A DNA stretch of 64,000 nucleotides. It comes from Puteibacter caeruleilacunae. Its GTDB lineage: Bacteria; Bacteroidota; Bacteroidia; Bacteroidales; Prolixibacteraceae. The notes under the pieces are model-generated. The model saw only the letters and a program-made list of their open reading frames with translations, was not told the origin of the DNA and made no database searches. A program made the translations under genes and the position numbers. Where the stretch lies: positions 62,001 to 126,000 of the forward strand of contig SJCO01000012.1 of the NCBI GenBank assembly GCA_005217565.1, written 5' to 3'. Within the stretch, counting starts at the first letter, position 1; every line of letters starts with the position of its first letter. This document shows positions 1-64,000 of this stretch, piece after piece.

Positions 1-345
1 ATTTAATTTTTTAGAGTCTAATGCAATACCATTTTCATACTCTTCATCTTCAATACGAATGATAGTCTGCCCGGCTTTAACCTTGTCTCCCATTTTGAAT
101 GGTCGTCCGGTTAATGGATTTGTTGCTAAAACATATTGACCAGCGATCTCCGAGTTGAGATCAACCTTCTTTAAAGCATTTACTGTTCCTGTTGTCGTAA
201 CAAATTCTTTTATAGAACTTGTTTTAACATCCTCAACAGAAACAGGGATAGCTAAGTCCGTTTGCACATTATTATCTTGCTGCTTACAAGATGAAAACAT
301 CGCGATTACAATTGCCACTGTGGCTATTTTGATCTGAAAATCCAT
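1..345 (-). CDS. HlyD-type periplasmic adaptor lipoprotein (partial, 3' end missing)
   Basis: The reading frame opens at an ATG (complement of 343-345) and runs off the left edge, so only the first 115 residues are present. Residues 5-20 form a lipoprotein signal ending in FSSC, with Cys20 the predicted lipidated residue. A short linker and the first beta-rich part of a biotinyl-lipoyl-like adaptor domain follow (TTTGTVNAL, then a GDKVKAGQ turn typical of membrane-fusion proteins). It starts 18 nt after the TolC-type gene, on the same strand, so it is the adaptor of the same export operon. The inner-membrane pump it serves could be the ABC proteins upstream or a MacB/RND protein beyond the edge. 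The family call is good; the substrate is unknown. Confidence 0.85.
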   Translation of the reverse strand, partial: MDFQIKIATVAIVIAMFSSCKQQDNNVQTDLAIPVSVEDVKTSSIKEFVTTTGTVNALKKVDLNSEIAGQYVLATNPLTGRPFKMGDKVKAGQTIIRIEDEEYENGIALDSKKLN

Positions 346-363
346 ATTCTTAGAATTGATAGT

Positions 364-1863
364 TTACTTTTTCTTTGTATTCTCGTTATTTAAAGGCAAT
401 ACTGATTCCTTCTTTTCGAAATCGTACAACGTTTGTATTTTCATATTTAACAGTTCCAGCTTATAATTAATAAGCGCTTGTATTGAAGCAATCTTTTTGT
501 CTGATAACTGTGTTTGGTATAGGTTAAGATCCATTCCGGTAAGATCTCCGTTCTTGTATCGCTCTAGATTGATTTCATAAGTTAGCTCAGCATTACGCTC
601 ATTCTGTTGTGCAATATCAATCTGTGTTAATTGATTTCGCAGATTACGATGTACTTTGCGAATGTCAATTATGATACTTTTCTTCTCATCCTCGAAACTC
701 AGTTCTTGTGTTGCTATCTGTGCTTCTTGTGCTCTAATTCTGGCTTTCTTTGCCCCCCAGTCCCAAAGAGGAACATTAAACGAAACTTGCACGCTTGGAT
801 TTCGGGTAGGATTATCGTAGATATTTTCTAACTTTTTATTGTCTCCAATAATACCGACAGATAAATCAACACTACCTTTGAATTCATTCGAAGCTTTAAC
901 TTTTATCAAATCAAACTGGCTATTTTCCAAGTTAATCTCTTTTTGTCGCAACTCCATTCTGGAGGTTAATCCACTTTGAATAGCCTGTTCTAAATCCACT
1001 GGTACAACATTAAGATTAATATCAGCGAATACTATAATATCTTCAAATAAATCCATTCCGATGTAATTCTTAAACTCATCCTTTGAATTCTCAAGACTTA
1101 CCTCTTTATTCTGAAGAGTCGATTTTGCAGTAGCTAAGTTTAGTTCTGCCTGATATAATTCTTCTTTTGCAGCAAGACCTGCCTCTACCTTATTTGTAAT
1201 TAGATCATAACTCTTTTGGGTATTTGCTAATTCCTCTTTTGCAATATTCAGATTCATCTGTGCCAGGTAAACATTGTAAAAGAACTGAGTAACATTCTTT
1301 TCCATATTTAACAATTGCATAGAATAACTAAGATTTGTATTTTCCAAATCCAACTCCAACGCTTTCAAATCTAGTTTCAAACTGTTATATGTAAATAACG
1401 GCTGATTCAAACTTAGATATAAGTTATTGTTGAAAGCTTCATTTTCGGAATCGTTCTGTTGAAAATCTGATGAACTTTTCTTCCATCCAAACTTATTAAC
1501 TAATGATAGTGTACCATTTGTTAGGAGAATTGGCTGATCAACTCGAAAGGTACCTGAAGTTTCAAAGTTCTCATTGGTATACCACTCCGAGAATGTTGAG
1601 TTAAAAGAACGATTATTACTATAACTCACTGGATTTAGTGTCAATGAGAAATTAGATTTCAATGAAGCTCTTTGTGCTGCCAATGACTGTTCCGCCCTTT
1701 CCAGGGATAATAGAGATCGCTGAATATCCGGACTACTATTTCTCGCTATATCTAAAGCTTTATCTAATGTTAACACCTGCTGTGCCTGAAGACTCTGTGC
1801 AGAAAAACAACAGCAGACCATTATAAATACGATCAGGCCGACAAATCTCTTTCGCTTATTCAT
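364..1863 (-). CDS. TolC-family outer membrane efflux protein
   Basis: A 499-residue outer-membrane factor. The ATG at 1863 is preferred over an in-frame ATG at 1911 because it places a standard signal peptide at the N terminus (MNKRKRF, then a hydrophobic stretch ending SLQAQQ). The mature part begins LTLDKALDIARNSSP and has two long alpha-helical repeats with heptad-like patterns, as in TolC-type trimeric channels. It lies between the ABC permease and the adaptor on the minus strand. With them it would form a tripartite exporter from cytoplasm or periplasm to the outside. No truncation or frameshift is seen. The substrate cannot be inferred. Confidence 0.9.
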   Translation of the reverse strand: MNKRKRFVGLIVFIMVCCCFSAQSLQAQQVLTLDKALDIARNSSPDIQRSLLSLERAEQSLAAQRASLKSNFSLTLNPVSYSNNRSFNSTFSEWYTNENFETSGTFRVDQPILLTNGTLSLVNKFGWKKSSSDFQQNDSENEAFNNNLYLSLNQPLFTYNSLKLDLKALELDLENTNLSYSMQLLNMEKNVTQFFYNVYLAQMNLNIAKEELANTQKSYDLITNKVEAGLAAKEELYQAELNLATAKSTLQNKEVSLENSKDEFKNYIGMDLFEDIIVFADINLNVVPVDLEQAIQSGLTSRMELRQKEINLENSQFDLIKVKASNEFKGSVDLSVGIIGDNKKLENIYDNPTRNPSVQVSFNVPLWDWGAKKARIRAQEAQIATQELSFEDEKKSIIIDIRKVHRNLRNQLTQIDIAQQNERNAELTYEINLERYKNGDLTGMDLNLYQTQLSDKKIASIQALINYKLELLNMKIQTLYDFEKKESVLPLNNENTKKK

Positions 1864-2012
1864 CTGTTTAATTTTTTTTAATTTCTGAATGTTCAGGGAA
1901 TCCAAATTCATTCAGGAACTCACACAAACTTCAACCATTCTTTCTTACACAATACGCTTAAATCCAGAATAGTTAAAATTCATGTTTGTTTCATTCTATC
2001 TATCTGTTTATG

Positions 2013-5000
2013 TTATTGTTTCACAAGTTTTACTGCATCAGCAACAATGGATCTCAACTCTGATTTATTGGATAGTTCAATCAAGGCTGTATCTGGAGAA
2101 AAATAGAACGATCCTAGGTGGTTCCATCCATCTTCCGCTTTTTCGTAACTCAAAGTCTGCTCCTCAGTACCATCATCATGATTTATAGACAGCTGTAGTT
2201 CTCCTTTTGGATTACCTCGCCACCTACTTTGTCCTTTCCCAACATAGTAGAACACATCATAATAACCTGATTCTTTTACAGGAACATGCCACTGAGCTTT
2301 CTTATTTCCATCACCCGATTTAATGTAATATGCGGATCTTACTAAGGTTCCATAAAAACTCGAGTTGGTCGTTAGTTTCCAATTTGAAGGTGGACGCCAC
2401 TGGTTAAAACCAGCATATTTTTGTCCGTTTTCATCCTCCTTAAGTAGCCATTCTTTCAGTAGACTTTTAGTCTCTTCCTGAATAACTCTGAATTCTGGAT
2501 CTTCGTTATCCACGATTATTTCATTCTTCTCATGAAGAGTAACAGCTTCATCTGAGATACGGTCATACTCTTCCGCCACAATCTTATCATCCCTTTCAAT
2601 TTTTGCAAAAGGTCTTACAATTAGAGATGGAATATTTTTAGAAGTCATCGTATTTACAACCATTGCACGTGGATTCTCCTCAAAAACATAGCATATTTCT
2701 CTGGTTTCATTTCCTTCAAGATATATTGCTTTCTCAATATTGTCTTCTGTGCTTGGTCCTCCACCAAAACCACGACCTCTTCCTCGCCCTCCTCCAGGAC
2801 CTCCGCCTACTCTAAAGGTCACTTTGGCAATTCCGCTTACATCTTCGGTATTGGTAACTTTAAATCTTACAACTGTTGCTTCATAATCTTCCTTATCAGT
2901 TTTTGTCGTTTCAATCTCACTAAACAAGAAAGCAGGAAGACGACTTTCATTAAACCATAGGTTCATAAAGGAGTCAAGATCAACATCAAACTTATCCTTC
3001 ACCTCCTTCTCGAAGTCGCTAAATTCAACTTGGCAAAAGCGATTTCGATCAAGAAAATCCTTAATAAACTCTACAAGATCTTCAGCACCAACCTTAGCCT
3101 CAATCAGAGAAAAGAGTACTTTACCCTTCAACGAAATTATATTGTCTATAATCTTTGAATCCGTCTCTTTATCCCCTAGGAGTTCAGCAAAAGATTTTTC
3201 TTGCAATAGTAGGTTTGCCTTTTCATCCTCACTCAATCCACTAAAGTTACGCATCCACATTGATCTTGGAGAAAAAACACTACTTTGTAGATAAGCCTCC
3301 AGTACCCTGTTGATGATTGGCCAATCATCTGAATGCATGTAATTCTTAAAATTATAGAATTGAGCAAACTGAAAATAAGGATTTAAAACTTCATCAACCT
3401 CGTAATTGCCACCTCTACCTCTCCTGAAGTTTGGTCGAGCCTCATTGGTCGTAAAGTTCCTTACAAAGTTATTAACAACTTGCTCCTGCATATCTTTCTC
3501 CGACATTTGCCTTTCTTTCGCATATCTCTCTGCCCTTTTTAATCGACCTTCAAAGTCGGCATCTCTCAAATTATACCCTTTTTCAGGCAGAAATACCATC
3601 TCTGGTTGTGTAATCTCCTGATGAGACTTCCACAATCGAGCAAAAGATCGAAACTGCGCAGGTACCTCTACAATTGAAAATCGAGGATACGAATATTCCA
3701 TATTCAATTGACGTTCAAAATCTCTCAATCGATCAATGGCTAAATCTGCAATCGTATCTTTCACTTCAGTCAACAATGAAGAAAAGTAATCATGTCCTTC
3801 GTAATGCCAAATACTAAACTTAATGCTATCCTTTTCTACAAACATTTCCTGATACGCACCAATAGCAAGAGATAATTGTGGAAGCTCTTTCTCTGGTTCA
3901 AAAGTGTACTCCCCTTCACTTACACTACTCCTTTTTCCTTGAGATATCGCTTGTAAACGATCATCTGTTTTTACATGCAACTTAAATTTAGTAAAATCAT
4001 TTTTCAACCATCGGGTATTTGTATCACTAAAGGTCACTCCAGCTGTTGGATACCATGATGCTTCCGGAGTTAACAATGCATATCCAGGGGTAACAAAAGC
4101 ATACCTTGGATCAACACTATACATGAAGTTCGAAAATCTACTATTCCTTAATTCATCCTCTATATCCAAGTAGCAAAGAGACTCATCAATTGTTCCTTGA
4201 TATTTAATCTCCAATTGTAAAGAATCTTTTGGTGTTGATAGATCAGATCTATCTATACGAATCAAATGCTTTTCTCTGTTGAACTTTACATCTTTCCCCT
4301 TATTCGTTATCTTGGAAACAACTAACTTTGGATTAAGCGTAAAAATCAGTTGTTCAGATCCATTTGCCCGAAGCAACATTCCACTAGTCACTTCAATGCC
4401 AGTATTTTTATGTATTAAATGAATCTCATGTTCTAGAATATCAACCGAAGTTTTTCCCGCATATTTGTTGTTTAATTCGATATACTGATCTCTTTTGGCA
4501 CCCTCATCTAAGATTCTTGATATATGTTTATATCCCCCCATAACTCCTAAAGCAATAAACATTATTGCAATAATTGGAGATACTTGCTTTAAGCGACTAT
4601 TTTGAGCAAGACGAGGTAATAATGCAATTGTTAGGGCTATAAATCCCAGCCCAAAAAACAGATATATGCTCCTATGTCCAACAATTACTGGCAAATTTCC
4701 AAATCCCACCATCTCTGATTTAAACAATGGAATGTTGTAAGCCATATAATCAAATAAATAATAAAATTTGTGTTGGAGATAAAAAATCGTAGCAGCAATA
4801 TATCCCAGTAATAAAATAAAGGTTAGCGCTTGATTGCGCAATAGACTCATAAGAAAAAAGGATAATCCCAAAATAAAGATCAGTGTTGGAATACTTATGA
4901 GTAACAAATAGATTATATATGCACTCCAGTCTACAGCTACACCATCTGCAATGAGATTAAATATAGCTGTCATTACTAGAACAATAATATTTAAAGCTAC

Positions 5001-5354
5001 AAAAACGCCTAAGTTTCCTACTGTTTTACCTACAACATACTCTGTATTTGTCATAGGTCTCATGTAAATCACTTCTGTAGTGTCAAGCTTTTTATCTCTT
5101 TTCAAAAAGTCAGAAGCAAGAAATACTGCAATAATGGCTTGAGCTAAATTAAGAATCAATAAGTTGGTATAAGGAATAGCAGAAGGAATTGCTTTTACCT
5201 GCCATAGACTCTCCCCTAAATCGGTTAATACTCCAATATTAAAACCAAACAGAGCTAACAAAGCTAATCCTGCGAAAATTCGAAAAAACCAACTTCGAAA
5301 TAAAGTCCTGTTTTCATACTTCGCAACAGTCAATATATTATGCAACGATATCAT
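2013..5354 (-). CDS. ABC-2 permease fused to an M1-peptidase-like region and a golvesin-like C-terminal domain
   Basis: A 1113-residue protein in three parts. Residues 1-280 hold about seven membrane segments (roughly 21-43, 60-84, 115-138, 143-172, 176-193, 230-247, 259-274), like an ABC-2 permease. Residues about 310-850 resemble the extracytoplasmic region of ABC permease/M1 aminopeptidase fusions, but I find no HExxH zinc motif, so it is probably not a working peptidase. A Gly/Arg-rich tract (850-867) leads into a segment whose last ~115 residues match the golvesin C-terminal-like fold, with YYDVFYYVG, LGSFYFSPD and VVADAVKL-type positions (here IVADAVKLV). It starts 31 nt after the ATPase gene and is surely its membrane partner. 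Family parts are recognised from memory; function is inference. Confidence 0.82.
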   Translation of the reverse strand: MISLHNILTVAKYENRTLFRSWFFRIFAGLALLALFGFNIGVLTDLGESLWQVKAIPSAIPYTNLLILNLAQAIIAVFLASDFLKRDKKLDTTEVIYMRPMTNTEYVVGKTVGNLGVFVALNIIVLVMTAIFNLIADGVAVDWSAYIIYLLLISIPTLIFILGLSFFLMSLLRNQALTFILLLGYIAATIFYLQHKFYYLFDYMAYNIPLFKSEMVGFGNLPVIVGHRSIYLFFGLGFIALTIALLPRLAQNSRLKQVSPIIAIMFIALGVMGGYKHISRILDEGAKRDQYIELNNKYAGKTSVDILEHEIHLIHKNTGIEVTSGMLLRANGSEQLIFTLNPKLVVSKITNKGKDVKFNREKHLIRIDRSDLSTPKDSLQLEIKYQGTIDESLCYLDIEDELRNSRFSNFMYSVDPRYAFVTPGYALLTPEASWYPTAGVTFSDTNTRWLKNDFTKFKLHVKTDDRLQAISQGKRSSVSEGEYTFEPEKELPQLSLAIGAYQEMFVEKDSIKFSIWHYEGHDYFSSLLTEVKDTIADLAIDRLRDFERQLNMEYSYPRFSIVEVPAQFRSFARLWKSHQEITQPEMVFLPEKGYNLRDADFEGRLKRAERYAKERQMSEKDMQEQVVNNFVRNFTTNEARPNFRRGRGGNYEVDEVLNPYFQFAQFYNFKNYMHSDDWPIINRVLEAYLQSSVFSPRSMWMRNFSGLSEDEKANLLLQEKSFAELLGDKETDSKIIDNIISLKGKVLFSLIEAKVGAEDLVEFIKDFLDRNRFCQVEFSDFEKEVKDKFDVDLDSFMNLWFNESRLPAFLFSEIETTKTDKEDYEATVVRFKVTNTEDVSGIAKVTFRVGGGPGGGRGRGRGFGGGPSTEDNIEKAIYLEGNETREICYVFEENPRAMVVNTMTSKNIPSLIVRPFAKIERDDKIVAEEYDRISDEAVTLHEKNEIIVDNEDPEFRVIQEETKSLLKEWLLKEDENGQKYAGFNQWRPPSNWKLTTNSSFYGTLVRSAYYIKSGDGNKKAQWHVPVKESGYYDVFYYVGKGQSRWRGNPKGELQLSINHDDGTEEQTLSYEKAEDGWNHLGSFYFSPDTALIELSNKSELRSIVADAVKLVKQ

Positions 5355-5385
5355 GTGAATTTGTTTTTGCGTTATTAAACAACCA

Positions 5386-6279
5386 TTATCCCTGAGTCCA
5401 CTGATTCAAAGAATTTTCCATAAAGTGAACGTAGGCGTGTTCAAGATTAGGTGCAATCTTTTCTCCGTAGTATCCATCAATATCCTCAGCAACAACCTGA
5501 ATTTCCCAACCATAATCAGCAGGAACAGTTGAAATAACCGGATATTTATCATTAATCTCCAGATACTCTTTTTCTGTAGCTTTGATTTGCCACACATTAC
5601 CTTCGGCTTTCTTAATTAAATCTTCTGGAGATCCTGTAAAAGCCAATTGCCCTTGATTTAAAAGAGCCATATTTTCACAGGTACTTGAAATATCTCCAAC
5701 AATGTGGGTGGATAAGATAATGGTAGCATCTTTTGCACTAACCGTTGACAGTAAATTTCTGAATCTAATTCTCTCTTCGGGATCCAAACCTGTTGTTGGC
5801 TCATCTACTATAATTAACTTCGGATCATTAATAAGCGCTTGCGCAATCCCAAGTCTTCTTTTCATTCCTCCTGATAACTTATTTGCTTTTCTATCGCGTA
5901 CTTCAAACAAACCAACTTCTTCAAGCATCTTATCAACAGCCTCATTTCGCTGTTTACTTCTCTTCATCCCAGCTAATCTTGCTGCATAATCGAGAAATTC
6001 CGATGTCTTTAAACTTGCAAAAAAGCGAAAGTCCTGGGGAAGGTATCCAAGCATGGATCTAATCTCTTTCCTATTTTTAAAAAGATCCAAGCCATCCATT
6101 GTAATTTTTCCGGAACTTGGCTTCATTAAAGTAACCAATATTCTCATCAAACTTGACTTTCCAGCTCCATTAGGTCCTAGCAGACCAAACATTCCATCTG
6201 GAATCTCCAGATTCAGATCTTTAAGGGCGTGATTACCGTTCTTATAAACCTGATTTAGATTCTCTATTTTTATTCTCAC
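5386..6279 (-). CDS. ABC transporter ATP-binding protein
   Basis: A 297-residue nucleotide-binding subunit with all standard motifs: Walker A GPNGAGKS (35-42), Q-loop Gln82, signature LSGGM (135-139), Walker B LIIVDE (155-160) and the switch His192. The ~75 residues after the core carry no recognised domain. It is the first gene of the export operon and is followed after 31 nt by its permease. It would hydrolyse ATP in the cytoplasm to drive the permease or to control its periplasmic domains. No clear TAnnTTTG promoter is visible upstream; the gap to the preceding gene is 155 nt and contains a terminator for that gene. Confidence 0.93.
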   Translation of the reverse strand: MRIKIENLNQVYKNGNHALKDLNLEIPDGMFGLLGPNGAGKSSLMRILVTLMKPSSGKITMDGLDLFKNRKEIRSMLGYLPQDFRFFASLKTSEFLDYAARLAGMKRSKQRNEAVDKMLEEVGLFEVRDRKANKLSGGMKRRLGIAQALINDPKLIIVDEPTTGLDPEERIRFRNLLSTVSAKDATIILSTHIVGDISSTCENMALLNQGQLAFTGSPEDLIKKAEGNVWQIKATEKEYLEINDKYPVISTVPADYGWEIQVVAEDIDGYYGEKIAPNLEHAYVHFMENSLNQWTQG

Positions 6280-6395
6280 GATATTTTTTCAATTGGTTCG
6301 CAATACTAAGATGCCAAAAGCGTCCCATGGTTTAATTCAGATATCAGAGAATATGACTTTTATTTTATCAGTTTATTACACAAAAAATGCTTTAT

Positions 6396-6421
6396 TTGAA
6401 AAAATAGTCGCATTTACGACT
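6396..6421 (-). terminator. intrinsic terminator of the Gfo/Idh gene
   Basis: Read on the minus strand, a stem AGTCG / CGACT with a six-base loop is followed directly by ATTTTTT. It begins 14 nt after the stop codon of the oxidoreductase gene and separates it from the export operon. Confidence 0.6.
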
Positions 6422-6434
6422 AATGATTGCAAGA

Positions 6435-7925
6435 TTACAATTGATTCCATCCATCCCTATAAGTAGGGCGAATCCACTCTTCAATCAATTGCTTTACATT
6501 GTATCTTTCACGTTTGATGTCGAACGACGGTACTCCTTTATTTAATTGAAACACTTTAGATTCATCTATTTCAATATAATCCGAGTCTGTTAAGTTCAAA
6601 AACTGCATATTGTCTCCATCCCACAATAGTCGTCGATTTAGGCCTTGTAGACGAATAGCAATATTACCTAATTGTATTGCCTCCGTTATTGGACCTGCCA
6701 CATCGAATGAAGAAGATGCATTCAACCTATTCGAGGCTCCTTCTTTACATGCCCTGACCCAATCCTTTTCATGACCACCTTTTTCTGCATCCGAGATACG
6801 ACGAAGTGTTTTTACCGGTTGACGTTTTGCTACGTTTTTTACACCTATCATCATTGGATTATTTCCATAGGCTCCGCAGATAATAGTTCCTTCTGAACCT
6901 TGAAAGATTAATCCTCCATTTTCATCTTGCCACAACGAGATCGAATCATGAAGTCCCTCTGGTCTGTTAGGAAGCAATCCTCCATCATACCAGTTTATTT
7001 TCACTTCAGGCATTGCCACTTTGGGTAGATTATCTCTCCTAGGGAACCACCAAGTAACCTTCTCAGCTTGAGGAGCAATTTCGAGATTGAATGCTGAAGA
7101 GCTAGCTTCAACTGCTTTGGGGTATTTAAGTTTTAATGCCTTAAAGACAGGATCCAAGATATGACCTCCCATTTCTCCAAGAGAACCTGATCCAAAAGCC
7201 CACCAGTTTCTCCATTTATATGGAGTATATTCAGGATTGTATTCTCGCCATTGTGCAGGACCTAAAAATAAATCCCAATTAAGATTGCCAGGAACACGTT
7301 TATCCTTAAGATCCATTGAAATAGGTCGTTCAAGATTTGGACGATTTGTCCACGCATGAACTTCCTTTACTTCCCCAATTAATCCTGCCCATATCCACTC
7401 ACAGATCTGACGCACACCATCTCCAGAGCTACCCTGATTTCCCATTTGAGTAGCCATTTTCATTTGCCCGGCAGCTTCCGACAGTAATCTTGACTCATAT
7501 ATGGCATGTGTTAAAGGAGTTTGAACAAAAACATGTTTTCCCAATTGCATTGCAGTCTGAGCAGCTATTGCATGAAGATGATCAGGAGTAGCAACTACAA
7601 CTGCATCAATATCTTTTTGTTTCTCTAGCATAATCCTGAAGTCCTTATACCTTCGAGCATGAGGAAACCGTTTAAATGCAGTATCTGCATAATCCCAATC
7701 TACATCACATAAAGCCACAATATTCTCATTACTCATATTTCTTAGGTTTGTTAGCCCCATGCCTCCAACACCTATTCCTGCAATGTTTAATCTGCTTGCT
7801 GGAGGCTTAGTTCCTACCCCTGCAATAACATGACTAGGTAATATCATCAGACTTGAACCACCTATCAATGAGTTTTTCAAAAATTTTCTTCGCGATGCTT
7901 GTTTGTTATGGCTATTGTTTTTCAT
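6435..7925 (-). CDS. Gfo/Idh/MocA-family oxidoreductase with Tat signal
   Basis: A 496-residue protein whose N terminus carries a twin-arginine signal (SRRKFLK, residues 11-17, then a hydrophobic stretch), so it is probably exported folded with its dinucleotide bound. The Rossmann loop GIGVGGMG is at residues 50-57, and TPDHLHA follows the next strand. Secreted Bacteroidota members of this family act on sugars or glycosides; the substrate here is unknown. The usual EKP/QKP motif that carries the catalytic lysine reads QTP here (Thr codon at 7518-7520), which questions ordinary dehydrogenase chemistry. It stands alone between terminator-like sequence and an outer-membrane receptor gene on the same strand. 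Confidence 0.88.
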   Translation of the reverse strand: MKNNSHNKQASRRKFLKNSLIGGSSLMILPSHVIAGVGTKPPASRLNIAGIGVGGMGLTNLRNMSNENIVALCDVDWDYADTAFKRFPHARRYKDFRIMLEKQKDIDAVVVATPDHLHAIAAQTAMQLGKHVFVQTPLTHAIYESRLLSEAAGQMKMATQMGNQGSSGDGVRQICEWIWAGLIGEVKEVHAWTNRPNLERPISMDLKDKRVPGNLNWDLFLGPAQWREYNPEYTPYKWRNWWAFGSGSLGEMGGHILDPVFKALKLKYPKAVEASSSAFNLEIAPQAEKVTWWFPRRDNLPKVAMPEVKINWYDGGLLPNRPEGLHDSISLWQDENGGLIFQGSEGTIICGAYGNNPMMIGVKNVAKRQPVKTLRRISDAEKGGHEKDWVRACKEGASNRLNASSSFDVAGPITEAIQLGNIAIRLQGLNRRLLWDGDNMQFLNLTDSDYIEIDESKVFQLNKGVPSFDIKRERYNVKQLIEEWIRPTYRDGWNQL

Positions 7926-8039
7926 ACTATTGGTTAAATCGGACTCCGTATCAGATTCTAAAAATAGAATATAATACAGGTACCATCAAACTTTAGAACC
8001 AATATTTAAGTTTATTAGATTTTTTTAAGATTCATTCGA

Positions 8040-10469
8040 CTAATACTCATTCTCCAATTCTGAACTATCATCACCTCGAGTTTTACGTGAATGTTTGTAG
8101 TTATTAAACTTATAAGTTAGTCCAAAATTTATAATATATGGCTCGTAATGACTCGTATTATATGTTCTGAAATTATCTCCAATGAACGATGTCTTATTTT
8201 TCAGTGAATCGAAGATATTGTTCACACGAATAGTTGCTGTTAGTCTCCTTTTCATCATCGATTTCATTGCCGTCATATTGACGATATAGTAGTCACTTTT
8301 TCGTCCGAACGGCGTATCGGCGGCCCCATAATAAATCCCTGCCAACTGAACATTGGTTGTTGAATTAAGCTTCAATAACGAGAACATTTTAACTTTAATA
8401 TGATCGCTTGTCTTATCAACATTAGTAAATCCAACATCCCCTTTTAAATTTCCACGATAATAATCAATCGAGGTATTTATCCTCAACCATGCATTTAATG
8501 GAGTGTTTACAGATAATTCAGTCCCAAGGAATCGCCCTTCATCAATGTTATCGTAAAAATACTCAACAACTCCCGAAGGTAATTCACGTTGCCTGGAATA
8601 GTGTTTATCATCCATCATTATATAATACGACTCAATAGCGACCTGTGTCCTTTTAATCATTTTTGAAAAATTAAAGGATACATTATTTGTCTTTTCTGGT
8701 CTTAAATATGGATTCCCGGTACGTACGGTATAAAAATCATCGTAACTAGGCAATCGCTCTAACTTACCAGACCTGGGACGATTTAACCTACGACTATAAC
8801 TAAGTTGTAATTGATTGGATTTCCAATGATATGAAGTATTGAATGAAGGTAACATATTCCATTCTGACAATTTATAGGTCTCATTTTGTGTCTCTTCCTC
8901 AATCTCTCGATCAAAATACTCTGCTCTTAATCCCAGTTGAATATTCAGTTTATCAAACTGCATTATAAACTGTGAATACCCTGCAAGTATATCATATTTT
9001 GTTTCAATGGAATTATCTTGAAATATTAGTTCATCTCTTTCATTCCAAAGCTCACCCAAATCCTCGAAATTTTGTGTTTTATATTTTCGAATCATTTTCA
9101 TCTGTACTCCTGACTCAAACTTGGTAATCTTTGATAGAGAGGCACTATAGTCGACATTCATCTGATATTCTGACAACGTTCCATCTTTCTTGGAATTCAA
9201 GAAACTGTCATTATTCCTCATTGTTGCCTGATCTAATTTATAAAGCTGATTATCATCATCTCCTGTAAACTGCCCCCAATAAAATAAGGTAGTAAGCTCA
9301 TCCCCCGATTGTTTAAATAAATGCCTATAGTGAACACTTGCGTTAGAATAATCATATTTCCTGTCAATATCATCAACTGATTGTTGATTTAATACTTTCG
9401 GGATTTCCATTAAAGACGTTCCTGTTTGATTTTCCAATAACAGATCATAATTCGTTCTTCCCACTTCCCCTGACAGAGAAACGACATTCATACTGTCTAA
9501 TTCCCACATTAAATCTCCGTAGAAATTATAATTCTCTTTCAACTTCTCTCTATCAGACTTGATTCGTAAATACTCAGGACCAGCCGATTGTGTTGAGATC
9601 TTATCTGTTTCACTATCCATTGTCGATAGCAAACTGCTTAAACGTGCCCCTGCAATAATATTTACATCGCCAGCTTTATGACTGAGAATTCCATTTCCTT
9701 GATATTTATCTTTATAACCAATCATTCCACTTAACAAGCCGCTTGTTCCCGAACTTGATCGCCTTTTCATGATCACATTGATTATCCCTCCAACTCCCTC
9801 ACTATCATAGCGTACTGAAGGATTCGTGATTAATTCAATATGCTTTATCATATTAGATGGAATCTGGGATAAAGCATCGTTACCACTCTGGATTGTAGGT
9901 TTTCCATCAATTAGGACTGTAAAACTCGCGCTTCCCCTAACTTTAATTTGACCATCTGCGTCAATATCGACTGATGGTACCCCCTCTAAGACATCCACTG
10001 CATTTCCAGCTTCTGAATTAATATCTTTTGATACATGTATGATTTTTCGATCAAGCAAATATTCAACTTTAGGCCTGTCGTTGTATACATTCACTTCCTT
10101 TATCTGCTTAACACTTATGGCAAGAGGGATAGGATTTAGTTGTGTGTTTCCAATACCAACATTAAAAATCTTTGAGACATACTTTTCATACCCAAGAAGA
10201 TTTGCTTCCAGATAATAGTTTCCAATAGGAACATCCCCTATTGTAAAGCTTCCAGCTTTATCTGTTATAGTTCCCAAATATAATGAGGAATCTGTCGCAT
10301 GATAAAGTATAACATTTACATATCGTAATGATTCAAAAGATTTCTTATCAAATATTTTTCCTGTTAATTTCCCCTTATCATCTTTTGCCACAGGAAAATC
10401 AACACATTTAGCTTTCACCGTTGCGATCATAACAATCCACAACAGTAAGCACAGCGCTTCTTTTTTCAT
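8040..10469 (-). CDS. TonB-dependent-receptor-like outer membrane protein (CarboxypepD_reg + plug + OMP barrel)
   Basis: An 809-residue protein with a signal peptide (MKKEALCLLLW to about Ala20). A carboxypeptidase-regulatory-like beta-sandwich begins at GKLTGKIFDKKS. A plug domain follows, with VDVLEGVPSVDIDADGQ and the segment GSASFTVLIDGKP, then a long beta-barrel region of alternating residues. It belongs to the outer-membrane beta-barrel receptor group common in Bacteroidota. No SusD partner is adjacent, so it is not a classic polysaccharide-utilisation pair. A Bacteroidota-type promoter lies about 75-100 nt upstream. The ligand is unknown. Confidence 0.88.
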   Translation of the reverse strand: MKKEALCLLLWIVMIATVKAKCVDFPVAKDDKGKLTGKIFDKKSFESLRYVNVILYHATDSSLYLGTITDKAGSFTIGDVPIGNYYLEANLLGYEKYVSKIFNVGIGNTQLNPIPLAISVKQIKEVNVYNDRPKVEYLLDRKIIHVSKDINSEAGNAVDVLEGVPSVDIDADGQIKVRGSASFTVLIDGKPTIQSGNDALSQIPSNMIKHIELITNPSVRYDSEGVGGIINVIMKRRSSSGTSGLLSGMIGYKDKYQGNGILSHKAGDVNIIAGARLSSLLSTMDSETDKISTQSAGPEYLRIKSDREKLKENYNFYGDLMWELDSMNVVSLSGEVGRTNYDLLLENQTGTSLMEIPKVLNQQSVDDIDRKYDYSNASVHYRHLFKQSGDELTTLFYWGQFTGDDDNQLYKLDQATMRNNDSFLNSKKDGTLSEYQMNVDYSASLSKITKFESGVQMKMIRKYKTQNFEDLGELWNERDELIFQDNSIETKYDILAGYSQFIMQFDKLNIQLGLRAEYFDREIEEETQNETYKLSEWNMLPSFNTSYHWKSNQLQLSYSRRLNRPRSGKLERLPSYDDFYTVRTGNPYLRPEKTNNVSFNFSKMIKRTQVAIESYYIMMDDKHYSRQRELPSGVVEYFYDNIDEGRFLGTELSVNTPLNAWLRINTSIDYYRGNLKGDVGFTNVDKTSDHIKVKMFSLLKLNSTTNVQLAGIYYGAADTPFGRKSDYYIVNMTAMKSMMKRRLTATIRVNNIFDSLKNKTSFIGDNFRTYNTSHYEPYIINFGLTYKFNNYKHSRKTRGDDSSELENEY

Positions 10470-10961
10470 TAGGTCCAGGCTCTAATCCTTTCCTCTGAGA
10501 GGATATGATTTTTAAACAATACAGCATACATACAGGTGTAACAAATGTAGGGAAATTTGTTAATACAAAATCCTGTTATGTCAAATAAATAAAGTAATCA
10601 ACACGACAATACTTCTATTATATCACAAATATTAAAGCCCTGTAAACAATCGAATCTAATTAAGATAACTGATAACAATAAGCTCCGCACTTAATCGTTA
10701 TATACCAAGTAAAATAAAGATCAGAGTGTTAGAATGAAATCATATTGATACGCCTGAAATAAAATTAATCTATATGATCATATTAAAACAGGTAATTATC
10801 ATCAATACTAAAACATTGTTAACAAATAAACTTATAATGAATTCATGGTTAAAATAACTATGAACAAATCGACTAACAATTATATGGAAAGAGAGATAAA
10901 GAAATAGCAAAACTTATTAATTATATCTATACTAATCTAATTCAAACATACCTAAAAGCGA
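10470..10961. other. intergenic region between divergent genes
   Basis: This 492-nt AT-rich stretch separates the receptor gene (minus) from the O-antigen ligase-like gene (plus). It holds the promoter listed separately for the minus-strand gene. I see no convincing ORF, RNA gene or repeat. No clear TAnnTTTG box was found for the plus-strand gene. Confidence 0.6.
10542..10570 (-). promoter_or_regulatory. Bacteroidota-type promoter for the receptor gene
   Basis: On the minus strand TTTTG (complement of 10566-10570), a 16-nt spacer and TACATTTG (complement of 10542-10549) match the Bacteroidota -33/-7 pattern. The spacer is slightly short. Transcription would begin near 10535, about 65 nt before the start codon. 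Confidence 0.5.
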
Positions 10962-12554
10962 ATGAAAGAAATTTTTACAACAATAAAATCAAAAACTTAT
11001 TTGGCTGGACTTCTACTAATGGCTATCTGTTTGCCATTAAGTGAATCATTTGTAAGTATCTCAACTGGGATTTTATTGTTCGGATGGCTAATTGAAGGGA
11101 AATGGAAAACAAAGCTAATGCGACTAAAAGAAGATAGGTCATTAATATTGGTATTATCAATATTCTTTGTTTATCTGATAGGTATGTTTTTCACACACGA
11201 CTTGAAAGTTGCGCTTTATGATCTTAGAAAAAATATCTTCATATTAATTCTTCCATTAATAATTGCCACAAGTATAATCAATAGGAAAACATTGTGGAAA
11301 ATTCTTGGCTGCTTTGTCCTTTCTGTTAATGTTGCCTCCATTCTCAGCCTATTAAAGCTATTCTTCAGAGAAAAATATAATATCGAAAATATATGGGAAA
11401 TAACCTACATCTCGCATATTCGATTCAGTTTTCAGTTGATACTTGCAATTGCCATAATTGGTTATTATCTATATCTCACATATAAGACTAATAAAAACTG
11501 GTATCGCAAACTACTATGGGTAAACATGATTTTCCTGGTTGGTTTCTTACTACTTCTTAAATCTCTAATCGGAATAATATCGTTCATCGGCACAGGACTT
11601 TATTTAATCTTATTCATAGCATCTAAAAGTCATTCACTCAAACTAAAGCGTATATTACTAAGCTCTGTAATACTTCTGGTGATTTCTTGCACAGGTTATC
11701 TTAGTTGGTGTGTCTACAGGTTTTATGACGTGGAAGACATACATCCTGAACAGCTGGAAAAATATACAGTTAATGGGAATCCATATTCACACAACCTAAA
11801 TGACAAACAAATAGAAAATGGCCATTATGTATACCTGTATATATGTAATAAAGAGTTAGAAAAAACATGGAATCAAAGAAGTAGTTACGACATAAACGCA
11901 ATAAATGTCAATGGATTTAGAATATACAAAACACTCATCAGATATCTAACATCCAAAGGGTTACGCAAAGATTCAATGGGTATTGCGTCCTTAAGCGATC
12001 AGGATATCCACAATATTGAACAAGGAATCGCAAACCACATCCATGTTAATAGATTCTCATCGCTCTATCCTCGTATATACAACACCCTTTGGGAAATTGA
12101 TGTATATCTTCGTACTGGTGATCCGAATTATATGTCATTAGCACAGCGAATCGAGTTTCTAAAGGCTGCAATTACAATTATAAAAGATCGACCAATACTT
12201 GGCGTTGGCACGGGAAATTGGAAAAAGGCATTTACTGTGGCGTACGAAAAGAATGGATCTCTTTTGAGAAAAGAGCTATACAGTTCATCACATAATCAAT
12301 ATTTGAACTATATGGTCAAGTTTGGAATATTAGGATTCTGTTGGATTATGTTCTGCTGGATCTCTCCTGTTTTTTTCAGGAATAGAAAGAATCACTTTCT
12401 ACTTCTTGTTCTACTTGTTAGTATTGGTATATCCAATCTGGGAGATTCAAATCTGGAATCACATATGGGACTAAGCTTCTTCTCTTTCTTTTATTGTCTC
12501 TTTGTTTGGGCTGAAAATATTAGTATTAATTCAAGTAATGTTTCATCATCTTAA
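10962..12554 (+). CDS. O-antigen ligase/polymerase-like membrane protein
   Basis: A 530-residue polytopic protein with about six N-terminal membrane helices, a large hydrophilic loop (roughly residues 245-415, probably periplasmic) and further C-terminal helices. The loop ends in DRPILGVGTGNW and the Ser-rich SSSHNQYLNY motif, which is how Wzy_C/O-antigen ligase family proteins look. Such proteins join or polymerise glycans on lipid carriers at the periplasmic face of the inner membrane. The start fits the hydrophobic N terminus. Its last codons precede the GT2 gene by 10 nt, so the two are probably co-transcribed. Ligase versus polymerase cannot be decided from sequence. Confidence 0.82.
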   Translation: MKEIFTTIKSKTYLAGLLLMAICLPLSESFVSISTGILLFGWLIEGKWKTKLMRLKEDRSLILVLSIFFVYLIGMFFTHDLKVALYDLRKNIFILILPLIIATSIINRKTLWKILGCFVLSVNVASILSLLKLFFREKYNIENIWEITYISHIRFSFQLILAIAIIGYYLYLTYKTNKNWYRKLLWVNMIFLVGFLLLLKSLIGIISFIGTGLYLILFIASKSHSLKLKRILLSSVILLVISCTGYLSWCVYRFYDVEDIHPEQLEKYTVNGNPYSHNLNDKQIENGHYVYLYICNKELEKTWNQRSSYDINAINVNGFRIYKTLIRYLTSKGLRKDSMGIASLSDQDIHNIEQGIANHIHVNRFSSLYPRIYNTLWEIDVYLRTGDPNYMSLAQRIEFLKAAITIIKDRPILGVGTGNWKKAFTVAYEKNGSLLRKELYSSSHNQYLNYMVKFGILGFCWIMFCWISPVFFRNRKNHFLLLVLLVSIGISNLGDSNLESHMGLSFFSFFYCLFVWAENISINSSNVSSS

Positions 12555-12564
12555 AGTTTTGCTT

Positions 12565-13317
12565 ATGAAATTCAAAGTTACCTTGATTATTAGCACATAC
12601 AACCGTCCTGATGCATTGAAACAAACACTGAATAGCATCCTTTATCAGTCAAAGAATCCTGATGAAGTAATCATCGCTGATGATGGCTCAAACGGAGACA
12701 CACATAAGCTTATTCTTGAATACAAAAAAAGAATAACTTGCCCTATACACCATATCTGGCATCCAGATAAAGGATATCGATTGGCTGCAATTAGAAACAA
12801 GGCTCTAAAAAAAGCATCATCTGATTATATCATATTTATCGATGGAGACATTATATTGGATGTTAACTTCATAGAGGATCACCTTTCCATCGCCAAACCA
12901 GATTACTTTGTTAATGGAAGTAGAGTAATTCTTTCTGAAAAAGTTACACGACGAATAACTTCAGGACGAACATGTAGCAACATATTGGAAGGTGCTAAAA
13001 ATAAATTAAATGGATATCGCATTCCATGGTTACATAAACTTATTTCTGGTCCAACTAAGTCTCACAAAAGAATAAGAGGGTGCAATATGGCATTCTGGAA
13101 AAAAGATTTAGAAAATATTGGAGGCTATGACGAACGTTATATCGGTTGGGGACTTTCTGATTCGGATTTAGTTATACGACTTATGAAATCAGGAATTAAA
13201 AGAAAGAACATGAAATTTTTAGGAATCTGTTATCACCTCTATCATGAATTTGCTGACCGAAGTAATCTCTTTAGAAACCAACAGCTTTTTTTGAAGACAC
13301 TAAAGGGAAATGTTTAA
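12565..13317 (+). CDS. glycosyltransferase family 2 protein
   Basis: A 250-residue cytoplasmic GT-A enzyme. The ATG at 12565 is chosen because the conserved first strand VTLIISTYNRPDAL follows immediately; an in-frame upstream start at 12502 would overlap the previous gene. Nucleotide-sugar residues are visible at IIADDGS (about 36-42) and the metal-binding DGD at 93-95. The C-terminal half carries RGCNMAFWKKD and GGYDERYIGWGLSDSD, as in GT2 members with a galactosyltransferase-like C-terminal region. It probably adds a sugar to the glycan handled by the neighbouring ligase-like protein. Donor and acceptor are unknown. Confidence 0.88.
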   Translation: MKFKVTLIISTYNRPDALKQTLNSILYQSKNPDEVIIADDGSNGDTHKLILEYKKRITCPIHHIWHPDKGYRLAAIRNKALKKASSDYIIFIDGDIILDVNFIEDHLSIAKPDYFVNGSRVILSEKVTRRITSGRTCSNILEGAKNKLNGYRIPWLHKLISGPTKSHKRIRGCNMAFWKKDLENIGGYDERYIGWGLSDSDLVIRLMKSGIKRKNMKFLGICYHLYHEFADRSNLFRNQQLFLKTLKGNV

Positions 13318-13338
13318 TCATTCCATCAAACATTTCCC
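13305..13338 (+). terminator. perfect hairpin across the stop codon of the GT2 gene
   Basis: GGGAAATGTTT (13305-13315) pairs perfectly with AAACATTTCCC (13328-13338) around a 12-nt loop that contains the end of the stop codon. No U-run follows on the plus strand, so it may protect the 3' end rather than terminate. It lies between convergent genes. Confidence 0.4.
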
Positions 13339-13347
13339 GTGCAGTAT

Positions 13348-13797
13348 TTATCCTAAAATGCTTTTAACTTTATCAGAAATTGCTTTACCGTCGGCTTTAC
13401 CTGATAGTTGCTTCGATGCAATTCCCATAACTTTACCCATCTCTTTCATCGATGTTGCACCAACCTGATTAATAATCTCCTGAACTGCTGCAGTTAATTC
13501 TTCATCAGACATTTTTGCAGGCAAGTACGCTTCAAGAACTTCAACTTGTTTCATCTCCTGCTCAAAAAGATCCTCTCTCCCCTGCTCTTTATAAATCGCA
13601 GCAGAATCACTTCCCTGCTTGGCTAGCTTAGCAATAGCTTTAATTGCATCATTATCATCAATCTCATCCGAACCACCTTTAGCAGTTTTGGCCTCGATTA
13701 GTACTTTTTTAATGTTACGTAATGCATTTAACTTTTCTTTATCCTTTGCCAACATGGCAGCTTTGATATCTGCATTTACTTGATCAAATAAGCTCAT
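13348..13797 (-). CDS. yqeY: GatB/YqeY domain protein
   Basis: A 149-residue protein that is almost entirely the YqeY domain, the helical tRNA-binding-like module also found at the C terminus of GatB. The ATG at 13797 (MSLFDQVNADIKAAML) is the family's usual start; the in-frame ATG at 13821 would add eight unlike residues. Conserved segments are DKEKLNALRNIK, LEAYLPAKMSDEEL and MGKVMGIASKQLSGKADGK. Its precise role is not settled; a link to tRNA-dependent amidation is assumed from the domain. It sits 31 nt downstream of ftsZ, where Bacteroidota genomes commonly have it, and ends the dcw cluster. Confidence 0.92.
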   Translation of the reverse strand: MSLFDQVNADIKAAMLAKDKEKLNALRNIKKVLIEAKTAKGGSDEIDDNDAIKAIAKLAKQGSDSAAIYKEQGREDLFEQEMKQVEVLEAYLPAKMSDEELTAAVQEIINQVGATSMKEMGKVMGIASKQLSGKADGKAISDKVKSILG

Positions 13798-13828
13798 CTT
13801 TTTATAGTTTATTGTATTCAAACACTAA

Positions 13829-15268
13829 TTAATCAATATTATCGTGTAGAAAAGAATTATCTTTTCTTATCGTTATATTTTTATCTTTATCCTCAGACAA
13901 CGAATATCGGGACACTTCTTTCGCTTCCTCATTTGGGCCCTTTCGAAATTTTATTCCTTTTCGTTTATACGCAGGAACATTAGCTAAAGCATCAAGAGAT
14001 TCATCTGACGCTTCATAAAAATCCATTTTCAATGAAACAGCTTGTGACTCCGGATTGTCATCAAGACTCTTCTTTTCAGAAGAATTTCCATACAACTTCT
14101 GTACATCATCCTCATATTCTTGCCGAACATCAAATTCAAAAGTTCGTTGGGAATTCGAAGCATCACCTGACGGATTTACCTTTTGTTTTAAAACCTGCTT
14201 GACTGTCGAGAACATCTTTTTCTCCGGATGAACAGGATCCTCTAATGTATGATATGTTTTTTGTTGCTTCTTCTGCGCCATCAACTCTGGAATGCTACTT
14301 GTATTAAAACCTGTCGCAATAATGGTAACATTTATCTCCTCTCCTAATGACTCATCACCACCATTCCCCCAAATCAAATCAGCTCCACAGCCTGCTTTAT
14401 CCTGAATATAATCGGTTATCTGACCGATTTCATCCATTGTAATCTCATCCGTTCCTGAGGTAACATTTAGAAGTATATTTCGAGCACCTGTAATATCGTT
14501 ATTATTCAATAAAGGAGAATTCAATGCTTCTTCCACTGCCTTGATTGCCCGATTCTCTCCACTTGCTTTGGCCGATCCCATTATAGCAACACCACTTTCT
14601 CGCATTACTGTCTCAACATCTGCAAAGTCAACATTTATATAACCATGGACGGTAATTATTTCTGCGATCCCTTTAGCAGCAATAGCAAGTACATTATCTG
14701 CTTTCTCAAAGGCTTCTGATATTTTAAAATCGCCATACATCTCACGAATCCGTTCGTTGTTAATAACAAGAAGCGAATCAACATGCTTTTGCAGCTGTGA
14801 AATTCCTTCCAAAGCCTGACTAATACGGCGTCGTCCTTCATTCCGAAATGGTATAGTCACAATTCCTACAGTAAGAAGCCCTAGATTCCTAGCCTCCTCT
14901 GCTATTACTGGAGCTGCACCAGTACCTGTTCCACCCCCCATTCCTGCAGTAATGAACACCATTTTAGTATTCCTTTCAAGAACCTTACGAATTTCTTCAA
15001 TATTTTCCTTTGCAGCTTCCCGACCAACATCTGGTTTATTTCCCGCTCCTCTTCCTTCTGTCAATGAAGAACCAATGTGTACCCTCAATTTTACCGGACT
15101 GTTTTCCAGAGCCTGAGCATCAGTATTGCAAACCATAAATTGTACATCCTTGATGCCTTGACGACACATGTAGTTTACGGCATTACCACCGCCACCACCA
15201 ACACCAATCACTTTTATGATCGAGTCATTATCCTGTGGCAAATCGAACTTTAACATTGATTCATTCAT
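13829..15268 (-). CDS. ftsZ: cell division protein FtsZ (canonical copy)
   Basis: A 479-residue tubulin-like GTPase that polymerises into the division ring. The ATG at 15268 is preferred to the GTG two codons upstream. GTP-binding loops are GGGGGNAVN (24-32) and GGGTGTG (111-117); the catalytic T7 loop NVDFAD is at 212-217. A long variable linker follows the GTPase core. VPAYKRKG looks like the conserved C-terminal peptide that binds FtsA, and the end NSFLHDNID is typical of Bacteroidota FtsZ. It lies 31 nt downstream of a second, different ftsZ. With its complete tail it is most likely the main division FtsZ. Confidence 0.96.
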   Translation of the reverse strand: MNESMLKFDLPQDNDSIIKVIGVGGGGGNAVNYMCRQGIKDVQFMVCNTDAQALENSPVKLRVHIGSSLTEGRGAGNKPDVGREAAKENIEEIRKVLERNTKMVFITAGMGGGTGTGAAPVIAEEARNLGLLTVGIVTIPFRNEGRRRISQALEGISQLQKHVDSLLVINNERIREMYGDFKISEAFEKADNVLAIAAKGIAEIITVHGYINVDFADVETVMRESGVAIMGSAKASGENRAIKAVEEALNSPLLNNNDITGARNILLNVTSGTDEITMDEIGQITDYIQDKAGCGADLIWGNGGDESLGEEINVTIIATGFNTSSIPELMAQKKQQKTYHTLEDPVHPEKKMFSTVKQVLKQKVNPSGDASNSQRTFEFDVRQEYEDDVQKLYGNSSEKKSLDDNPESQAVSLKMDFYEASDESLDALANVPAYKRKGIKFRKGPNEEAKEVSRYSLSEDKDKNITIRKDNSFLHDNID

Positions 15269-15299
15269 AATCACGATTTTATGTCATTAACTCCGAAAT

Positions 15300-16493
15300 T
15301 TAACTTTCAGTGCCTTCAAATGAGCTATTAAACTGACGAAAAAACCAATTATCAATTAAAGCATCTGACTTGCTCTCAGATGATACTTTCTCGTCTTGCT
15401 TATCTAACTCTTCGGTTACTACTGAATTACTCTCTTCTTTATCATTACCTTTATGTGCTAACTCTTTTTTTTGCTGCAGACTTTCCTGATCCATACCTGT
15501 CAATTTTATTTGATCATGTGTATCGAATCCTGTAATAATAATCGTCACTGCAACTGCATTCTCTAACGATTTATCTGTTCCATTACCCCAGATAATATCC
15601 GCTTTTCGTCCAGCCTTTTCTTGCAATGTATCAATAATCTGGCCTATCTCACTCATGGTGATTTCAGGATCACCGGAAGTGATATTTAGTAAAATATCTT
15701 TCGCTCCACGGATATCAAAATTATCCAATAAAGGAGAACTTATTGCTTCATTAACAGCTTTGAGTGCACGATCCTCCCCAGCCGCCTTACCTGCTCCCAT
15801 AAGGAAGGTACCGCTATCTGCCATCACCGATCTAACATCAGCAAAATCTATATTGATAATCCCATTTAAGGTGATTATTTCAGCAATCCCCTTTACAGCA
15901 GTTTTCAAAATTCCATCAGCTTTTGCAAATGCCTCTGATGCAGGTAAATCTCCATAAATATCATGTAGTTTCTGATTATCTATAACCAGTAAGCTATCAA
16001 CGATCCGCTTTAGTTTATTCACCCCCTCCATGGCCTGTTGATATCGCTTTCGTCCCTCCGACTGGGAAGGAACTGTAACTACTGCAATTGTCAGAATTCC
16101 TTTTTCTTTCGCTAGTTGAGCAATAACAGGAGTTGCACCTGTTCCTGTTCCTCCTCCTAAGCATGCAGTTAAAAATACCATCCAGGTATTTCCCTCCAAG
16201 CCTGCATTTATCTCATCATAACTTTCACGAGCTGCTTGCTCTCCTTTCATCGGCATATTACCAGCACCTCTACCTTCAGTTAATGTTGCTCCTAACTGAA
16301 TCTTCTCCAATACAGGACTTAGACGGAGATCTTGTGCATCAGTATTACAAACAGCAAAATCGACACCTTTCACCCCCTCTCGAAACATGTGATTCACGGC
16401 ATTTCCTCCACCTCCACCGATGCCAATAACTTTGATCGATGAAGTGGTCGCCGGCTCAAATCCAAAACTCAATATATCTCCTGACTTCTTCAT
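15300..16493 (-). CDS. ftsZ: second FtsZ paralogue with shortened, divergent C terminus
   Basis: A 397-residue FtsZ that differs clearly from its neighbour but keeps the active-site elements: GGGGGNAVNHM near residues 26-36, GGGTGTG (113-119), the guanine-binding IDNQKL region and T7 loop NIDFAD (214-219). The linker after the core is only about 50 residues, rich in Lys, Glu and Ser. The C terminus reads DALIDNWFFRQFNSS, with no VPAYKRK-like peptide and no LHDN ending. It follows ftsA after 8 nt. It is intact and probably a GTPase that co-assembles with or modulates the canonical FtsZ. The duplication is seen directly; the role is inference. Confidence 0.93.
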   Translation of the reverse strand: MKKSGDILSFGFEPATTSSIKVIGIGGGGGNAVNHMFREGVKGVDFAVCNTDAQDLRLSPVLEKIQLGATLTEGRGAGNMPMKGEQAARESYDEINAGLEGNTWMVFLTACLGGGTGTGATPVIAQLAKEKGILTIAVVTVPSQSEGRKRYQQAMEGVNKLKRIVDSLLVIDNQKLHDIYGDLPASEAFAKADGILKTAVKGIAEIITLNGIINIDFADVRSVMADSGTFLMGAGKAAGEDRALKAVNEAISSPLLDNFDIRGAKDILLNITSGDPEITMSEIGQIIDTLQEKAGRKADIIWGNGTDKSLENAVAVTIIITGFDTHDQIKLTGMDQESLQQKKELAHKGNDKEESNSVVTEELDKQDEKVSSESKSDALIDNWFFRQFNSSFEGTES

Positions 16494-16501
16494 TAATGCA
16501 A

Positions 16502-17842
16502 TTATTCTGTTATTTCAGAATCATTATCATCTGTAAAAAACAAGGTAAAGGTTTGTTTCATTTCTTCAAGGATCTTAGATCCCTTTGCATTAAATTTCGA
16601 CTCGGTCTTTGGCTTGCTTACCTTACTTGTGTTATTTTTTTTCTTTTTAACTTTCTTTCTAACAGGTATATCCACCTCCTGATCCTTGGCATACTCTAGT
16701 CCACTCAAGAAGATACCTAACACGGCCGAATATTCAGGTTTATGAAGCTCCTTAACTTTCTTACTATCAACATTATTAAGAACCGGTGATCCTAATCGAA
16801 CATCTAATCCAGTCTTATACTTTACCAGTTGCTTAAGTGCCATCATTTCCGAACCACCTCCAGTGATAACGATTCCGGCTCCCAACCTATCTAAAATATT
16901 CAATTTCTCAACTTGATAGAAGAAACTATCAATAATTTCTTCCATCCTTGATTGGATAATCCATGCAAGACTTTTAAAGGATATCTCTTTGGGCTCCCAT
17001 CCTTCGATTCCAGGAATGGTAACAACCTTATCTTCAGGTGCAAATTCTGCTAAAGCGGCACCATACTGCTTCTTAAGCGCCTCTGCTTGTCGTGGTAAAA
17101 TGTTACATCCCTCTTTAATATCCGAAGTGACAACTTCACCACCAAAAGGTATAATCGCCACATGTTTAAGTACTCCTTCAAAATACACCGACACTGAAGT
17201 TGAGCCACTACCAAGATCGACCAATACTACACCAGCTTCCTTCTCATCATCTGAAAGAATAGATTTAGCAGTAGATATAGGGGTAATAAAACTCTTATAA
17301 ATCGGCCAACCAGCCTGACTGAATGCAGTATCCATAATACTCTTATACAGAGTAGATCCTATAATCAATTTACAGTCTACACTCACACTACGTCCCATTA
17401 TTCCAATAGGATTTGTTATCTCTTCTTCTGTATCAACAACAAAGTTCTGAGGAATAACCTTTAATATTTCTTCATCCTCCTTTAATGATAATTCCTTACA
17501 TCCATTTAACAAACTACGTACATCCTCATCATCAATAAACCGGGCCTCATCAAATTTCATATCACTTTTCGAAGGCTCCGTATGAATTTGTTGACAACTC
17601 ATCCCAACAAAAACCTTTGACACATTTACTTCTAAATCTGTCATAGCTTTATTCATAACCTTCTCAATAGTGTCAACCGATTCATTCAAATTCAGAATCG
17701 CACCTCTTTTTACTCCTTTAGAATCTACTGTGGCATGTCCAATGATATCAAGATTTCCTTGCTCATTACGACACCCAATGATGGCAGTGGTCTTTGATGT
17801 ACCAATGTCGATTGCTGCAATTATTTCACTTTTACGGCCCAT
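16502..17842 (-). CDS. ftsA: cell division protein FtsA
   Basis: A 446-residue actin-like ATPase that anchors FtsZ filaments to the inner membrane. The start at 17842 (MGRKSEIIAAIDIGTSKTT) puts the phosphate-1 motif at the N terminus and lies 4 nt after ftsQ; an in-frame codon at 17866 would overlap ftsQ. VVLVDLGSGSTSVSV is the phosphate-2 motif and GIVITGGGSEM the adenosine motif. A Lys-rich linker (KKVKKKKNN) precedes a C-terminal helix, ILEEMKQTFTLFF, which fits an amphipathic membrane-targeting sequence. It sits just upstream of the two ftsZ genes, so it could contact either product. Confidence 0.96.
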   Translation of the reverse strand: MGRKSEIIAAIDIGTSKTTAIIGCRNEQGNLDIIGHATVDSKGVKRGAILNLNESVDTIEKVMNKAMTDLEVNVSKVFVGMSCQQIHTEPSKSDMKFDEARFIDDEDVRSLLNGCKELSLKEDEEILKVIPQNFVVDTEEEITNPIGIMGRSVSVDCKLIIGSTLYKSIMDTAFSQAGWPIYKSFITPISTAKSILSDDEKEAGVVLVDLGSGSTSVSVYFEGVLKHVAIIPFGGEVVTSDIKEGCNILPRQAEALKKQYGAALAEFAPEDKVVTIPGIEGWEPKEISFKSLAWIIQSRMEEIIDSFFYQVEKLNILDRLGAGIVITGGGSEMMALKQLVKYKTGLDVRLGSPVLNNVDSKKVKELHKPEYSAVLGIFLSGLEYAKDQEVDIPVRKKVKKKKNNTSKVSKPKTESKFNAKGSKILEEMKQTFTLFFTDDNDSEITE

Positions 17843-17846
17843 AAAA

Positions 17847-18596
17847 TTACTTTTTTGTGCACACAATCTGATTCTGATATTTCAGACTAATGCTTTTATA
17901 CTTATTCCAATCATTTCCTTTTAAGCCCTCCTTATAGAAGAGCATCAAATTGCGAAACTTCTTTTTAAAATCTTTTGAACTTCCCAATTCAATTATGTGA
18001 TCACCTATGCGAGGAACCAATAAAATCTCCTTTTTTGAATTGACATACAATTGCTCTATTTGTCCTTGCCAGAATTTACTCCCGTTAACATATGCTGCCA
18101 GATCTAATAATTTTTCTTTAGCATAAGCATGATTCACATTACCTGTCACTAGCAAAACATATGGTGAGTAATTCGAAACAACGGGCATTTTTTCACCATA
18201 CTCATTCAGGTAATAGCTTCCTGAATTATTAATTACTCTCAATACAGGTTTATGTTGTTCTATATCAACAACGATATGCGATTGATATCCTTTTCGAAAT
18301 CCTCCCAAGCCTGAATACAATTCAACATCTTTGATACATGGATTATTTCTTAATTTATCTTCAATACCTTGTAGATTCAAACTGTCAAACTTAACTCCAA
18401 AGATTTTGTATTTTTCGCCTCTTAATTCTTTTACTATTTGAGAAGAAGTAACAAATCTAACTTCAAGAGAATCTTTCACATTGACAACCACCTCATTACA
18501 CACAAGCTTTCTTCTTTCTAAAGAAATAAACCCAATGGTTACAACAAAAAATGCTGCAATCAAAGCCATTGCTATTATGTGAAGAACCTTTCTCAT
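17847..18596 (-). CDS. ftsQ: cell division protein FtsQ/DivIB
   Basis: A 249-residue bitopic protein: a short cytoplasmic start, one membrane helix (about residues 5-24), then a periplasmic part with a POTRA-like segment (VRFVTSSQIVKELRG to IKDVELYSG) and a beta domain ending near SLKYQNQIVCTKK. It links early and late division proteins (the FtsQLB complex). Its start codon shares one base with the murC stop, which shows tight translational coupling. The size and the position between murC and ftsA match Bacteroidota dcw clusters. Sequence is weakly conserved in this family; position supports the call. Confidence 0.9.
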   Translation of the reverse strand: MRKVLHIIAMALIAAFFVVTIGFISLERRKLVCNEVVVNVKDSLEVRFVTSSQIVKELRGEKYKIFGVKFDSLNLQGIEDKLRNNPCIKDVELYSGLGGFRKGYQSHIVVDIEQHKPVLRVINNSGSYYLNEYGEKMPVVSNYSPYVLLVTGNVNHAYAKEKLLDLAAYVNGSKFWQGQIEQLYVNSKKEILLVPRIGDHIIELGSSKDFKKKFRNLMLFYKEGLKGNDWNKYKSISLKYQNQIVCTKK

Positions 18597-19978
18597 TAGA
18601 TCTTTTGTTTCAATATTTGAGTAATTACAGGAACCAAACGATCAATATCGCCAGCTCCAAGTGTTAATAAGACATCCACATCATTTAACTTCAGCCACCC
18701 AGGTACTTCTTCTGCACGAACCATAAACTTATCCGTATCAGTTACTTTATCAAAAATAATTTTTGATGTTACTCCCTCAATTGGCAACTCTCTTGCCGGA
18801 TAAATATCCATTAACAATAACTCATCCAGCATGGATAAACTTTCCGCAAAACCATCAACAAAATCTCTTGTCCGCGTAAATAAATGAGGTTGAAAAATCC
18901 CCGTAATTCTACGATCAGGATATAGATCTCTCACCGACGATATTGTTGCCTTCAACTCCTCTGGATGATGAGCATAATCATCAATATAAACCACTTTTGG
19001 TTCTTTAACATGATAATCAAATCGTCTCTTCACTCCATCATAACAAGCCAAGGCCGACCTCAACTCATCCTCTTCAACACCAGCCATCAATGCCAATGCA
19101 CTTGCAGCAATTGCATTTTCTACATTCACCAATCCAGGATACGACAATCGTATTCCTGATATTGTTCTATCTGGAGTTACCAAATCAAATACATAACTCC
19201 CCTCTTCCACTCTTATGTGGCGTCCATAGTAATCAGCCTCTTCTTTAAGTGAGTAACTGTAAAATGTAGCACCAGAATTAACATCTGGATGGATATCCAA
19301 TCCTTTCTTTACCACACATACTCCATCTCTCTTAGTCTGGCTTAGAAAATCTCGAAACGATTCTTTCATTGTACTGTGATCACCATATATATCTAAGTGA
19401 TCTGCATCCATCGATGTAATCAAAGCCATCGTTGGAAATAGATTTAGAAATGACCTATCGAATTCATCCGCTTCAGCAACCATCCACTCCGAGGATTTAT
19501 CAAACATGAAGTTTGATCCATAATTATTAGATATTCCTCCAAGAAAAGCATTACATCCTACACTCGATTGCTTCAAAATATGACTTAGCATAGTAGAGAC
19601 AGAAGTCTTTCCATGTGTACCTGCAACACCTATACATTTCAAGTCCTCTGCAATTAAACCAAGAACTTGAGCACGTTTTCTTATGGTATACCCTTGAGAT
19701 TCCAACCACATCTTTTCTTTGTGGTCTTTAGGTATTGCCGGAGTAAAAACAACTAACGTATTCTCTACGCTAAAGTCAGAAGGGATCATTTTAGTGTCAT
19801 CATCAAAATGAACCTCAACTCCTTCCTTAACCAACTCTTCAATTAATGGGGATGAAGTCCTATCATAGCCTGCTACCCTCTTCTCCTCATGCAAGTAATA
19901 CCTGGCAATAGCACTCATACCAATGCCTCCTACTCCCAGGAAATATACATTCTTTATGTCATTACTTTTTATACTCAT
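18596..19978 (-). CDS. murC: UDP-N-acetylmuramate--L-alanine ligase
   Basis: A 460-residue cytoplasmic ligase that uses ATP to add L-alanine to UDP-MurNAc, the first step of stem-peptide assembly. GVGGIGMSAIA (15-25) binds the UDP moiety, and GTHGKTS (120-126) is the ATP loop. The central-domain residues EADEFDRSFL and DADHLDIYGDH are conserved for the Mur family, and YDDYAHHP-type sequence (here YIDDYAHHPEEL) marks the C-terminal domain. It overlaps murG by one base and ftsQ by one base. Length is normal. Confidence 0.97.
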   Translation of the reverse strand: MSIKSNDIKNVYFLGVGGIGMSAIARYYLHEEKRVAGYDRTSSPLIEELVKEGVEVHFDDDTKMIPSDFSVENTLVVFTPAIPKDHKEKMWLESQGYTIRKRAQVLGLIAEDLKCIGVAGTHGKTSVSTMLSHILKQSSVGCNAFLGGISNNYGSNFMFDKSSEWMVAEADEFDRSFLNLFPTMALITSMDADHLDIYGDHSTMKESFRDFLSQTKRDGVCVVKKGLDIHPDVNSGATFYSYSLKEEADYYGRHIRVEEGSYVFDLVTPDRTISGIRLSYPGLVNVENAIAASALALMAGVEEDELRSALACYDGVKRRFDYHVKEPKVVYIDDYAHHPEELKATISSVRDLYPDRRITGIFQPHLFTRTRDFVDGFAESLSMLDELLLMDIYPARELPIEGVTSKIIFDKVTDTDKFMVRAEEVPGWLKLNDVDVLLTLGAGDIDRLVPVITQILKQKI

Positions 19979-21087
19979 CAGACTATCGCATCTTTTATTT
20001 CATCCACAATATGACTTGCAGCATCTGGTTTTGCAAGTTCTTTAATATTCTTTGACAACTCAGCCATTTGGGAATCATCTTTCAACAATTCTTCAATACT
20101 GGATAACAAAGAATCCTCGATCTGTGAATCACGAACCATTACCGCTGCATTCTTTTTTACCAATGCCATTGCATTCTTGGTTTGATGATCTTCCGCAACA
20201 TTTGGTGATGGAATCAAGATGATTGGCTTTCCGACTAAACACAACTCTGATATTGTTCCAGCTCCTGCTCTCGACACTATCATATCAGCTGCACTGTAGG
20301 CCATATCCATTTTCGATATAAATTCGAGAATATGAACATTACCTGGAGTACGTCCCTCTAATTCTTTTGTAATACGTTTATAATAGAGTTTACCTGTTTG
20401 CCAAATCACATTAACATCCATCTGAGCCAAGTGATCAATTTTAGCAAGCAACACATCATTAATTGATTTGGCTCCTAAACTGCCCCCCAAAACAAGTAGT
20501 GTTGGCTTATCATCCTTCAATTCAAAGTGTGCTTTACCATTGCTCTTATCTGGGAGATTCAATAGATCCCTTCTTACAGGATTTCCCGTCATTACAATTC
20601 TATCTGCAGGAAAATACCGTTCCATTTCATCATATGCCACACATATCTTTTTGGCTCTTTTTGATAGCATTCGATTGGTTAAACCCGCATAAGAATTCTG
20701 TTCCTGCAAGATTGTTGGCACTCCTAATTTGGATGCCATATTTAATATAGGACCACTTGCGTAGCCACCAACTCCAATAACTGCATCTGGTTGAAAATCC
20801 TTAACAATTTTTCGTGCAAGACTTTTACTTTTAAACCAGTTTTTAAGAAACTGAAACATTTTCACCGATGGTTTTCGAGGAAGTCCCATTATTGGTAAGC
20901 CAATAATCTCATACCCTGCAGCTGGTACTTTCTCCATTTCCATTCTACCTATCGCACCAACAAATAGAATCTCACATAAAGGATCTTTAGCCTTTAATTC
21001 ATTGGCAATAGAAAGAGCAGGAAAGATATGTCCTCCTGTTCCACCTCCGCTGATTATATATTTTTTCTGTTTCATTTGTTCTTCCAA
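19978..21087 (-). CDS. murG: UDP-GlcNAc:undecaprenyl-PP-MurNAc-pentapeptide GlcNAc transferase
   Basis: A 369-residue GT28 enzyme on the inner face of the cytoplasmic membrane that makes lipid II from lipid I. The glycine-rich loop GGGTGGHIFPAL (14-25) is diagnostic, as are GVGGYASGP, LQEQNSYAG and the second-domain GGSLGAKSIN. ISRAGAGTISEL-type donor-site sequence is present (VSRAGAGTISEL). The start at 21087 abuts the ftsW stop; the ATG four codons later is also possible. Gene order ftsW-murG-murC is standard. Confidence 0.97.
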   Translation of the reverse strand: MEEQMKQKKYIISGGGTGGHIFPALSIANELKAKDPLCEILFVGAIGRMEMEKVPAAGYEIIGLPIMGLPRKPSVKMFQFLKNWFKSKSLARKIVKDFQPDAVIGVGGYASGPILNMASKLGVPTILQEQNSYAGLTNRMLSKRAKKICVAYDEMERYFPADRIVMTGNPVRRDLLNLPDKSNGKAHFELKDDKPTLLVLGGSLGAKSINDVLLAKIDHLAQMDVNVIWQTGKLYYKRITKELEGRTPGNVHILEFISKMDMAYSAADMIVSRAGAGTISELCLVGKPIILIPSPNVAEDHQTKNAMALVKKNAAVMVRDSQIEDSLLSSIEELLKDDSQMAELSKNIKELAKPDAASHIVDEIKDAIV

Positions 21088-22314
21088 TTATAATTTCTGA
21101 TCCTCATCAGGTCCAGCAGCTAGCATCTTGGTCATCTCTGGTTCAAGCTTTTTATCCTTTTGATTCTGACAACTTACACTTAAAACACACCCCAACATAG
21201 CTGCTGTAAATAACGTTGATGTTCCCCCCATACTAACTAAAGGTAAAGGTTGTCCTGTTACTGGTAATGCACCAACAGCAACACCCATATTTATCATTGC
21301 CTGAAAGGTTAATATCAAAGTGTAACCAATCGTTAAAAAAGCTGGAAATGTTCGAGTACTCCGTTTCATTATCACTCCTCCCCGATACATAAATATCAGG
21401 TATAGTAGCAATACCATTCCTCCTCCAATCAATCCATATTCTTCTATAAAAATGGCAAAAATGAAATCATTATATGCTGCTGCCATGTAATTAGCAACCT
21501 CACTTGCTCCTGGCCCCTTACCTAACAATCCGCCTTCATAAACTGCCAACAATCCATATTCCTCCTGCTCCAATCCCTTATTTTCTTTTTCCTCCTCTGG
21601 CGTATCTGTGAAAAAACGTTCAATACGTCCCTTTACTGTATGAATACGCCCAAATGATTTAGGAATTATCGGTGTTGCAATAAGCAATATAGCCATCAAT
21701 ACAATTCCTGCCACTACAGTGCCTCCTAGAAATTTAAAGGGAACGCGCCCTATAAACATCATACACATCACTGTTGCAAACATTAATGCAGAAGTTGAGA
21801 AGTTACCAATAAAAACAGCAAAACAAAGCAATCCTCCTCCAATCAAAATTAGCCAGAAAGCTTTGCGTCGACTATCACGACTTTCCTGATGATTAGCCAA
21901 CATTCGGGCAACATACATCACCATCACCAATTTTGCCAATTCCGCTGGTTGAAAAGAAAATCCTAGTAAATTCAAGGTTCTACCTGTAGCTTCTGTTTTT
22001 GCACCCATAAGCAATCCAACCACGACTACACCGAACGCTATAATTAGACCAGGTGTAGCAATTTTGGAATAAAACCGAACCGGAATAAAGTTCACCTGGA
22101 AAAGAATTATCCCTAGTCCCGCACTAATAAATATTAACTGCCTTACAAGATAATACCCTGTTTGACCATCCATTTTTCTAAACGCCAATGAACCTGTTGC
22201 ACTATAAACTATCAATAGTGAGCTCAATGATAAGAAAAACAGTACGATCCAAACTACTTTATCGCCTCGAAAACGTATTAGTCTTTTTAATATGTCGATT
22301 ACCTTATGAATCAT
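21088..22314 (-). CDS. ftsW: SEDS peptidoglycan polymerase FtsW
   Basis: A 408-residue SEDS-family membrane protein with about ten helices. FtsW proteins polymerise lipid II at the septum together with a class B PBP, here the FtsI encoded upstream. The signature FSFQPAELAKLVMVMYVA and the late segment PLPLVSMGGTSTLF are family-specific. A hydrophilic loop with many Glu residues (TDTPEEEKENKG) lies before the GPGASEVANYM motif. It overlaps murD by 4 nt and abuts murG. FtsW is preferred to RodA because of its place in the dcw cluster. Confidence 0.95.
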   Translation of the reverse strand: MIHKVIDILKRLIRFRGDKVVWIVLFFLSLSSLLIVYSATGSLAFRKMDGQTGYYLVRQLIFISAGLGIILFQVNFIPVRFYSKIATPGLIIAFGVVVVGLLMGAKTEATGRTLNLLGFSFQPAELAKLVMVMYVARMLANHQESRDSRRKAFWLILIGGGLLCFAVFIGNFSTSALMFATVMCMMFIGRVPFKFLGGTVVAGIVLMAILLIATPIIPKSFGRIHTVKGRIERFFTDTPEEEKENKGLEQEEYGLLAVYEGGLLGKGPGASEVANYMAAAYNDFIFAIFIEEYGLIGGGMVLLLYLIFMYRGGVIMKRSTRTFPAFLTIGYTLILTFQAMINMGVAVGALPVTGQPLPLVSMGGTSTLFTAAMLGCVLSVSCQNQKDKKLEPEMTKMLAAGPDEDQKL

Positions 22315-23651
22315 AGCTCTTTCACTGCTGTTTTGAATTGTTTCCCTCGATCTTCATAGCTTTCAAAGAGATCAAAGCTGGCACATGCAGGAGACAACAA
22401 TACCACATCTCCCTTATTCCCCAAATGATAAGAATTTGCAACCGCATCCTTCATACTCTGAGTATCTACGATTTGCGAAACAATTCCATCAAAAGCTTCA
22501 TGTATCTTTTTATTATCAATTCCTAGACAAATTATTGCCTTCACCTTCTCCTTTACTAATTCTTCCAAAATGGAATAATCATTTCCCTTATCCACACCTC
22601 CAACAATCCACACAACAGGTTTAGACATACTTTCTAACGCATACCACGTTGAGTTAATATTAGTAGCTTTAGAATCATTAATAAAATCGATTCCATGTAC
22701 AGTCAGAAAATTCTCCAATCGATGTTCTACTCCACGGAATTCCATTAACGACTCACGGATTCGCTGGTTTTTTATCTTTAAAGCAGTTCCAACCAGACCA
22801 GCAGCCATTGAATTGTACGTATTATGCTTGCCTTGCAAGGCTAAATCATGGATTGACATATGCCAATTGTTTTGATTTACACTAAAACACAGTTCGGTAT
22901 CCTTCACTACAGCTGCACATTCTCCATGACTTTTAAACGAAAAGCACAGCTTTTGTGAACCAATGGGAAACTCATCAATCACATTTAGAATTTCAGCATC
23001 ATCTCCGCAGTAAATGAAATAATCATCACTTGTTTGATTCTGTGTAATTCTAAATTTAGACTTTACATAGTTCTCCATTTTATAGTCATAACGATCCAAA
23101 TGATCAGGTGTTATATTTAGCAACAGGGCAATATCTGCCCTAAAATCATACATTCCATCCAGTTGAAAACTACTCAACTCAATCACATAATAGTCATAAT
23201 CACACTCAGCAACCTGACGGGCAAAACTATGTCCAATATTACCAGCCAGTCCAACCTTGAATCCTGCATGCTTCAACATCTCATAAATCATCAAGGTCGT
23301 GGTAGTCTTTCCATTACTCCCTGTAATGCAGATAGTTTTCGCCTCACAGTATTCTCCTGCAAACTCGATTTCCGAAACGACAGAAATTCCTGCTTTTCTT
23401 AATTCCTTAATCAATGCAACATGATCGCCTATCCCGGGACTTTTTACAACTTTAACTGCATCAAAAATCTTTTCCTTAGTATGAAGTCCCTCTTCGAATG
23501 CAATACCATATTGCATTAGTAACTCCTTATATACAGGTTTTATTGTTCCTGCATCAGAAACCCACACTTCGAATCCTTTTGACAAAGCCAATATCGCAGC
23601 CCCTACACCGCTTTCTCCTGCTCCTAATATGACGATCTTATCTTTCTGCAT
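22311..23651 (-). CDS. murD: UDP-N-acetylmuramoyl-L-alanine--D-glutamate ligase
   Basis: A 446-residue Mur ligase that adds D-glutamate to UDP-MurNAc-L-Ala. ILGAGESGVGAA (8-19) is the N-terminal UDP-binding loop and GSNGKTT (111-117) the ATP loop. ELSSFQLDG and LLNITPDHLDRY are central-domain motifs, and DSKATN, the MurD-specific substrate motif, is present in FINDSKATN. It follows mraY by 5 nt and overlaps ftsW by 4 nt. Length and domains are normal. Confidence 0.97.
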   Translation of the reverse strand: MQKDKIVILGAGESGVGAAILALSKGFEVWVSDAGTIKPVYKELLMQYGIAFEEGLHTKEKIFDAVKVVKSPGIGDHVALIKELRKAGISVVSEIEFAGEYCEAKTICITGSNGKTTTTLMIYEMLKHAGFKVGLAGNIGHSFARQVAECDYDYYVIELSSFQLDGMYDFRADIALLLNITPDHLDRYDYKMENYVKSKFRITQNQTSDDYFIYCGDDAEILNVIDEFPIGSQKLCFSFKSHGECAAVVKDTELCFSVNQNNWHMSIHDLALQGKHNTYNSMAAGLVGTALKIKNQRIRESLMEFRGVEHRLENFLTVHGIDFINDSKATNINSTWYALESMSKPVVWIVGGVDKGNDYSILEELVKEKVKAIICLGIDNKKIHEAFDGIVSQIVDTQSMKDAVANSYHLGNKGDVVLLSPACASFDLFESYEDRGKQFKTAVKEL

Positions 23652-23656
23652 CCTTT

Positions 23657-24907
23657 TTATCTAACTTTTAATGTTGCCATGGCTATCACAGCAAGTATTA
23701 CTCCAACAATCCAAAATCTTGCAACAATCTTTGGTTCCGGTATACCCTTCTTTTGATAATGGTGATGTAGAGGAGACATTAAAAATATCCTTTGTCCCAC
23801 TCCCGTTCTCTTCTTTGTATACTTAAAATAACTCACCTGCATGATCACCGATAAGCTTTCCATAAAGAAAATCCCACACAATATTGGGATTAGAAATTCT
23901 TTACGAATAATAATTGCAAATACAGCAATTATCCCCCCAAGGGCCAAACTTCCAGTATCTCCCATAAAAACCTGTGCTGGGAATGAATTATACCACAGAA
24001 AACCAACTGTTGCCCCTATGAAAGCACTTACAAATACAGCAAGTTCTCCCGTATGAGGAATATACATGATATTCAAATATTCCGCAAAAAACACATTACC
24101 ACTTACATATGCTAAAATACCAAGAGTTGCTGCACTTATCGCCGATGTTCCTGCGGCAAGTCCATCTATACCATCGGTAAGATTTGCAGCATTGGAAACA
24201 GCCGTTATAATCCATATGATCACAAACATATAAACAAGCCATGCCCAGGGTTTTGTATGATCTCCCATAAATGACACAAACCACGAGTAGTCAAATTCAT
24301 GATTCTTAATAAATGGTATGGTAGTTTTGGTTGACTTCACATCCTGAGTTATATACTTAACTTCCTGTTGCCCGGTTTCATGATTGACAGTAATTTCCTT
24401 CACCGGTTTATTATCTTCTCCACGGACTTTCTCTCGTACTACAACATCATCACTAAAATAAAGGGTACAGGCAACAATTATACCTAAACCGACCTGTCCT
24501 ATAATTTTAAACTTCCCTGCAAGTCCTTCTTTATTCTTTAGAAATACTTTAATATAATCATCAATAAATCCAATACCTCCCAGCCAAATAGTTGTAATCA
24601 GCATCAGGATGATATAGATATTATCTAATCTAGCAAACAAAAGCGTAGGAATCAATATTGATCCCAAAATAATCAGTCCTCCCATCGTAGGAGTACCTTT
24701 TTTCTGCATCTGCCCTTCCAATCCAAGGTCTCTTATCTCCTCTCCAATCTGTAATCGCTGCAATTTGCGAATCATCTGCCTTCCGAACACAGTACTTATT
24801 ATCAAAGAAGTTATAATCGCAGCTGCAGATCGAAACGAGATATACTGAAACATTCCGGCCCCAGGAATATCCAACTCATTTAGCCAATCAAAAAAATAAT
24901 AAAACAT
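23657..24907 (-). CDS. mraY: phospho-N-acetylmuramoyl-pentapeptide transferase
   Basis: A 416-residue polytopic membrane enzyme that joins UDP-MurNAc-pentapeptide to undecaprenyl phosphate, forming lipid I. Family motifs are KKGTPTMGG, the Asp pair [20 protein letters not shown] and the C-terminal HHHYQKKG. A charged insertion between helices (roughly residues 160-200, with [15 protein letters not shown]) makes it longer than the E. coli protein and is usual for Bacteroidota. It lies between murE and murD with gaps of 10 and 5 nt. Confidence 0.97.
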
Positions 24908-24917
24908 ACGCTTTCCT

Positions 24918-26372
24918 TTATCCGTTTATGAATTCTTCCCTTACTATCTCTCTATCATCGAAATGATGTCGAACTCCCTTAACCTCCTGATAGGTCTCAT
25001 GTCCCTTACCTGCAATCAAGATAATATCTCCTGGATTTGCCATCATACAAGCAGTCCTAATAGCCTCTCTTCTATTGACAATCGACACCACCCGATTCTT
25101 CAAATGGGCCTCAACTCCTTGTAACATATCATTTATAATATCCTCAGGATCTTCCGACCGAGGATTATCAGAGGTCAATATTAGCCGATCACTATATTCT
25201 GCTGCGATAGCTGCCATTTCTGGTCGCTTTGTTTTATCTCTATCTCCGCCTGCCCCAACAACTGTAAACAATGTCTCGTTTCCAGTTCTTAATTCGGCAA
25301 TACCTTCCAACACATTCTTCAATGCATCAGGAGTATGAGCATAATCTACTATCGCAAAACGACCGGCACCTGATTTTATGGTTTCAAATCTTCCTGCAAC
25401 AGTTTGCAACCTACTAATGTGTTGCAATACTTCATCCTTTGGCTGTCCTAAGAGCACTGCCGTTGCATATACCGAAAGTAGGTTATAAACATTGTAGAGG
25501 CCTGCAAATTGAGACCAGACTTCAGTACCATCAACTTCCACTAATACTCCATCGAAATGACTCTCTAACACCTTTGCATTAAAATCGGCCAAAGCCCTTA
25601 AAGAATATGATTTCTTAGATGCATCGGTATTCTGTAACATCACGCCTCCATTCTTATCGTCAACGTTCGTCAATGCAAAAGCATATGATGGCAATTCATC
25701 AAAGAATACCTTCTTGGCAGTTAAATATTCTTTAAAGGTATTGTGATAGTCCAAATGATCATGTGTTAGATTTGTAAAAATCCCTCCATCAAAATCGATT
25801 CCTTTTATTCTTCGTTGGTGTATGGCATGTGAACTCACCTCCATAAAGCAATATTCACAACCTGCATCAACCATCTCCTTCATCAACTTGCCAATAGCGA
25901 TAGCATCTGGAGTTGTATGTGTAGATTGAACAACCTGATTAGCAATCCTATTCTCAATTGTCGATAATAATCCAACTTTGTATCCCAGACTAGTGAACAA
26001 CTGATATAATAAAGTAGCAACAGTGGTTTTTCCATTAGTTCCTGTCACTCCTACAACTTTTAAAGTTTCAGACGGATTATCATAGAACTCAGATACCAAC
26101 ATACCTAAAACCTCTTCACTCTTTGCTACCTTCACAATACTAACATTGTCAGCTATACCTTCAGGAATCTCCTCACATACAACCGCCACTGCACCTTTTT
26201 CCAATGCACTTCCGATGTAATTGTGTCCATCTACCTGAGTTCCTCTCAAGGCAACAAATAAGCTACCTTGTTGTACTCTCCTTGAGTCAATCTCTATTGA
26301 CGATATAGATTGATCCTCCCCAACCTGCTCCAGTACGTCAACCTGCTTTAATATTTGATTCAGGTACTTCAT
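24918..26372 (-). CDS. murE: UDP-MurNAc-tripeptide synthetase (meso-diaminopimelate type)
   Basis: A 484-residue Mur ligase. [16 protein letters not shown] is the N-terminal domain motif and GTNGKTT (111-117) the ATP loop. The tetrapeptide DNPR in [10 protein letters not shown] marks enzymes that add meso-diaminopimelate instead of lysine, so the wall should be of the DAP type usual in Gram-negatives. The central Lys region reads [14 protein letters not shown]. It lies 7 nt after ftsI and 10 nt before mraY in the dcw operon. No anomaly seen. Confidence 0.97.
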
Positions 26373-26379
26373 AATATCG

Positions 26380-28512
26380 CTAACTTAAATTAATATATAT
26401 CGTTTGTCCCTTTCGAATACGCTTCCCTGGTAACAATGATTGCTTTACAACTTTACCTACTCCTCGCATTCGCACTTTCAATCCAGAATTCTCAAGTACA
26501 TATACTGCATCTTTCGCACCCATACCAACTACATTGGGAACTAAACCATCAATAACCTTCCGTTCAACCGCAACTAAACGATCTCCTTTCTTTTTAAAAG
26601 ACACAAGATCAGATCCGGCAGAATTTTGATATTCAATACCTAACTCTTCAACAACGGGTAGCCATTTATCCTTAATCCCTGCCTTAACTCTCGGAATCTC
26701 ATTTCCTCTCTCCCTGGCTGCTAGGTCATCAACATGCATTTCGATATTAGTTGTATATACTTTATCTGAAATCTCTCTGAATACTGGTCCAGCTACAGAG
26801 CCACCATAGTATACTCCACCTTTAGGACCAACAATCACTACAATACATGAATACTTTGGTTTATCGGCAGGAAAATAACCTGCAAACGAGGCCTGATAAA
26901 CACGTTTCCCTTCATGATAATAACCTTCATTGTTATTTGCAACCTGAGCTGTTCCTGTCTTTCCAGCAATTGAATAGTTATTACTTTTTAATCGTCTTCC
27001 TGTGCCTCGTTCAACAACCCCTTCAAGCATTGCTTGTGCTTTCCCCAAAGTCTCTGAAGAGCAAATCGAAGGTATCATCACCTCTACAGGGAATGTCTCT
27101 TCTACGGTCCCATGTCGCCTTATCCCTTTTACCAACCGAGGTTTTACCATCTTTCCCTGATTAGCAACTGCATTGTAAAAGGTTAGTGTGTGCAAAGGAG
27201 TTATCTTAAACTCATAACCATAGGATATAAAAGCTAATGAATTCGCCCACCAATCTTTATCTGTAGGATACTTAATCCTCGGAGTTCCTTCTCCCTTTAT
27301 ACCTACTCCAAGTTTATTGTTAAAACCAAACTTATAAATTCGGTTTATATAATCTTCTTCTCTTCCTTCATAATACTTTGTGATAACTTTCGCAACTCCT
27401 ACGTTCGACGATTTTTCGAATATCTCCTTAACTGTTAGATCCTCATGACCGCCGTGATGATAGTCACTATCATAAATATTCAGACCTCCATACTTCCAGT
27501 GTCCATGTTCAACATTAAAGACATCCGTTGTATCGACATATCCTTGTTCCATAGCAATCATTAATGAAACCAGCTTGAAAGTAGAGCCCGGCTCACTACA
27601 TCCCATACTTCCTAGTGCATAATTATAGGTCTCGGAGTATTCTCCACTCTTATTCTTTCCAAGATTCGCTATAGCTTTAATATCTCCAGTCTCAACTTCC
27701 ATCAGTATGGCTGTCCCATATTCTGCCCTACTTTTTATTAACTGCTTATGAAGAGCACTCTCCGCTGCGTCCTGAAAATTCACATCAATAGTAGTAATTA
27801 CATCCAGTCCATCTTCTGGTTCTGTTTCAGTAATAGGCACCCATCGACCAGATAGATTCTGTTTTATAGAGACGCCATCCTTCCCTCTTAAAAAATGCTC
27901 GCACTTACCTTCAATTCCTGTGTTTCCAATATTACCATGTACTCCACCAAACAATCCTTTATTAAGAACACCAATAGTCCTAGATGCCAAACTCTTATGT
28001 GGATTCAGTCGTTTATCCTCCTGGACAACAATAAATCCTCCTGCGAATTTTCCTTTATTCAGTATCGGAAATGTTTTAATCCTTTGCAGTTGCATAAAAC
28101 TAACAGACCTTCCTGATACAAGATGATAACGGCGACCTTTCTTAAATGCGTTGATTAGCTCACGCTTATACCTGGCTTTCGATTTATCCCTGATCACTGT
28201 TGCAAAACTGTCTGCCAACGCATCAACATTTTTATTAAAGATCTTCTTTACTCCTTCTGCTCCAAGATCCATTCGAATCTTGTAATATGGTACAGAAGTA
28301 GCCAGCACTCTTCCGTCCGCTGCATATATATCCCCGCGACTCGCAGGAATATCGTCCTGCTTGGGCTTGTAAGTTTCGGCTTGTTCTTTCCATTTTGTAT
28401 TGTCTACATTTTGGATAAAAAAAATCTTACCAATGACAATAATGCCAAAAGCAAATATCAATACATAAATGACACCAAATCTTACTAACAAGTCTTTTTG
28501 TTCAATGGGCAT
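26380..28512 (-). CDS. ftsI: division-specific penicillin-binding protein 3 (FtsI) with PASTA domain
   Basis: A 710-residue class B transpeptidase. One membrane helix (about 11-32) precedes the pedestal domain (ASRGDIYAADGRVLA). The transpeptidase domain has the serine motif STFK (310-313), SSN (368-370) and KTG (518-520). Residues about 656-710 form a single C-terminal PASTA domain (LVPNVVGMGAKDAV), common in Bacteroidota FtsI. It cross-links septal peptidoglycan with FtsW. The gene is 6 nt after the ftsL-like gene and 7 nt before murE. Confidence 0.96.
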   Translation of the reverse strand: MPIEQKDLLVRFGVIYVLIFAFGIIVIGKIFFIQNVDNTKWKEQAETYKPKQDDIPASRGDIYAADGRVLATSVPYYKIRMDLGAEGVKKIFNKNVDALADSFATVIRDKSKARYKRELINAFKKGRRYHLVSGRSVSFMQLQRIKTFPILNKGKFAGGFIVVQEDKRLNPHKSLASRTIGVLNKGLFGGVHGNIGNTGIEGKCEHFLRGKDGVSIKQNLSGRWVPITETEPEDGLDVITTIDVNFQDAAESALHKQLIKSRAEYGTAILMEVETGDIKAIANLGKNKSGEYSETYNYALGSMGCSEPGSTFKLVSLMIAMEQGYVDTTDVFNVEHGHWKYGGLNIYDSDYHHGGHEDLTVKEIFEKSSNVGVAKVITKYYEGREEDYINRIYKFGFNNKLGVGIKGEGTPRIKYPTDKDWWANSLAFISYGYEFKITPLHTLTFYNAVANQGKMVKPRLVKGIRRHGTVEETFPVEVMIPSICSSETLGKAQAMLEGVVERGTGRRLKSNNYSIAGKTGTAQVANNNEGYYHEGKRVYQASFAGYFPADKPKYSCIVVIVGPKGGVYYGGSVAGPVFREISDKVYTTNIEMHVDDLAARERGNEIPRVKAGIKDKWLPVVEELGIEYQNSAGSDLVSFKKKGDRLVAVERKVIDGLVPNVVGMGAKDAVYVLENSGLKVRMRGVGKVVKQSLLPGKRIRKGQTIYINLS

Positions 28513-28518
28513 AATCTA

Positions 28519-28872
28519 TTAATCTTCTTTTTCCAAAACCAATACTTTCGGAGGCTCATTTGCATCTATTAATCCTATACCGCTCTCCTTAACCCTTCGA
28601 TTAACCACCGAAGGTAAACTCAGATTCATTAAATCAGCAGCAATGCTTATCGACTCACTTCGAAGATCCTTAATTGAGTCAGTAATTGCATCAATACTTC
28701 TGATTTGACGTTCCGAAGCATAACGATTGGCAATTAAGAAACACGCCAATACTACCACAAAGAAAACAAAACGAAAGTGCTTCGTAATCTTAGGATCTCG
28801 CAACAATCCTCCTCCAACTATCGATTTGAAGGTAAATGATCCTTGTTTATTTTTTCCTAGAGGTTGCTTCAT
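28519..28872 (-). CDS. ftsL: FtsL-like division protein
   Basis: A 117-residue bitopic protein: a basic cytoplasmic N-terminal part of about 35 residues, one membrane helix (FVFFVVVLACFLIA), and a periplasmic helical tail (IDAITDSIKDLRSESISIAADL) suited to coiled-coil pairing with an FtsB-like partner. FtsL is poorly conserved in sequence; the call rests on size, topology and the fixed place between rsmH and ftsI. Confidence 0.8.
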   Translation of the reverse strand: MKQPLGKNKQGSFTFKSIVGGGLLRDPKITKHFRFVFFVVVLACFLIANRYASERQIRSIDAITDSIKDLRSESISIAADLMNLSLPSVVNRRVKESGIGLIDANEPPKVLVLEKED

Positions 28873-28879
28873 CTTATCC

Positions 28880-29779
28880 TTATTTTAATTCTGCAATTCT
28901 CAGCTTTGCACTTCTTGCTCGAGGATTTTCTTCAATTTCATCATCTGAAGGAATTATAATCTTTCTGGTGATGATTTTAAAGGGAGAATCTACGTTGCCA
29001 AAAAAATCCTTTTCCTGCTTTCCTTCGAAATTTCCACTTTTCATGAAGTTTTTAACCAAGCGGTCCTCCAAGGAGTGATATGTAATAACAACCAAGCGCC
29101 CTCCTGGCTTTAAAACATCTTTAGCATGCTCCAAGAAGTCTTTCAAGACATCTAATTCATTATTAACCTCAATACGTAATGCCTGAAATACTTTTGCCAA
29201 ATACTTCTTTTCTGCATTTTTAGGAACAGCTGCCTCTATTATTTCCAGGAAAGCTGTCGTTGTATCGATCTTTCTCTGCTGTCTGGCAGCAGCGATTAAT
29301 CCTACTAATTTTCTTGCATTCTTAATCTCTCCAAACTCACGAAATATCCTTATTAGTCGATCTTCCTCTAAATTATTAATCACCCAAGCCGCATCTTTAG
29401 TAGCCTTCTGATTCATTCGCATATCCAATCGAGCATCAAATCGAAATGAGAAACCTCGTTCTGCTACATCAAAATCGTGAGATGAAACACCTAAATCAGC
29501 CAAAACCCCGTCAACTTTATCTTCCTTAAAATATCTCAGGAAGTTTTTCAAGAAACGAAAGTTGTGCCTTACAAAATGAAACCTATCATCGTTTGGAATA
29601 TTATCAAGCACATCTTCATCCTGATCAAAACCATACAGTCGACCTTCTCCTAAGCGAGAAAGAATCTCTCTTGAATGGCCTCCACCTCCAAAAGTCACAT
29701 CCACATATACTCCATTAGGATCATTGACCAAACCATCAACACTCTCTACCAGCAATACTGGTTTATGATATTCACTCAT
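28880..29779 (-). CDS. rsmH: 16S rRNA m4C1402 methyltransferase RsmH
   Basis: A 299-residue SAM-dependent enzyme that N4-methylates cytidine 1402 of 16S rRNA. HKPVLLVESVDGL is the conserved start, the SAM loop TFGGGGHSREIL lies at about 29-40, and GVLADLGVSSHDFD and VVITYHSLEDRLVK are family motifs. The C-terminal NPRARSAKLRIAE is also typical. Second gene of the dcw cluster, 18 nt after mraZ and 7 nt before ftsL. Confidence 0.97.
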   Translation of the reverse strand: MSEYHKPVLLVESVDGLVNDPNGVYVDVTFGGGGHSREILSRLGEGRLYGFDQDEDVLDNIPNDDRFHFVRHNFRFLKNFLRYFKEDKVDGVLADLGVSSHDFDVAERGFSFRFDARLDMRMNQKATKDAAWVINNLEEDRLIRIFREFGEIKNARKLVGLIAAARQQRKIDTTTAFLEIIEAAVPKNAEKKYLAKVFQALRIEVNNELDVLKDFLEHAKDVLKPGGRLVVITYHSLEDRLVKNFMKSGNFEGKQEKDFFGNVDSPFKIITRKIIIPSDDEIEENPRARSAKLRIAELK

Positions 29780-29797
29780 GAAATTCTTCTTTTCAGA

Positions 29798-30262
29798 TTA
29801 AACATTCGGATTCAAACTTCCTCCCAGGTGCTTCTCGAAAAGTCTCTTATACTCTTCATCTGTAAGTAGTGACTCTTCAAAAACAGCTGCATCCCACAAC
29901 CGAATTCTATTCCCCTGTCCCGTAAAAACAACTTCCTTTTTCACCTGAACATCGTTCAACAGACTATTGGGGATATTTATCCGACCTTTATCGGTCATTG
30001 TTACCTTGATAAATTTTTGGTAGAATTTATCAAGTAAGCGGCTCTGCACCGGATCATCTAAATTCAATGCAGACTTAATGCGTTCGATCCTTTGTACCCA
30101 ATACATCATCGGATAGATGTTAAGACACTTTTCATAAGGATCCATCTCTACAAATAACGGACGTAGCATCTCATCTCCCATCTCTTTTTTCAAAACAGAA
30201 GGAATGATAACGCGACCTTTATCGTCCACATTTGCAGTATATTTCCCTGAAAAATCTATCAT
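29798..30262 (-). CDS. mraZ: transcriptional regulator MraZ
   Basis: A 154-residue protein with two SpoVT/AbrB-like halves, each with its DNA-facing loop: VDDKGRVIIP near residue 12 and MTDKGRINIP near residue 93. MraZ rings bind direct TGGG-type repeats before mraZ and regulate the dcw operon. Matching repeats are present upstream here (30325-30339), so autoregulation is likely. It is the first gene of the minus-strand cluster that runs to yqeY. Confidence 0.95.
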   Translation of the reverse strand: MIDFSGKYTANVDDKGRVIIPSVLKKEMGDEMLRPLFVEMDPYEKCLNIYPMMYWVQRIERIKSALNLDDPVQSRLLDKFYQKFIKVTMTDKGRINIPNSLLNDVQVKKEVVFTGQGNRIRLWDAAVFEESLLTDEEYKRLFEKHLGGSLNPNV

Positions 30263-30569
30263 CCGAATCCAATCTCTGTATTTTACATGTAAAATTAAAG
30301 ATTTTTACACTTTACTACAATACCTCCCACTTCATCCCACATCGATTCTATTAACATTTATCAACACAACTGTTAATAACTTTATCAACAAAAGTTAACA
30401 ACCAACAAAAAACACTGAAAATGGGGACAATATGGAAAGAACAAGTAATTAACAAAAGATCTGCTGCATGATAAGCTCCCCACACTAGAAGCTTTATGAT
30501 AAACACCTTCTTAGAATGCAAAACTAGATAAAAAATTTTAGTATTTTTCCGTTCTAATTTAATTATGTC
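30263..30569. other. intergenic region between mraZ and the glsA-like gene
   Basis: This 307-nt region contains the MraZ-type repeats and the probable dcw promoter on the minus strand. On that strand TATTG and TAATTTTA, 20 nt apart (30287-30294 and about 30315-30322), could be a -33/-7 pair with one mismatch to TAnnTTTG. Toward the plus-strand gene, TATTTTTC at 30542-30549 is a one-mismatch -7 candidate. No gene is seen. Confidence 0.4.
30315..30339 (-). promoter_or_regulatory. MraZ operator repeats upstream of mraZ
   Basis: On the minus strand two perfect TGGGA repeats (complements of 30335-30339 and 30325-30329) are spaced at a 10-bp period, and a degenerate third unit TGTAG follows at the same period (30315-30319). 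TGGGN boxes with 5-nt spacers are the known MraZ binding pattern. They lie about 55-75 nt before the mraZ start, overlapping the probable promoter. Confidence 0.7.
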
Positions 30570-31406
30570 ATGACGGAATATATAAATACTTTCAAACCTA
30601 TTGATATTAGGCAACTTATTGCGGATAAAAATCCTAAAGCAGCTGCTTCAGTCCCGAATTTCATCATCAAATATCTTCATCGAATTATCCATGTTGATCA
30701 AGTTAACGACTTCATGAACCGCAATGGACACCTTCATGGGATAGCATTCGTAAACAAAATTATCGAAGAATATAACATTTCATTCAATCTTAAAGGTATA
30801 GAAAATGTTCCTCAAACAGGGAACTATATTTTCGCCTCTAATCATCCTCTAGGAGGATTTGATGGAATCCTACTAATGAGTATTGTTGCTCAATTAACCA
30901 ATAGAAATGTTAAATTCCTTGTCAATGATTTTTTAATGAACGTCACTCCCCTTCAGGAACTATTCATCCCTATAAATAAAGTAGGAGGTCAGGCTAGAGA
31001 ATCTCTCCTGCAAATTGAAAATACCTACAAATCGGACGATCATATTTTAATTTTCCCTGCAGGATTGTGTTCTCGAAAGATATCAGGAAAGATCACTGAC
31101 TTGAAGTGGCACAAACACTTCATTCAAAAAGCAGTTCAACACAAACGAGATATCATTCCAATTCATTTTGAAGGGCGAAACTCTAATTTTTTCTACAATC
31201 TATCGCGTATTCGTAAATTTCTAGGAATTAAATTCAACATAGAAATGTTGTACCTTCCTGATGAAATGTACAAACAACAAAACAAAACCTTTACCATTAC
31301 CTTTGGAGAACCAATACCTTATCAAACTTTCACCAAAGAAAAGAAGTTAGAAGAATGGACTCTTGATGTTCGGGAAAAAACTTATTCCCTTGCTGAAAAA
31401 AGATAA
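30570..31406 (+). CDS. glsA: PlsC-type acyltransferase, glycine-lipid O-acyltransferase-like
   Basis: A 278-residue lysophospholipid-type acyltransferase. The catalytic region reads NHPLGGFD (His92, Asp98), a variant of the PlsC H-x4-D motif, with FPAGLCSRK as the second conserved block. In Bacteroides thetaiotaomicron the glsB and glsA genes make glycine lipids: GlsB N-acylates glycine and GlsA O-acylates the product. A GlsB-like gene follows here on the same strand after 273 nt, which supports the assignment. The ATG at 30570 is used because the ATG at 30565 meets a stop after two codons. Membrane association is expected although there is no clear helix. Confidence 0.8.
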   Translation: MTEYINTFKPIDIRQLIADKNPKAAASVPNFIIKYLHRIIHVDQVNDFMNRNGHLHGIAFVNKIIEEYNISFNLKGIENVPQTGNYIFASNHPLGGFDGILLMSIVAQLTNRNVKFLVNDFLMNVTPLQELFIPINKVGGQARESLLQIENTYKSDDHILIFPAGLCSRKISGKITDLKWHKHFIQKAVQHKRDIIPIHFEGRNSNFFYNLSRIRKFLGIKFNIEMLYLPDEMYKQQNKTFTITFGEPIPYQTFTKEKKLEEWTLDVREKTYSLAEKR

Positions 31407-31415
31407 GTCAGTCAG

Positions 31416-31456
31416 AGCATGTTAATCATACAAAGCTGATTGACATGCTTTAAATC
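31416..31456 (+). terminator. long stem-loop after the glsA-like gene
   Basis: A 13-bp stem with one G-U pair (31416-31428 with 31437-31449) and an 8-nt loop begins 10 nt after the stop codon and is followed by TTAAATC. The U-run is weak. It suggests that glsA and glsB are separate transcription units, which agrees with the promoter before glsB. Confidence 0.5.
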
Positions 31457-31644
31457 ACACTTAAACACCCCTCTTAAACTTACTTTTTTAATGTTTTTTT
31501 CAACCTTCTACATCTCATTATCAAATCACATAAATACCTATCAATCTAAACCTTAGAACAACCAACTTCTTTTTCAAATATGCTTAATATGAATGAATTA
31601 GCTCTTAAATCTTACATCTGAAAATAATTTCCTAATTATTTTTC

Positions 31645-31652
31645 TAATTTTG
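31645..31652 (+). promoter_or_regulatory. -7 promoter box before the glsB-like gene
   Basis: TAATTTTG matches TAnnTTTG exactly and would start transcription about 20 nt before the start codon. No clear TTG -33 element lies at the usual distance, so the promoter call is moderate. Confidence 0.45.
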
Positions 31653-31679
31653 TAGCTCAATTTAAAGCAGAATTTGTTT

Positions 31680-32642
31680 ATGGAAGACATTATTGCACCT
31701 ATACCAAAGGAGGAACTTATTGCGGAGTTAACTCCGGATAAGCTAATGAGGAAAACAAACAAGGGTGCTAATGAAATCTACATTATTACAGCACACGATT
31801 CTCCTAAGATCATGCAGGAGATAGGTAGACTAAGAGAAATCACTTTTAGAGATGCTGGAGGCGGCACAGGAAAATCGGTCGATATAGACAGCTATGATAC
31901 CTGTGAAAAACCCTACAAACAGCTTATTGTTTGGGATCCTGACGCACAAGAAATACTTGGAGGATACAGATATATTGTTTGCTCAGAAGCAGAAACCGAC
32001 GAAAATGGTGTTGTAAAACTAGCAACATCTCGCTTGTTTCATTTCTCTGACGAGTTTAACAAGGATTATGTCCCACACACACTTGAACTAGGACGTTCTT
32101 TTGTTACACCAAGATATCAATCTAGCAAAGCAGGCGCTAAAGGCTTATTTGCATTAGACAATCTATGGGATGGATTAGGAGCCTTAACTGTTGATCATCC
32201 AGAGATACAGTATTTCTTCGGAAAGGTTACAATGTATACTCATTTTAACACTGACGCCCGAAACTTAATCTTATACTTTTTCTCAAAATATTTCAGCGAC
32301 GTTGACAAACTTGTATACCCTAAAAATCCAATGAAGTTGGATATGGATATTGAAAAAATGGAGAAGTTATTCATCGGCGAGAATTATAAAGAAGATTATA
32401 AGATTCTTACTCAGGGTGTACGTGAGTTTGGTGAGAACATTCCACCGCTTATTAATTCGTACATGAACATCTCTCCTTCTATGAGAACATTCGGGACTGT
32501 CTTAAATGATCATTTCGGAAATGTAGAAGAGACTGGAATCATATTAACGATTAAAGATATTTATACAGCCAAAGCAGGTCGTCATATTGAAACCTACATC
32601 AAAGGAAAACAAAACAACGACTGGCCTCTTCCTAAAGAATAA
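31680..32642 (+). CDS. glsB: GNAT-type N-acyltransferase, glycine-lipid GlsB-like
   Basis: A 320-residue protein of the hemolysin/OlsB-like acyltransferase group. The ATG at 31680 is preferred to a TTG two codons upstream. Recognisable blocks are IGRLREITFRDAGGGTGKSVDID, split here as REITFRDAGGG and GKSVDIDSYD, then LGGYRYIVC, ELGRSFVTPRYQ and LWDGLGAL. GlsB transfers a 3-hydroxy-acyl chain from acyl-ACP to glycine. It is paired with the preceding PlsC-type gene, although the order is the reverse of the Bacteroides glsB-glsA pair. A strong terminator follows. Confidence 0.82.
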   Translation: MEDIIAPIPKEELIAELTPDKLMRKTNKGANEIYIITAHDSPKIMQEIGRLREITFRDAGGGTGKSVDIDSYDTCEKPYKQLIVWDPDAQEILGGYRYIVCSEAETDENGVVKLATSRLFHFSDEFNKDYVPHTLELGRSFVTPRYQSSKAGAKGLFALDNLWDGLGALTVDHPEIQYFFGKVTMYTHFNTDARNLILYFFSKYFSDVDKLVYPKNPMKLDMDIEKMEKLFIGENYKEDYKILTQGVREFGENIPPLINSYMNISPSMRTFGTVLNDHFGNVEETGIILTIKDIYTAKAGRHIETYIKGKQNNDWPLPKE

Positions 32643-32650
32643 GTATTAAA

Positions 32651-32707
32651 ATACTAGATATAAAAAAAGCCGAAACAAATTGTTTCGGCTTTTTTTATAT
32701 CTAGTAT
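32651..32707. terminator. bidirectional terminator, 57-nt near-perfect palindrome
   Basis: The core stem AGCCGAAACAA / TTGTTTCGGCT is flanked by A7 and T7 runs, and complementarity extends outward through ATATCTAGTAT. It lies between the convergent glsB-like and purF genes and can terminate both. Confidence 0.85.
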
Positions 32708-32716
32708 GCTCTCTAT

Positions 32717-34615
32717 TTAATACGCTCTGGCATTTTTACCTTCTACAAAATTAATAAAGGAAGTATTCACCACTTTGTTTCCTCCAGGAGTTGGGTAATC
32801 ACCAGTGAAATACCAATCTCCTTTATCATTAGGACATGCTTTGTGCAACTTATCTACAGTTTGATATACGATCTCAACTTCTGCCTCACAATCAGCAGGC
32901 TTCAGTAATTCTGCAATTTTAGCAGAAATTTGTTCATCAGTGAAAGGAGCATAAATTTCGGTCACATAGTTCACAATATCTTCCTTAGGCAAATACTGCT
33001 GTGCCTTACACTTTTCATATACCCCATCGATTACATGTTGCATATCGTTGTCTTTCAACAACTCTATTGCCGCATTAAACGCAATAAAACGCTCCAATTG
33101 TGCCATGTCGATACCATAACAATCAGGGAATCGTATTTGCGGAGCAGATGAAACAATTATAATCTTCTTCGGATGCAAACGATCAAGAATTCGAAGAATA
33201 CTAGTCTTTAATGTTGTTCCTCTTACAATAGAGTCATCAATAACAACCAATGTATCTTTATTATTCTTAACCACTCCATATGTTACATCATACACGTGGG
33301 CCACCAAATCATCGCGACTGCTATCATCAGCAATAAATGTTCTCAATTTAACATCTTTAATCGCAATCTTCTCCATTCTTGGTTCTACCTTGATAATATC
33401 AGCTATTGATTCTTCTGAAAGGTTGCCATTCAAATTATGAATCTTGTTCTTCTTCCATTCAAGCAGGTGCTTTCCTACACCTTCCATCATACCGTAGAAT
33501 GCTGTTTCTGCAGTATTAGGAATAAATGAAAAGACAGTATTCTCAAAATCATAATCAACTTTCTCAAGCAAGGTTGGCGCCAATAGTTCACCCAACTTTT
33601 TACGTTCCTGATAGATAAACTTATCACTTCCTCGTGAGAAATAGATTCTTTCAAATGAACATGATTTCCTCTTTTGTGGAACACGAACCATCTCATGAGA
33701 CACAGTTCCATCTTGTTTAATAATCAATGCCTTACCAGGATCAATCTCTTTAACATCTCCTACCTTAACATTCATTACTGTTTGAATCACTGCTCTTTCT
33801 GAGGCTACAACCACAATTTCATCATCACAATAATAATGAGCCGGTCTGATTCCCCATGGATCTCTTGTTACAAAAGCATCACCATGCCCCATTAATCCGG
33901 CCATAGCATAACCTCCATCCCAATCTTTCGAAGCATTCTGCAACACCTTACTGATGTCCAGTTCTTTCTCTATTAGAGGAGAAATTTCCTGGTTCCCGTA
34001 TCCTTTATTTTTATATTGTCTAAACAATAACTGATTCTCTTCATCAAGAAAATGCCCTACTTTTTCCAATACTGTTACAGTATCGGTGTAAGCTTTCGGA
34101 TTCTGTCCCAAGGAGACCAATCGATCAAACAGTTCATCAACATTAGTTAGATTAAAATTCCCTGCCAACACTAAACTTCGTGACCTCCAATTATTTGAGC
34201 GCATCACCGGATGTACGTACTCAATACTATTTCGCCCAAATGTGCCATAACGCAAGTGTCCAAGATATAATTCTCCAGCAAATGGGATATTCTTCTTTGC
34301 CCACTCAGCATCTTGCCATGGTTCATTATTCTTTTCCGCATTTCTGAAGTGCTTGTTGATCTTGTCAAACACATCTTTAATTGGATTAGCCTCCATCGAA
34401 CGATATCGATGAAAATATTCTAAACCAGGTTCCAGATCCATCTTCAGGTTTACAACTCCAGCTCCATCTTGTCCTCTGTTATGTTGCTTTTCCATTAACA
34501 GATAAAGCTTATTTAAACCATACATCCAGGATCCATACTTCTCCTGGTAATAACTAAGTGGTTTTAATAAACGAATCAGTGCAATACCACACTCATGTTT
34601 GATTTGGTCACTCAT
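32717..34615 (-). CDS. purF: amidophosphoribosyltransferase (long form)
   Basis: A 632-residue enzyme of the first committed purine step: PRPP and glutamine give phosphoribosylamine. Cys9 in HECGIALI is the predicted N-terminal nucleophile after removal of a short propeptide. RGQDGAGVV and LGHLRYGTFG belong to the glutaminase domain, and VVIDDSIVRGTTLK is the PRPP-binding loop. It is about 150 residues longer than the usual PurF, with an insertion in the glutaminase part; this long type often occurs beside a standard PurF in Bacteroidota. It follows the SPOR gene by 25 nt. Specificity is assumed from motifs. Confidence 0.88.
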   Translation of the reverse strand: MSDQIKHECGIALIRLLKPLSYYQEKYGSWMYGLNKLYLLMEKQHNRGQDGAGVVNLKMDLEPGLEYFHRYRSMEANPIKDVFDKINKHFRNAEKNNEPWQDAEWAKKNIPFAGELYLGHLRYGTFGRNSIEYVHPVMRSNNWRSRSLVLAGNFNLTNVDELFDRLVSLGQNPKAYTDTVTVLEKVGHFLDEENQLLFRQYKNKGYGNQEISPLIEKELDISKVLQNASKDWDGGYAMAGLMGHGDAFVTRDPWGIRPAHYYCDDEIVVVASERAVIQTVMNVKVGDVKEIDPGKALIIKQDGTVSHEMVRVPQKRKSCSFERIYFSRGSDKFIYQERKKLGELLAPTLLEKVDYDFENTVFSFIPNTAETAFYGMMEGVGKHLLEWKKNKIHNLNGNLSEESIADIIKVEPRMEKIAIKDVKLRTFIADDSSRDDLVAHVYDVTYGVVKNNKDTLVVIDDSIVRGTTLKTSILRILDRLHPKKIIIVSSAPQIRFPDCYGIDMAQLERFIAFNAAIELLKDNDMQHVIDGVYEKCKAQQYLPKEDIVNYVTEIYAPFTDEQISAKIAELLKPADCEAEVEIVYQTVDKLHKACPNDKGDWYFTGDYPTPGGNKVVNTSFINFVEGKNARAY

Positions 34616-34640
34616 TTTTTAAGTTTTCAAATAATTATGC

Positions 34641-35123
34641 TTAGTCTTCTCTCTTTTCTAACTCTGGATAATCTATTAGATCCGGTACAATATACGCATC
34701 AGGATAATCTCTACGTATATCACTTTTTACTTTTAATGCTTCCGTTTTCGATCTAAAATTACCCACCCGAACTCTCCAGTCAGGAGATTTAAATAATATA
34801 TAAATATCATGTTCAGGATAATTCTTTAAGTAATTAGCTTTTGTTGTCCTTGCACGCTCCCTTGCACCAACTCCTGAAGTTGAAAAAATCTGCAGTCGGT
34901 ACCCATTTATAGCCCCACGTTGTTTATTCTTCTCAATATGTAATTGAACCAAAGAATCAATACGTGCATCCTGAGTAATATTTAATGAGTCAGTCACACC
35001 TTCAACCATAGTATAACCCAAAGAATCTAACTCCTCAACTAGAACCTCCTGTGCCGACACAACATTCATCAATAACACACACCCAACAACAGCAATTAAC
35101 AACTTGTAACTCATACTCTTCAT
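34641..35123 (-). CDS. secreted SPOR-domain protein
   Basis: A 160-residue protein with an N-terminal signal peptide (MKSMSYKLLIAVVGCVLLMNVVSAQ). The last ~85 residues form a SPOR domain (GYRLQIFSTSGVGARERA, then WRVRVGNFRSKTEAL). SPOR domains bind peptidoglycan strands lacking stem peptides, as found at division sites. It is periplasmic and possibly septal. The ATG three codons downstream is an equally good start. It is the gene before purF on the same strand, with only 25 nt between; functional connection is not obvious. Confidence 0.85.
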   Translation of the reverse strand: MKSMSYKLLIAVVGCVLLMNVVSAQEVLVEELDSLGYTMVEGVTDSLNITQDARIDSLVQLHIEKNKQRGAINGYRLQIFSTSGVGARERARTTKANYLKNYPEHDIYILFKSPDWRVRVGNFRSKTEALKVKSDIRRDYPDAYIVPDLIDYPELEKRED

Positions 35124-35166
35124 TTAAGATTCAACAATGCTAATATACTTCAAAAAACAAAAATGT

Positions 35167-35205
35167 CTAATTAAAAATAAAAACGACCGCCCGTAGGCAG
35201 TCGCA
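35167..35205 (-). terminator. terminator of the small cysteine-rich ORF
   Basis: On the minus strand CGACTGCC, loop TACG, then GGCGGTCG form an 8-bp stem followed by TTTTTATTTTT. It starts about 15 nt after the stop of the 42-codon ORF. Confidence 0.75.
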
Positions 35206-35220
35206 TTTTATCTTTCGTAA

Positions 35221-35349
35221 TTATTGCTCACACTTATTCTCACACGAACAGTCACAATCTGTCACCAGCTGCATTATCGCTTTTCTTATCTCCTCCTGAC
35301 TACAATGTCGCCAACCAGAGAAACCAGTATTTATAACTATTCGTTTCAT
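35221..35349 (-). CDS. small cysteine-rich protein of 42 residues
   Basis: A short ORF starts with ATG (complement of 35347-35349) and encodes MKRIVINTGFSGWRHC and then a tail with five further Cys in the last 11 residues (CDCSC and NKC among them). It has no signal peptide. An exact Bacteroidota-type promoter lies 20-47 nt upstream, and an intrinsic terminator lies just downstream, so a dedicated small transcript is strongly suggested. The clustered Cys residues could bind metal or an iron-sulfur centre. I do not recognise the family. It is transcribed away from miaB, with the two promoters about 85 nt apart. Confidence 0.65.
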   Translation of the reverse strand: MKRIVINTGFSGWRHCSQEEIRKAIMQLVTDCDCSCENKCEQ

Positions 35350-35368
35350 GTTTTATATTTTTCGATTA

Positions 35369-35396
35369 CAAAAATAAGAAAATGTCCCACATCAAA
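35369..35396 (-). promoter_or_regulatory. promoter of the small cysteine-rich ORF
   Basis: On the minus strand TTTG (complement of 35393-35396), a 16-nt spacer and an exact TATTTTTG -7 box (complement of 35369-35376). The predicted start of transcription is near 35362. Confidence 0.6.
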
Positions 35397-35480
35397 TACT
35401 TCAAATTCGAATATTAACATCACATTTGCCCATTTGTTAAATCTTTCCCCTTCTATCACTATCACAGCAAACATTATTGA

Positions 35481-35512
35481 TTTGTGAATTCCTTTACCTT
35501 AATGTATTTTTG
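35481..35512 (+). promoter_or_regulatory. promoter of miaB
   Basis: TTTG (35481-35484), a 20-nt spacer and TATTTTTG (35505-35512) match the Bacteroidota promoter exactly. Transcription should begin near 35519, which excludes the upstream in-frame start at 35477 and supports the miaB start at 35549. Confidence 0.7.
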
Positions 35513-35548
35513 CCTTCTAATAAATTATTAAATTTCAATTTTATACAA

Positions 35549-36925
35549 ATGAGCAATAAAGTTAATGGCTCTGATGCTGACTTTAAATCAGCAACTCAGA
35601 CAAAGAAACTCTTTATTGAAACCTATGGCTGCCAAATGAATGTGGCAGACAGTGAGGTGGTTGCCTCTGTGATGGGTGAAAGAGGGTATAGTATTACAAA
35701 AAACATCGATGAAGCAAGTGCTATTTTTGTGAACACATGCTCCATCAGAGAAAATGCAGAACAACGCATCTGGGGACGCCTTAGTCTTTTTAACTCTATC
35801 AAGAAAAAAAAGAAGGACCTTATCGTTGGTATTATTGGCTGTATGGCAGAACGTCTTGCAGATAAACTTCTGGAAGAACCAGTTGTAGATCTGGTTGCTG
35901 GGCCTGATGCTTACCGCGACCTGCCTTACCTGATTGACAAAGCCAATGAAGGTGAAAAGGCTATCAATGTTGAACTTTCTGAAGAAGAAACCTACGATAA
36001 GATTTGCCCGGAGAGACTTGCTCCTGAAGCAATATCTGGTTTCGTATCCATTACCAGAGGATGTAATAATTTCTGTACTTACTGTATTGTCCCTTACACC
36101 AGAGGTAGAGAACGCAGTCGAGATCCGCAAGATATTCTCAACGAGGTGCGCGACCTTCAAGAAAATGATTACAAAGAAGTGACGCTTCTGGGGCAAAATG
36201 TTAATTCATTTAAGTGGTTACCAGAAGGAGAACGTAAACCTGTCCGTTTCCCCGACTTACTGCAACTGGTAGCTGAGAATTTCCCTAATATGCGAATTCG
36301 CTTTACCACATCTCACCCCAAAGACATGTCAAACAGGCTTTTGGAAACGATTGCTTCAAATGAGAATATTTGCAAGCACATTCATCTTCCAATGCAATCA
36401 GGAAATTCCAGAATGCTAAAAGTCATGAATCGCAAGTACGATCGACAGTGGTATATGGATAGAATAAAAGCAATCAAAGAAATTATCCCTGAATGTGGTA
36501 TTTCAACCGATATCATCGCAGGATTCTGCTCTGAAACTGAAGAAGAACATCAGGATACAATTTCGATGATGGAATATGCTGGATATGACATGGCATTTAT
36601 GTTCAAATATTCTGAACGTCCAGGCACTTATGCCCATAAAAAACTTCCTGACGATGTTCCTGAAGATGTAAAAACAAAAAGACTTCAGGAGATCATTGCT
36701 CTTCAGAATAAACTTTCAATGGAAAGTAACCAAAAAGACATTGGTAAAACCTTTGAGGTTTTAGTGGAAGGGATATCGAAGAAATCTGATCAAGAACTAT
36801 ACGGAAGAACATCACAAAACAAGGTCGCTGTATTTCCTAAAAAGAACTTTAAAAAGGGAGATCTTGTGAAAGTAAAAATAACACGTTGTACACAAACAAC
36901 ACTGATAGGAGAAAGTGTTGATTAA
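35549..36925 (+). CDS. miaB: tRNA-2-methylthio-N6-dimethylallyladenosine synthase
   Basis: A 458-residue radical-SAM methylthiotransferase that modifies A37 of tRNAs reading UNN codons. The N-terminal UPF0004 domain has three cluster cysteines (YGCQMN, NTCSIRE, GCMAER). The radical-SAM motif CNNFCTYC follows, then PYTRGRERSR and the C-terminal TRAM domain (GKTFEVLVEG to TLIGESV). The start at 35549 is set by the promoter and by the family N terminus. The AhpD-like gene follows after 12 nt and is probably co-transcribed. Confidence 0.96.
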   Translation: MSNKVNGSDADFKSATQTKKLFIETYGCQMNVADSEVVASVMGERGYSITKNIDEASAIFVNTCSIRENAEQRIWGRLSLFNSIKKKKKDLIVGIIGCMAERLADKLLEEPVVDLVAGPDAYRDLPYLIDKANEGEKAINVELSEEETYDKICPERLAPEAISGFVSITRGCNNFCTYCIVPYTRGRERSRDPQDILNEVRDLQENDYKEVTLLGQNVNSFKWLPEGERKPVRFPDLLQLVAENFPNMRIRFTTSHPKDMSNRLLETIASNENICKHIHLPMQSGNSRMLKVMNRKYDRQWYMDRIKAIKEIIPECGISTDIIAGFCSETEEEHQDTISMMEYAGYDMAFMFKYSERPGTYAHKKLPDDVPEDVKTKRLQEIIALQNKLSMESNQKDIGKTFEVLVEGISKKSDQELYGRTSQNKVAVFPKKNFKKGDLVKVKITRCTQTTLIGESVD

Positions 36926-36937
36926 AAAGATAACTGT

Positions 36938-37285
36938 ATGAGTGATCTTATCAAAGAATTTCAAGAATATCGGGAGAAGATGAATGAAAAAATTCTTTCT
37001 GCTGATAACAAAGTAATGAAACGAATTTACAACATCGATACCAACACCTACATGGAAGGTGCACTTTCTACAAAAGTTAAGGAAATGATGGGTCTTGTTT
37101 CATCAATGGTATTACGATGCGATGATTGTATTAAGTATCATCTTGAAAAGTGTCACGAACAAGGAGTAACCACTGAAGAACTTTTTGAAATATTCTCTGT
37201 GGCAAATCTGGTTGGTGGAACAATCGTTATTCCACATACCCGTCGTGCAGTGGAATATTGGGAAGCACTACAAGAATCGAAATAA
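36938..37285 (+). CDS. carboxymuconolactone decarboxylase/AhpD-like protein
   Basis: A 115-residue helical protein of the CMD/AhpD family. Cys61 and Cys64 (CDDC) with His68 form the CxxC-x3-H redox motif of AhpD-like proteins; GALSTKVKEMMGLV precedes it. Such proteins are disulfide reductases or peroxidase helpers, though many have no tested function. It is 12 nt after miaB and is followed by a strong terminator, so the pair form one operon. Confidence 0.87.
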   Translation: MSDLIKEFQEYREKMNEKILSADNKVMKRIYNIDTNTYMEGALSTKVKEMMGLVSSMVLRCDDCIKYHLEKCHEQGVTTEELFEIFSVANLVGGTIVIPHTRRAVEYWEALQESK

Positions 37286-37294
37286 TATTATAAA

Positions 37295-37328
37295 AACTGG
37301 CTCTCTTATGAAAGCCAGTTTTTTTTTA
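37295..37328 (+). terminator. intrinsic terminator after the miaB operon
   Basis: AACTGGCT pairs with AGCCAGTT around a 10-nt loop and is followed by a run of eight or more T. The A-run on the other side may let it also serve the convergent GT39 gene, although that gene ends inside the T-run. Confidence 0.8.
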
Positions 37329-38954
37329 TCTCTTCTTTATTACAGATACTGTGTTCTCAAAAAGTTTATTTCGTCGTCGGTTATTCATGTTGTTATCAAA
37401 TCGACCAATCTTCTCAATGTGAATTGTTTCCAAAATACTATCTGGTAAAAAATCTTCTGGATCTTCATTCGACAACATTACAATTGGAAGATCTTTTAAT
37501 GGAGACAGATCTTTATCAAATTCATGCATTTTGATTTTCTTACCAAGCTCCCAAACAACCTCTATTCGCACTGAGTCATTATGAAAATAGACAGGTTTAT
37601 TTTCCAATATTTCAGCACCTCTCAACTCTTCAATGGGGTGGTATTCATTATTGGTAATATATCCCTCCTGGATACCAGGCAATACTAGAATATTTACTGC
37701 ACACACCATCGCAACAATCAAACCCCAGGTTATTGAAACGTTTGTGTTCTTTAATGCATACACAAAACCTCCCGCGAACATCCAGAAGACAATAAAAACC
37801 ATCAATTCAACCAAGAAACTAAATTGGTTCAAATCCCTGTCTTTTATCAGGACAATAAATGGAACTGCCAAACAGACTACTCCTAGAATAACTGTTAACG
37901 CCCTAAATATATGTCGATCCACTTTAGGATAACTAACCTCCTTAAATGCTATGACCAGATATCTAAAGTAGCCTGCTATCAATATTGCCAAAGGAATTAA
38001 TACTGGCATTAGATATCTTTCTTTCTTCTCTGGCATAAGAGAGAGTAAAAACACCGAAATAAGAATCCACAACAAAATAAAACGATAATGGATGAGCTGT
38101 TTTATTCGCTTCCCTGCATATGGAAACACAATCACTAGAAATGCTACAAGTGCCCACACTCCTGATTGCACCGGGAAACTCCAGTAATGATACCAAGGTC
38201 GCACATGTCGGTTCAACCATGCTCCCGCTTCTTTATTCGTTACTTCTTCCAACGCCTCTGGATGAGCCATATAAATATACAATGGCCACCACAAGCTAAT
38301 AACCAGTACAATTGAAATCATTACAATAATACCTCGCCATTGCTTCAATGGAATTTCTCGATTAAAACAAATAAAATAAGCAACTAAGAATGGCAACAAC
38401 AGAGCAAAAAATGCCACAGGGCCTTTACTCAAAAAAGACAATCCCATTAACACCCCTGCCATACTATATCCCGTCATTGAAGATCGATTATTACTCCACA
38501 TTCGATACAATAATCCAATTGCCCCGAGCATAAACGCATGACAATAGATATCCCAAGTCCCGGTTCTCGCAAGAAAATAAACATAGAAACTAGTTGCGAC
38601 GGTTGCCGCAGAATAAAATGGGAGCCACCTATCTTTTGTCATTTGTGCCACTAGCAAGTAAAGAAACACCATAATCAATACTCCCATAATACCAGTGGCA
38701 AAACGTAAGGCCGATAAATTATAAATACCGAAGATGTGCATTGTAATAGCAGCCACCCATGTTGGCAATGGAGGCTTTTCAAGACGTAACTCTCCATTCA
38801 TCGTTGGCATCAACCAATTTCCCTCTTGAACAATTTCTCGAGCAGTTGTAAAATTACGTGCCTCCATAATATTGGCAGACTGCTCTCCATTGAAAACAAA
38901 GAAAGCACAAAACGCAATTACTCCTAGCAAAAGAATTTCCCATTTACGTCCCAT
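37326..38954 (-). CDS. GT39/ArnT-like polyprenyl-phosphate glycosyltransferase
   Basis: A 542-residue membrane protein with about 11-12 helices. The first periplasmic loop carries EARNFTTAREIV and LRLEKPPLPTW, the acidic and KPPL motifs of ArnT/PMT-type enzymes. These transfer a sugar from a polyprenyl phosphate donor to a lipid or protein on the periplasmic side. A soluble C-terminal domain of about 110 residues follows the last helix. It is the third gene of a cassette with a GT2 (donor synthesis) and a tandem LAB_N membrane protein. The acceptor may be lipid A, but this is not shown by the sequence. Confidence 0.88.
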   Translation of the reverse strand: MGRKWEILLLGVIAFCAFFVFNGEQSANIMEARNFTTAREIVQEGNWLMPTMNGELRLEKPPLPTWVAAITMHIFGIYNLSALRFATGIMGVLIMVFLYLLVAQMTKDRWLPFYSAATVATSFYVYFLARTGTWDIYCHAFMLGAIGLLYRMWSNNRSSMTGYSMAGVLMGLSFLSKGPVAFFALLLPFLVAYFICFNREIPLKQWRGIIVMISIVLVISLWWPLYIYMAHPEALEEVTNKEAGAWLNRHVRPWYHYWSFPVQSGVWALVAFLVIVFPYAGKRIKQLIHYRFILLWILISVFLLSLMPEKKERYLMPVLIPLAILIAGYFRYLVIAFKEVSYPKVDRHIFRALTVILGVVCLAVPFIVLIKDRDLNQFSFLVELMVFIVFWMFAGGFVYALKNTNVSITWGLIVAMVCAVNILVLPGIQEGYITNNEYHPIEELRGAEILENKPVYFHNDSVRIEVVWELGKKIKMHEFDKDLSPLKDLPIVMLSNEDPEDFLPDSILETIHIEKIGRFDNNMNNRRRNKLFENTVSVIKKR

Positions 38955-38979
38955 TCCCTACAAAATTAAATTGATATAA

Positions 38980-39654
38980 TTACTGTCTTACCCTTATCCG
39001 AAGACGATCGAAAAGGCCTTCCCAGAGTTTACTTGGTCCTTTAAGTTCAAGCATCAGGTTTCTGGTATAAGTAAATAAACCAAAACCTTGTCCTAAAATC
39101 AAAATTGGATCAAGTCTGAAAAATCCATATGATACAATCATTATAGATCCTACGATACTAATTAACCAAAATCCTGCAGGCAGCACTGATTCTCCTTGAT
39201 GCTCAGAATAAATCCACTGATAAACAAAGCGAAAGGTAAAAACAATTTGGCCTAGACTTCCCCATATAAGCAATCCCATTGGCACTTGCTTAGAAGAGAA
39301 CATTTCTAAAATCCCATTTCCTTTTGCCCACATTAGAAAGGCTCCAAAAATAATAACAGGCAATATAGTAAAGACAACTCTGACCAGTTTAGGAAACTTT
39401 TCCCATACCGATTTTAATTGCAAATTCCGTATATATATGTAATAAACTAAGAGCTGGCCTAATACGATGGCAAAGTCATTACGAAGAAAACCATATATCA
39501 ATAGTAAAGAAGAAGCAAACAAGCTCATCTCCCAAAAGATATTGGGCGACAACACTCTTCCTTCTTTCTCCGACATGAACCATTGAATCAATATTCGTCC
39601 GGAGAAAAAGATCTGTGCCAATAAACCTATACCATATATCCACCAAGCTTCCAT
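38980..39654 (-). CDS. tandem LAB_N-domain membrane protein
   Basis: A 224-residue membrane protein made of two copies of the small LAB_N domain, known from the N terminus of some LpxB enzymes. Both copies share FxGR/FxFR, QW-x3-SE-x2-G, FW, YGF-R and LGQ-x7-Y-x-RNL. Each copy has about three helices, and a connecting stretch with a hydrophobic segment lies between. No LpxB catalytic part is present. I recall that LAB_N is grouped with the SWEET/PQ-loop fold; if so, a tandem copy could be a small-molecule or lipid-sugar transporter. It lies between the GT2 and GT39 genes with gaps of 0 and 25 nt. Confidence 0.85.
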   Translation of the reverse strand: MEAWWIYGIGLLAQIFFSGRILIQWFMSEKEGRVLSPNIFWEMSLFASSLLLIYGFLRNDFAIVLGQLLVYYIYIRNLQLKSVWEKFPKLVRVVFTILPVIIFGAFLMWAKGNGILEMFSSKQVPMGLLIWGSLGQIVFTFRFVYQWIYSEHQGESVLPAGFWLISIVGSIMIVSYGFFRLDPILILGQGFGLFTYTRNLMLELKGPSKLWEGLFDRLRIRVRQ

Positions 39655-40395
39655 TTAACCTTGACTCTTAATTTTATAGTTTATATATCTCTTCTTCATC
39701 CACCGGTATCCAAACAGATCAAAAAGTGGACCAATCAATCTATTCCACAAATGATATTTCGCTTCTCCAGCTATTCTAGGATAATGCGTTACAGGTACCT
39801 GCTTCACCCTGCCTTCTTGCAACTGGATCAAAGCAGGTAAAAATCGATGCATACCATTAAAGAAAGGAATACGCTTTGCATAATCTGAACGAATAATCTT
39901 TAATGGACATCCAGTATCCTCCATTCCATCATGAGTTACCGCCCTGCGAATTGAGTTTGCAATTTTCGATGATAAGTTCTTAACAAACGAGTCTTTTCTA
40001 TTGGCTCTAATACCAGTCACCATATCGTAATCCCCAGCATAATCCATAAGTAAATCAAAATCATATGGAGAAGTCTGAAGATCAGAATCAATGTAACCAA
40101 CAAATGGAGTATCCGCATAATCGATACCAGCCTTAATGGCTGCACTTAGACCTAGGTTTCTATGCAATTCGAGATATTCAAATTTCTGATGCTCTTCACA
40201 CAAATCCTCAATCATACCCTGACTACGATCAGAAGAACCATCATTAACAAACAAAACCTGATACCCAAACCTTGCCTTTTTGATGAACTCACTTAGATCA
40301 TGTCCAACACGATCAAGATTTTCTTCCTCATTATATACAGGAACAATGATCATAACATCATTACCAGAAACACTCCTTGCCTTTTCTCCTCGCAT
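39655..40395 (-). CDS. GT2 polyprenyl-phosphate sugar transferase (ArnC/DPM1-like)
   Basis: A 246-residue GT-A enzyme. IIVPVYNEEENLDRV opens the domain, NDGSSDRS is the nucleotide loop, and YIDSDLQTSP holds the metal-binding Asp pair. The C-terminal region (YPRIAGEAKYHLWNRL) resembles DPM1/ArnC-type enzymes, but no C-terminal membrane pair is present; the directly adjoining LAB_N gene may supply the membrane part. It would load a sugar onto undecaprenyl phosphate for the GT39 enzyme downstream. First gene of the cassette; the ATG at 40395 could be replaced by one 14 codons later. Confidence 0.88.
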   Translation of the reverse strand: MRGEKARSVSGNDVMIIVPVYNEEENLDRVGHDLSEFIKKARFGYQVLFVNDGSSDRSQGMIEDLCEEHQKFEYLELHRNLGLSAAIKAGIDYADTPFVGYIDSDLQTSPYDFDLLMDYAGDYDMVTGIRANRKDSFVKNLSSKIANSIRRAVTHDGMEDTGCPLKIIRSDYAKRIPFFNGMHRFLPALIQLQEGRVKQVPVTHYPRIAGEAKYHLWNRLIGPLFDLFGYRWMKKRYINYKIKSQG

Positions 40396-40794
40396 AATTC
40401 CTCTATGATTTCGATATTCTGCTCTCTAAATTACTAGATACTACAAAGAAACACATTCAATCTAACAAATTTCTAACATTACATATTAAGAAAAGTAAAC
40501 AAACCTTTCAATTGACATTATCCTCAATAATTACGACAAGTTGCAAACCAATTATAGATAATTGCAGTCAAAGTTAATCATCTTACTTTACATGTAGTGC
40601 TTCTAAGTCATTTTTCTTTCATTCAAGAATTATTTCCTTAAATAACAAAAAATTGTAAATAACGCCTCTCCCATTCATCCTGCAATTTCATTACCAGCTA
40701 AAACATTTGCAAAAATTGAATATCTTTGCCACAAATGGGTGTACAATAAATTGTAACGAATCACCTTATATAACATTTGTAGAACAAGGTATTT
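40396..40794. other. intergenic region between divergent GT2 and lepA
   Basis: This 399-nt AT-rich region contains the lepA -7 box. I find no ORF, RNA gene or strong repeat. No convincing promoter for the GT2 gene is seen, although TTTG-containing sequence lies 45-70 nt upstream of it. Confidence 0.5.
40721..40728 (+). promoter_or_regulatory. -7 promoter box of lepA
   Basis: TATCTTTG is an exact TAnnTTTG match about 66 nt before the lepA start. A TTTG lies only 11 nt upstream of it, too near for a normal -33 element. Confidence 0.4.
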
Positions 40795-42582
40795 ATGAAA
40801 AACATACGTAATTTTTGCATTATTGCTCATATTGACCATGGGAAAAGTACTCTGGCCGACAGAATGCTGGAATTTACCAAAACAGTATCTGAAAGAGATA
40901 TGCAAGCCCAGGTACTTGACGACATGGACTTAGAAAAGGAACGTGGGATTACTATTAAGAGTCATGCAATCCAAATGAACTACACATATGAAGGAGAAGA
41001 GTACAAACTTAACCTTATTGATACTCCTGGACACGTCGACTTTTCATACGAAGTATCAAGATCGATTGCCGCCTGTGAGGGAGCATTGTTAATTGTCGAT
41101 TCTACACAAGGGATTCAAGCACAAACAATCTCTAATCTTTACCTGGCAATTGAAAATGATCTTGAAATTATTCCGATTCTTAATAAAATGGATCTTCCTA
41201 ATGCGATGCCTGAAATCGTAGAAGATCAAATTATCGATCTTATCGGATGTAAAAGAGAAGAAATTATTAGAGCCAGTGGTAAGACCGGTGAAGGTATTGC
41301 CGATATATTAAAACAAATTGTAGAGGTTGTTCCGGCTCCTGAAGGAGATAAAGACGCTCCATTACAAGGATTAATCTTCGACAGTGTTTTCAACTCTTTC
41401 AGAGGAGTAATTGCTTACTTTAAGTTGGTTAATGGAGAAATCAAGAAAGGCGATAAGGTAAAATTTGTTGCTACAGGTAAGGAATATCTGGCAGATGAAG
41501 TTGGAGTCCTAAAGCTGTCAATGGAACCGAGAAAACAATTGAGTGCAGGAGATGTAGGCTACATTATTTCAGGAATCAAGACAACCAGAGAAATTAAGGT
41601 TGGTGATACAATTACTCAGGTATCTAACCCTTGCGACAAAGCAATTGAAGGATTTGAAGAAGTTAAACCAATGGTATTTGCCGGAGTTTATCCAATCGAT
41701 GCTGAAGATTATGAAGATCTTCGTGCTGCAATGGAAAAACTTCAACTAAATGACGCCTCATTAACGTTCGAACCTGAATCGTCTGCTGCACTAGGATTTG
41801 GATTCCGATGTGGATTTCTTGGATTATTACACATGGAAATTATCCAGGAACGTTTGGATAGAGAATTCGATATGAATGTTATTACTACTGTTCCTAACGT
41901 TTCCTACCAAGTATATACAAACAGCGGAGAAAACTACGAGGTATACAATCCATCAGGATTGCCAGAGGCAACTCTTCTAGAAAGAATTGAAGAACCTTAC
42001 ATTAGAGCTTCAATCATTTCAAAGAGTGAATTTATAGGGCCGGTGATGAAGCTTTGTATGGATAAACGTGGTGTATTAAGTAAGCAAGACTACCTAACCA
42101 GCGAAAGAGTAGAGCTTACCTTTGAGATGCCTTTAGCAGAAATCGTTTTTGACTTCTACGATAAACTAAAAAGTATATCTAAAGGTTACGCGTCATTTGA
42201 TTATCATCAAATTGGTTACAGACCAGCTAAATTAATCAAGTTAGATGTTCTTCTTAATGGAGAATCCGTTGATGCCTTGTCAACATTGATTCACTTCGAC
42301 AATGCCTATCCGTTTGGAAGACGCATGTGTGAAAAACTTAAAGAACTTATACCTCGCCAGCAATTCGACATCGCTATTCAAGCTGCCATTGGAGCAAAAA
42401 TTATTGCTCGAGAAACTGTCAAGGCAGTTAGAAAAGATGTTACCGCGAAATGTTATGGTGGTGATATTTCTCGTAAACGAAAACTGTTAGAAAAACAGAA
42501 AAAAGGTAAGAAGAGAATGAAACAAGTAGGAAACGTTGAAGTTCCTCAGAAAGCATTCCTTGCTGTATTGAAGCTAGATTAA
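40795..42582 (+). CDS. lepA: elongation factor 4
   Basis: A 595-residue ribosome-binding translational GTPase that affects stalled or misplaced ribosomes. GTPase motifs are AHIDHGKST (11-19), DTPGHVDF and NKMDLP. The EF-G-like domains II, III and V follow, and the LepA-specific C-terminal domain ends with [21 protein letters not shown]. Length is normal. It is a single-gene unit with its own terminator, between divergent and convergent neighbours. Confidence 0.97.
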
Positions 42583-42594
42583 TACGATATAAAA

Positions 42595-42622
42595 AAGGCT
42601 GCCATTTTAGGCAGCCTTCTTC
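42595..42622. terminator. bidirectional terminator between lepA and the response regulator gene
   Basis: AAGGCTGCC pairs with GGCAGCCTT around a 6-nt loop. The plus strand has TTCTTC after the stem, and the minus strand has TTTTTTATATCG, so both convergent genes can use it. Confidence 0.75.
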
Positions 42623-42623
42623 A

Positions 42624-43322
42624 TTATCTATTTGATACAATCAATTTATATCCTTTTCCGTGAACATTGATAATTTCTACCCCCGGCTCATCTTTCAAGT
42701 GCTTTCTTAATTTAGTAATATACACATCCATACTACGAGCATTAAAGTAGTTATCATCTACCCAGATATTCTTAAGAGCAAAATTACGCTCCAACACCTT
42801 ATTGGCATTATTACAAAGCAACTTCAATAATTCCGATTCTTTTGTAGTTAACTTTGCTGTACCATCTTCTGATGTTAAAGTCTGCTTTCTAGCGTCAAAC
42901 GAGTACTTACCTAACTTGAAGAGGTATTGCGTATTTCCCTGTGTTTCTGCAACCGTCCTACGAAGAATTGCCTCGATACGATAAATCAATTCTTCCATAC
43001 TAAATGGCTTGGTCATATAGTCATCTGCTCCAAGCTTAAAACCTTCAAGAACATCTTCTTTCATGTTCTTTGCTGTCAGAAATATAATTGGAATGTCTGC
43101 GTTAATCAAACGAATATCCTTAGCCAGAGAAAATCCATCTTTCTTTGGCATCATCACATCCAACACACACAAGTCATATTGCCCCTTAATGAAGCCATGA
43201 TAAGCTTGTTCTCCATCGGGGAAAAGATCGGTTGTATAACCTTTTGCGATGAGATACTCTTTAAGCAAAACACCTAAATTCTCATCATCTTCTGCTAATA
43301 ATAATTTTACTTTAGCGTCCAT
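42624..43322 (-). CDS. OmpR-family response regulator
   Basis: A 232-residue two-domain regulator. The receiver has the acidic pocket EDDE (11-14), phospho-acceptor Asp55 in CVLDVMMPKKDG and Lys85 in FLTAKN. A winged-helix DNA-binding domain follows, with LTTKESELLKLLC and MDVYITKLRKHL. It is similar to the RprY regulators of Bacteroides as I recall them. The kinase gene precedes it by 1 nt and should phosphorylate it. Targets are unknown. Confidence 0.93.
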   Translation of the reverse strand: MDAKVKLLLAEDDENLGVLLKEYLIAKGYTTDLFPDGEQAYHGFIKGQYDLCVLDVMMPKKDGFSLAKDIRLINADIPIIFLTAKNMKEDVLEGFKLGADDYMTKPFSMEELIYRIEAILRRTVAETQGNTQYLFKLGKYSFDARKQTLTSEDGTAKLTTKESELLKLLCNNANKVLERNFALKNIWVDDNYFNARSMDVYITKLRKHLKDEPGVEIINVHGKGYKLIVSNR

Positions 43323-43323
43323 A

Positions 43324-44904
43324 TCATTTATTATTAAGCGGGAAATAAAGCATAAACTTTGTTCCTTTATTCAGTACACTTTCTACTTTTATTACTCCAG
43401 AGTGAGCATCTACGATTTTCTTCACATAACTCAATCCAAGGCCGAATCCTTTAACATCATGAACATTTCCTGTTGGTACACGATAGAATCGTTCAAAAAT
43501 CTGCCCTACATGTTCCTTCGCAATTCCTATGCCATTATCCTTAATCGAAACGACAATAAACTCTTTTTTGTTTTCTGTCGATATTTGAATATGCGGACTC
43601 TCTTTGCTATACTTAACCGCATTATCAATCAGGTTGAATAACACATTGGTTATATGAACATCATCACCTTTAACCACTGAAACTGTTGCTGATAATGTTG
43701 ATTCAATCTCACCTCCTTTATTCTTTACCTTTAACTCTGAATTACGAATGACTGTTTCCAGCAGTTCGTTAAAATCAAACTCTCTGAACTTCAACTTTAA
43801 CCTTCCTTCGTTAAATACAGCCATTTGAAGCACCTTCTCAACCTGGAAACTCAATCGTTTACTTTCCTGGTATATAACATTCGAAACATGTTCGATTGTC
43901 TTCGGTGTATTCGAAACAGAATTATCCTTTAACATTTGCGAAGCCAGCGAAATTGTAGAGATTGGTGTCTTCAACTCATGAGTCATATTATTGATAAAGT
44001 CATTCTTTACATTCGACAGTTTCTTTTGACGCAGAATAATATTAATGGTCAAAATAAAGATAGCAAGAATCAGAACAATCAATACAACCGATGGAATCAA
44101 TAGAAAACCTGTAGACTTTAACAAAAAGCTTCTCTGTTCAGGAAAATAAACAAACAGGTAGTTGGCCTTCACATCAAATGAATTGGGAAACATATATTCC
44201 CTGTATTTCTTCTTATACTCAATATCAAAATCACTGTCACCTGCTATGAAACGGTTTTGACCAGCCTCATAATTTATAACCGCATATTTGTAATCCAGCT
44301 TAATCTCGCTATTTTGAAATTCCTTCTGAAGTGTTTTCTTTAGAAATTCTGGATCTACCCTTTTCTCAATAGGATTGTAAGACAATAAGGTCATACTCCT
44401 AACTGTTCTCAACAATATCGTTTGATCCTTCAGTTTCTGTTGCAACTGCTCTTGCTGGTAATCATGATATTCATACAATTGAGAGAAAGCTGAAGGAAAA
44501 TCACCTGGTCGCCCCCGAGGAAAAGATGGTCGTTTTCTAATGGCAGTTAATGAGTCAGGTGAAGAAATTTGATAATCTGCACGAAACTTACCAGACTGAT
44601 TATTAAAATTAAAGTTAATATTGATTTTACCTCCAAATGCAGTATTGGGATCGAATGAAGATAACCCTGGATAAGAAAGTCCAGGTTGACTATAGGATGC
44701 TCTGGATTCTTCCAATATCATATTATACACCTCCATTGCTTCCAGCTTATCCACAACATTCGACAGAACTCTGTTTACTGCATGACCAAATTGATCCTCT
44801 TTAATCTCAGTCGCATTCTTAATTGAATAAACCTGCACCAAAATCAAACACACCATAACAATCGCCATGGAAACAATCAAAGTCGTAATAAATCTCTTGC
44901 TCAT
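43324..44904 (-). CDS. sensor histidine kinase
   Basis: A 526-residue kinase of the RprX-like type. Two membrane helices (about 6-28 and about 270-295) bracket a periplasmic sensor of about 240 residues rich in Ser, Pro and Arg. No HAMP domain is obvious. The phospho-acceptor His lies in NNMTHELKTPIS, and the ATPase domain has NLIDNAVKYS (N box), DNGIGIA (G1) and GFGLGLSYVKKIV (G2). It is the first gene of a two-gene operon with the response regulator. The signal is unknown. Confidence 0.93.
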   Translation of the reverse strand: MSKRFITTLIVSMAIVMVCLILVQVYSIKNATEIKEDQFGHAVNRVLSNVVDKLEAMEVYNMILEESRASYSQPGLSYPGLSSFDPNTAFGGKININFNFNNQSGKFRADYQISSPDSLTAIRKRPSFPRGRPGDFPSAFSQLYEYHDYQQEQLQQKLKDQTILLRTVRSMTLLSYNPIEKRVDPEFLKKTLQKEFQNSEIKLDYKYAVINYEAGQNRFIAGDSDFDIEYKKKYREYMFPNSFDVKANYLFVYFPEQRSFLLKSTGFLLIPSVVLIVLILAIFILTINIILRQKKLSNVKNDFINNMTHELKTPISTISLASQMLKDNSVSNTPKTIEHVSNVIYQESKRLSFQVEKVLQMAVFNEGRLKLKFREFDFNELLETVIRNSELKVKNKGGEIESTLSATVSVVKGDDVHITNVLFNLIDNAVKYSKESPHIQISTENKKEFIVVSIKDNGIGIAKEHVGQIFERFYRVPTGNVHDVKGFGLGLSYVKKIVDAHSGVIKVESVLNKGTKFMLYFPLNNK

Positions 44905-45111
44905 ATTACAAATATACCCTATTTAAGACTCTACCCACAGGCATTAACAATATTTAACACCCACATTATCAACAACAAACCCCCTTCTCTCTTAACTTTC
45001 AGTCAGAAGGATGTTAATATTACAAAAAATAATCAAGTATTTAAAAAATAGGGGGCATCCTTATTTAACAGGAATTAACATTTATTAATCCGACTTAACC
45101 ACGGATAGCGC

Positions 45112-45218
45112 TAATTTTGAAGATACCAATACAAAGTATTGTTTATTTATTAGGATTTAACGAAGTTTTACAAGCAATTTAGGTTTTATTAGCGAGGTTA
45201 TGCCTCGCTATTTTTTTG
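45112..45218 (+). ncRNA. possible small RNA transcript
   Basis: An exact -7 box TAATTTTG (45112-45119) on the plus strand is followed by about 70 nt without ORF. A hairpin TAGCGAGG-TTATG-CCTCGCTA (from about 45190) with a run of seven T comes next, as expected of a short terminated RNA. The hairpin overlaps the end of rnc on the other strand, and no -33 TTG is seen. This is a weak candidate. Confidence 0.22.
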
Positions 45219-45950
45219 CTCACCAGCTGAACTTACTTTTTGGAAGGCTTCTTTTGCAGCTTTCTGCTGTGCATCCTTTTTTGAGCTTCCATAACCTTTA
45301 CCCATAATCTCATTCTCAATTTCAATTACGGCCATAAATAAAGGTCCTTTAGTCCCACTCGACTCTTCTGTAGTCTCAAAATTGATTTGTTTCTTATACT
45401 TCTGTCCCCATTCAATAAGCTGACTCTTAAAATTGGCATCATGCATCTCTATTTCATCCAAGTCAACAAAGCGATTGATAACCCTTTTAACAATCACTCG
45501 TCTAGCGGCATAATAACCTTTATCCAAATAAACAGCTCCAATCAACGCCTCAAAAGCATCTCCGTAAATATGACTATTAGGAATATTACCATTGGTATTT
45601 GAACGCACATAGCTATACAAGCCAGTCTGATACGTTAATTGAGTCAGGAAACTTCTATTTACCAGTTTAGAGCGCATTTGAGTCATAAACCCTTCGTCTC
45701 TATGAGGAAATCGATTGTACAAGAATTCAGCAATCACAGCACCCAAGATAGCATCTCCAAGATACTCCAATCGCTCATTATTAATTATATATCCCCTTGA
45801 ATTGGTCTCCGAAGCAGACCTATGAATTAAGGCGGTTTCATATAATTTAATATTGCCAGGTTTGAAGCCTAACAACGATTTTAAAAACAAATAAAACTCC
45901 TTCCTGTTGCCAGAAAAGAGTCTTATTCGTTGTAAAAAATATCTTATCAC
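45198..45950 (-). CDS. rnc: ribonuclease III
   Basis: A 250-residue double-strand-specific RNase that processes rRNA precursors and structured RNAs. The family signature NERLEYLGDAILGAVIAEFLY appears as NERLEYLGDA and ILGAVIAE. Further acidic metal ligands lie in GDAFEALIGAVYLDKG. A C-terminal dsRNA-binding domain follows (DANFKSQLIEWGQK to KKDAQQKAAKEAF). It is 6 nt after fabF in the acpP-fabF-rnc order common in bacteria. The stop codon lies in the loop of a hairpin. Confidence 0.96.
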   Translation of the reverse strand: MIRYFLQRIRLFSGNRKEFYLFLKSLLGFKPGNIKLYETALIHRSASETNSRGYIINNERLEYLGDAILGAVIAEFLYNRFPHRDEGFMTQMRSKLVNRSFLTQLTYQTGLYSYVRSNTNGNIPNSHIYGDAFEALIGAVYLDKGYYAARRVIVKRVINRFVDLDEIEMHDANFKSQLIEWGQKYKKQINFETTEESSGTKGPLFMAVIEIENEIMGKGYGSSKKDAQQKAAKEAFQKVSSAGEQKNSEA

Positions 45951-45956
45951 CTTAGA

Positions 45957-47198
45957 TTAAGATAATTTTTTTAATACCACTGTTGCATTGTGTCCACCGA
46001 AACCGAAAGTATTCGAAAGTGCCACGTTGATTTCACGCTCTTTTGCAACATTGAACGTATAATCTAGATCTGGAACTTCCTCATCTCTTTCAAATTGGTT
46101 AATTGTTGGAGGAACAGTGCTGTTTTGCATTGCCAAAATACTAGCAATAGTTTCAACTGCTCCAGCTGCTCCCAATAAGTGACCAGTCATTGACTTAGTT
46201 GAACTAATACTTAATTTTTTAGCATGCTCGCCAAACACATTAATAATTGCCTTTGGCTCTGCAACATCTCCTAATCCAGTTGAAGTACCATGTACATTTA
46301 CATAGTCAACATCCTCTGGAGAAAGACCTGCATCTTCAAGTGCTTGTCTCATCACATTAGTCGCACCAGCACCATTTGGATCTGGAGCAGTCATGTGATA
46401 AGCATCACAAGTCATACCACCACCTGCTAATTCAGCATAAATAGTAGCACCTCTTTTTACTGCATGCTCATACTCTTCCAGAATCAATGCTCCAGCACCT
46501 TCAGCCATCACAAATCCATCACGATCTTTGTCGAACGGACGTGATGCGGTTTTAGGATCATCATTTCTAGTTGAAATAGCACGCATGGAATTGAAACCAC
46601 ATACCCCAGCTTGATTAACTGCAGCCTCAGCTCCTCCTGAGATAATTACATCAGCTTTTCCCATGCGAATGTAATTAACTGCATCAACAAGCGCATGAGT
46701 TGATGAAGCGCAAGCACTTACAGTTGTATAATTCACCCCTTTGAAACCATGCTCAATAGCAATCATTCCATTGGCGATGTTTGCAATCATTTTAGGAATA
46801 AAGAATGGAGAAAACTTTGGATTTTCATCTTTATAAGCATGTACTTCATTAAAGAATGTTTCCAAACCACCGATTCCTACTCCCAAGATAACTCCTGCTC
46901 GTTCCTGATTAATCTCATCTGTGTTAAGCCCTGAATCTTTTACAGCCTGATTGGCAGCAATGATTGCAAATTGAGTATATAAATCATACTTTCTTGCAGT
47001 CTTTCTGTCAAAATAATCTGTTGGATTATAGTTCTTAACCTCACAGGCGAATTGAGTTTTTTGCTTGGAGGCATCAAAACGAGTAATTGGGGCAGCCCCA
47101 CTAACTCCGTTTCGTAATCCATCCCAGAATTCGGCAACATTATTCCCTAAAGGGTTAATCGTTCCCATGCCTGTTACAACTACTCGTTTCAATTCCAT
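45957..47198 (-). CDS. fabF: beta-ketoacyl-ACP synthase II
   Basis: A 413-residue condensing enzyme of fatty-acid elongation. The catalytic triad is visible: Cys in VSACASSTHA, His in VNVHGTSTGLGD and His in KSMTGHLLGAAG. RVVVTGMGTINPLG is the usual N terminus, and the end TFGFGGHNATVVL is normal. It lies 26 nt after acpP, its substrate carrier, and 6 nt before rnc. Confidence 0.97.
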   Translation of the reverse strand: MELKRVVVTGMGTINPLGNNVAEFWDGLRNGVSGAAPITRFDASKQKTQFACEVKNYNPTDYFDRKTARKYDLYTQFAIIAANQAVKDSGLNTDEINQERAGVILGVGIGGLETFFNEVHAYKDENPKFSPFFIPKMIANIANGMIAIEHGFKGVNYTTVSACASSTHALVDAVNYIRMGKADVIISGGAEAAVNQAGVCGFNSMRAISTRNDDPKTASRPFDKDRDGFVMAEGAGALILEEYEHAVKRGATIYAELAGGGMTCDAYHMTAPDPNGAGATNVMRQALEDAGLSPEDVDYVNVHGTSTGLGDVAEPKAIINVFGEHAKKLSISSTKSMTGHLLGAAGAVETIASILAMQNSTVPPTINQFERDEEVPDLDYTFNVAKEREINVALSNTFGFGGHNATVVLKKLS

Positions 47199-47224
47199 GA
47201 AGAATAATTTTTCAGTTTATAAAA

Positions 47225-47467
47225 TTACGCGTTTTTAACTGCCTCGTCAATATGAGCTACAGCTTCTCCTACTGTTCCAATTTTCTCTGCTTGATCATCT
47301 GGAATAGCAATGTTGAATTCTTTTTCGAATTCCATAATCAACTCTACAGTATCTAATGAATCTGCACCCAAGTCGTTGGTGAATGATGCTTCGTTTACTA
47401 CTTCGTTCTCATCAACACCTAATTTGTCAACAATGATAGCTTTTACTTTAGCTGAAATGTCAGACAT
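47225..47467 (-). CDS. acpP: acyl carrier protein
   Basis: An 80-residue acidic helical carrier. Ser37 in [11 protein letters not shown] receives the phosphopantetheine arm. The sequence is complete and matches the family throughout ([19 protein letters not shown] reads in the second half). First gene of the acpP-fabF-rnc operon. Confidence 0.97.
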
Positions 47468-47518
47468 AACTTAAAATTTTAATTAATAAATCAATTACAT
47501 TTAAAAAATTTCGGCCTG

Positions 47519-47550
47519 CAAAGTAATAAATTTTAAACAAATAAAATCAA
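47519..47550 (-). promoter_or_regulatory. probable promoter of acpP
   Basis: On the minus strand TTG (complement of 47548-47550), a 21-nt spacer and TTACTTTG (complement of 47519-47526), which is one mismatch from TAnnTTTG. It would give a leader of about 45 nt. Confidence 0.4.
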
Positions 47551-47657
47551 GTTTTTTTTAATTAATTCCTCTACTTAGGCTTTTACAACGCACTTAAAAC
47601 CTTTATCTTTATAATTTTTAAAACACACATTCGAAAAGTTCAAAAAATACCCGACTT

Positions 47658-48221
47658 ATGAAACGAATTGCCATTTTTGCTTCAGGATCAGGATCCAATG
47701 CTCAATGTATTGCAGCGTATTTTAAAACCAACAATCAGGTATCGGTAGAATGTATCGTATGCAACAATCCCAATGCTAAAGTTCTTGATAGAGCAAGAAA
47801 GTTTGGTATTCCGACTATATTAATAAATAGAAGCCAGTTTCTCGAAACCGATGAGGTGGTACAGACACTTCTCGATAAAAACATAGATTTAATTGTATTG
47901 GCTGGATTCCTCTGGTTAATTCCCAAAAACCTCATTCAAAACTTCCAGATTATAAATATACATCCAGCATTACTCCCTCAATATGGAGGGAAAGGGATGT
48001 ATGGGATGAACGTCCACCGAGCAGTTGTTAATAACAAGGAAACAGAAACAGGTATCACCATTCATATGGTTAACGAAAAATATGACGAAGGAAAGATTGT
48101 TTTTCAAACTACCTGCGAAGTCACTCCTTCTGATTCACCAGAAAGAGTGGCTGAAAAAGTTCATCAACTAGAACACAAACATTATCCTCAAGTAATTGAG
48201 AAGATAATTAGTGAACTGTAA
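47658..48221 (+). CDS. purN: phosphoribosylglycinamide formyltransferase
   Basis: A 187-residue enzyme that formylates GAR with 10-formyl-tetrahydrofolate in purine synthesis. FASGSGSNAQ binds the phosphate, and the catalytic triad is Asn100, His102 (IINIHPALLP) and Asp143 (KYDEG). GKGMYGMNVHRAV is the usual Bacteroidota version of the following loop. It stands alone and is convergent with the M23 peptidase gene, 7 nt away. One-mismatch promoter-like sequence (TATCTTTA) lies near 47605. Confidence 0.96.
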   Translation: MKRIAIFASGSGSNAQCIAAYFKTNNQVSVECIVCNNPNAKVLDRARKFGIPTILINRSQFLETDEVVQTLLDKNIDLIVLAGFLWLIPKNLIQNFQIINIHPALLPQYGGKGMYGMNVHRAVVNNKETETGITIHMVNEKYDEGKIVFQTTCEVTPSDSPERVAEKVHQLEHKHYPQVIEKIISEL

Positions 48222-48228
48222 TCAAGTC

Positions 48229-49545
48229 CTATTTTACTGATTCCGCGATATCTGATGTAGGAATACTATCTAATATTGCGGGATTAGATATTTGATTTTT
48301 ATTTATAGCCTGTAACCTTTTAACGACTGAATCGCTTACAGTTTTAAAACGCGGCATTAAATTTACAGTAATTGAATCCCCTGAAGGTGATTCCATTTTT
48401 AATGGATTGATCGCATGACCATTTCTGAATACTCTAAAGTCCAGGTGAGGACCTGTTGCTAAACCTGTCCTTCCAACATACCCAATAACCTGTCCTTGTT
48501 CCACTCTTACTCCTGCTTTGATTCCTTTCGCAAATCCATTCAAGTGCATGTATTGTGTTTTATACACTCCATTATGTTTTATTTCAACATAATTACCTGC
48601 ACCTCTTCTTTGGTATGCGCGCTTAGTAACCACTCCATCTCCAATAGAACGTACTGGTGTACCTGTTGCGGCAGCATAGTCAACACCTAAATGTGGACGT
48701 ACAATCTTTAATACTGGATGTTTACGTGCATAAGAAAATCCAGAGGATACTCTTGAATACTTCAATGGTGCTTTCAGAAAAGCTTTCTGTAAATTCTGCC
48801 CTTCCTCATCGTAATAGCCCATTTTTTCACCGTTCTTAAATCGGATCCCCCAATAATCTTTTCCCATATGGTTGATCAATGCTGCTTGTATTTTACCTAA
48901 ACCAATTGGCACGCTATCAACATAATTCTCTTCGTAAATAACCTTAAACTGATCCCCCTTTTTGATTCCAAAGAAATCGATACTCCAGGCATAGATATCT
49001 GACAACTTATTAGATAATAATGGATTCACTCCATTATCTACCATCGCATTCCAAAATGAAGACTCAATAGTACCAGTAGCTTCTTTTAAAACAACCTGCA
49101 CCTCTTTCTGACCTGTGGTAACCGTTAAGCTATCCTTAAGCTCATAAACGATATAGTCAGTTTTATCAATCTCGTATACCCAATACTTTAAGGCCATCAT
49201 TGAATCCTTCTCAAAGAAACCAACCCAATTATTTCCTCTCTTTATTTTACGTACATCAAAGGTGGATTTTGAAAGTTTCGCTATTTTATGAATTGTCCTT
49301 CCACTAACACCTAACTTTCCTAGAATTTTCCCTAAGCTTTCATTGCGACCAACAACATCACTTTGCAAGGCAAATGAATCTACAGGAATTCCATACTTTA
49401 AAACTGGAGTTGGAGCAACTTCTAAGCTATCAATAATTTCACCGACAATCCGTTCTTCCTGTTTGACGCCAAATCGTTTCCCAATAAAAAATGCAACTAC
49501 AATTAACAACACTATAACAATACCAATTGGGACGATTCTCTTCAT
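48229..49545 (-). CDS. M23-family (LytM) peptidoglycan endopeptidase-like protein
   Basis: A 438-residue protein with an N-terminal membrane anchor (MKRIVPIGIVIVLLIVVAFF) when started at the ATG at 49545; an in-frame ATG at 49593 would add 16 unlikely residues. The middle region resembles the OapA/LysM-like part of MepM-type enzymes. The M23 domain has His285 and Asp289 (HLGVD) and His334 (YMH), but the usual HxH reads His367-Leu-Asp369 (PHLDF), so one residue of the motif is changed. It probably cuts stem-peptide cross-links in the periplasm, or regulates an amidase if inactive. Confidence 0.9.
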   Translation of the reverse strand: MKRIVPIGIVIVLLIVVAFFIGKRFGVKQEERIVGEIIDSLEVAPTPVLKYGIPVDSFALQSDVVGRNESLGKILGKLGVSGRTIHKIAKLSKSTFDVRKIKRGNNWVGFFEKDSMMALKYWVYEIDKTDYIVYELKDSLTVTTGQKEVQVVLKEATGTIESSFWNAMVDNGVNPLLSNKLSDIYAWSIDFFGIKKGDQFKVIYEENYVDSVPIGLGKIQAALINHMGKDYWGIRFKNGEKMGYYDEEGQNLQKAFLKAPLKYSRVSSGFSYARKHPVLKIVRPHLGVDYAAATGTPVRSIGDGVVTKRAYQRRGAGNYVEIKHNGVYKTQYMHLNGFAKGIKAGVRVEQGQVIGYVGRTGLATGPHLDFRVFRNGHAINPLKMESPSGDSITVNLMPRFKTVSDSVVKRLQAINKNQISNPAILDSIPTSDIAESVK

Positions 49546-49702
49546 ACGACAATTCTTATTAAATGATTTACAATTTTCTGTGATGAGACACAAAAATAAT
49601 AACTATTCCGGAGGCAGTCTCACATCTTCCCAACTTCTTTTTTCAATCTGGGTAAAAAAATGTCACCTGGGATCTTACAGCCCTGAATCAATGCGATAAA
49701 TT

Positions 49703-49740
49703 AAAACAAAAAAAGAACCAGATTACAAAACCTGATTCTT
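49703..49740 (-). terminator. terminator of the YitT-family gene
   Basis: On the minus strand AAGAATCAGG and CTGGTTCTT pair with a G-U and are followed by TTTTTTTGTTTT. It lies about 40 nt after the stop codon. Confidence 0.7.
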
Positions 49741-49779
49741 TTCCCTCAACTTACACACTTAAGTTATAGTGTAGTCTCC

Positions 49780-50640
49780 TTAATACTTTATCTTCTCAAA
49801 TCCTTGTCCATATACTCCCATCACATTTCCCATGGAAATAAAGGCATCTGGATCTAATTGCTTAATCATTCGAAAAATAGAGCTAGTCTCCCGCTTTCGC
49901 ACTACAGTCATTATAATCTTTACATCCTGTTTCGTATACCAACCTGTTCCATCGAGAACAGTCAATCCACGATTGGTTTGATGAACGATATAATCTGCAA
50001 TCTCCTCATGTCGCTTAGAGAAAATGAATATCTGTGTAGACTGTTTTGCTCCATTCAACACAGCATCAATTGCATAAGCAACCACCCCCATTTGAACAAA
50101 ACCATACACTAATTTCTCCAACGATTGAAAGACAAACCATGAAGAAGAAATAATTAACACATCACACAACATCATTATTCTACCAGGACTAATATTGCGA
50201 TATTTATTTATGATCAACGCAATAATATCCGTTCCTCCAGTACTACCTCCTTGTGTAAAAACAATACCAAGTCCCACTCCTCCAAGTATTCCACCAAGCA
50301 CTGTAGCAAGAAAGGTATCCTGTATAATGGGATCTTTGATAAATTCCTGCATAAAGGCCAGCATAAACGACATAAACGACATACTAAATATCGTCTTCAC
50401 GCCAAAACTGGCTCCAAGAATTTTCCACGCAAGAACTAACAAAATACAGTTAATCCCAAAATATGTGTAACCAACAGGAATTCCTGTTGCATAAAAGATG
50501 GTAGCACCTACACCACTGATGCCACCCCCTGTAATCTCTGCCGGGATCAAGAATGCAACCCAAGCTAAAGAATACAAAATACAACCAAACGTAATAATCA
50601 CATACGTTTTGATCTCTGTAGCTAACTTTCCTTTTAACAT
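49780..50640 (-). CDS. YitT-family membrane protein
   Basis: A 286-residue protein with five or six membrane helices in its first ~190 residues (the DUF161/YitT unit, with GGGISGVG and QGGSTGGTDIIA) and a soluble C-terminal DUF2179 domain of about 90 residues. The biochemical role of the family is not established; transport or sensing has been proposed. It is a single gene with a clear terminator, divergent from none of its neighbours and 95 nt after leuS. Nothing unusual in the sequence. Confidence 0.9.
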   Translation of the reverse strand: MLKGKLATEIKTYVIITFGCILYSLAWVAFLIPAEITGGGISGVGATIFYATGIPVGYTYFGINCILLVLAWKILGASFGVKTIFSMSFMSFMLAFMQEFIKDPIIQDTFLATVLGGILGGVGLGIVFTQGGSTGGTDIIALIINKYRNISPGRIMMLCDVLIISSSWFVFQSLEKLVYGFVQMGVVAYAIDAVLNGAKQSTQIFIFSKRHEEIADYIVHQTNRGLTVLDGTGWYTKQDVKIIMTVVRKRETSSIFRMIKQLDPDAFISMGNVMGVYGQGFEKIKY

Positions 50641-50667
50641 TTCTCTCTCAAATACAAAATTCTACTT

Positions 50668-50708
50668 TCAAACAAAACAAAAGCACAAGATTTAGAACCT
50701 TGTGCTTT
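50668..50708 (-). terminator. terminator of leuS
   Basis: On the minus strand AAAGCACAAG and CTTGTGCTTT form a perfect 10-bp stem with a 9-nt loop, followed by TGTTTTGTTTG. It starts 28 nt after the stop codon. Confidence 0.75.
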
Positions 50709-50735
50709 CTATTAAATAAGGTCTAAAATTTCATA

Positions 50736-53519
50736 CTAAATAACGACGTTAATAATCTTTTTTGGAACAATGATTACTTTCTTCGGTGTCTTTCCATCCA
50801 ACCATCGTTGCGAAGCTTCATTTTCCAACACTGTCTTTTCAATTTCAGCACGATCCATATCTACTGGTAACTCCAGCTTAAATCGCATCTTTCCATTGAA
50901 TGATACTGGATAAGTAAAGTTGTTCTCCTTCAAGTAATCTTCATTCAATACAGGGAACTCAGCCTCAGTTATAGAACCTTCATTACCCAATACTTTCCAA
51001 AGTTCCTCACAAATGTGTGGAGCAAAAGGAGCAAGAATTCCGATAAATCCTTCCAAAACCTCTTTCTTGTTACACTTCAACGACGATAACTCATTCACAC
51101 AAATCATGAACGCACTCACAGATGTATTGAATGAAAAACGAAGAATATCGTCCTCAACTTTCTTGATTGTCTTATGAAGTGTCTTCAATTCTTCTGCAGT
51201 CGCCTTTTCATCTGAAACATTCACATTTCCGGATGCATCATAGAATAAACGCCACAATTTTCTTAAGAATTTATGTACTCCATCAATTCCGTTAGTGTCC
51301 CAAGGCTTATGTGCCTCCAATGGTCCAAGGAACATCTCATACAAACGCAAAGTATCTGCACCGTAGTCCTCAACAATAACGTCTGGATTAACAACGTTAA
51401 ACATTGATTTAGACATCTTCTCTACGGCCCATCCACAAATGTATTTACCATCTTCAAGCACAAACTCGGCATCCTTATATTCTGGATTCCAGTTCTTAAA
51501 TGCCTCTGTGTCTAATATATCGTTCGATACCATATTCACATCAACATGAATTGGTGTAGTATCGTACTCTTTTCTCAAATTCAAAGAAACAAACTGATTG
51601 GTTCCTTTTACTCGATATACAAAATTAGATCTTCCCTGGATCATTCCCTGGTTTACTAACTTACGGAATGGTTCATCCTTACAAACCTTTTTAAGGTCGA
51701 ATAAGAATTTGTTCCAGAAACGAGAATATACCAAGTGACCGGTAGCATGCTCAGTACCTCCAATATACAAATCAACATCCTGCCAATATGAATTCGCTTC
51801 CTCAGAAACCAATTCTTCATCATTTTTAGGATCCATGTAACGCAAATAGTAAGCCGAAGATCCTGCAAATCCAGGCATCGTACTCAATTCTAATGGATAA
51901 CCATCTTTGGTCTTCCATTCCTTTGCTCTACCCAATGGTGGTTCTCCCGATTCAGTTGGAAGATATTTATCAATCTCTGGCAACTCTAAAGGTAACTGAT
52001 CTTCAGTTAATGGATAAGCAACTCCATCTTTGAAATAGATTGGGAATGGCTCTCCCCAGTAACGCTGGCGACTAAAAATAGCATCACGCAAACGATAGTT
52101 AACTTTTACTTTACCAATATTCTCTTCGTTAATATACTCCTTTGTTTTCTCAATTGCATCAGGAACGTTCATACCATTCAAGAATCCAGAGTTAATCATT
52201 ACTCCTTCTTTCGAGTCTTTCGAATCTTCCCAGGTTGCTGGATCTGTAGCTTCTTCTCCTGAAGGAACAACTACCTGAATAATTGGCAAATTAAAATGCT
52301 TAGCAAACGCGAAATCTCGACTATCATGACCTGGTACTGCCATAATTGCTCCTGTTCCATATCCTGCTAATACATAATCACTAATCCAAATTGGAATTTC
52401 TTCTTTGGTTAGAGGATTGACAGCATAAGAACCACTGAAAACACCGCTTACTCGTTTAACTTCTGTCAAACGCTCACGCTCAGTTCTCTTCTTAGTTTCT
52501 TCAAGGTATGCATCAACCGCTTCTTTTTGCTCTGAAGTTGTTAATTGTTGTACCAACTCACTCTCAGGAGCCAACACCATAAATGTTACACCGAATACAG
52601 TATCCGCTCTTGTGGTAAAGATATCCATTTCAACATCTGAATCCTTTACACAGAACTTCATCTCTGCACCTTCCGAACGACCAATCCAGTTACGTTGCAC
52701 CTCTTTTAATGAATCAGACCAATCAACAGTATCCAATCCATCTAATAAGCGAGGAGCATAAGCTGAAACACGAAGCAACCATTGCTTCATATTCTTCTGC
52801 TCAACAGGATGACCACCACGAACAGAAAGTCCTTCTTTTACTTCGTCATTCGCTAATACAGTTCCTAACGCAGGACACCAGTTAACCATGGTATCAGCCA
52901 AGTATGCCATACGGAAGTTCATCAACACATTCTGCTGATCTTTTTCCGACATTGCCTTCCACTCAGTTGCAGTAAACTCAAACTCTTCAGTCCCTGCAGC
53001 ATTAATATCAGCTGATCCATTTGCCTCAAATGCGGCAATTAATTTTTCAATTGGCTCTGCCTTCTGAGTTGCCTTGTCGTAATAATGACCGAACATCTGC
53101 AAGAAAGCCCATTGTGTCCAATGATAATACTTTGGATCACACGTTCTAACTTCACGACTCCAATCGTATGAAAAACCAATTTTATCTAACTGCTCCCGAT
53201 AACGCTTAATATTCTTTTCAGTAGTGATTGCCGGATGTTGACCAGTCTGAATAGCATATTGTTCTGCAGGCAAACCATAAGCATCGTATCCCATTGGATG
53301 CAATACATTAAAACCTTTCATACGTTTATAGCGACTATAGATATCCGAAGCGATATATCCCAGCGGATGACCAACATGGAGTCCTGCTCCCGATGGATAT
53401 GGGAACATGTCTAAAACATAGAACTTTGGCTTCTCTGAATCTACATCTACTTTGTAGGTATCATTTTCCTGCCAATATTTCTGCCATTTCTTTTCAATCT
53501 CTCTGAAATTGTAATCCAT
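50736..53519 (-). CDS. leuS: leucyl-tRNA synthetase
   Basis: A 927-residue class I synthetase. The HIGH motif reads HVGH in [12 protein letters not shown] (about residue 48) and the KMSKS loop is EKMSKSMFN. The editing CP1 domain has the [12 protein letters not shown] and [15 protein letters not shown] blocks. A segment around residues 150-190 ([13 protein letters not shown]) is an insertion typical of Bacteroidota LeuS. The C-terminal anticodon and tail domains are complete. Single-gene unit with its own promoter and terminator. Confidence 0.97.
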
Positions 53520-53557
53520 TTTATTTTAAGCTATTAATCGAGTTTCTTACAAAGCTG

Positions 53558-53592
53558 CAAAATTAGAAAAACTTTTGCGAGAAGGGATCAAA
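53558..53592 (-). promoter_or_regulatory. promoter of leuS
   Basis: On the minus strand TTTG (complement of 53589-53592), a 23-nt spacer and an exact TAATTTTG -7 box (complement of 53558-53565). Transcription should begin about 32 nt before the leuS start. Confidence 0.5.
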
Positions 53593-53711
53593 ATTATTCG
53601 GAAAATCAATACATTCCCAACACTCTATTAACCATCCCTTCCATTTTCCAGAATGAATGATCTCAATACCACCATAAATCTTACTCCTTTCCCCTACTCT
53701 TTCCCCACCAA

Positions 53712-53777
53712 TACGGGCCTTTTACGGCTTAATGCCGTACGTGTGCCGTAAGAGGGCCGTAGTTGTAGCGTAAGAGA
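53712..53777 (+). repeat. six-unit 11-bp phased GCCGTA/TACGGC array
   Basis: Six related hexamers begin at 53712 (TACGGG), 53723 (TACGGC), 53734, 53745, 53756 (each GCCGTA) and 53767 (AGCGTA), at an exact 11-bp period. The first two are inverted relative to the others, so TACGGC-TTAAT-GCCGTA can form a hairpin. The spacers are unrelated to each other except for AGAGG/AGAGA. This could be a cooperative operator, since 11 bp is about one helical turn, or a short satellite. It lies about 150-215 bp before the first gdh. Confidence 0.75.
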
Positions 53778-53890
53778 TCAAGTCTCAAGGTTATTCTTTT
53801 CACCGCTCATTATTATCTAATGTTACATGTTGTTAATCATAGACTAAGCTCTCTTAACCATATAACACTATAACACATCATGCGTATCAT

Positions 53891-53907
53891 TTAGTAATTA
53901 TTACTAA
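53891..53907 (+). promoter_or_regulatory. 17-nt palindrome upstream of the first gdh
   Basis: TTAGTAAT-T-ATTACTAA is perfect and ends 18 nt before the start codon. It may be an operator or, if transcribed, a weak hairpin near the ribosome-binding region. Confidence 0.45.
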
Positions 53908-55284
<1,377 letters not shown>

Positions 55285-55310
55285 ACTCGTATTATATATA
55301 ATTGTGTAGA

Positions 55311-55338
55311 GTGGCACTTCCCATGAAGTGCCATTTTT
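55311..55338 (+). terminator. terminator after the first gdh
   Basis: GTGGCACTT (55311-55319) pairs with AAGTGCCAT (55326-55334) around a 6-nt loop, with TTTTTC immediately after. It separates the two gdh transcripts. Confidence 0.8.
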
Positions 55339-55500
55339 CATTACCGCATCAACTTTTCCGCCACATCCCCGAAAATTCGACATTCCCATTTATGAGAAAA
55401 ATCACAAAAAAATGAGTTTCTGCTATTAAACATATCTTCCAAACCCCTATCTTGTTGAGTATCTGTATTTTAAAAATTTAACACCTTTTTAATATTTCCC

Positions 55501-55529
55501 TTGCCGATATCAAGAAATCTATACCTTTG
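55501..55529 (+). promoter_or_regulatory. promoter of the second gdh
   Basis: TTG (55501-55503), an 18-nt spacer and TACCTTTG (55522-55529) match the Bacteroidota promoter. Transcription should begin near 55536, inside an inverted repeat. Confidence 0.65.
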
Positions 55530-55530
55530 A

Positions 55531-55547
55531 AATGAATTCAATTCATT
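55531..55547 (+). promoter_or_regulatory. inverted repeat at the second gdh transcription start
   Basis: AATGAAT-TCA-ATTCATT is a perfect 7-bp inverted repeat covering the predicted start of transcription. The position suits a repressor operator. Confidence 0.4.
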
Positions 55548-55565
55548 AACTATAACAAAAAGGAT

Positions 55566-56900
55566 ATGAATACAGATATGAATTTGTTCATCGAAGCGCT
55601 TAAAGCTCGTACACCTGGTGAAAAAGAATTTCATCAAGCTGTAGAAGAGGTTGTTGAAACTGTATGGGATTTCTACAACTCAAATCCGAGGTATAAGAAA
55701 GCAAAGATTCTGGAAAGAATGGTAGAACCTGAGCGCGTGGTAATGTTTAGAGTTCCATGGGTGAACGATCGAGGAGAAGTGGAAATTAACCGAGGTTATC
55801 GTGTTGAGTTCAACAGTGCCATTGGTCCATACAAAGGAGGTTTACGTTTCCACCCGAGCGTTACGTTGAGTATTCTTAAATTCTTAGGTTTTGAACAAAC
55901 CTTCAAAAATAGCTTAACAACTCTTCCAATGGGAGGAGGTAAAGGTGGATCAGATTTCAGTCCTAAGGGAAAATCTGATAATGAAATCATGAGATTCTGC
56001 CAATCGTTCATGACTGAGCTTTATCGCCATATTGGACCAAACACTGATGTTCCTGCTGGTGATATTGGTGTTGGAGGTCGCGAGATAGGTTATCTATTTG
56101 GACAATACAAAAGACTTCGCAATGAATTTACTGGTGTACTAACTGGTAAAGGTATTGAATGGGGAGGAAGTTTAATTCGCCCTGAAGCAACTGGTTTTGG
56201 TGCTGTTTATTTTGCTCAGCACATGCTTCAAAAGATGGGAGAAGACATTGCAGGTCAAACATTCTCTGTTTCTGGTTTTGGTAACGTTGCCTGGGGAGCT
56301 ATTCTTAAGATTAATGAGCTAGGCGGTAAAGTTGTTACACTTTCCGGACCTGACGGATATATTTACGATCCAGAAGGAATTACTGGAGAAAAAGTTGACT
56401 ACCTACTTGAACTTCGAGCTACAAACAACGATATCGTTGAACCATATGCTGAAGAATTTGGAGTAGAGTTTTTCCCTGGAAAGAAACCTTGGGAAGTTAA
56501 GGTTGATGTTGCCCTACCATGTGCTACTGAAAATGAGCTTAATCTTGAAGATGCAAAAGCATTGCTTGCTAACGGATGTAAATTAGTAGCTGAGGTATCC
56601 AACATGGGTTGTACAGCTGATGCAGCTTTCTTACTAACTGAGAAGATTGCTTTCGGCCCAGGAAAAGCTGTTAATGCTGGTGGTGTTGCAGTATCAGGTC
56701 TTGAAATGTCTCAAAACAGCATGCGCTACAACTGGACTCGTGAAGAGGTAGACCACAGATTGAAACTTATCATGAAAGATATTCATGATGCATGTGTTAA
56801 GTTTGGTACCGTAGATGGAAAAACAAACTACATCAAAGGGGCTAACGTTGGTGGTTTTGTTAAGGTTGCGGAAGCAATGCTTGCACAGGGAGTTGTATAG
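55566..56900 (+). CDS. gdhA: glutamate dehydrogenase, NAD-type sequence
   Basis: A 444-residue GDH, close to its neighbour but with a different coenzyme site: GFGNVAWGA (from 237) and SGPDG (260-264) in place of GSGNVAQF and SDSSG. This variant is the one I associate with NAD-using GDHs of Bacteroides and Porphyromonas, so a catabolic or dual role is likely. GGLRFHPSV (91-99) and GGGKGGSDF (123-131) are intact. AAGGAT precedes the start codon, an unusual purine-rich site for this phylum. It has its own promoter and terminator. Confidence 0.94.
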   Translation: MNTDMNLFIEALKARTPGEKEFHQAVEEVVETVWDFYNSNPRYKKAKILERMVEPERVVMFRVPWVNDRGEVEINRGYRVEFNSAIGPYKGGLRFHPSVTLSILKFLGFEQTFKNSLTTLPMGGGKGGSDFSPKGKSDNEIMRFCQSFMTELYRHIGPNTDVPAGDIGVGGREIGYLFGQYKRLRNEFTGVLTGKGIEWGGSLIRPEATGFGAVYFAQHMLQKMGEDIAGQTFSVSGFGNVAWGAILKINELGGKVVTLSGPDGYIYDPEGITGEKVDYLLELRATNNDIVEPYAEEFGVEFFPGKKPWEVKVDVALPCATENELNLEDAKALLANGCKLVAEVSNMGCTADAAFLLTEKIAFGPGKAVNAGGVAVSGLEMSQNSMRYNWTREEVDHRLKLIMKDIHDACVKFGTVDGKTNYIKGANVGGFVKVAEAMLAQGVV

Positions 56901-56921
56901 TATTAGTTTTTCAATCATATT

Positions 56922-56954
56922 AAAGCCGTTGCAATTTCATGCAACGGCTTTTTC
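56922..56954 (+). terminator. terminator after the second gdh
   Basis: AAAGCCGTTGCA (56922-56933) pairs with TGCAACGGCTTT (56940-56951) in a perfect 12-bp stem, followed by TTTTTC in total. It lies 21 nt after the stop codon. Confidence 0.88.
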
Positions 56955-56969
56955 ATTTTAATAATATAT

Positions 56970-57650
56970 CTATGTTCTGACTGTATTCTTTATTTGATCT
57001 TCAAAATTATCACAATCGACATCCTCATTAAGCGTCAATATAAGTTGCTCCCGTTGATAGTTCATATCAATAACTCCCATCAATATAAAGTCAACAATAA
57101 GCTTTTCTGCTCTTTTAAAATGAATCTTTGCCTTTCGAGAAAAACGAGAAACAGTTAAAGACTCATTTTTCCTCAACATATCCAGTAATATTTGCTCGTT
57201 CTTCGAATAATTGAAGAACACCGCATACCCTTTCTTCTGTTTCTCCCACACTTCAAGTTGTAACTTTTTGGCCTGAATATTTTCATCATCACAGCGAATA
57301 TAAGCCCACCAACGTCCCTCATCGTCACGCGCATAGTGCGGTCTTTCTTCACTTGGCTCAACCGTCACCTCTAACACAATTTTTCCATCAACATTCCACT
57401 GCCTTACTTCAAAATCAATTTGTGGCTTACTATAGATTTTAGCTGCAGCCTCAACCATATAGTACTCCTCATCAGATTTGACACCAGCAATTGATCCATT
57501 ATCTCTTACCCCAATGAGTAGTCTTCCTCCATCGGTATTAGCAAAAGCCACAAGAGATTTGGCAATTTTCCTGGAATCATTAATACAATATTTGAAATCC
57601 TGCTCCTGGTGCTCTCCTTGCCCTATTAATATTTGTAATTCCCTATTCAC
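56970..57650 (-). CDS. AlbA_2 (Schlafen-type) domain protein
   Basis: A 226-residue protein. Residues about 10-130 form an AlbA_2 domain, with EHQEQDFKYCIND, KSLVAFANTDGGRLLIGV and IAGVKSDEE as family blocks. The C-terminal ~85 residues could be a winged-helix domain (LTVSRFSRKAKIHFKRAEKLI). AlbA_2 proteins bind nucleic acid or act as regulators, and the family also appears in defence genes; no partner is adjacent here. It is a single gene, convergent with gdh. Function unknown. Confidence 0.83.
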   Translation of the reverse strand: MNRELQILIGQGEHQEQDFKYCINDSRKIAKSLVAFANTDGGRLLIGVRDNGSIAGVKSDEEYYMVEAAAKIYSKPQIDFEVRQWNVDGKIVLEVTVEPSEERPHYARDDEGRWWAYIRCDDENIQAKKLQLEVWEKQKKGYAVFFNYSKNEQILLDMLRKNESLTVSRFSRKAKIHFKRAEKLIVDFILMGVIDMNYQREQLILTLNEDVDCDNFEDQIKNTVRT

Positions 57651-57788
57651 TTTTAAACACTACTAATCTAATACTATTGAAAAAACCCTGTAAAGATATA
57701 ATGGTTCGATGCTCCGATGCAAAAAGTTTATAAATTAATCGCACCTGCTGTTATGCAAATCTTTATTATATAAACTAAGCATTATAAT

Positions 57789-57852
57789 TATCTTTGTCAT
57801 AAGATCCTGATTCCTCGAACAAAAAGACATTACACTAACATTTTTGTCTTTT
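57789..57852 (+). promoter_or_regulatory. -7 box and leader hairpin before the CDF gene
   Basis: TATCTTTG (57789-57796) is an exact -7 match. The predicted leader contains AAAAGACA (57822-57829) and TGTCTTTT (57845-57852), able to form an 8-bp stem. No -33 TTG is seen. Confidence 0.35.
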
Positions 57853-57894
57853 AAATTAAACAAAACTAATTGCAGACTGTTGAGCTTGACAGAT

Positions 57895-58779
57895 ATGAAA
57901 ACGAACAATAAAAAGATAAACATACGACTAGGATGGCTTTCTATTTTAGGAAACCTCGTATTGTTTGCTCTAAAATATTGGGCAGGGATAGTATCTGGAT
58001 CTATAGCATTGATTGCAGATGCTTGGCATACACTTAGTGATTCGGCGACATCAATTGTCTTAATTATTGGCTCAAAAGCTGCCTCAAAACCAGCCGACGA
58101 TGAACATCCATTCGGACATGGTCGTGCTGAACACTTCTCCGCTCTCATTATTGGTTTCCTGCTGGCAATTGTTGCCTTCCAATTTTTGCATGATTCGGGG
58201 CGTCATCTTGTACATCATGAAAGAGCCAATTATGGAACCTTAGCCATTGTTGTTACAATCACATCGATTATTGTAAAAGAGGCACTAGCTCAAGCTTCAT
58301 TCTGGGGATATCGAAAAAACAAATCAACTGCACTGAAAGCAGATGCCTGGCACCATAGAACTGATGCTCTTTCATCAGTCATCGTGTTAGGAGGTATATT
58401 ACTGGGTAACTATTTTTGGTGGATCGACGGTGTACTAGGCATTATCGTTGCCATTATGATAGGCTACACCAGCTATGAGATTCTTAAGACTGAATTTAAC
58501 ACCTTAATGGGAGAATCAATCTCTGATGAGATGATTCAACAGATGAAAGATATTAGTCTGCGTGAAACTGGTAAGGATAATTTGTTACACCATTTTCACA
58601 TTCACAAATATGGACATCACACCGAACTTAGTTTTCACGTCAAGATTGATCCTGAATTGACACTTTTTGATGCTCATGAATACTGTACAAGAATAGAAAA
58701 AGCCATAGAAAGAGAATTAAATGTACATGTTACAATTCATGCAGAACCTCTTGAAAGGCCTGAAAACACTGACCGTTAA
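57895..58779 (+). CDS. cation diffusion facilitator, predicted zinc exporter
   Basis: A 294-residue inner-membrane transporter with six helices and a C-terminal cytoplasmic domain. The transport site is His45-Asp49 in helix 2 (DAWHTLSD) and His153-Asp157 in helix 5 (DAWHHRTD), the HD-HD set of zinc-selective members; E. coli YiiP has Asp at the first place. DDEHPFGHGRAEH is the conserved loop after helix 2. The ATG at 57895 is preferred to an upstream TTG at 57844, which lies in a leader hairpin. The C-terminal domain has several His residues (HHFHIHKYGHH), which may bind metal. Confidence 0.92.
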   Translation: MKTNNKKINIRLGWLSILGNLVLFALKYWAGIVSGSIALIADAWHTLSDSATSIVLIIGSKAASKPADDEHPFGHGRAEHFSALIIGFLLAIVAFQFLHDSGRHLVHHERANYGTLAIVVTITSIIVKEALAQASFWGYRKNKSTALKADAWHHRTDALSSVIVLGGILLGNYFWWIDGVLGIIVAIMIGYTSYEILKTEFNTLMGESISDEMIQQMKDISLRETGKDNLLHHFHIHKYGHHTELSFHVKIDPELTLFDAHEYCTRIEKAIERELNVHVTIHAEPLERPENTDR

Positions 58780-58940
58780 CAGTGCATTAACATTCTAGAG
58801 ATTTATTTTAACATTTTTTTTCCTCAAAAACTGCAACGATTTGTCCTTAACTCAGTCTTATTGGTTGAATGCTCGTTGAGAAAGATATAAAATTGATCAA
58901 AGAGCTACATCAACGTCAAACTATTTAAAACAATTTTACA

Positions 58941-59429
58941 ATGAAAACTATTGCATCCATCATTTTCGCTATAGGAGTATTTTTCGCAAGTCTTTTTGCA
59001 GGTAACGCAAATGCAGGAAATATTGAAGGACAAAGTCACACGTGGCTAGGTGAATACACGATCACCAAATCAGCACATCCAGTTGAACTTAATGGTTCTC
59101 AATTCCAAGCTTGGGTACTAAAGTACCACAATAGTGATAAAGAAGTTTTGATCGTTGTAGATCAAAAGAAAAAGTGTAAAAACTACGTAGTTAAAACAGA
59201 CCGTTTTGAGATTCAGTACACCTGTAACAAAAACGGACTAGGTGTTAAGAAATTAGGTGCTCACTACGTAACTCTAGATTCGTACAAAAACTACGGTAAA
59301 ATGAACGACGCAGAATTTACTTCTCAGAAACGTTTAACTATGAAACAAAAGTCGGAAGAAGATGCTATCGCATTAATCGCATGTTACTTCCCTAAGCTTT
59401 TAAAGAAAGAATACAAAAAGGTATTATAA
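58941..59429 (+). CDS. secreted protein of unknown function
   Basis: A 162-residue protein with a clear signal peptide (MKTIASIIFAIGVFF to about ANA at residue 26). The mature part is Lys-rich and basic, with two Cys in KKKCKNYVV and QYTCNKNG that may form a disulfide and a third Cys near the end (ALIACYFPKLL). I do not recognise a domain. Codon use looks like the neighbours. It is a single gene between a CDF transporter and a terminator-like hairpin. A role in the envelope is likely from the signal alone. Confidence 0.8.
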   Translation: MKTIASIIFAIGVFFASLFAGNANAGNIEGQSHTWLGEYTITKSAHPVELNGSQFQAWVLKYHNSDKEVLIVVDQKKKCKNYVVKTDRFEIQYTCNKNGLGVKKLGAHYVTLDSYKNYGKMNDAEFTSQKRLTMKQKSEEDAIALIACYFPKLLKKEYKKVL

Positions 59430-59474
59430 CAACGTATTTATTCATAAAGTCGCAACTATTTAAAACAAAGGAAC

Positions 59475-59508
59475 AGCTGACTCTGCAAAGGATCAGCTTT
59501 CTTTTTGT
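59475..59508 (+). terminator. probable terminator after the secreted-protein gene
   Basis: AGCTGA (59475-59480) and TCAGCT (59493-59498) pair around a 12-nt loop, with TTCTTTTTG after. The short stem makes the call moderate; it lies between convergent genes. Confidence 0.5.
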
Positions 59509-59522
59509 CTTTTTTGTACCTT

Positions 59523-62500
59523 TTACTTTGTTAGTGAGAACTTGAAGCTAAATCCAAATTCAGTATCTGCCCTGTAATAGGCATTTTCCTGCTTAATTGG
59601 ATCGTTAATATCTTTATTGAAGTACACCTTAACATTTAAGCGATTACTTAGCAAATACTCAGCATAAGCCTTCACGCCAAACGTTTTGTAACCATTTAAT
59701 ACATCATCAATACCCTCTACAATCTTTCTCAAAGTGGTTTTTGTAATACGATATGAGAAATCAAGATTCAAGTTAAGGTCATTCGATGCCGACTGTCCTG
59801 CGCCTTTTGTCTTAATAAACATATCAACACCTGTAAAGCGATAACCAAAGCCCAGGATATATTCATTGTCCAACTGCTCTGTCAATTGGTTATTGGCAAA
59901 ATTAAGCATCAAACTACGTGATCGCTTAACCTCAAACTGAGTAGAAAGATCATTTATCCAAATCGCATCGATATTAATCAATGGTGAGAATTGCTCAATA
60001 ATACTCACCGAATTGATATCATATTGCGGAGCAAAGTTCCCAGCCTGATCAATGAAATAGCTAAATCCATCATTGTAACGATCTGGATCATAATTCAAGT
60101 TGGAGATATAACTTCCCACACTATAGGTTGAACGATATTCATGTCGGAAATTCAAGCTCTTCAACACTTTATTTAGTCCTTCAATTCTTGCCACACGTCC
60201 CTCATAAGAGATTCGCCAATTAGGTCTAACGTGTTTTAGCGAAGGGAACGGACTCAACGAAACGGAATTCGGATCTTGATCGGTATAAGCTGCTAAGAAC
60301 GCAGGAATGAGCACTTCCTGAGATGTTGGTCCATAACCTGATGGGTATCCTTCATATTCCGAATGGAAATCGGTAGGACTATATCCAGCAGCAGCATTAG
60401 GAACACGCTGTGCTGCTAATCGACCTGCGATAATTCGGCGATTACCCAGAAAATCGTTATATGTTGCAGATGCATCTGCTCCCTGATCACCAATCTTGTT
60501 AAACGACGTTCCAATGGTATTAACACTCATTGAGAAACTACCCTGACGTACTAAATCAACAACATCAAAATTGCTAGTCTTTTTATTAAATCGATATCGC
60601 TCACTTATATTTTTAGAGTATGTTCTGTTTGTAGTCAGGTCAACCCTAAGATTATTAATTGGCAATAGATTCAGTCTGAAGTTGAACACTTCATTCTTTG
60701 TCATACGATAATTATCAGCTCGAGTGGTATCAGTTGTCAACCAACCTTTTTCTGCAGCTTTTCTAGCAAAGTTACGTTGTTGCCAACCTACCATAAACGG
60801 TAATCCTGGCGCATAATTCTTACCTCTCTCAGCGCCAAAGGCATCCCTTTCAGGAGTAAAACTACCACCTCCCCAGAATTTTGGTTCTGGCAAGAAACCA
60901 GGAAGGATTGTACTTCCAGATTCATTATAGGTTAGAGACAAGCGACGCACACTTAACATCAAGCGTCCTGTATACCTGGCCATCTCTGTAAATACATTCT
61001 TTTTAATTTCTCTTTTACCCTTTAATTCAAAGCTAGCCTTGCCTACATCCCGAGTTGTAGTATAGCTAATTTTATTCTCATCAATGACTGCCACCTTACC
61101 TCGCACAAGTCTTCCTTTTGCATCTTTTACTCTGGCCTCGATAGTCTTCGAGCGAAGATTATGAGTAATCGTAACAGGCTCATTGGCTTTAATGTCAACA
61201 TTGCGGGCTTTATACTCTACAGTTTTATATTCTACTTTCTTTTCTTTCTTTTGAGCCTCTTGCTCAGGTCGCGAAGAACTCTGTCGGCCAGTTGTTGTCC
61301 TGCGATTTGAGTAACTAAATTTCGAAGAACGAGACTTAAAACTGTTATTCAACTTCTTCAAGAAGCCAACTTTATTGTATAAACGATCAAAGTTTAAACC
61401 TCCTGTAAGCGTAATGCTGTTATTATTTTCTATTGTATTTCCGTATTCAACATCGTCTTCTGTTACAGGACCTGCTTCCCAGAAATAATTTGCACGATAA
61501 TTCACAGATGTTGTTGTCCAATCCAAACCTGGAAGTTTGTTAATTGGTAATGCATAACGCACATTAATACTGTGTTGATAATTCACCGGACGACCACCCT
61601 TCCATAGGTTCTCCATAATTGAATCTCGCTTCTGTGAGTAATCGTCATCATCCTTATTTATACGCCCATAAGGTTCATCAATGCGAGCCGTTGATTGATT
61701 CGAGAAATCTAAACGAAGACTTCTTGTGATATCATATTTCAAATCGAAATACTTGTTCCAAAGAAACTCCTTATCGAAAGTCGACTCAATAATCATATCA
61801 GGATCAGAAATATTTCTTGCCCGAACCTCATTATAATGACGATATAGATCGGTACGATAAGATATCTGCGTAGGCGAAAGGTTGAAATTAAAATCTTTTA
61901 TAATCCTGAAGGCTTTACCTTTCAACAGCTTTGAGCTACGGAATGGTGTAACCGACTTAGGTTTGGTATTAAAATTATACCCAAGCATTGCACGATAAGT
62001 CTTATCCAAATCATACTCTGTATCAACATTCCTTCTGTACAACTCATTGTATGAGTAAGTAGCTGAGAAATTAGAAACATCATAAACCTTTGGCTTACCT
62101 TTCTTATTTGGTTTCTCAATTCTTACGTTTGTGAAGTTTATACTTTTACGAGTTGTATAATCTTCCGCAATATTACTTATAGAGTCTTTTTCCTCTTTCG
62201 TTTCAACATTTGCCAAAGCTTTATCCAATTTGATATCTGGATCAAGCGGATTATATTCTGGCGTAACTATTGACTTAGAATAACCAACATACATTGGGAT
62301 TTTCACTCCAGACTCTTCAGGAAAGAAGCGCCCCAACTCTAGATTAGAAGAAATGTCATACTCCTTCAGATTATCCTGTGTTCTTTCATTTACCCCTTGG
62401 TCAATACTACCAAAACCAGCTGTTACAACTTTTCCGGATACTGTAACCGATCCCAGATCTGCCAAACGAGCAGTAACACGTCCCTGTGCAGCCCAACCTC

Positions 62501-64000
62501 CTTCGTTATCAATATCTCCAAGTCGCAATTCATTCACCCATGCTTCCACAGCTCTTGGGCCAGTTGCTAATCCTGTTTTTGGATTTCGAATACCGATCAT
62601 CAGCACCCTAACATTTGCCAAGTTTGGATTACCCTTAACACGAACAATGTTTTTCCCATTATTCTCTGATGGATCTGCAGCTTCAAATATATCTGTAATT
62701 CGCAATGTTGAGCCTGCTTGACGCATCTCAGCATTCCTGGCAAGTTTTAGATCGGTCAGCACATCCATCTGAAAATCAAACCTATTCTCAATTGGCCATA
62801 CTTCCCTACGAGACGCTACCAAATCTCCATTATAGAAACCAGGCTTAGTAAGCTTCAACGGAATCTCATATTCATAATAGTTATTGGTAAAGTCCGATCC
62901 AAGGCGCATAAAGACATGCAACTCGTCATCACTTAATGGATATCCGTCAATCTCCTCCGCGTGAACATCCATTTTGATGTTTCGATACCTGCGCATATCA
63001 AGATTCATACTCTTGTAAGCAGCTCTCGCATCACCTTGATTAAGATCTTTAACCTTTAAAACCATGGATTGCTCATTCAATTGCTTCAATTGTGGATTTG
63101 CCGGATCAATTGCCCTATCAATACCTTCTGGAAGAATATAGTTAACAGGTTTCTTATTTGAGTTCTCTTCAATATTCACAGCTGAAGTTTCGAATTCTGT
63201 ATCAGGAGACATAGCAGCATCTGGATCAAGTAAATCACCTTGATATCTTCTCCAATCAGCTCTGACCAGATTCATTGTTGCAAATCGTAAAACAACATCC
63301 TCCTTAAATCCACGCATAAACATACGCATGAATCGAATCGATTTAAAGTCACTGATATTACCAAAAGCTTCCTCATACTCTGAGATTGGCACACGGAACT
63401 GATACCATGTAACCTCGCCAGGATTCTCAGGATTTCGCACATCAACTTCTGTAGTAATTTTATCAGCAATAAAGTTCTTACCTACCTCAAAATCTTCCTT
63501 GCGCATACTAATATGATACTGATAATAACTCTCATACTCACTCATGGTGTTATCATCATTCACATCCTCAATATCGGGTCTATCATAAGCTGCTGAAGAA
63601 AATGAACCGGATGCATCAGGAGAGTTTCCTTGCATATTATTATAGGCCTTATAGCGCTCCAAAACTCCTGCTTCTATTCCATCGTAATATTGATCCCTGA
63701 AATATCGGTAGTTATCATTCGATGGATCATCTTCTGCGACACTCATCGCCTCAGGATTCAATATAGTCTGTAATCGTTGCAGATAATCAGCAAAGAAACT
63801 ATTTTCATCGGCATCCCCTAAACCATCAAGACCAACATCCTGGCGTTGACGCGTATCAGAACCCGCATCAAAGGCATCGGTAAGTGGTGCCAATGTTGAA
63901 ACACGTCCCCAAGCCGTCTCATCAACGTTCTCAACAAGTTCTGTCTTTGGTAATCCATTCTCAAAACCGATACGTGAATCCTTCAGGATATCCTCCGAAA
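59523..64000 (-). CDS. sprA: SprA (Sov), type IX secretion translocon barrel (partial, 5' end missing)
   Basis: The C-terminal ~1490 residues of a very large outer-membrane protein; the frame stays open to the right edge (upstream residues read ENGLPKTELVENVDET), so the TTG at 63893 is not the true start. AVEAWVNELRLGD with GGWAAQGRVTARLADLGS is a strongly conserved SprA segment. The C-terminal region has many barrel strands and ends EFGFSFKFSLTK. Known SprA proteins of about 2400 residues form a 36-strand barrel that exports T9SS cargo and, in some species, gliding adhesins. The rest of the gene should lie just outside. Confidence 0.93.
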   Translation of the reverse strand, partial: SEDILKDSRIGFENGLPKTELVENVDETAWGRVSTLAPLTDAFDAGSDTRQRQDVGLDGLGDADENSFFADYLQRLQTILNPEAMSVAEDDPSNDNYRYFRDQYYDGIEAGVLERYKAYNNMQGNSPDASGSFSSAAYDRPDIEDVNDDNTMSEYESYYQYHISMRKEDFEVGKNFIADKITTEVDVRNPENPGEVTWYQFRVPISEYEEAFGNISDFKSIRFMRMFMRGFKEDVVLRFATMNLVRADWRRYQGDLLDPDAAMSPDTEFETSAVNIEENSNKKPVNYILPEGIDRAIDPANPQLKQLNEQSMVLKVKDLNQGDARAAYKSMNLDMRRYRNIKMDVHAEEIDGYPLSDDELHVFMRLGSDFTNNYYEYEIPLKLTKPGFYNGDLVASRREVWPIENRFDFQMDVLTDLKLARNAEMRQAGSTLRITDIFEAADPSENNGKNIVRVKGNPNLANVRVLMIGIRNPKTGLATGPRAVEAWVNELRLGDIDNEGGWAAQGRVTARLADLGSVTVSGKVVTAGFGSIDQGVNERTQDNLKEYDISSNLELGRFFPEESGVKIPMYVGYSKSIVTPEYNPLDPDIKLDKALANVETKEEKDSISNIAEDYTTRKSINFTNVRIEKPNKKGKPKVYDVSNFSATYSYNELYRRNVDTEYDLDKTYRAMLGYNFNTKPKSVTPFRSSKLLKGKAFRIIKDFNFNLSPTQISYRTDLYRHYNEVRARNISDPDMIIESTFDKEFLWNKYFDLKYDITRSLRLDFSNQSTARIDEPYGRINKDDDDYSQKRDSIMENLWKGGRPVNYQHSINVRYALPINKLPGLDWTTTSVNYRANYFWEAGPVTEDDVEYGNTIENNNSITLTGGLNFDRLYNKVGFLKKLNNSFKSRSSKFSYSNRRTTTGRQSSSRPEQEAQKKEKKVEYKTVEYKARNVDIKANEPVTITHNLRSKTIEARVKDAKGRLVRGKVAVIDENKISYTTTRDVGKASFELKGKREIKKNVFTEMARYTGRLMLSVRRLSLTYNESGSTILPGFLPEPKFWGGGSFTPERDAFGAERGKNYAPGLPFMVGWQQRNFARKAAEKGWLTTDTTRADNYRMTKNEVFNFRLNLLPINNLRVDLTTNRTYSKNISERYRFNKKTSNFDVVDLVRQGSFSMSVNTIGTSFNKIGDQGADASATYNDFLGNRRIIAGRLAAQRVPNAAAGYSPTDFHSEYEGYPSGYGPTSQEVLIPAFLAAYTDQDPNSVSLSPFPSLKHVRPNWRISYEGRVARIEGLNKVLKSLNFRHEYRSTYSVGSYISNLNYDPDRYNDGFSYFIDQAGNFAPQYDINSVSIIEQFSPLINIDAIWINDLSTQFEVKRSRSLMLNFANNQLTEQLDNEYILGFGYRFTGVDMFIKTKGAGQSASNDLNLNLDFSYRITKTTLRKIVEGIDDVLNGYKTFGVKAYAEYLLSNRLNVKVYFNKDINDPIKQENAYYRADTEFGFSFKFSLTK

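Follow-up and report, generated by a model that had tools for sequence, protein, structure and literature searches.

Orphan small genes abound, and most of them are uncharacterized. Metallothioneins carry many CxC and CxxC motifs along the chain and bind several d10 metal ions. In Bacteroides thetaiotaomicron, Ribo-seq support has been obtained for 7 of 409 predicted small ORFs. The same species has 49 high-confidence intergenic sRNAs, 27 of which are strain-specific, and the published Bacteroidota -7 consensus is TAnnTTTG (PMC7366714). The independent transcripts of F. psychrophilum have a median length of 176 bp (PMC9723704).

Here, we describe a 42-residue, cysteine-rich reading frame of Puteibacter caeruleilacunae. 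It lies in a stretch of 64,000 nucleotides of contig SJCO01000012.1 (positions 62,001 to 126,000), which we refer to as the window and to which coordinates apply unless otherwise stated. The reading that we favor, with moderate confidence, is that of a stand-alone, lineage-restricted orphan small-protein gene.

The Reading Frame and Its Transcription Signals

The frame (MKRIVINTGFSGWRHCSQEEIRKAIMQLVTDCDCSCENKCEQ; 35221..35349, minus strand) lies where the earlier, sequence-only reading of this DNA had placed it and runs from an ATG to a TAA stop; its start is fixed by an in-frame TAA located two codons upstream. The peptide predicted from it has five Cys residues, at positions 16, 32, 34, 36, and 40 (C-x15-C-x-C-x-C-x3-C). 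Four of these fall within the last 11 residues, and the counts given previously, six and five, were each one too high. The product is a predicted peptide of soluble and charge-balanced character; its single-sequence structure prediction was poor (pLDDT 57) and unfit as a query for structure searches. Two further frames were considered and set aside, namely a second 42-residue frame (35346-35474, minus strand) that matches no family and overlaps the promoter of the unit described here, and a longer, TTG-started antisense frame (35224-35487, plus strand) with poor codon usage.

An exact match to the -7 consensus, TATTTTTG, is found at 35369..35376 on the minus strand. It stands 27 nt before the ATG, a spacing that resembles that at the SPOR-domain genes of relatives (often ~24 nt), and a TTTG 16 nt from this box (35393..35396, minus strand) is a possible -33 element. 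The stop codon is followed by an intrinsic terminator, GCGACTGCC-TACG-GGCGGTCGT and then TTTTATTTTT (35173..35204, minus strand), the stem of which (35204..35183) comprises 9 pairs, 6 of them GC, where 8 bp had been counted before, with a 4-nt UACG loop and a T-rich tail. It is the sole terminator-like site within 34800-35700 and, because miaB is divergent, there is no other upstream gene for it to serve in its orientation. The claim of a dedicated promoter and terminator is in this way well supported by sequence signals. Transcription would start some 6-7 nt past the TATTTTTG box and give a monocistronic RNA of about 190 nt (35173..35362, minus strand; 37% GC) with an A-rich leader. Translation from the ATG, ~13 nt into the transcript, would then yield the 42-residue soluble peptide, and the RNA would end at the terminator, 16 nt past the stop codon. 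The frame spans the unit from just after the predicted transcript start to just before the terminator.

It might be argued that the frame is untranscribed and that the signals flanking it are look-alikes brought together by chance. By itself, TATTTTTG is not enriched in the window (9 found against 9.1 expected), an ATG frame of at least 42 residues arises in 35% of shuffles of the miaB-SPOR intergenic stretch, and the frame was originally singled out for its cysteines. The terminator is nevertheless strong, with no other gene to serve, and the combined arrangement of promoter, frame, and terminator is rare. Frames of this length with five or more Cys appear in 1% of the intergenic shuffles. 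When only the stretch from promoter to terminator is shuffled, an ATG frame of at least 42 residues is obtained in 0.64% of cases, a figure that becomes ~5% on correction for the eight units examined. These eight are the intergenic units in 280 kb of the contig that combine TAnnTTTG with a strong terminator: three tRNA units (Met, Gln, and Ala), two copies of rpsT, tatA, one frame without an ATG, and the 42-residue unit. In a scan of 280 kb, the 42-residue unit was the only ATG-started small frame to have both signals, the second match being tRNA-Gln. What stands out is the arrangement, and not the promoter word or the frame length alone, and assembly by chance is accordingly an improbable account.

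Two of these units merit description in their own right. The rpsT copies are tandem genes for ribosomal protein S20, both of which have a promoter and a terminator to themselves, at ~252,880 and ~253,370 of the contig, outside the window. The frame without an ATG, also outside the window (contig ~199,885-200,090), is open from promoter to terminator and is perhaps started by a TTG inside the promoter.

The Setting between miaB and the SPOR Gene

The divergent neighbor (35549..36925, plus strand) is a true miaB, as had been proposed, its product scoring 488 bits for TIGR01574, where the cut-off is 355; a second copy of TATTTTTG, at 35505..35512 on the plus strand, is its candidate promoter. The next gene downstream on the strand of the 42-residue frame encodes a SPOR-domain protein (34641..35123, minus strand; Pfam PF05036). 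In many relatives of the family, TATATTTG recurs ~24 nt before this gene, and in the window that promoter position is kept with one change, as the degenerate copy TATATTAG (35140..35147, minus strand), which lies past the terminator. A scan of the genome contigs with the SPOR protein gave a single distant match.

In 17 of 17 relatives with divergent miaB and SPOR genes, the promoter-frame-terminator unit is absent from between them, and the conserved position beside miaB for which the earlier reading had recommended a check was not found. The gap between the two genes is ~110-370 bp in 14 of these relatives and near or above 1 kb in three, at least two of which hold an inserted gene; it measures 113 bp in the closest relative versus 426 bp here. 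The 42-residue unit is, on this comparison of sequences, an extra module set between two existing promoters, which argues both against a functional tie to miaB and against a role as an attenuator. The latter proposal would make the frame a leader peptide that senses cysteine and controls the downstream SPOR gene and purF, and the order of elements fits such a device, with a short Cys-rich frame, a terminator past its stop codon, and further genes of like orientation beyond. A leader-peptide attenuator would, however, call for a downstream gene without a promoter site to itself. Many relatives, however, have a SPOR gene with its own TATATTTG promoter and no 42-residue unit, and here the retained promoter position, TATATTAG, is downstream of the terminator. 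Neither the SPOR protein gene nor purF is a cysteine gene, and an alternative antiterminator was not identified. We consider attenuation very unlikely.

At some distance in the window, a cell-wall/division cluster includes tandem FtsZ paralogues (13829-15274 and 15300-16493, both minus strand) that are 60% identical over 296 residues.

Distribution among Genomes

Searches with tblastn returned no homologue of the peptide from its own genome besides itself, nor from sets of 140 family, 393 order, and 395 phylum genomes, which represent ~900 distinct genomes because the sets overlap a little; phages, plasmids, and viral contigs likewise contained none. The peptide is also without a match in Pfam (even at E 10), NCBIfam, PHROGs, PADLOC, and the PDB. 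The search was sensitive enough to make this meaningful, since a control query, a 42-residue piece of the SPOR protein, picked up its counterpart in 54 of 60 family genomes at identities as low as ~32%. The conserved frame and Cys residues that the earlier reading had proposed to seek in Bacteroidota did not appear in the family, order, and phylum sets. With no homologue among these genomes, conservation of the frame cannot be judged. The genus is represented among them by this member only, and the peptide could therefore exist in unsampled sister species.

Weak tblastn matches came up in the own genome and in the family, order, and phylum sets and were rejected. Most fell in a different frame or within a larger gene, and there were about as many of them as the E-values predict. 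One of them, in an order relative (L044), proved to be part of a thiol-peroxidase-like frame; that frame bears, at ~1501-1602, a Cys-rich insertion, DCDCSCTDVCDCSG. At the DNA level, one family contig (G000:C151) and 25 further genomes of the family showed similarity, confined almost wholly to the AT-rich leader.

The unit, found in this genome alone among those searched, is probably young. Its absence from relatives leads us to suggest that the gene arose by recent insertion or by de novo birth between the miaB and SPOR promoters.

Small Protein or Small RNA

The main rival to an orphan small-protein gene is an intergenic sRNA of ~190 nt that has a promoter and an intrinsic terminator to itself, acts by base pairing, and contains the frame by accident; the TGT-rich stretch encoding the Cys cluster would then form the 3' strand of a 14-bp stem. 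Judged by its signals, the unit has the features by which intergenic sRNAs are recognized (own promoter, intrinsic terminator, short transcript), and these, together with its length, match those of the Bacteroidota. The predicted fold of the transcript is a hairpin plus a separate terminator, not a single long rod, with z = -5.0 when the terminator is included and -2.35 for the body without it; 5.7% of gene segments fold at least as well as the latter. Part of the TGT-rich stretch pairs in this fold with the codons for residues 3-6, and part of the Cys cluster could for that reason be a by-product of RNA structure.

Codon usage is also not gene-like. The synonymous codon score of the frame is -0.014, compared with 0.040 (S.D. 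0.051) for gene segments and -0.028 (S.D. 0.055) for intergenic frames, and it sits between the two distributions, nearer that of non-genes, in what is a weak test at 42 codons. GC content by codon position is flat (0.42/0.40/0.37, versus 0.49/0.34/0.32 in genes), and each of the four Ile residues is encoded by ATA, a codon that accounts for 19% of Ile codons in genes. Neither codon usage nor codon-position GC lends support to coding.

Set against the sRNA are the rarity, in shuffled units, of a frame running end to end and the outcome of the RNA searches. All Rfam families scored below threshold at the site, and a covariance model built from the one sequence found no convincing relative in the set of 140 family genomes, where the best match was a partial one (E 0.06). 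Matches to L20_leader and Prevotella-2 were weak, far under their gathering cut-offs, and were rejected. The 6S families were absent at the site among covariance matches up to E 10, and these models may miss the 6S RNA of this genome, as RF00013 and RF01685 match nowhere in it. The composition of the eight units in 280 kb suggests that, tRNAs aside, units of this kind here mostly encode small proteins. Taken together with the 0.64% shuffle figure, it makes a small mRNA likelier than a non-coding RNA, and we regard the sRNA as a serious but distinctly less probable alternative.

The proposal that the unit encodes a protein has fared unevenly: the frame fills the unit far better than chance would have it, and the A-rich leader and the distance from promoter to ATG also favor coding, but its codons resemble those of intergenic frames. 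Weighing the evidence by judgement and without a formal model, we think it somewhat probable that 35221-35349 is a small-protein gene.

Possible Function

The iron-sulfur or metal-related role that had been suggested for the peptide from its adjacency to miaB is not supported. The link is one of position, and the 17 relatives with divergent miaB and SPOR genes lack the unit. The frame contains no CxxC, CxxxCxxC, or CxxCxxC motif, and Pfam and NCBIfam offer no Fe-S family match. No visible functional link connects the gene to either miaB or the SPOR gene. In the part of the window covered by Pfam, the proteins around the frame are housekeeping proteins, with no modification or export enzymes among them that would point to a RiPP precursor. 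Our guess, held with low confidence, is a cytosolic protein in which the C-terminal CxCxC-x3-C cluster may bind a soft metal ion or take part in redox or disulfide exchange. A novel Cys-rich protein, born de novo and active toward metals or in redox chemistry, or else an RNA of dual function, pairing with targets while also encoding the peptide, would be of greater novelty and is unlikely.

Understanding of MiaB or of Fe-S biology is unchanged by this unit. Its sharp borders, and its status as an extra unit between existing promoters, make it a clean test case for recent origin and for coding status.

Comparison with Known Systems

With metallothionein-like, Cys-rich small proteins, the peptide shares a CxCxC cluster in a short soluble chain. 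It differs from them in having only five Cys residues and that single cluster, no Pfam match, and no metal-responsive context. It resembles lineage-restricted (orphan) bacterial small ORFs that have their own promoter and terminator in that it is under 50 residues, occupies a single-gene unit, and has no detectable homologue; it is set apart by its five Cys residues, four of them clustered C-terminally. Bacteroides intergenic sRNAs such as GibS resemble it in their Sigma-ABfr-type promoter, intrinsic terminator, and short transcript, and in often being strain-specific (PMC7366714). The 42-residue unit departs from them in that one frame fills it from end to end.
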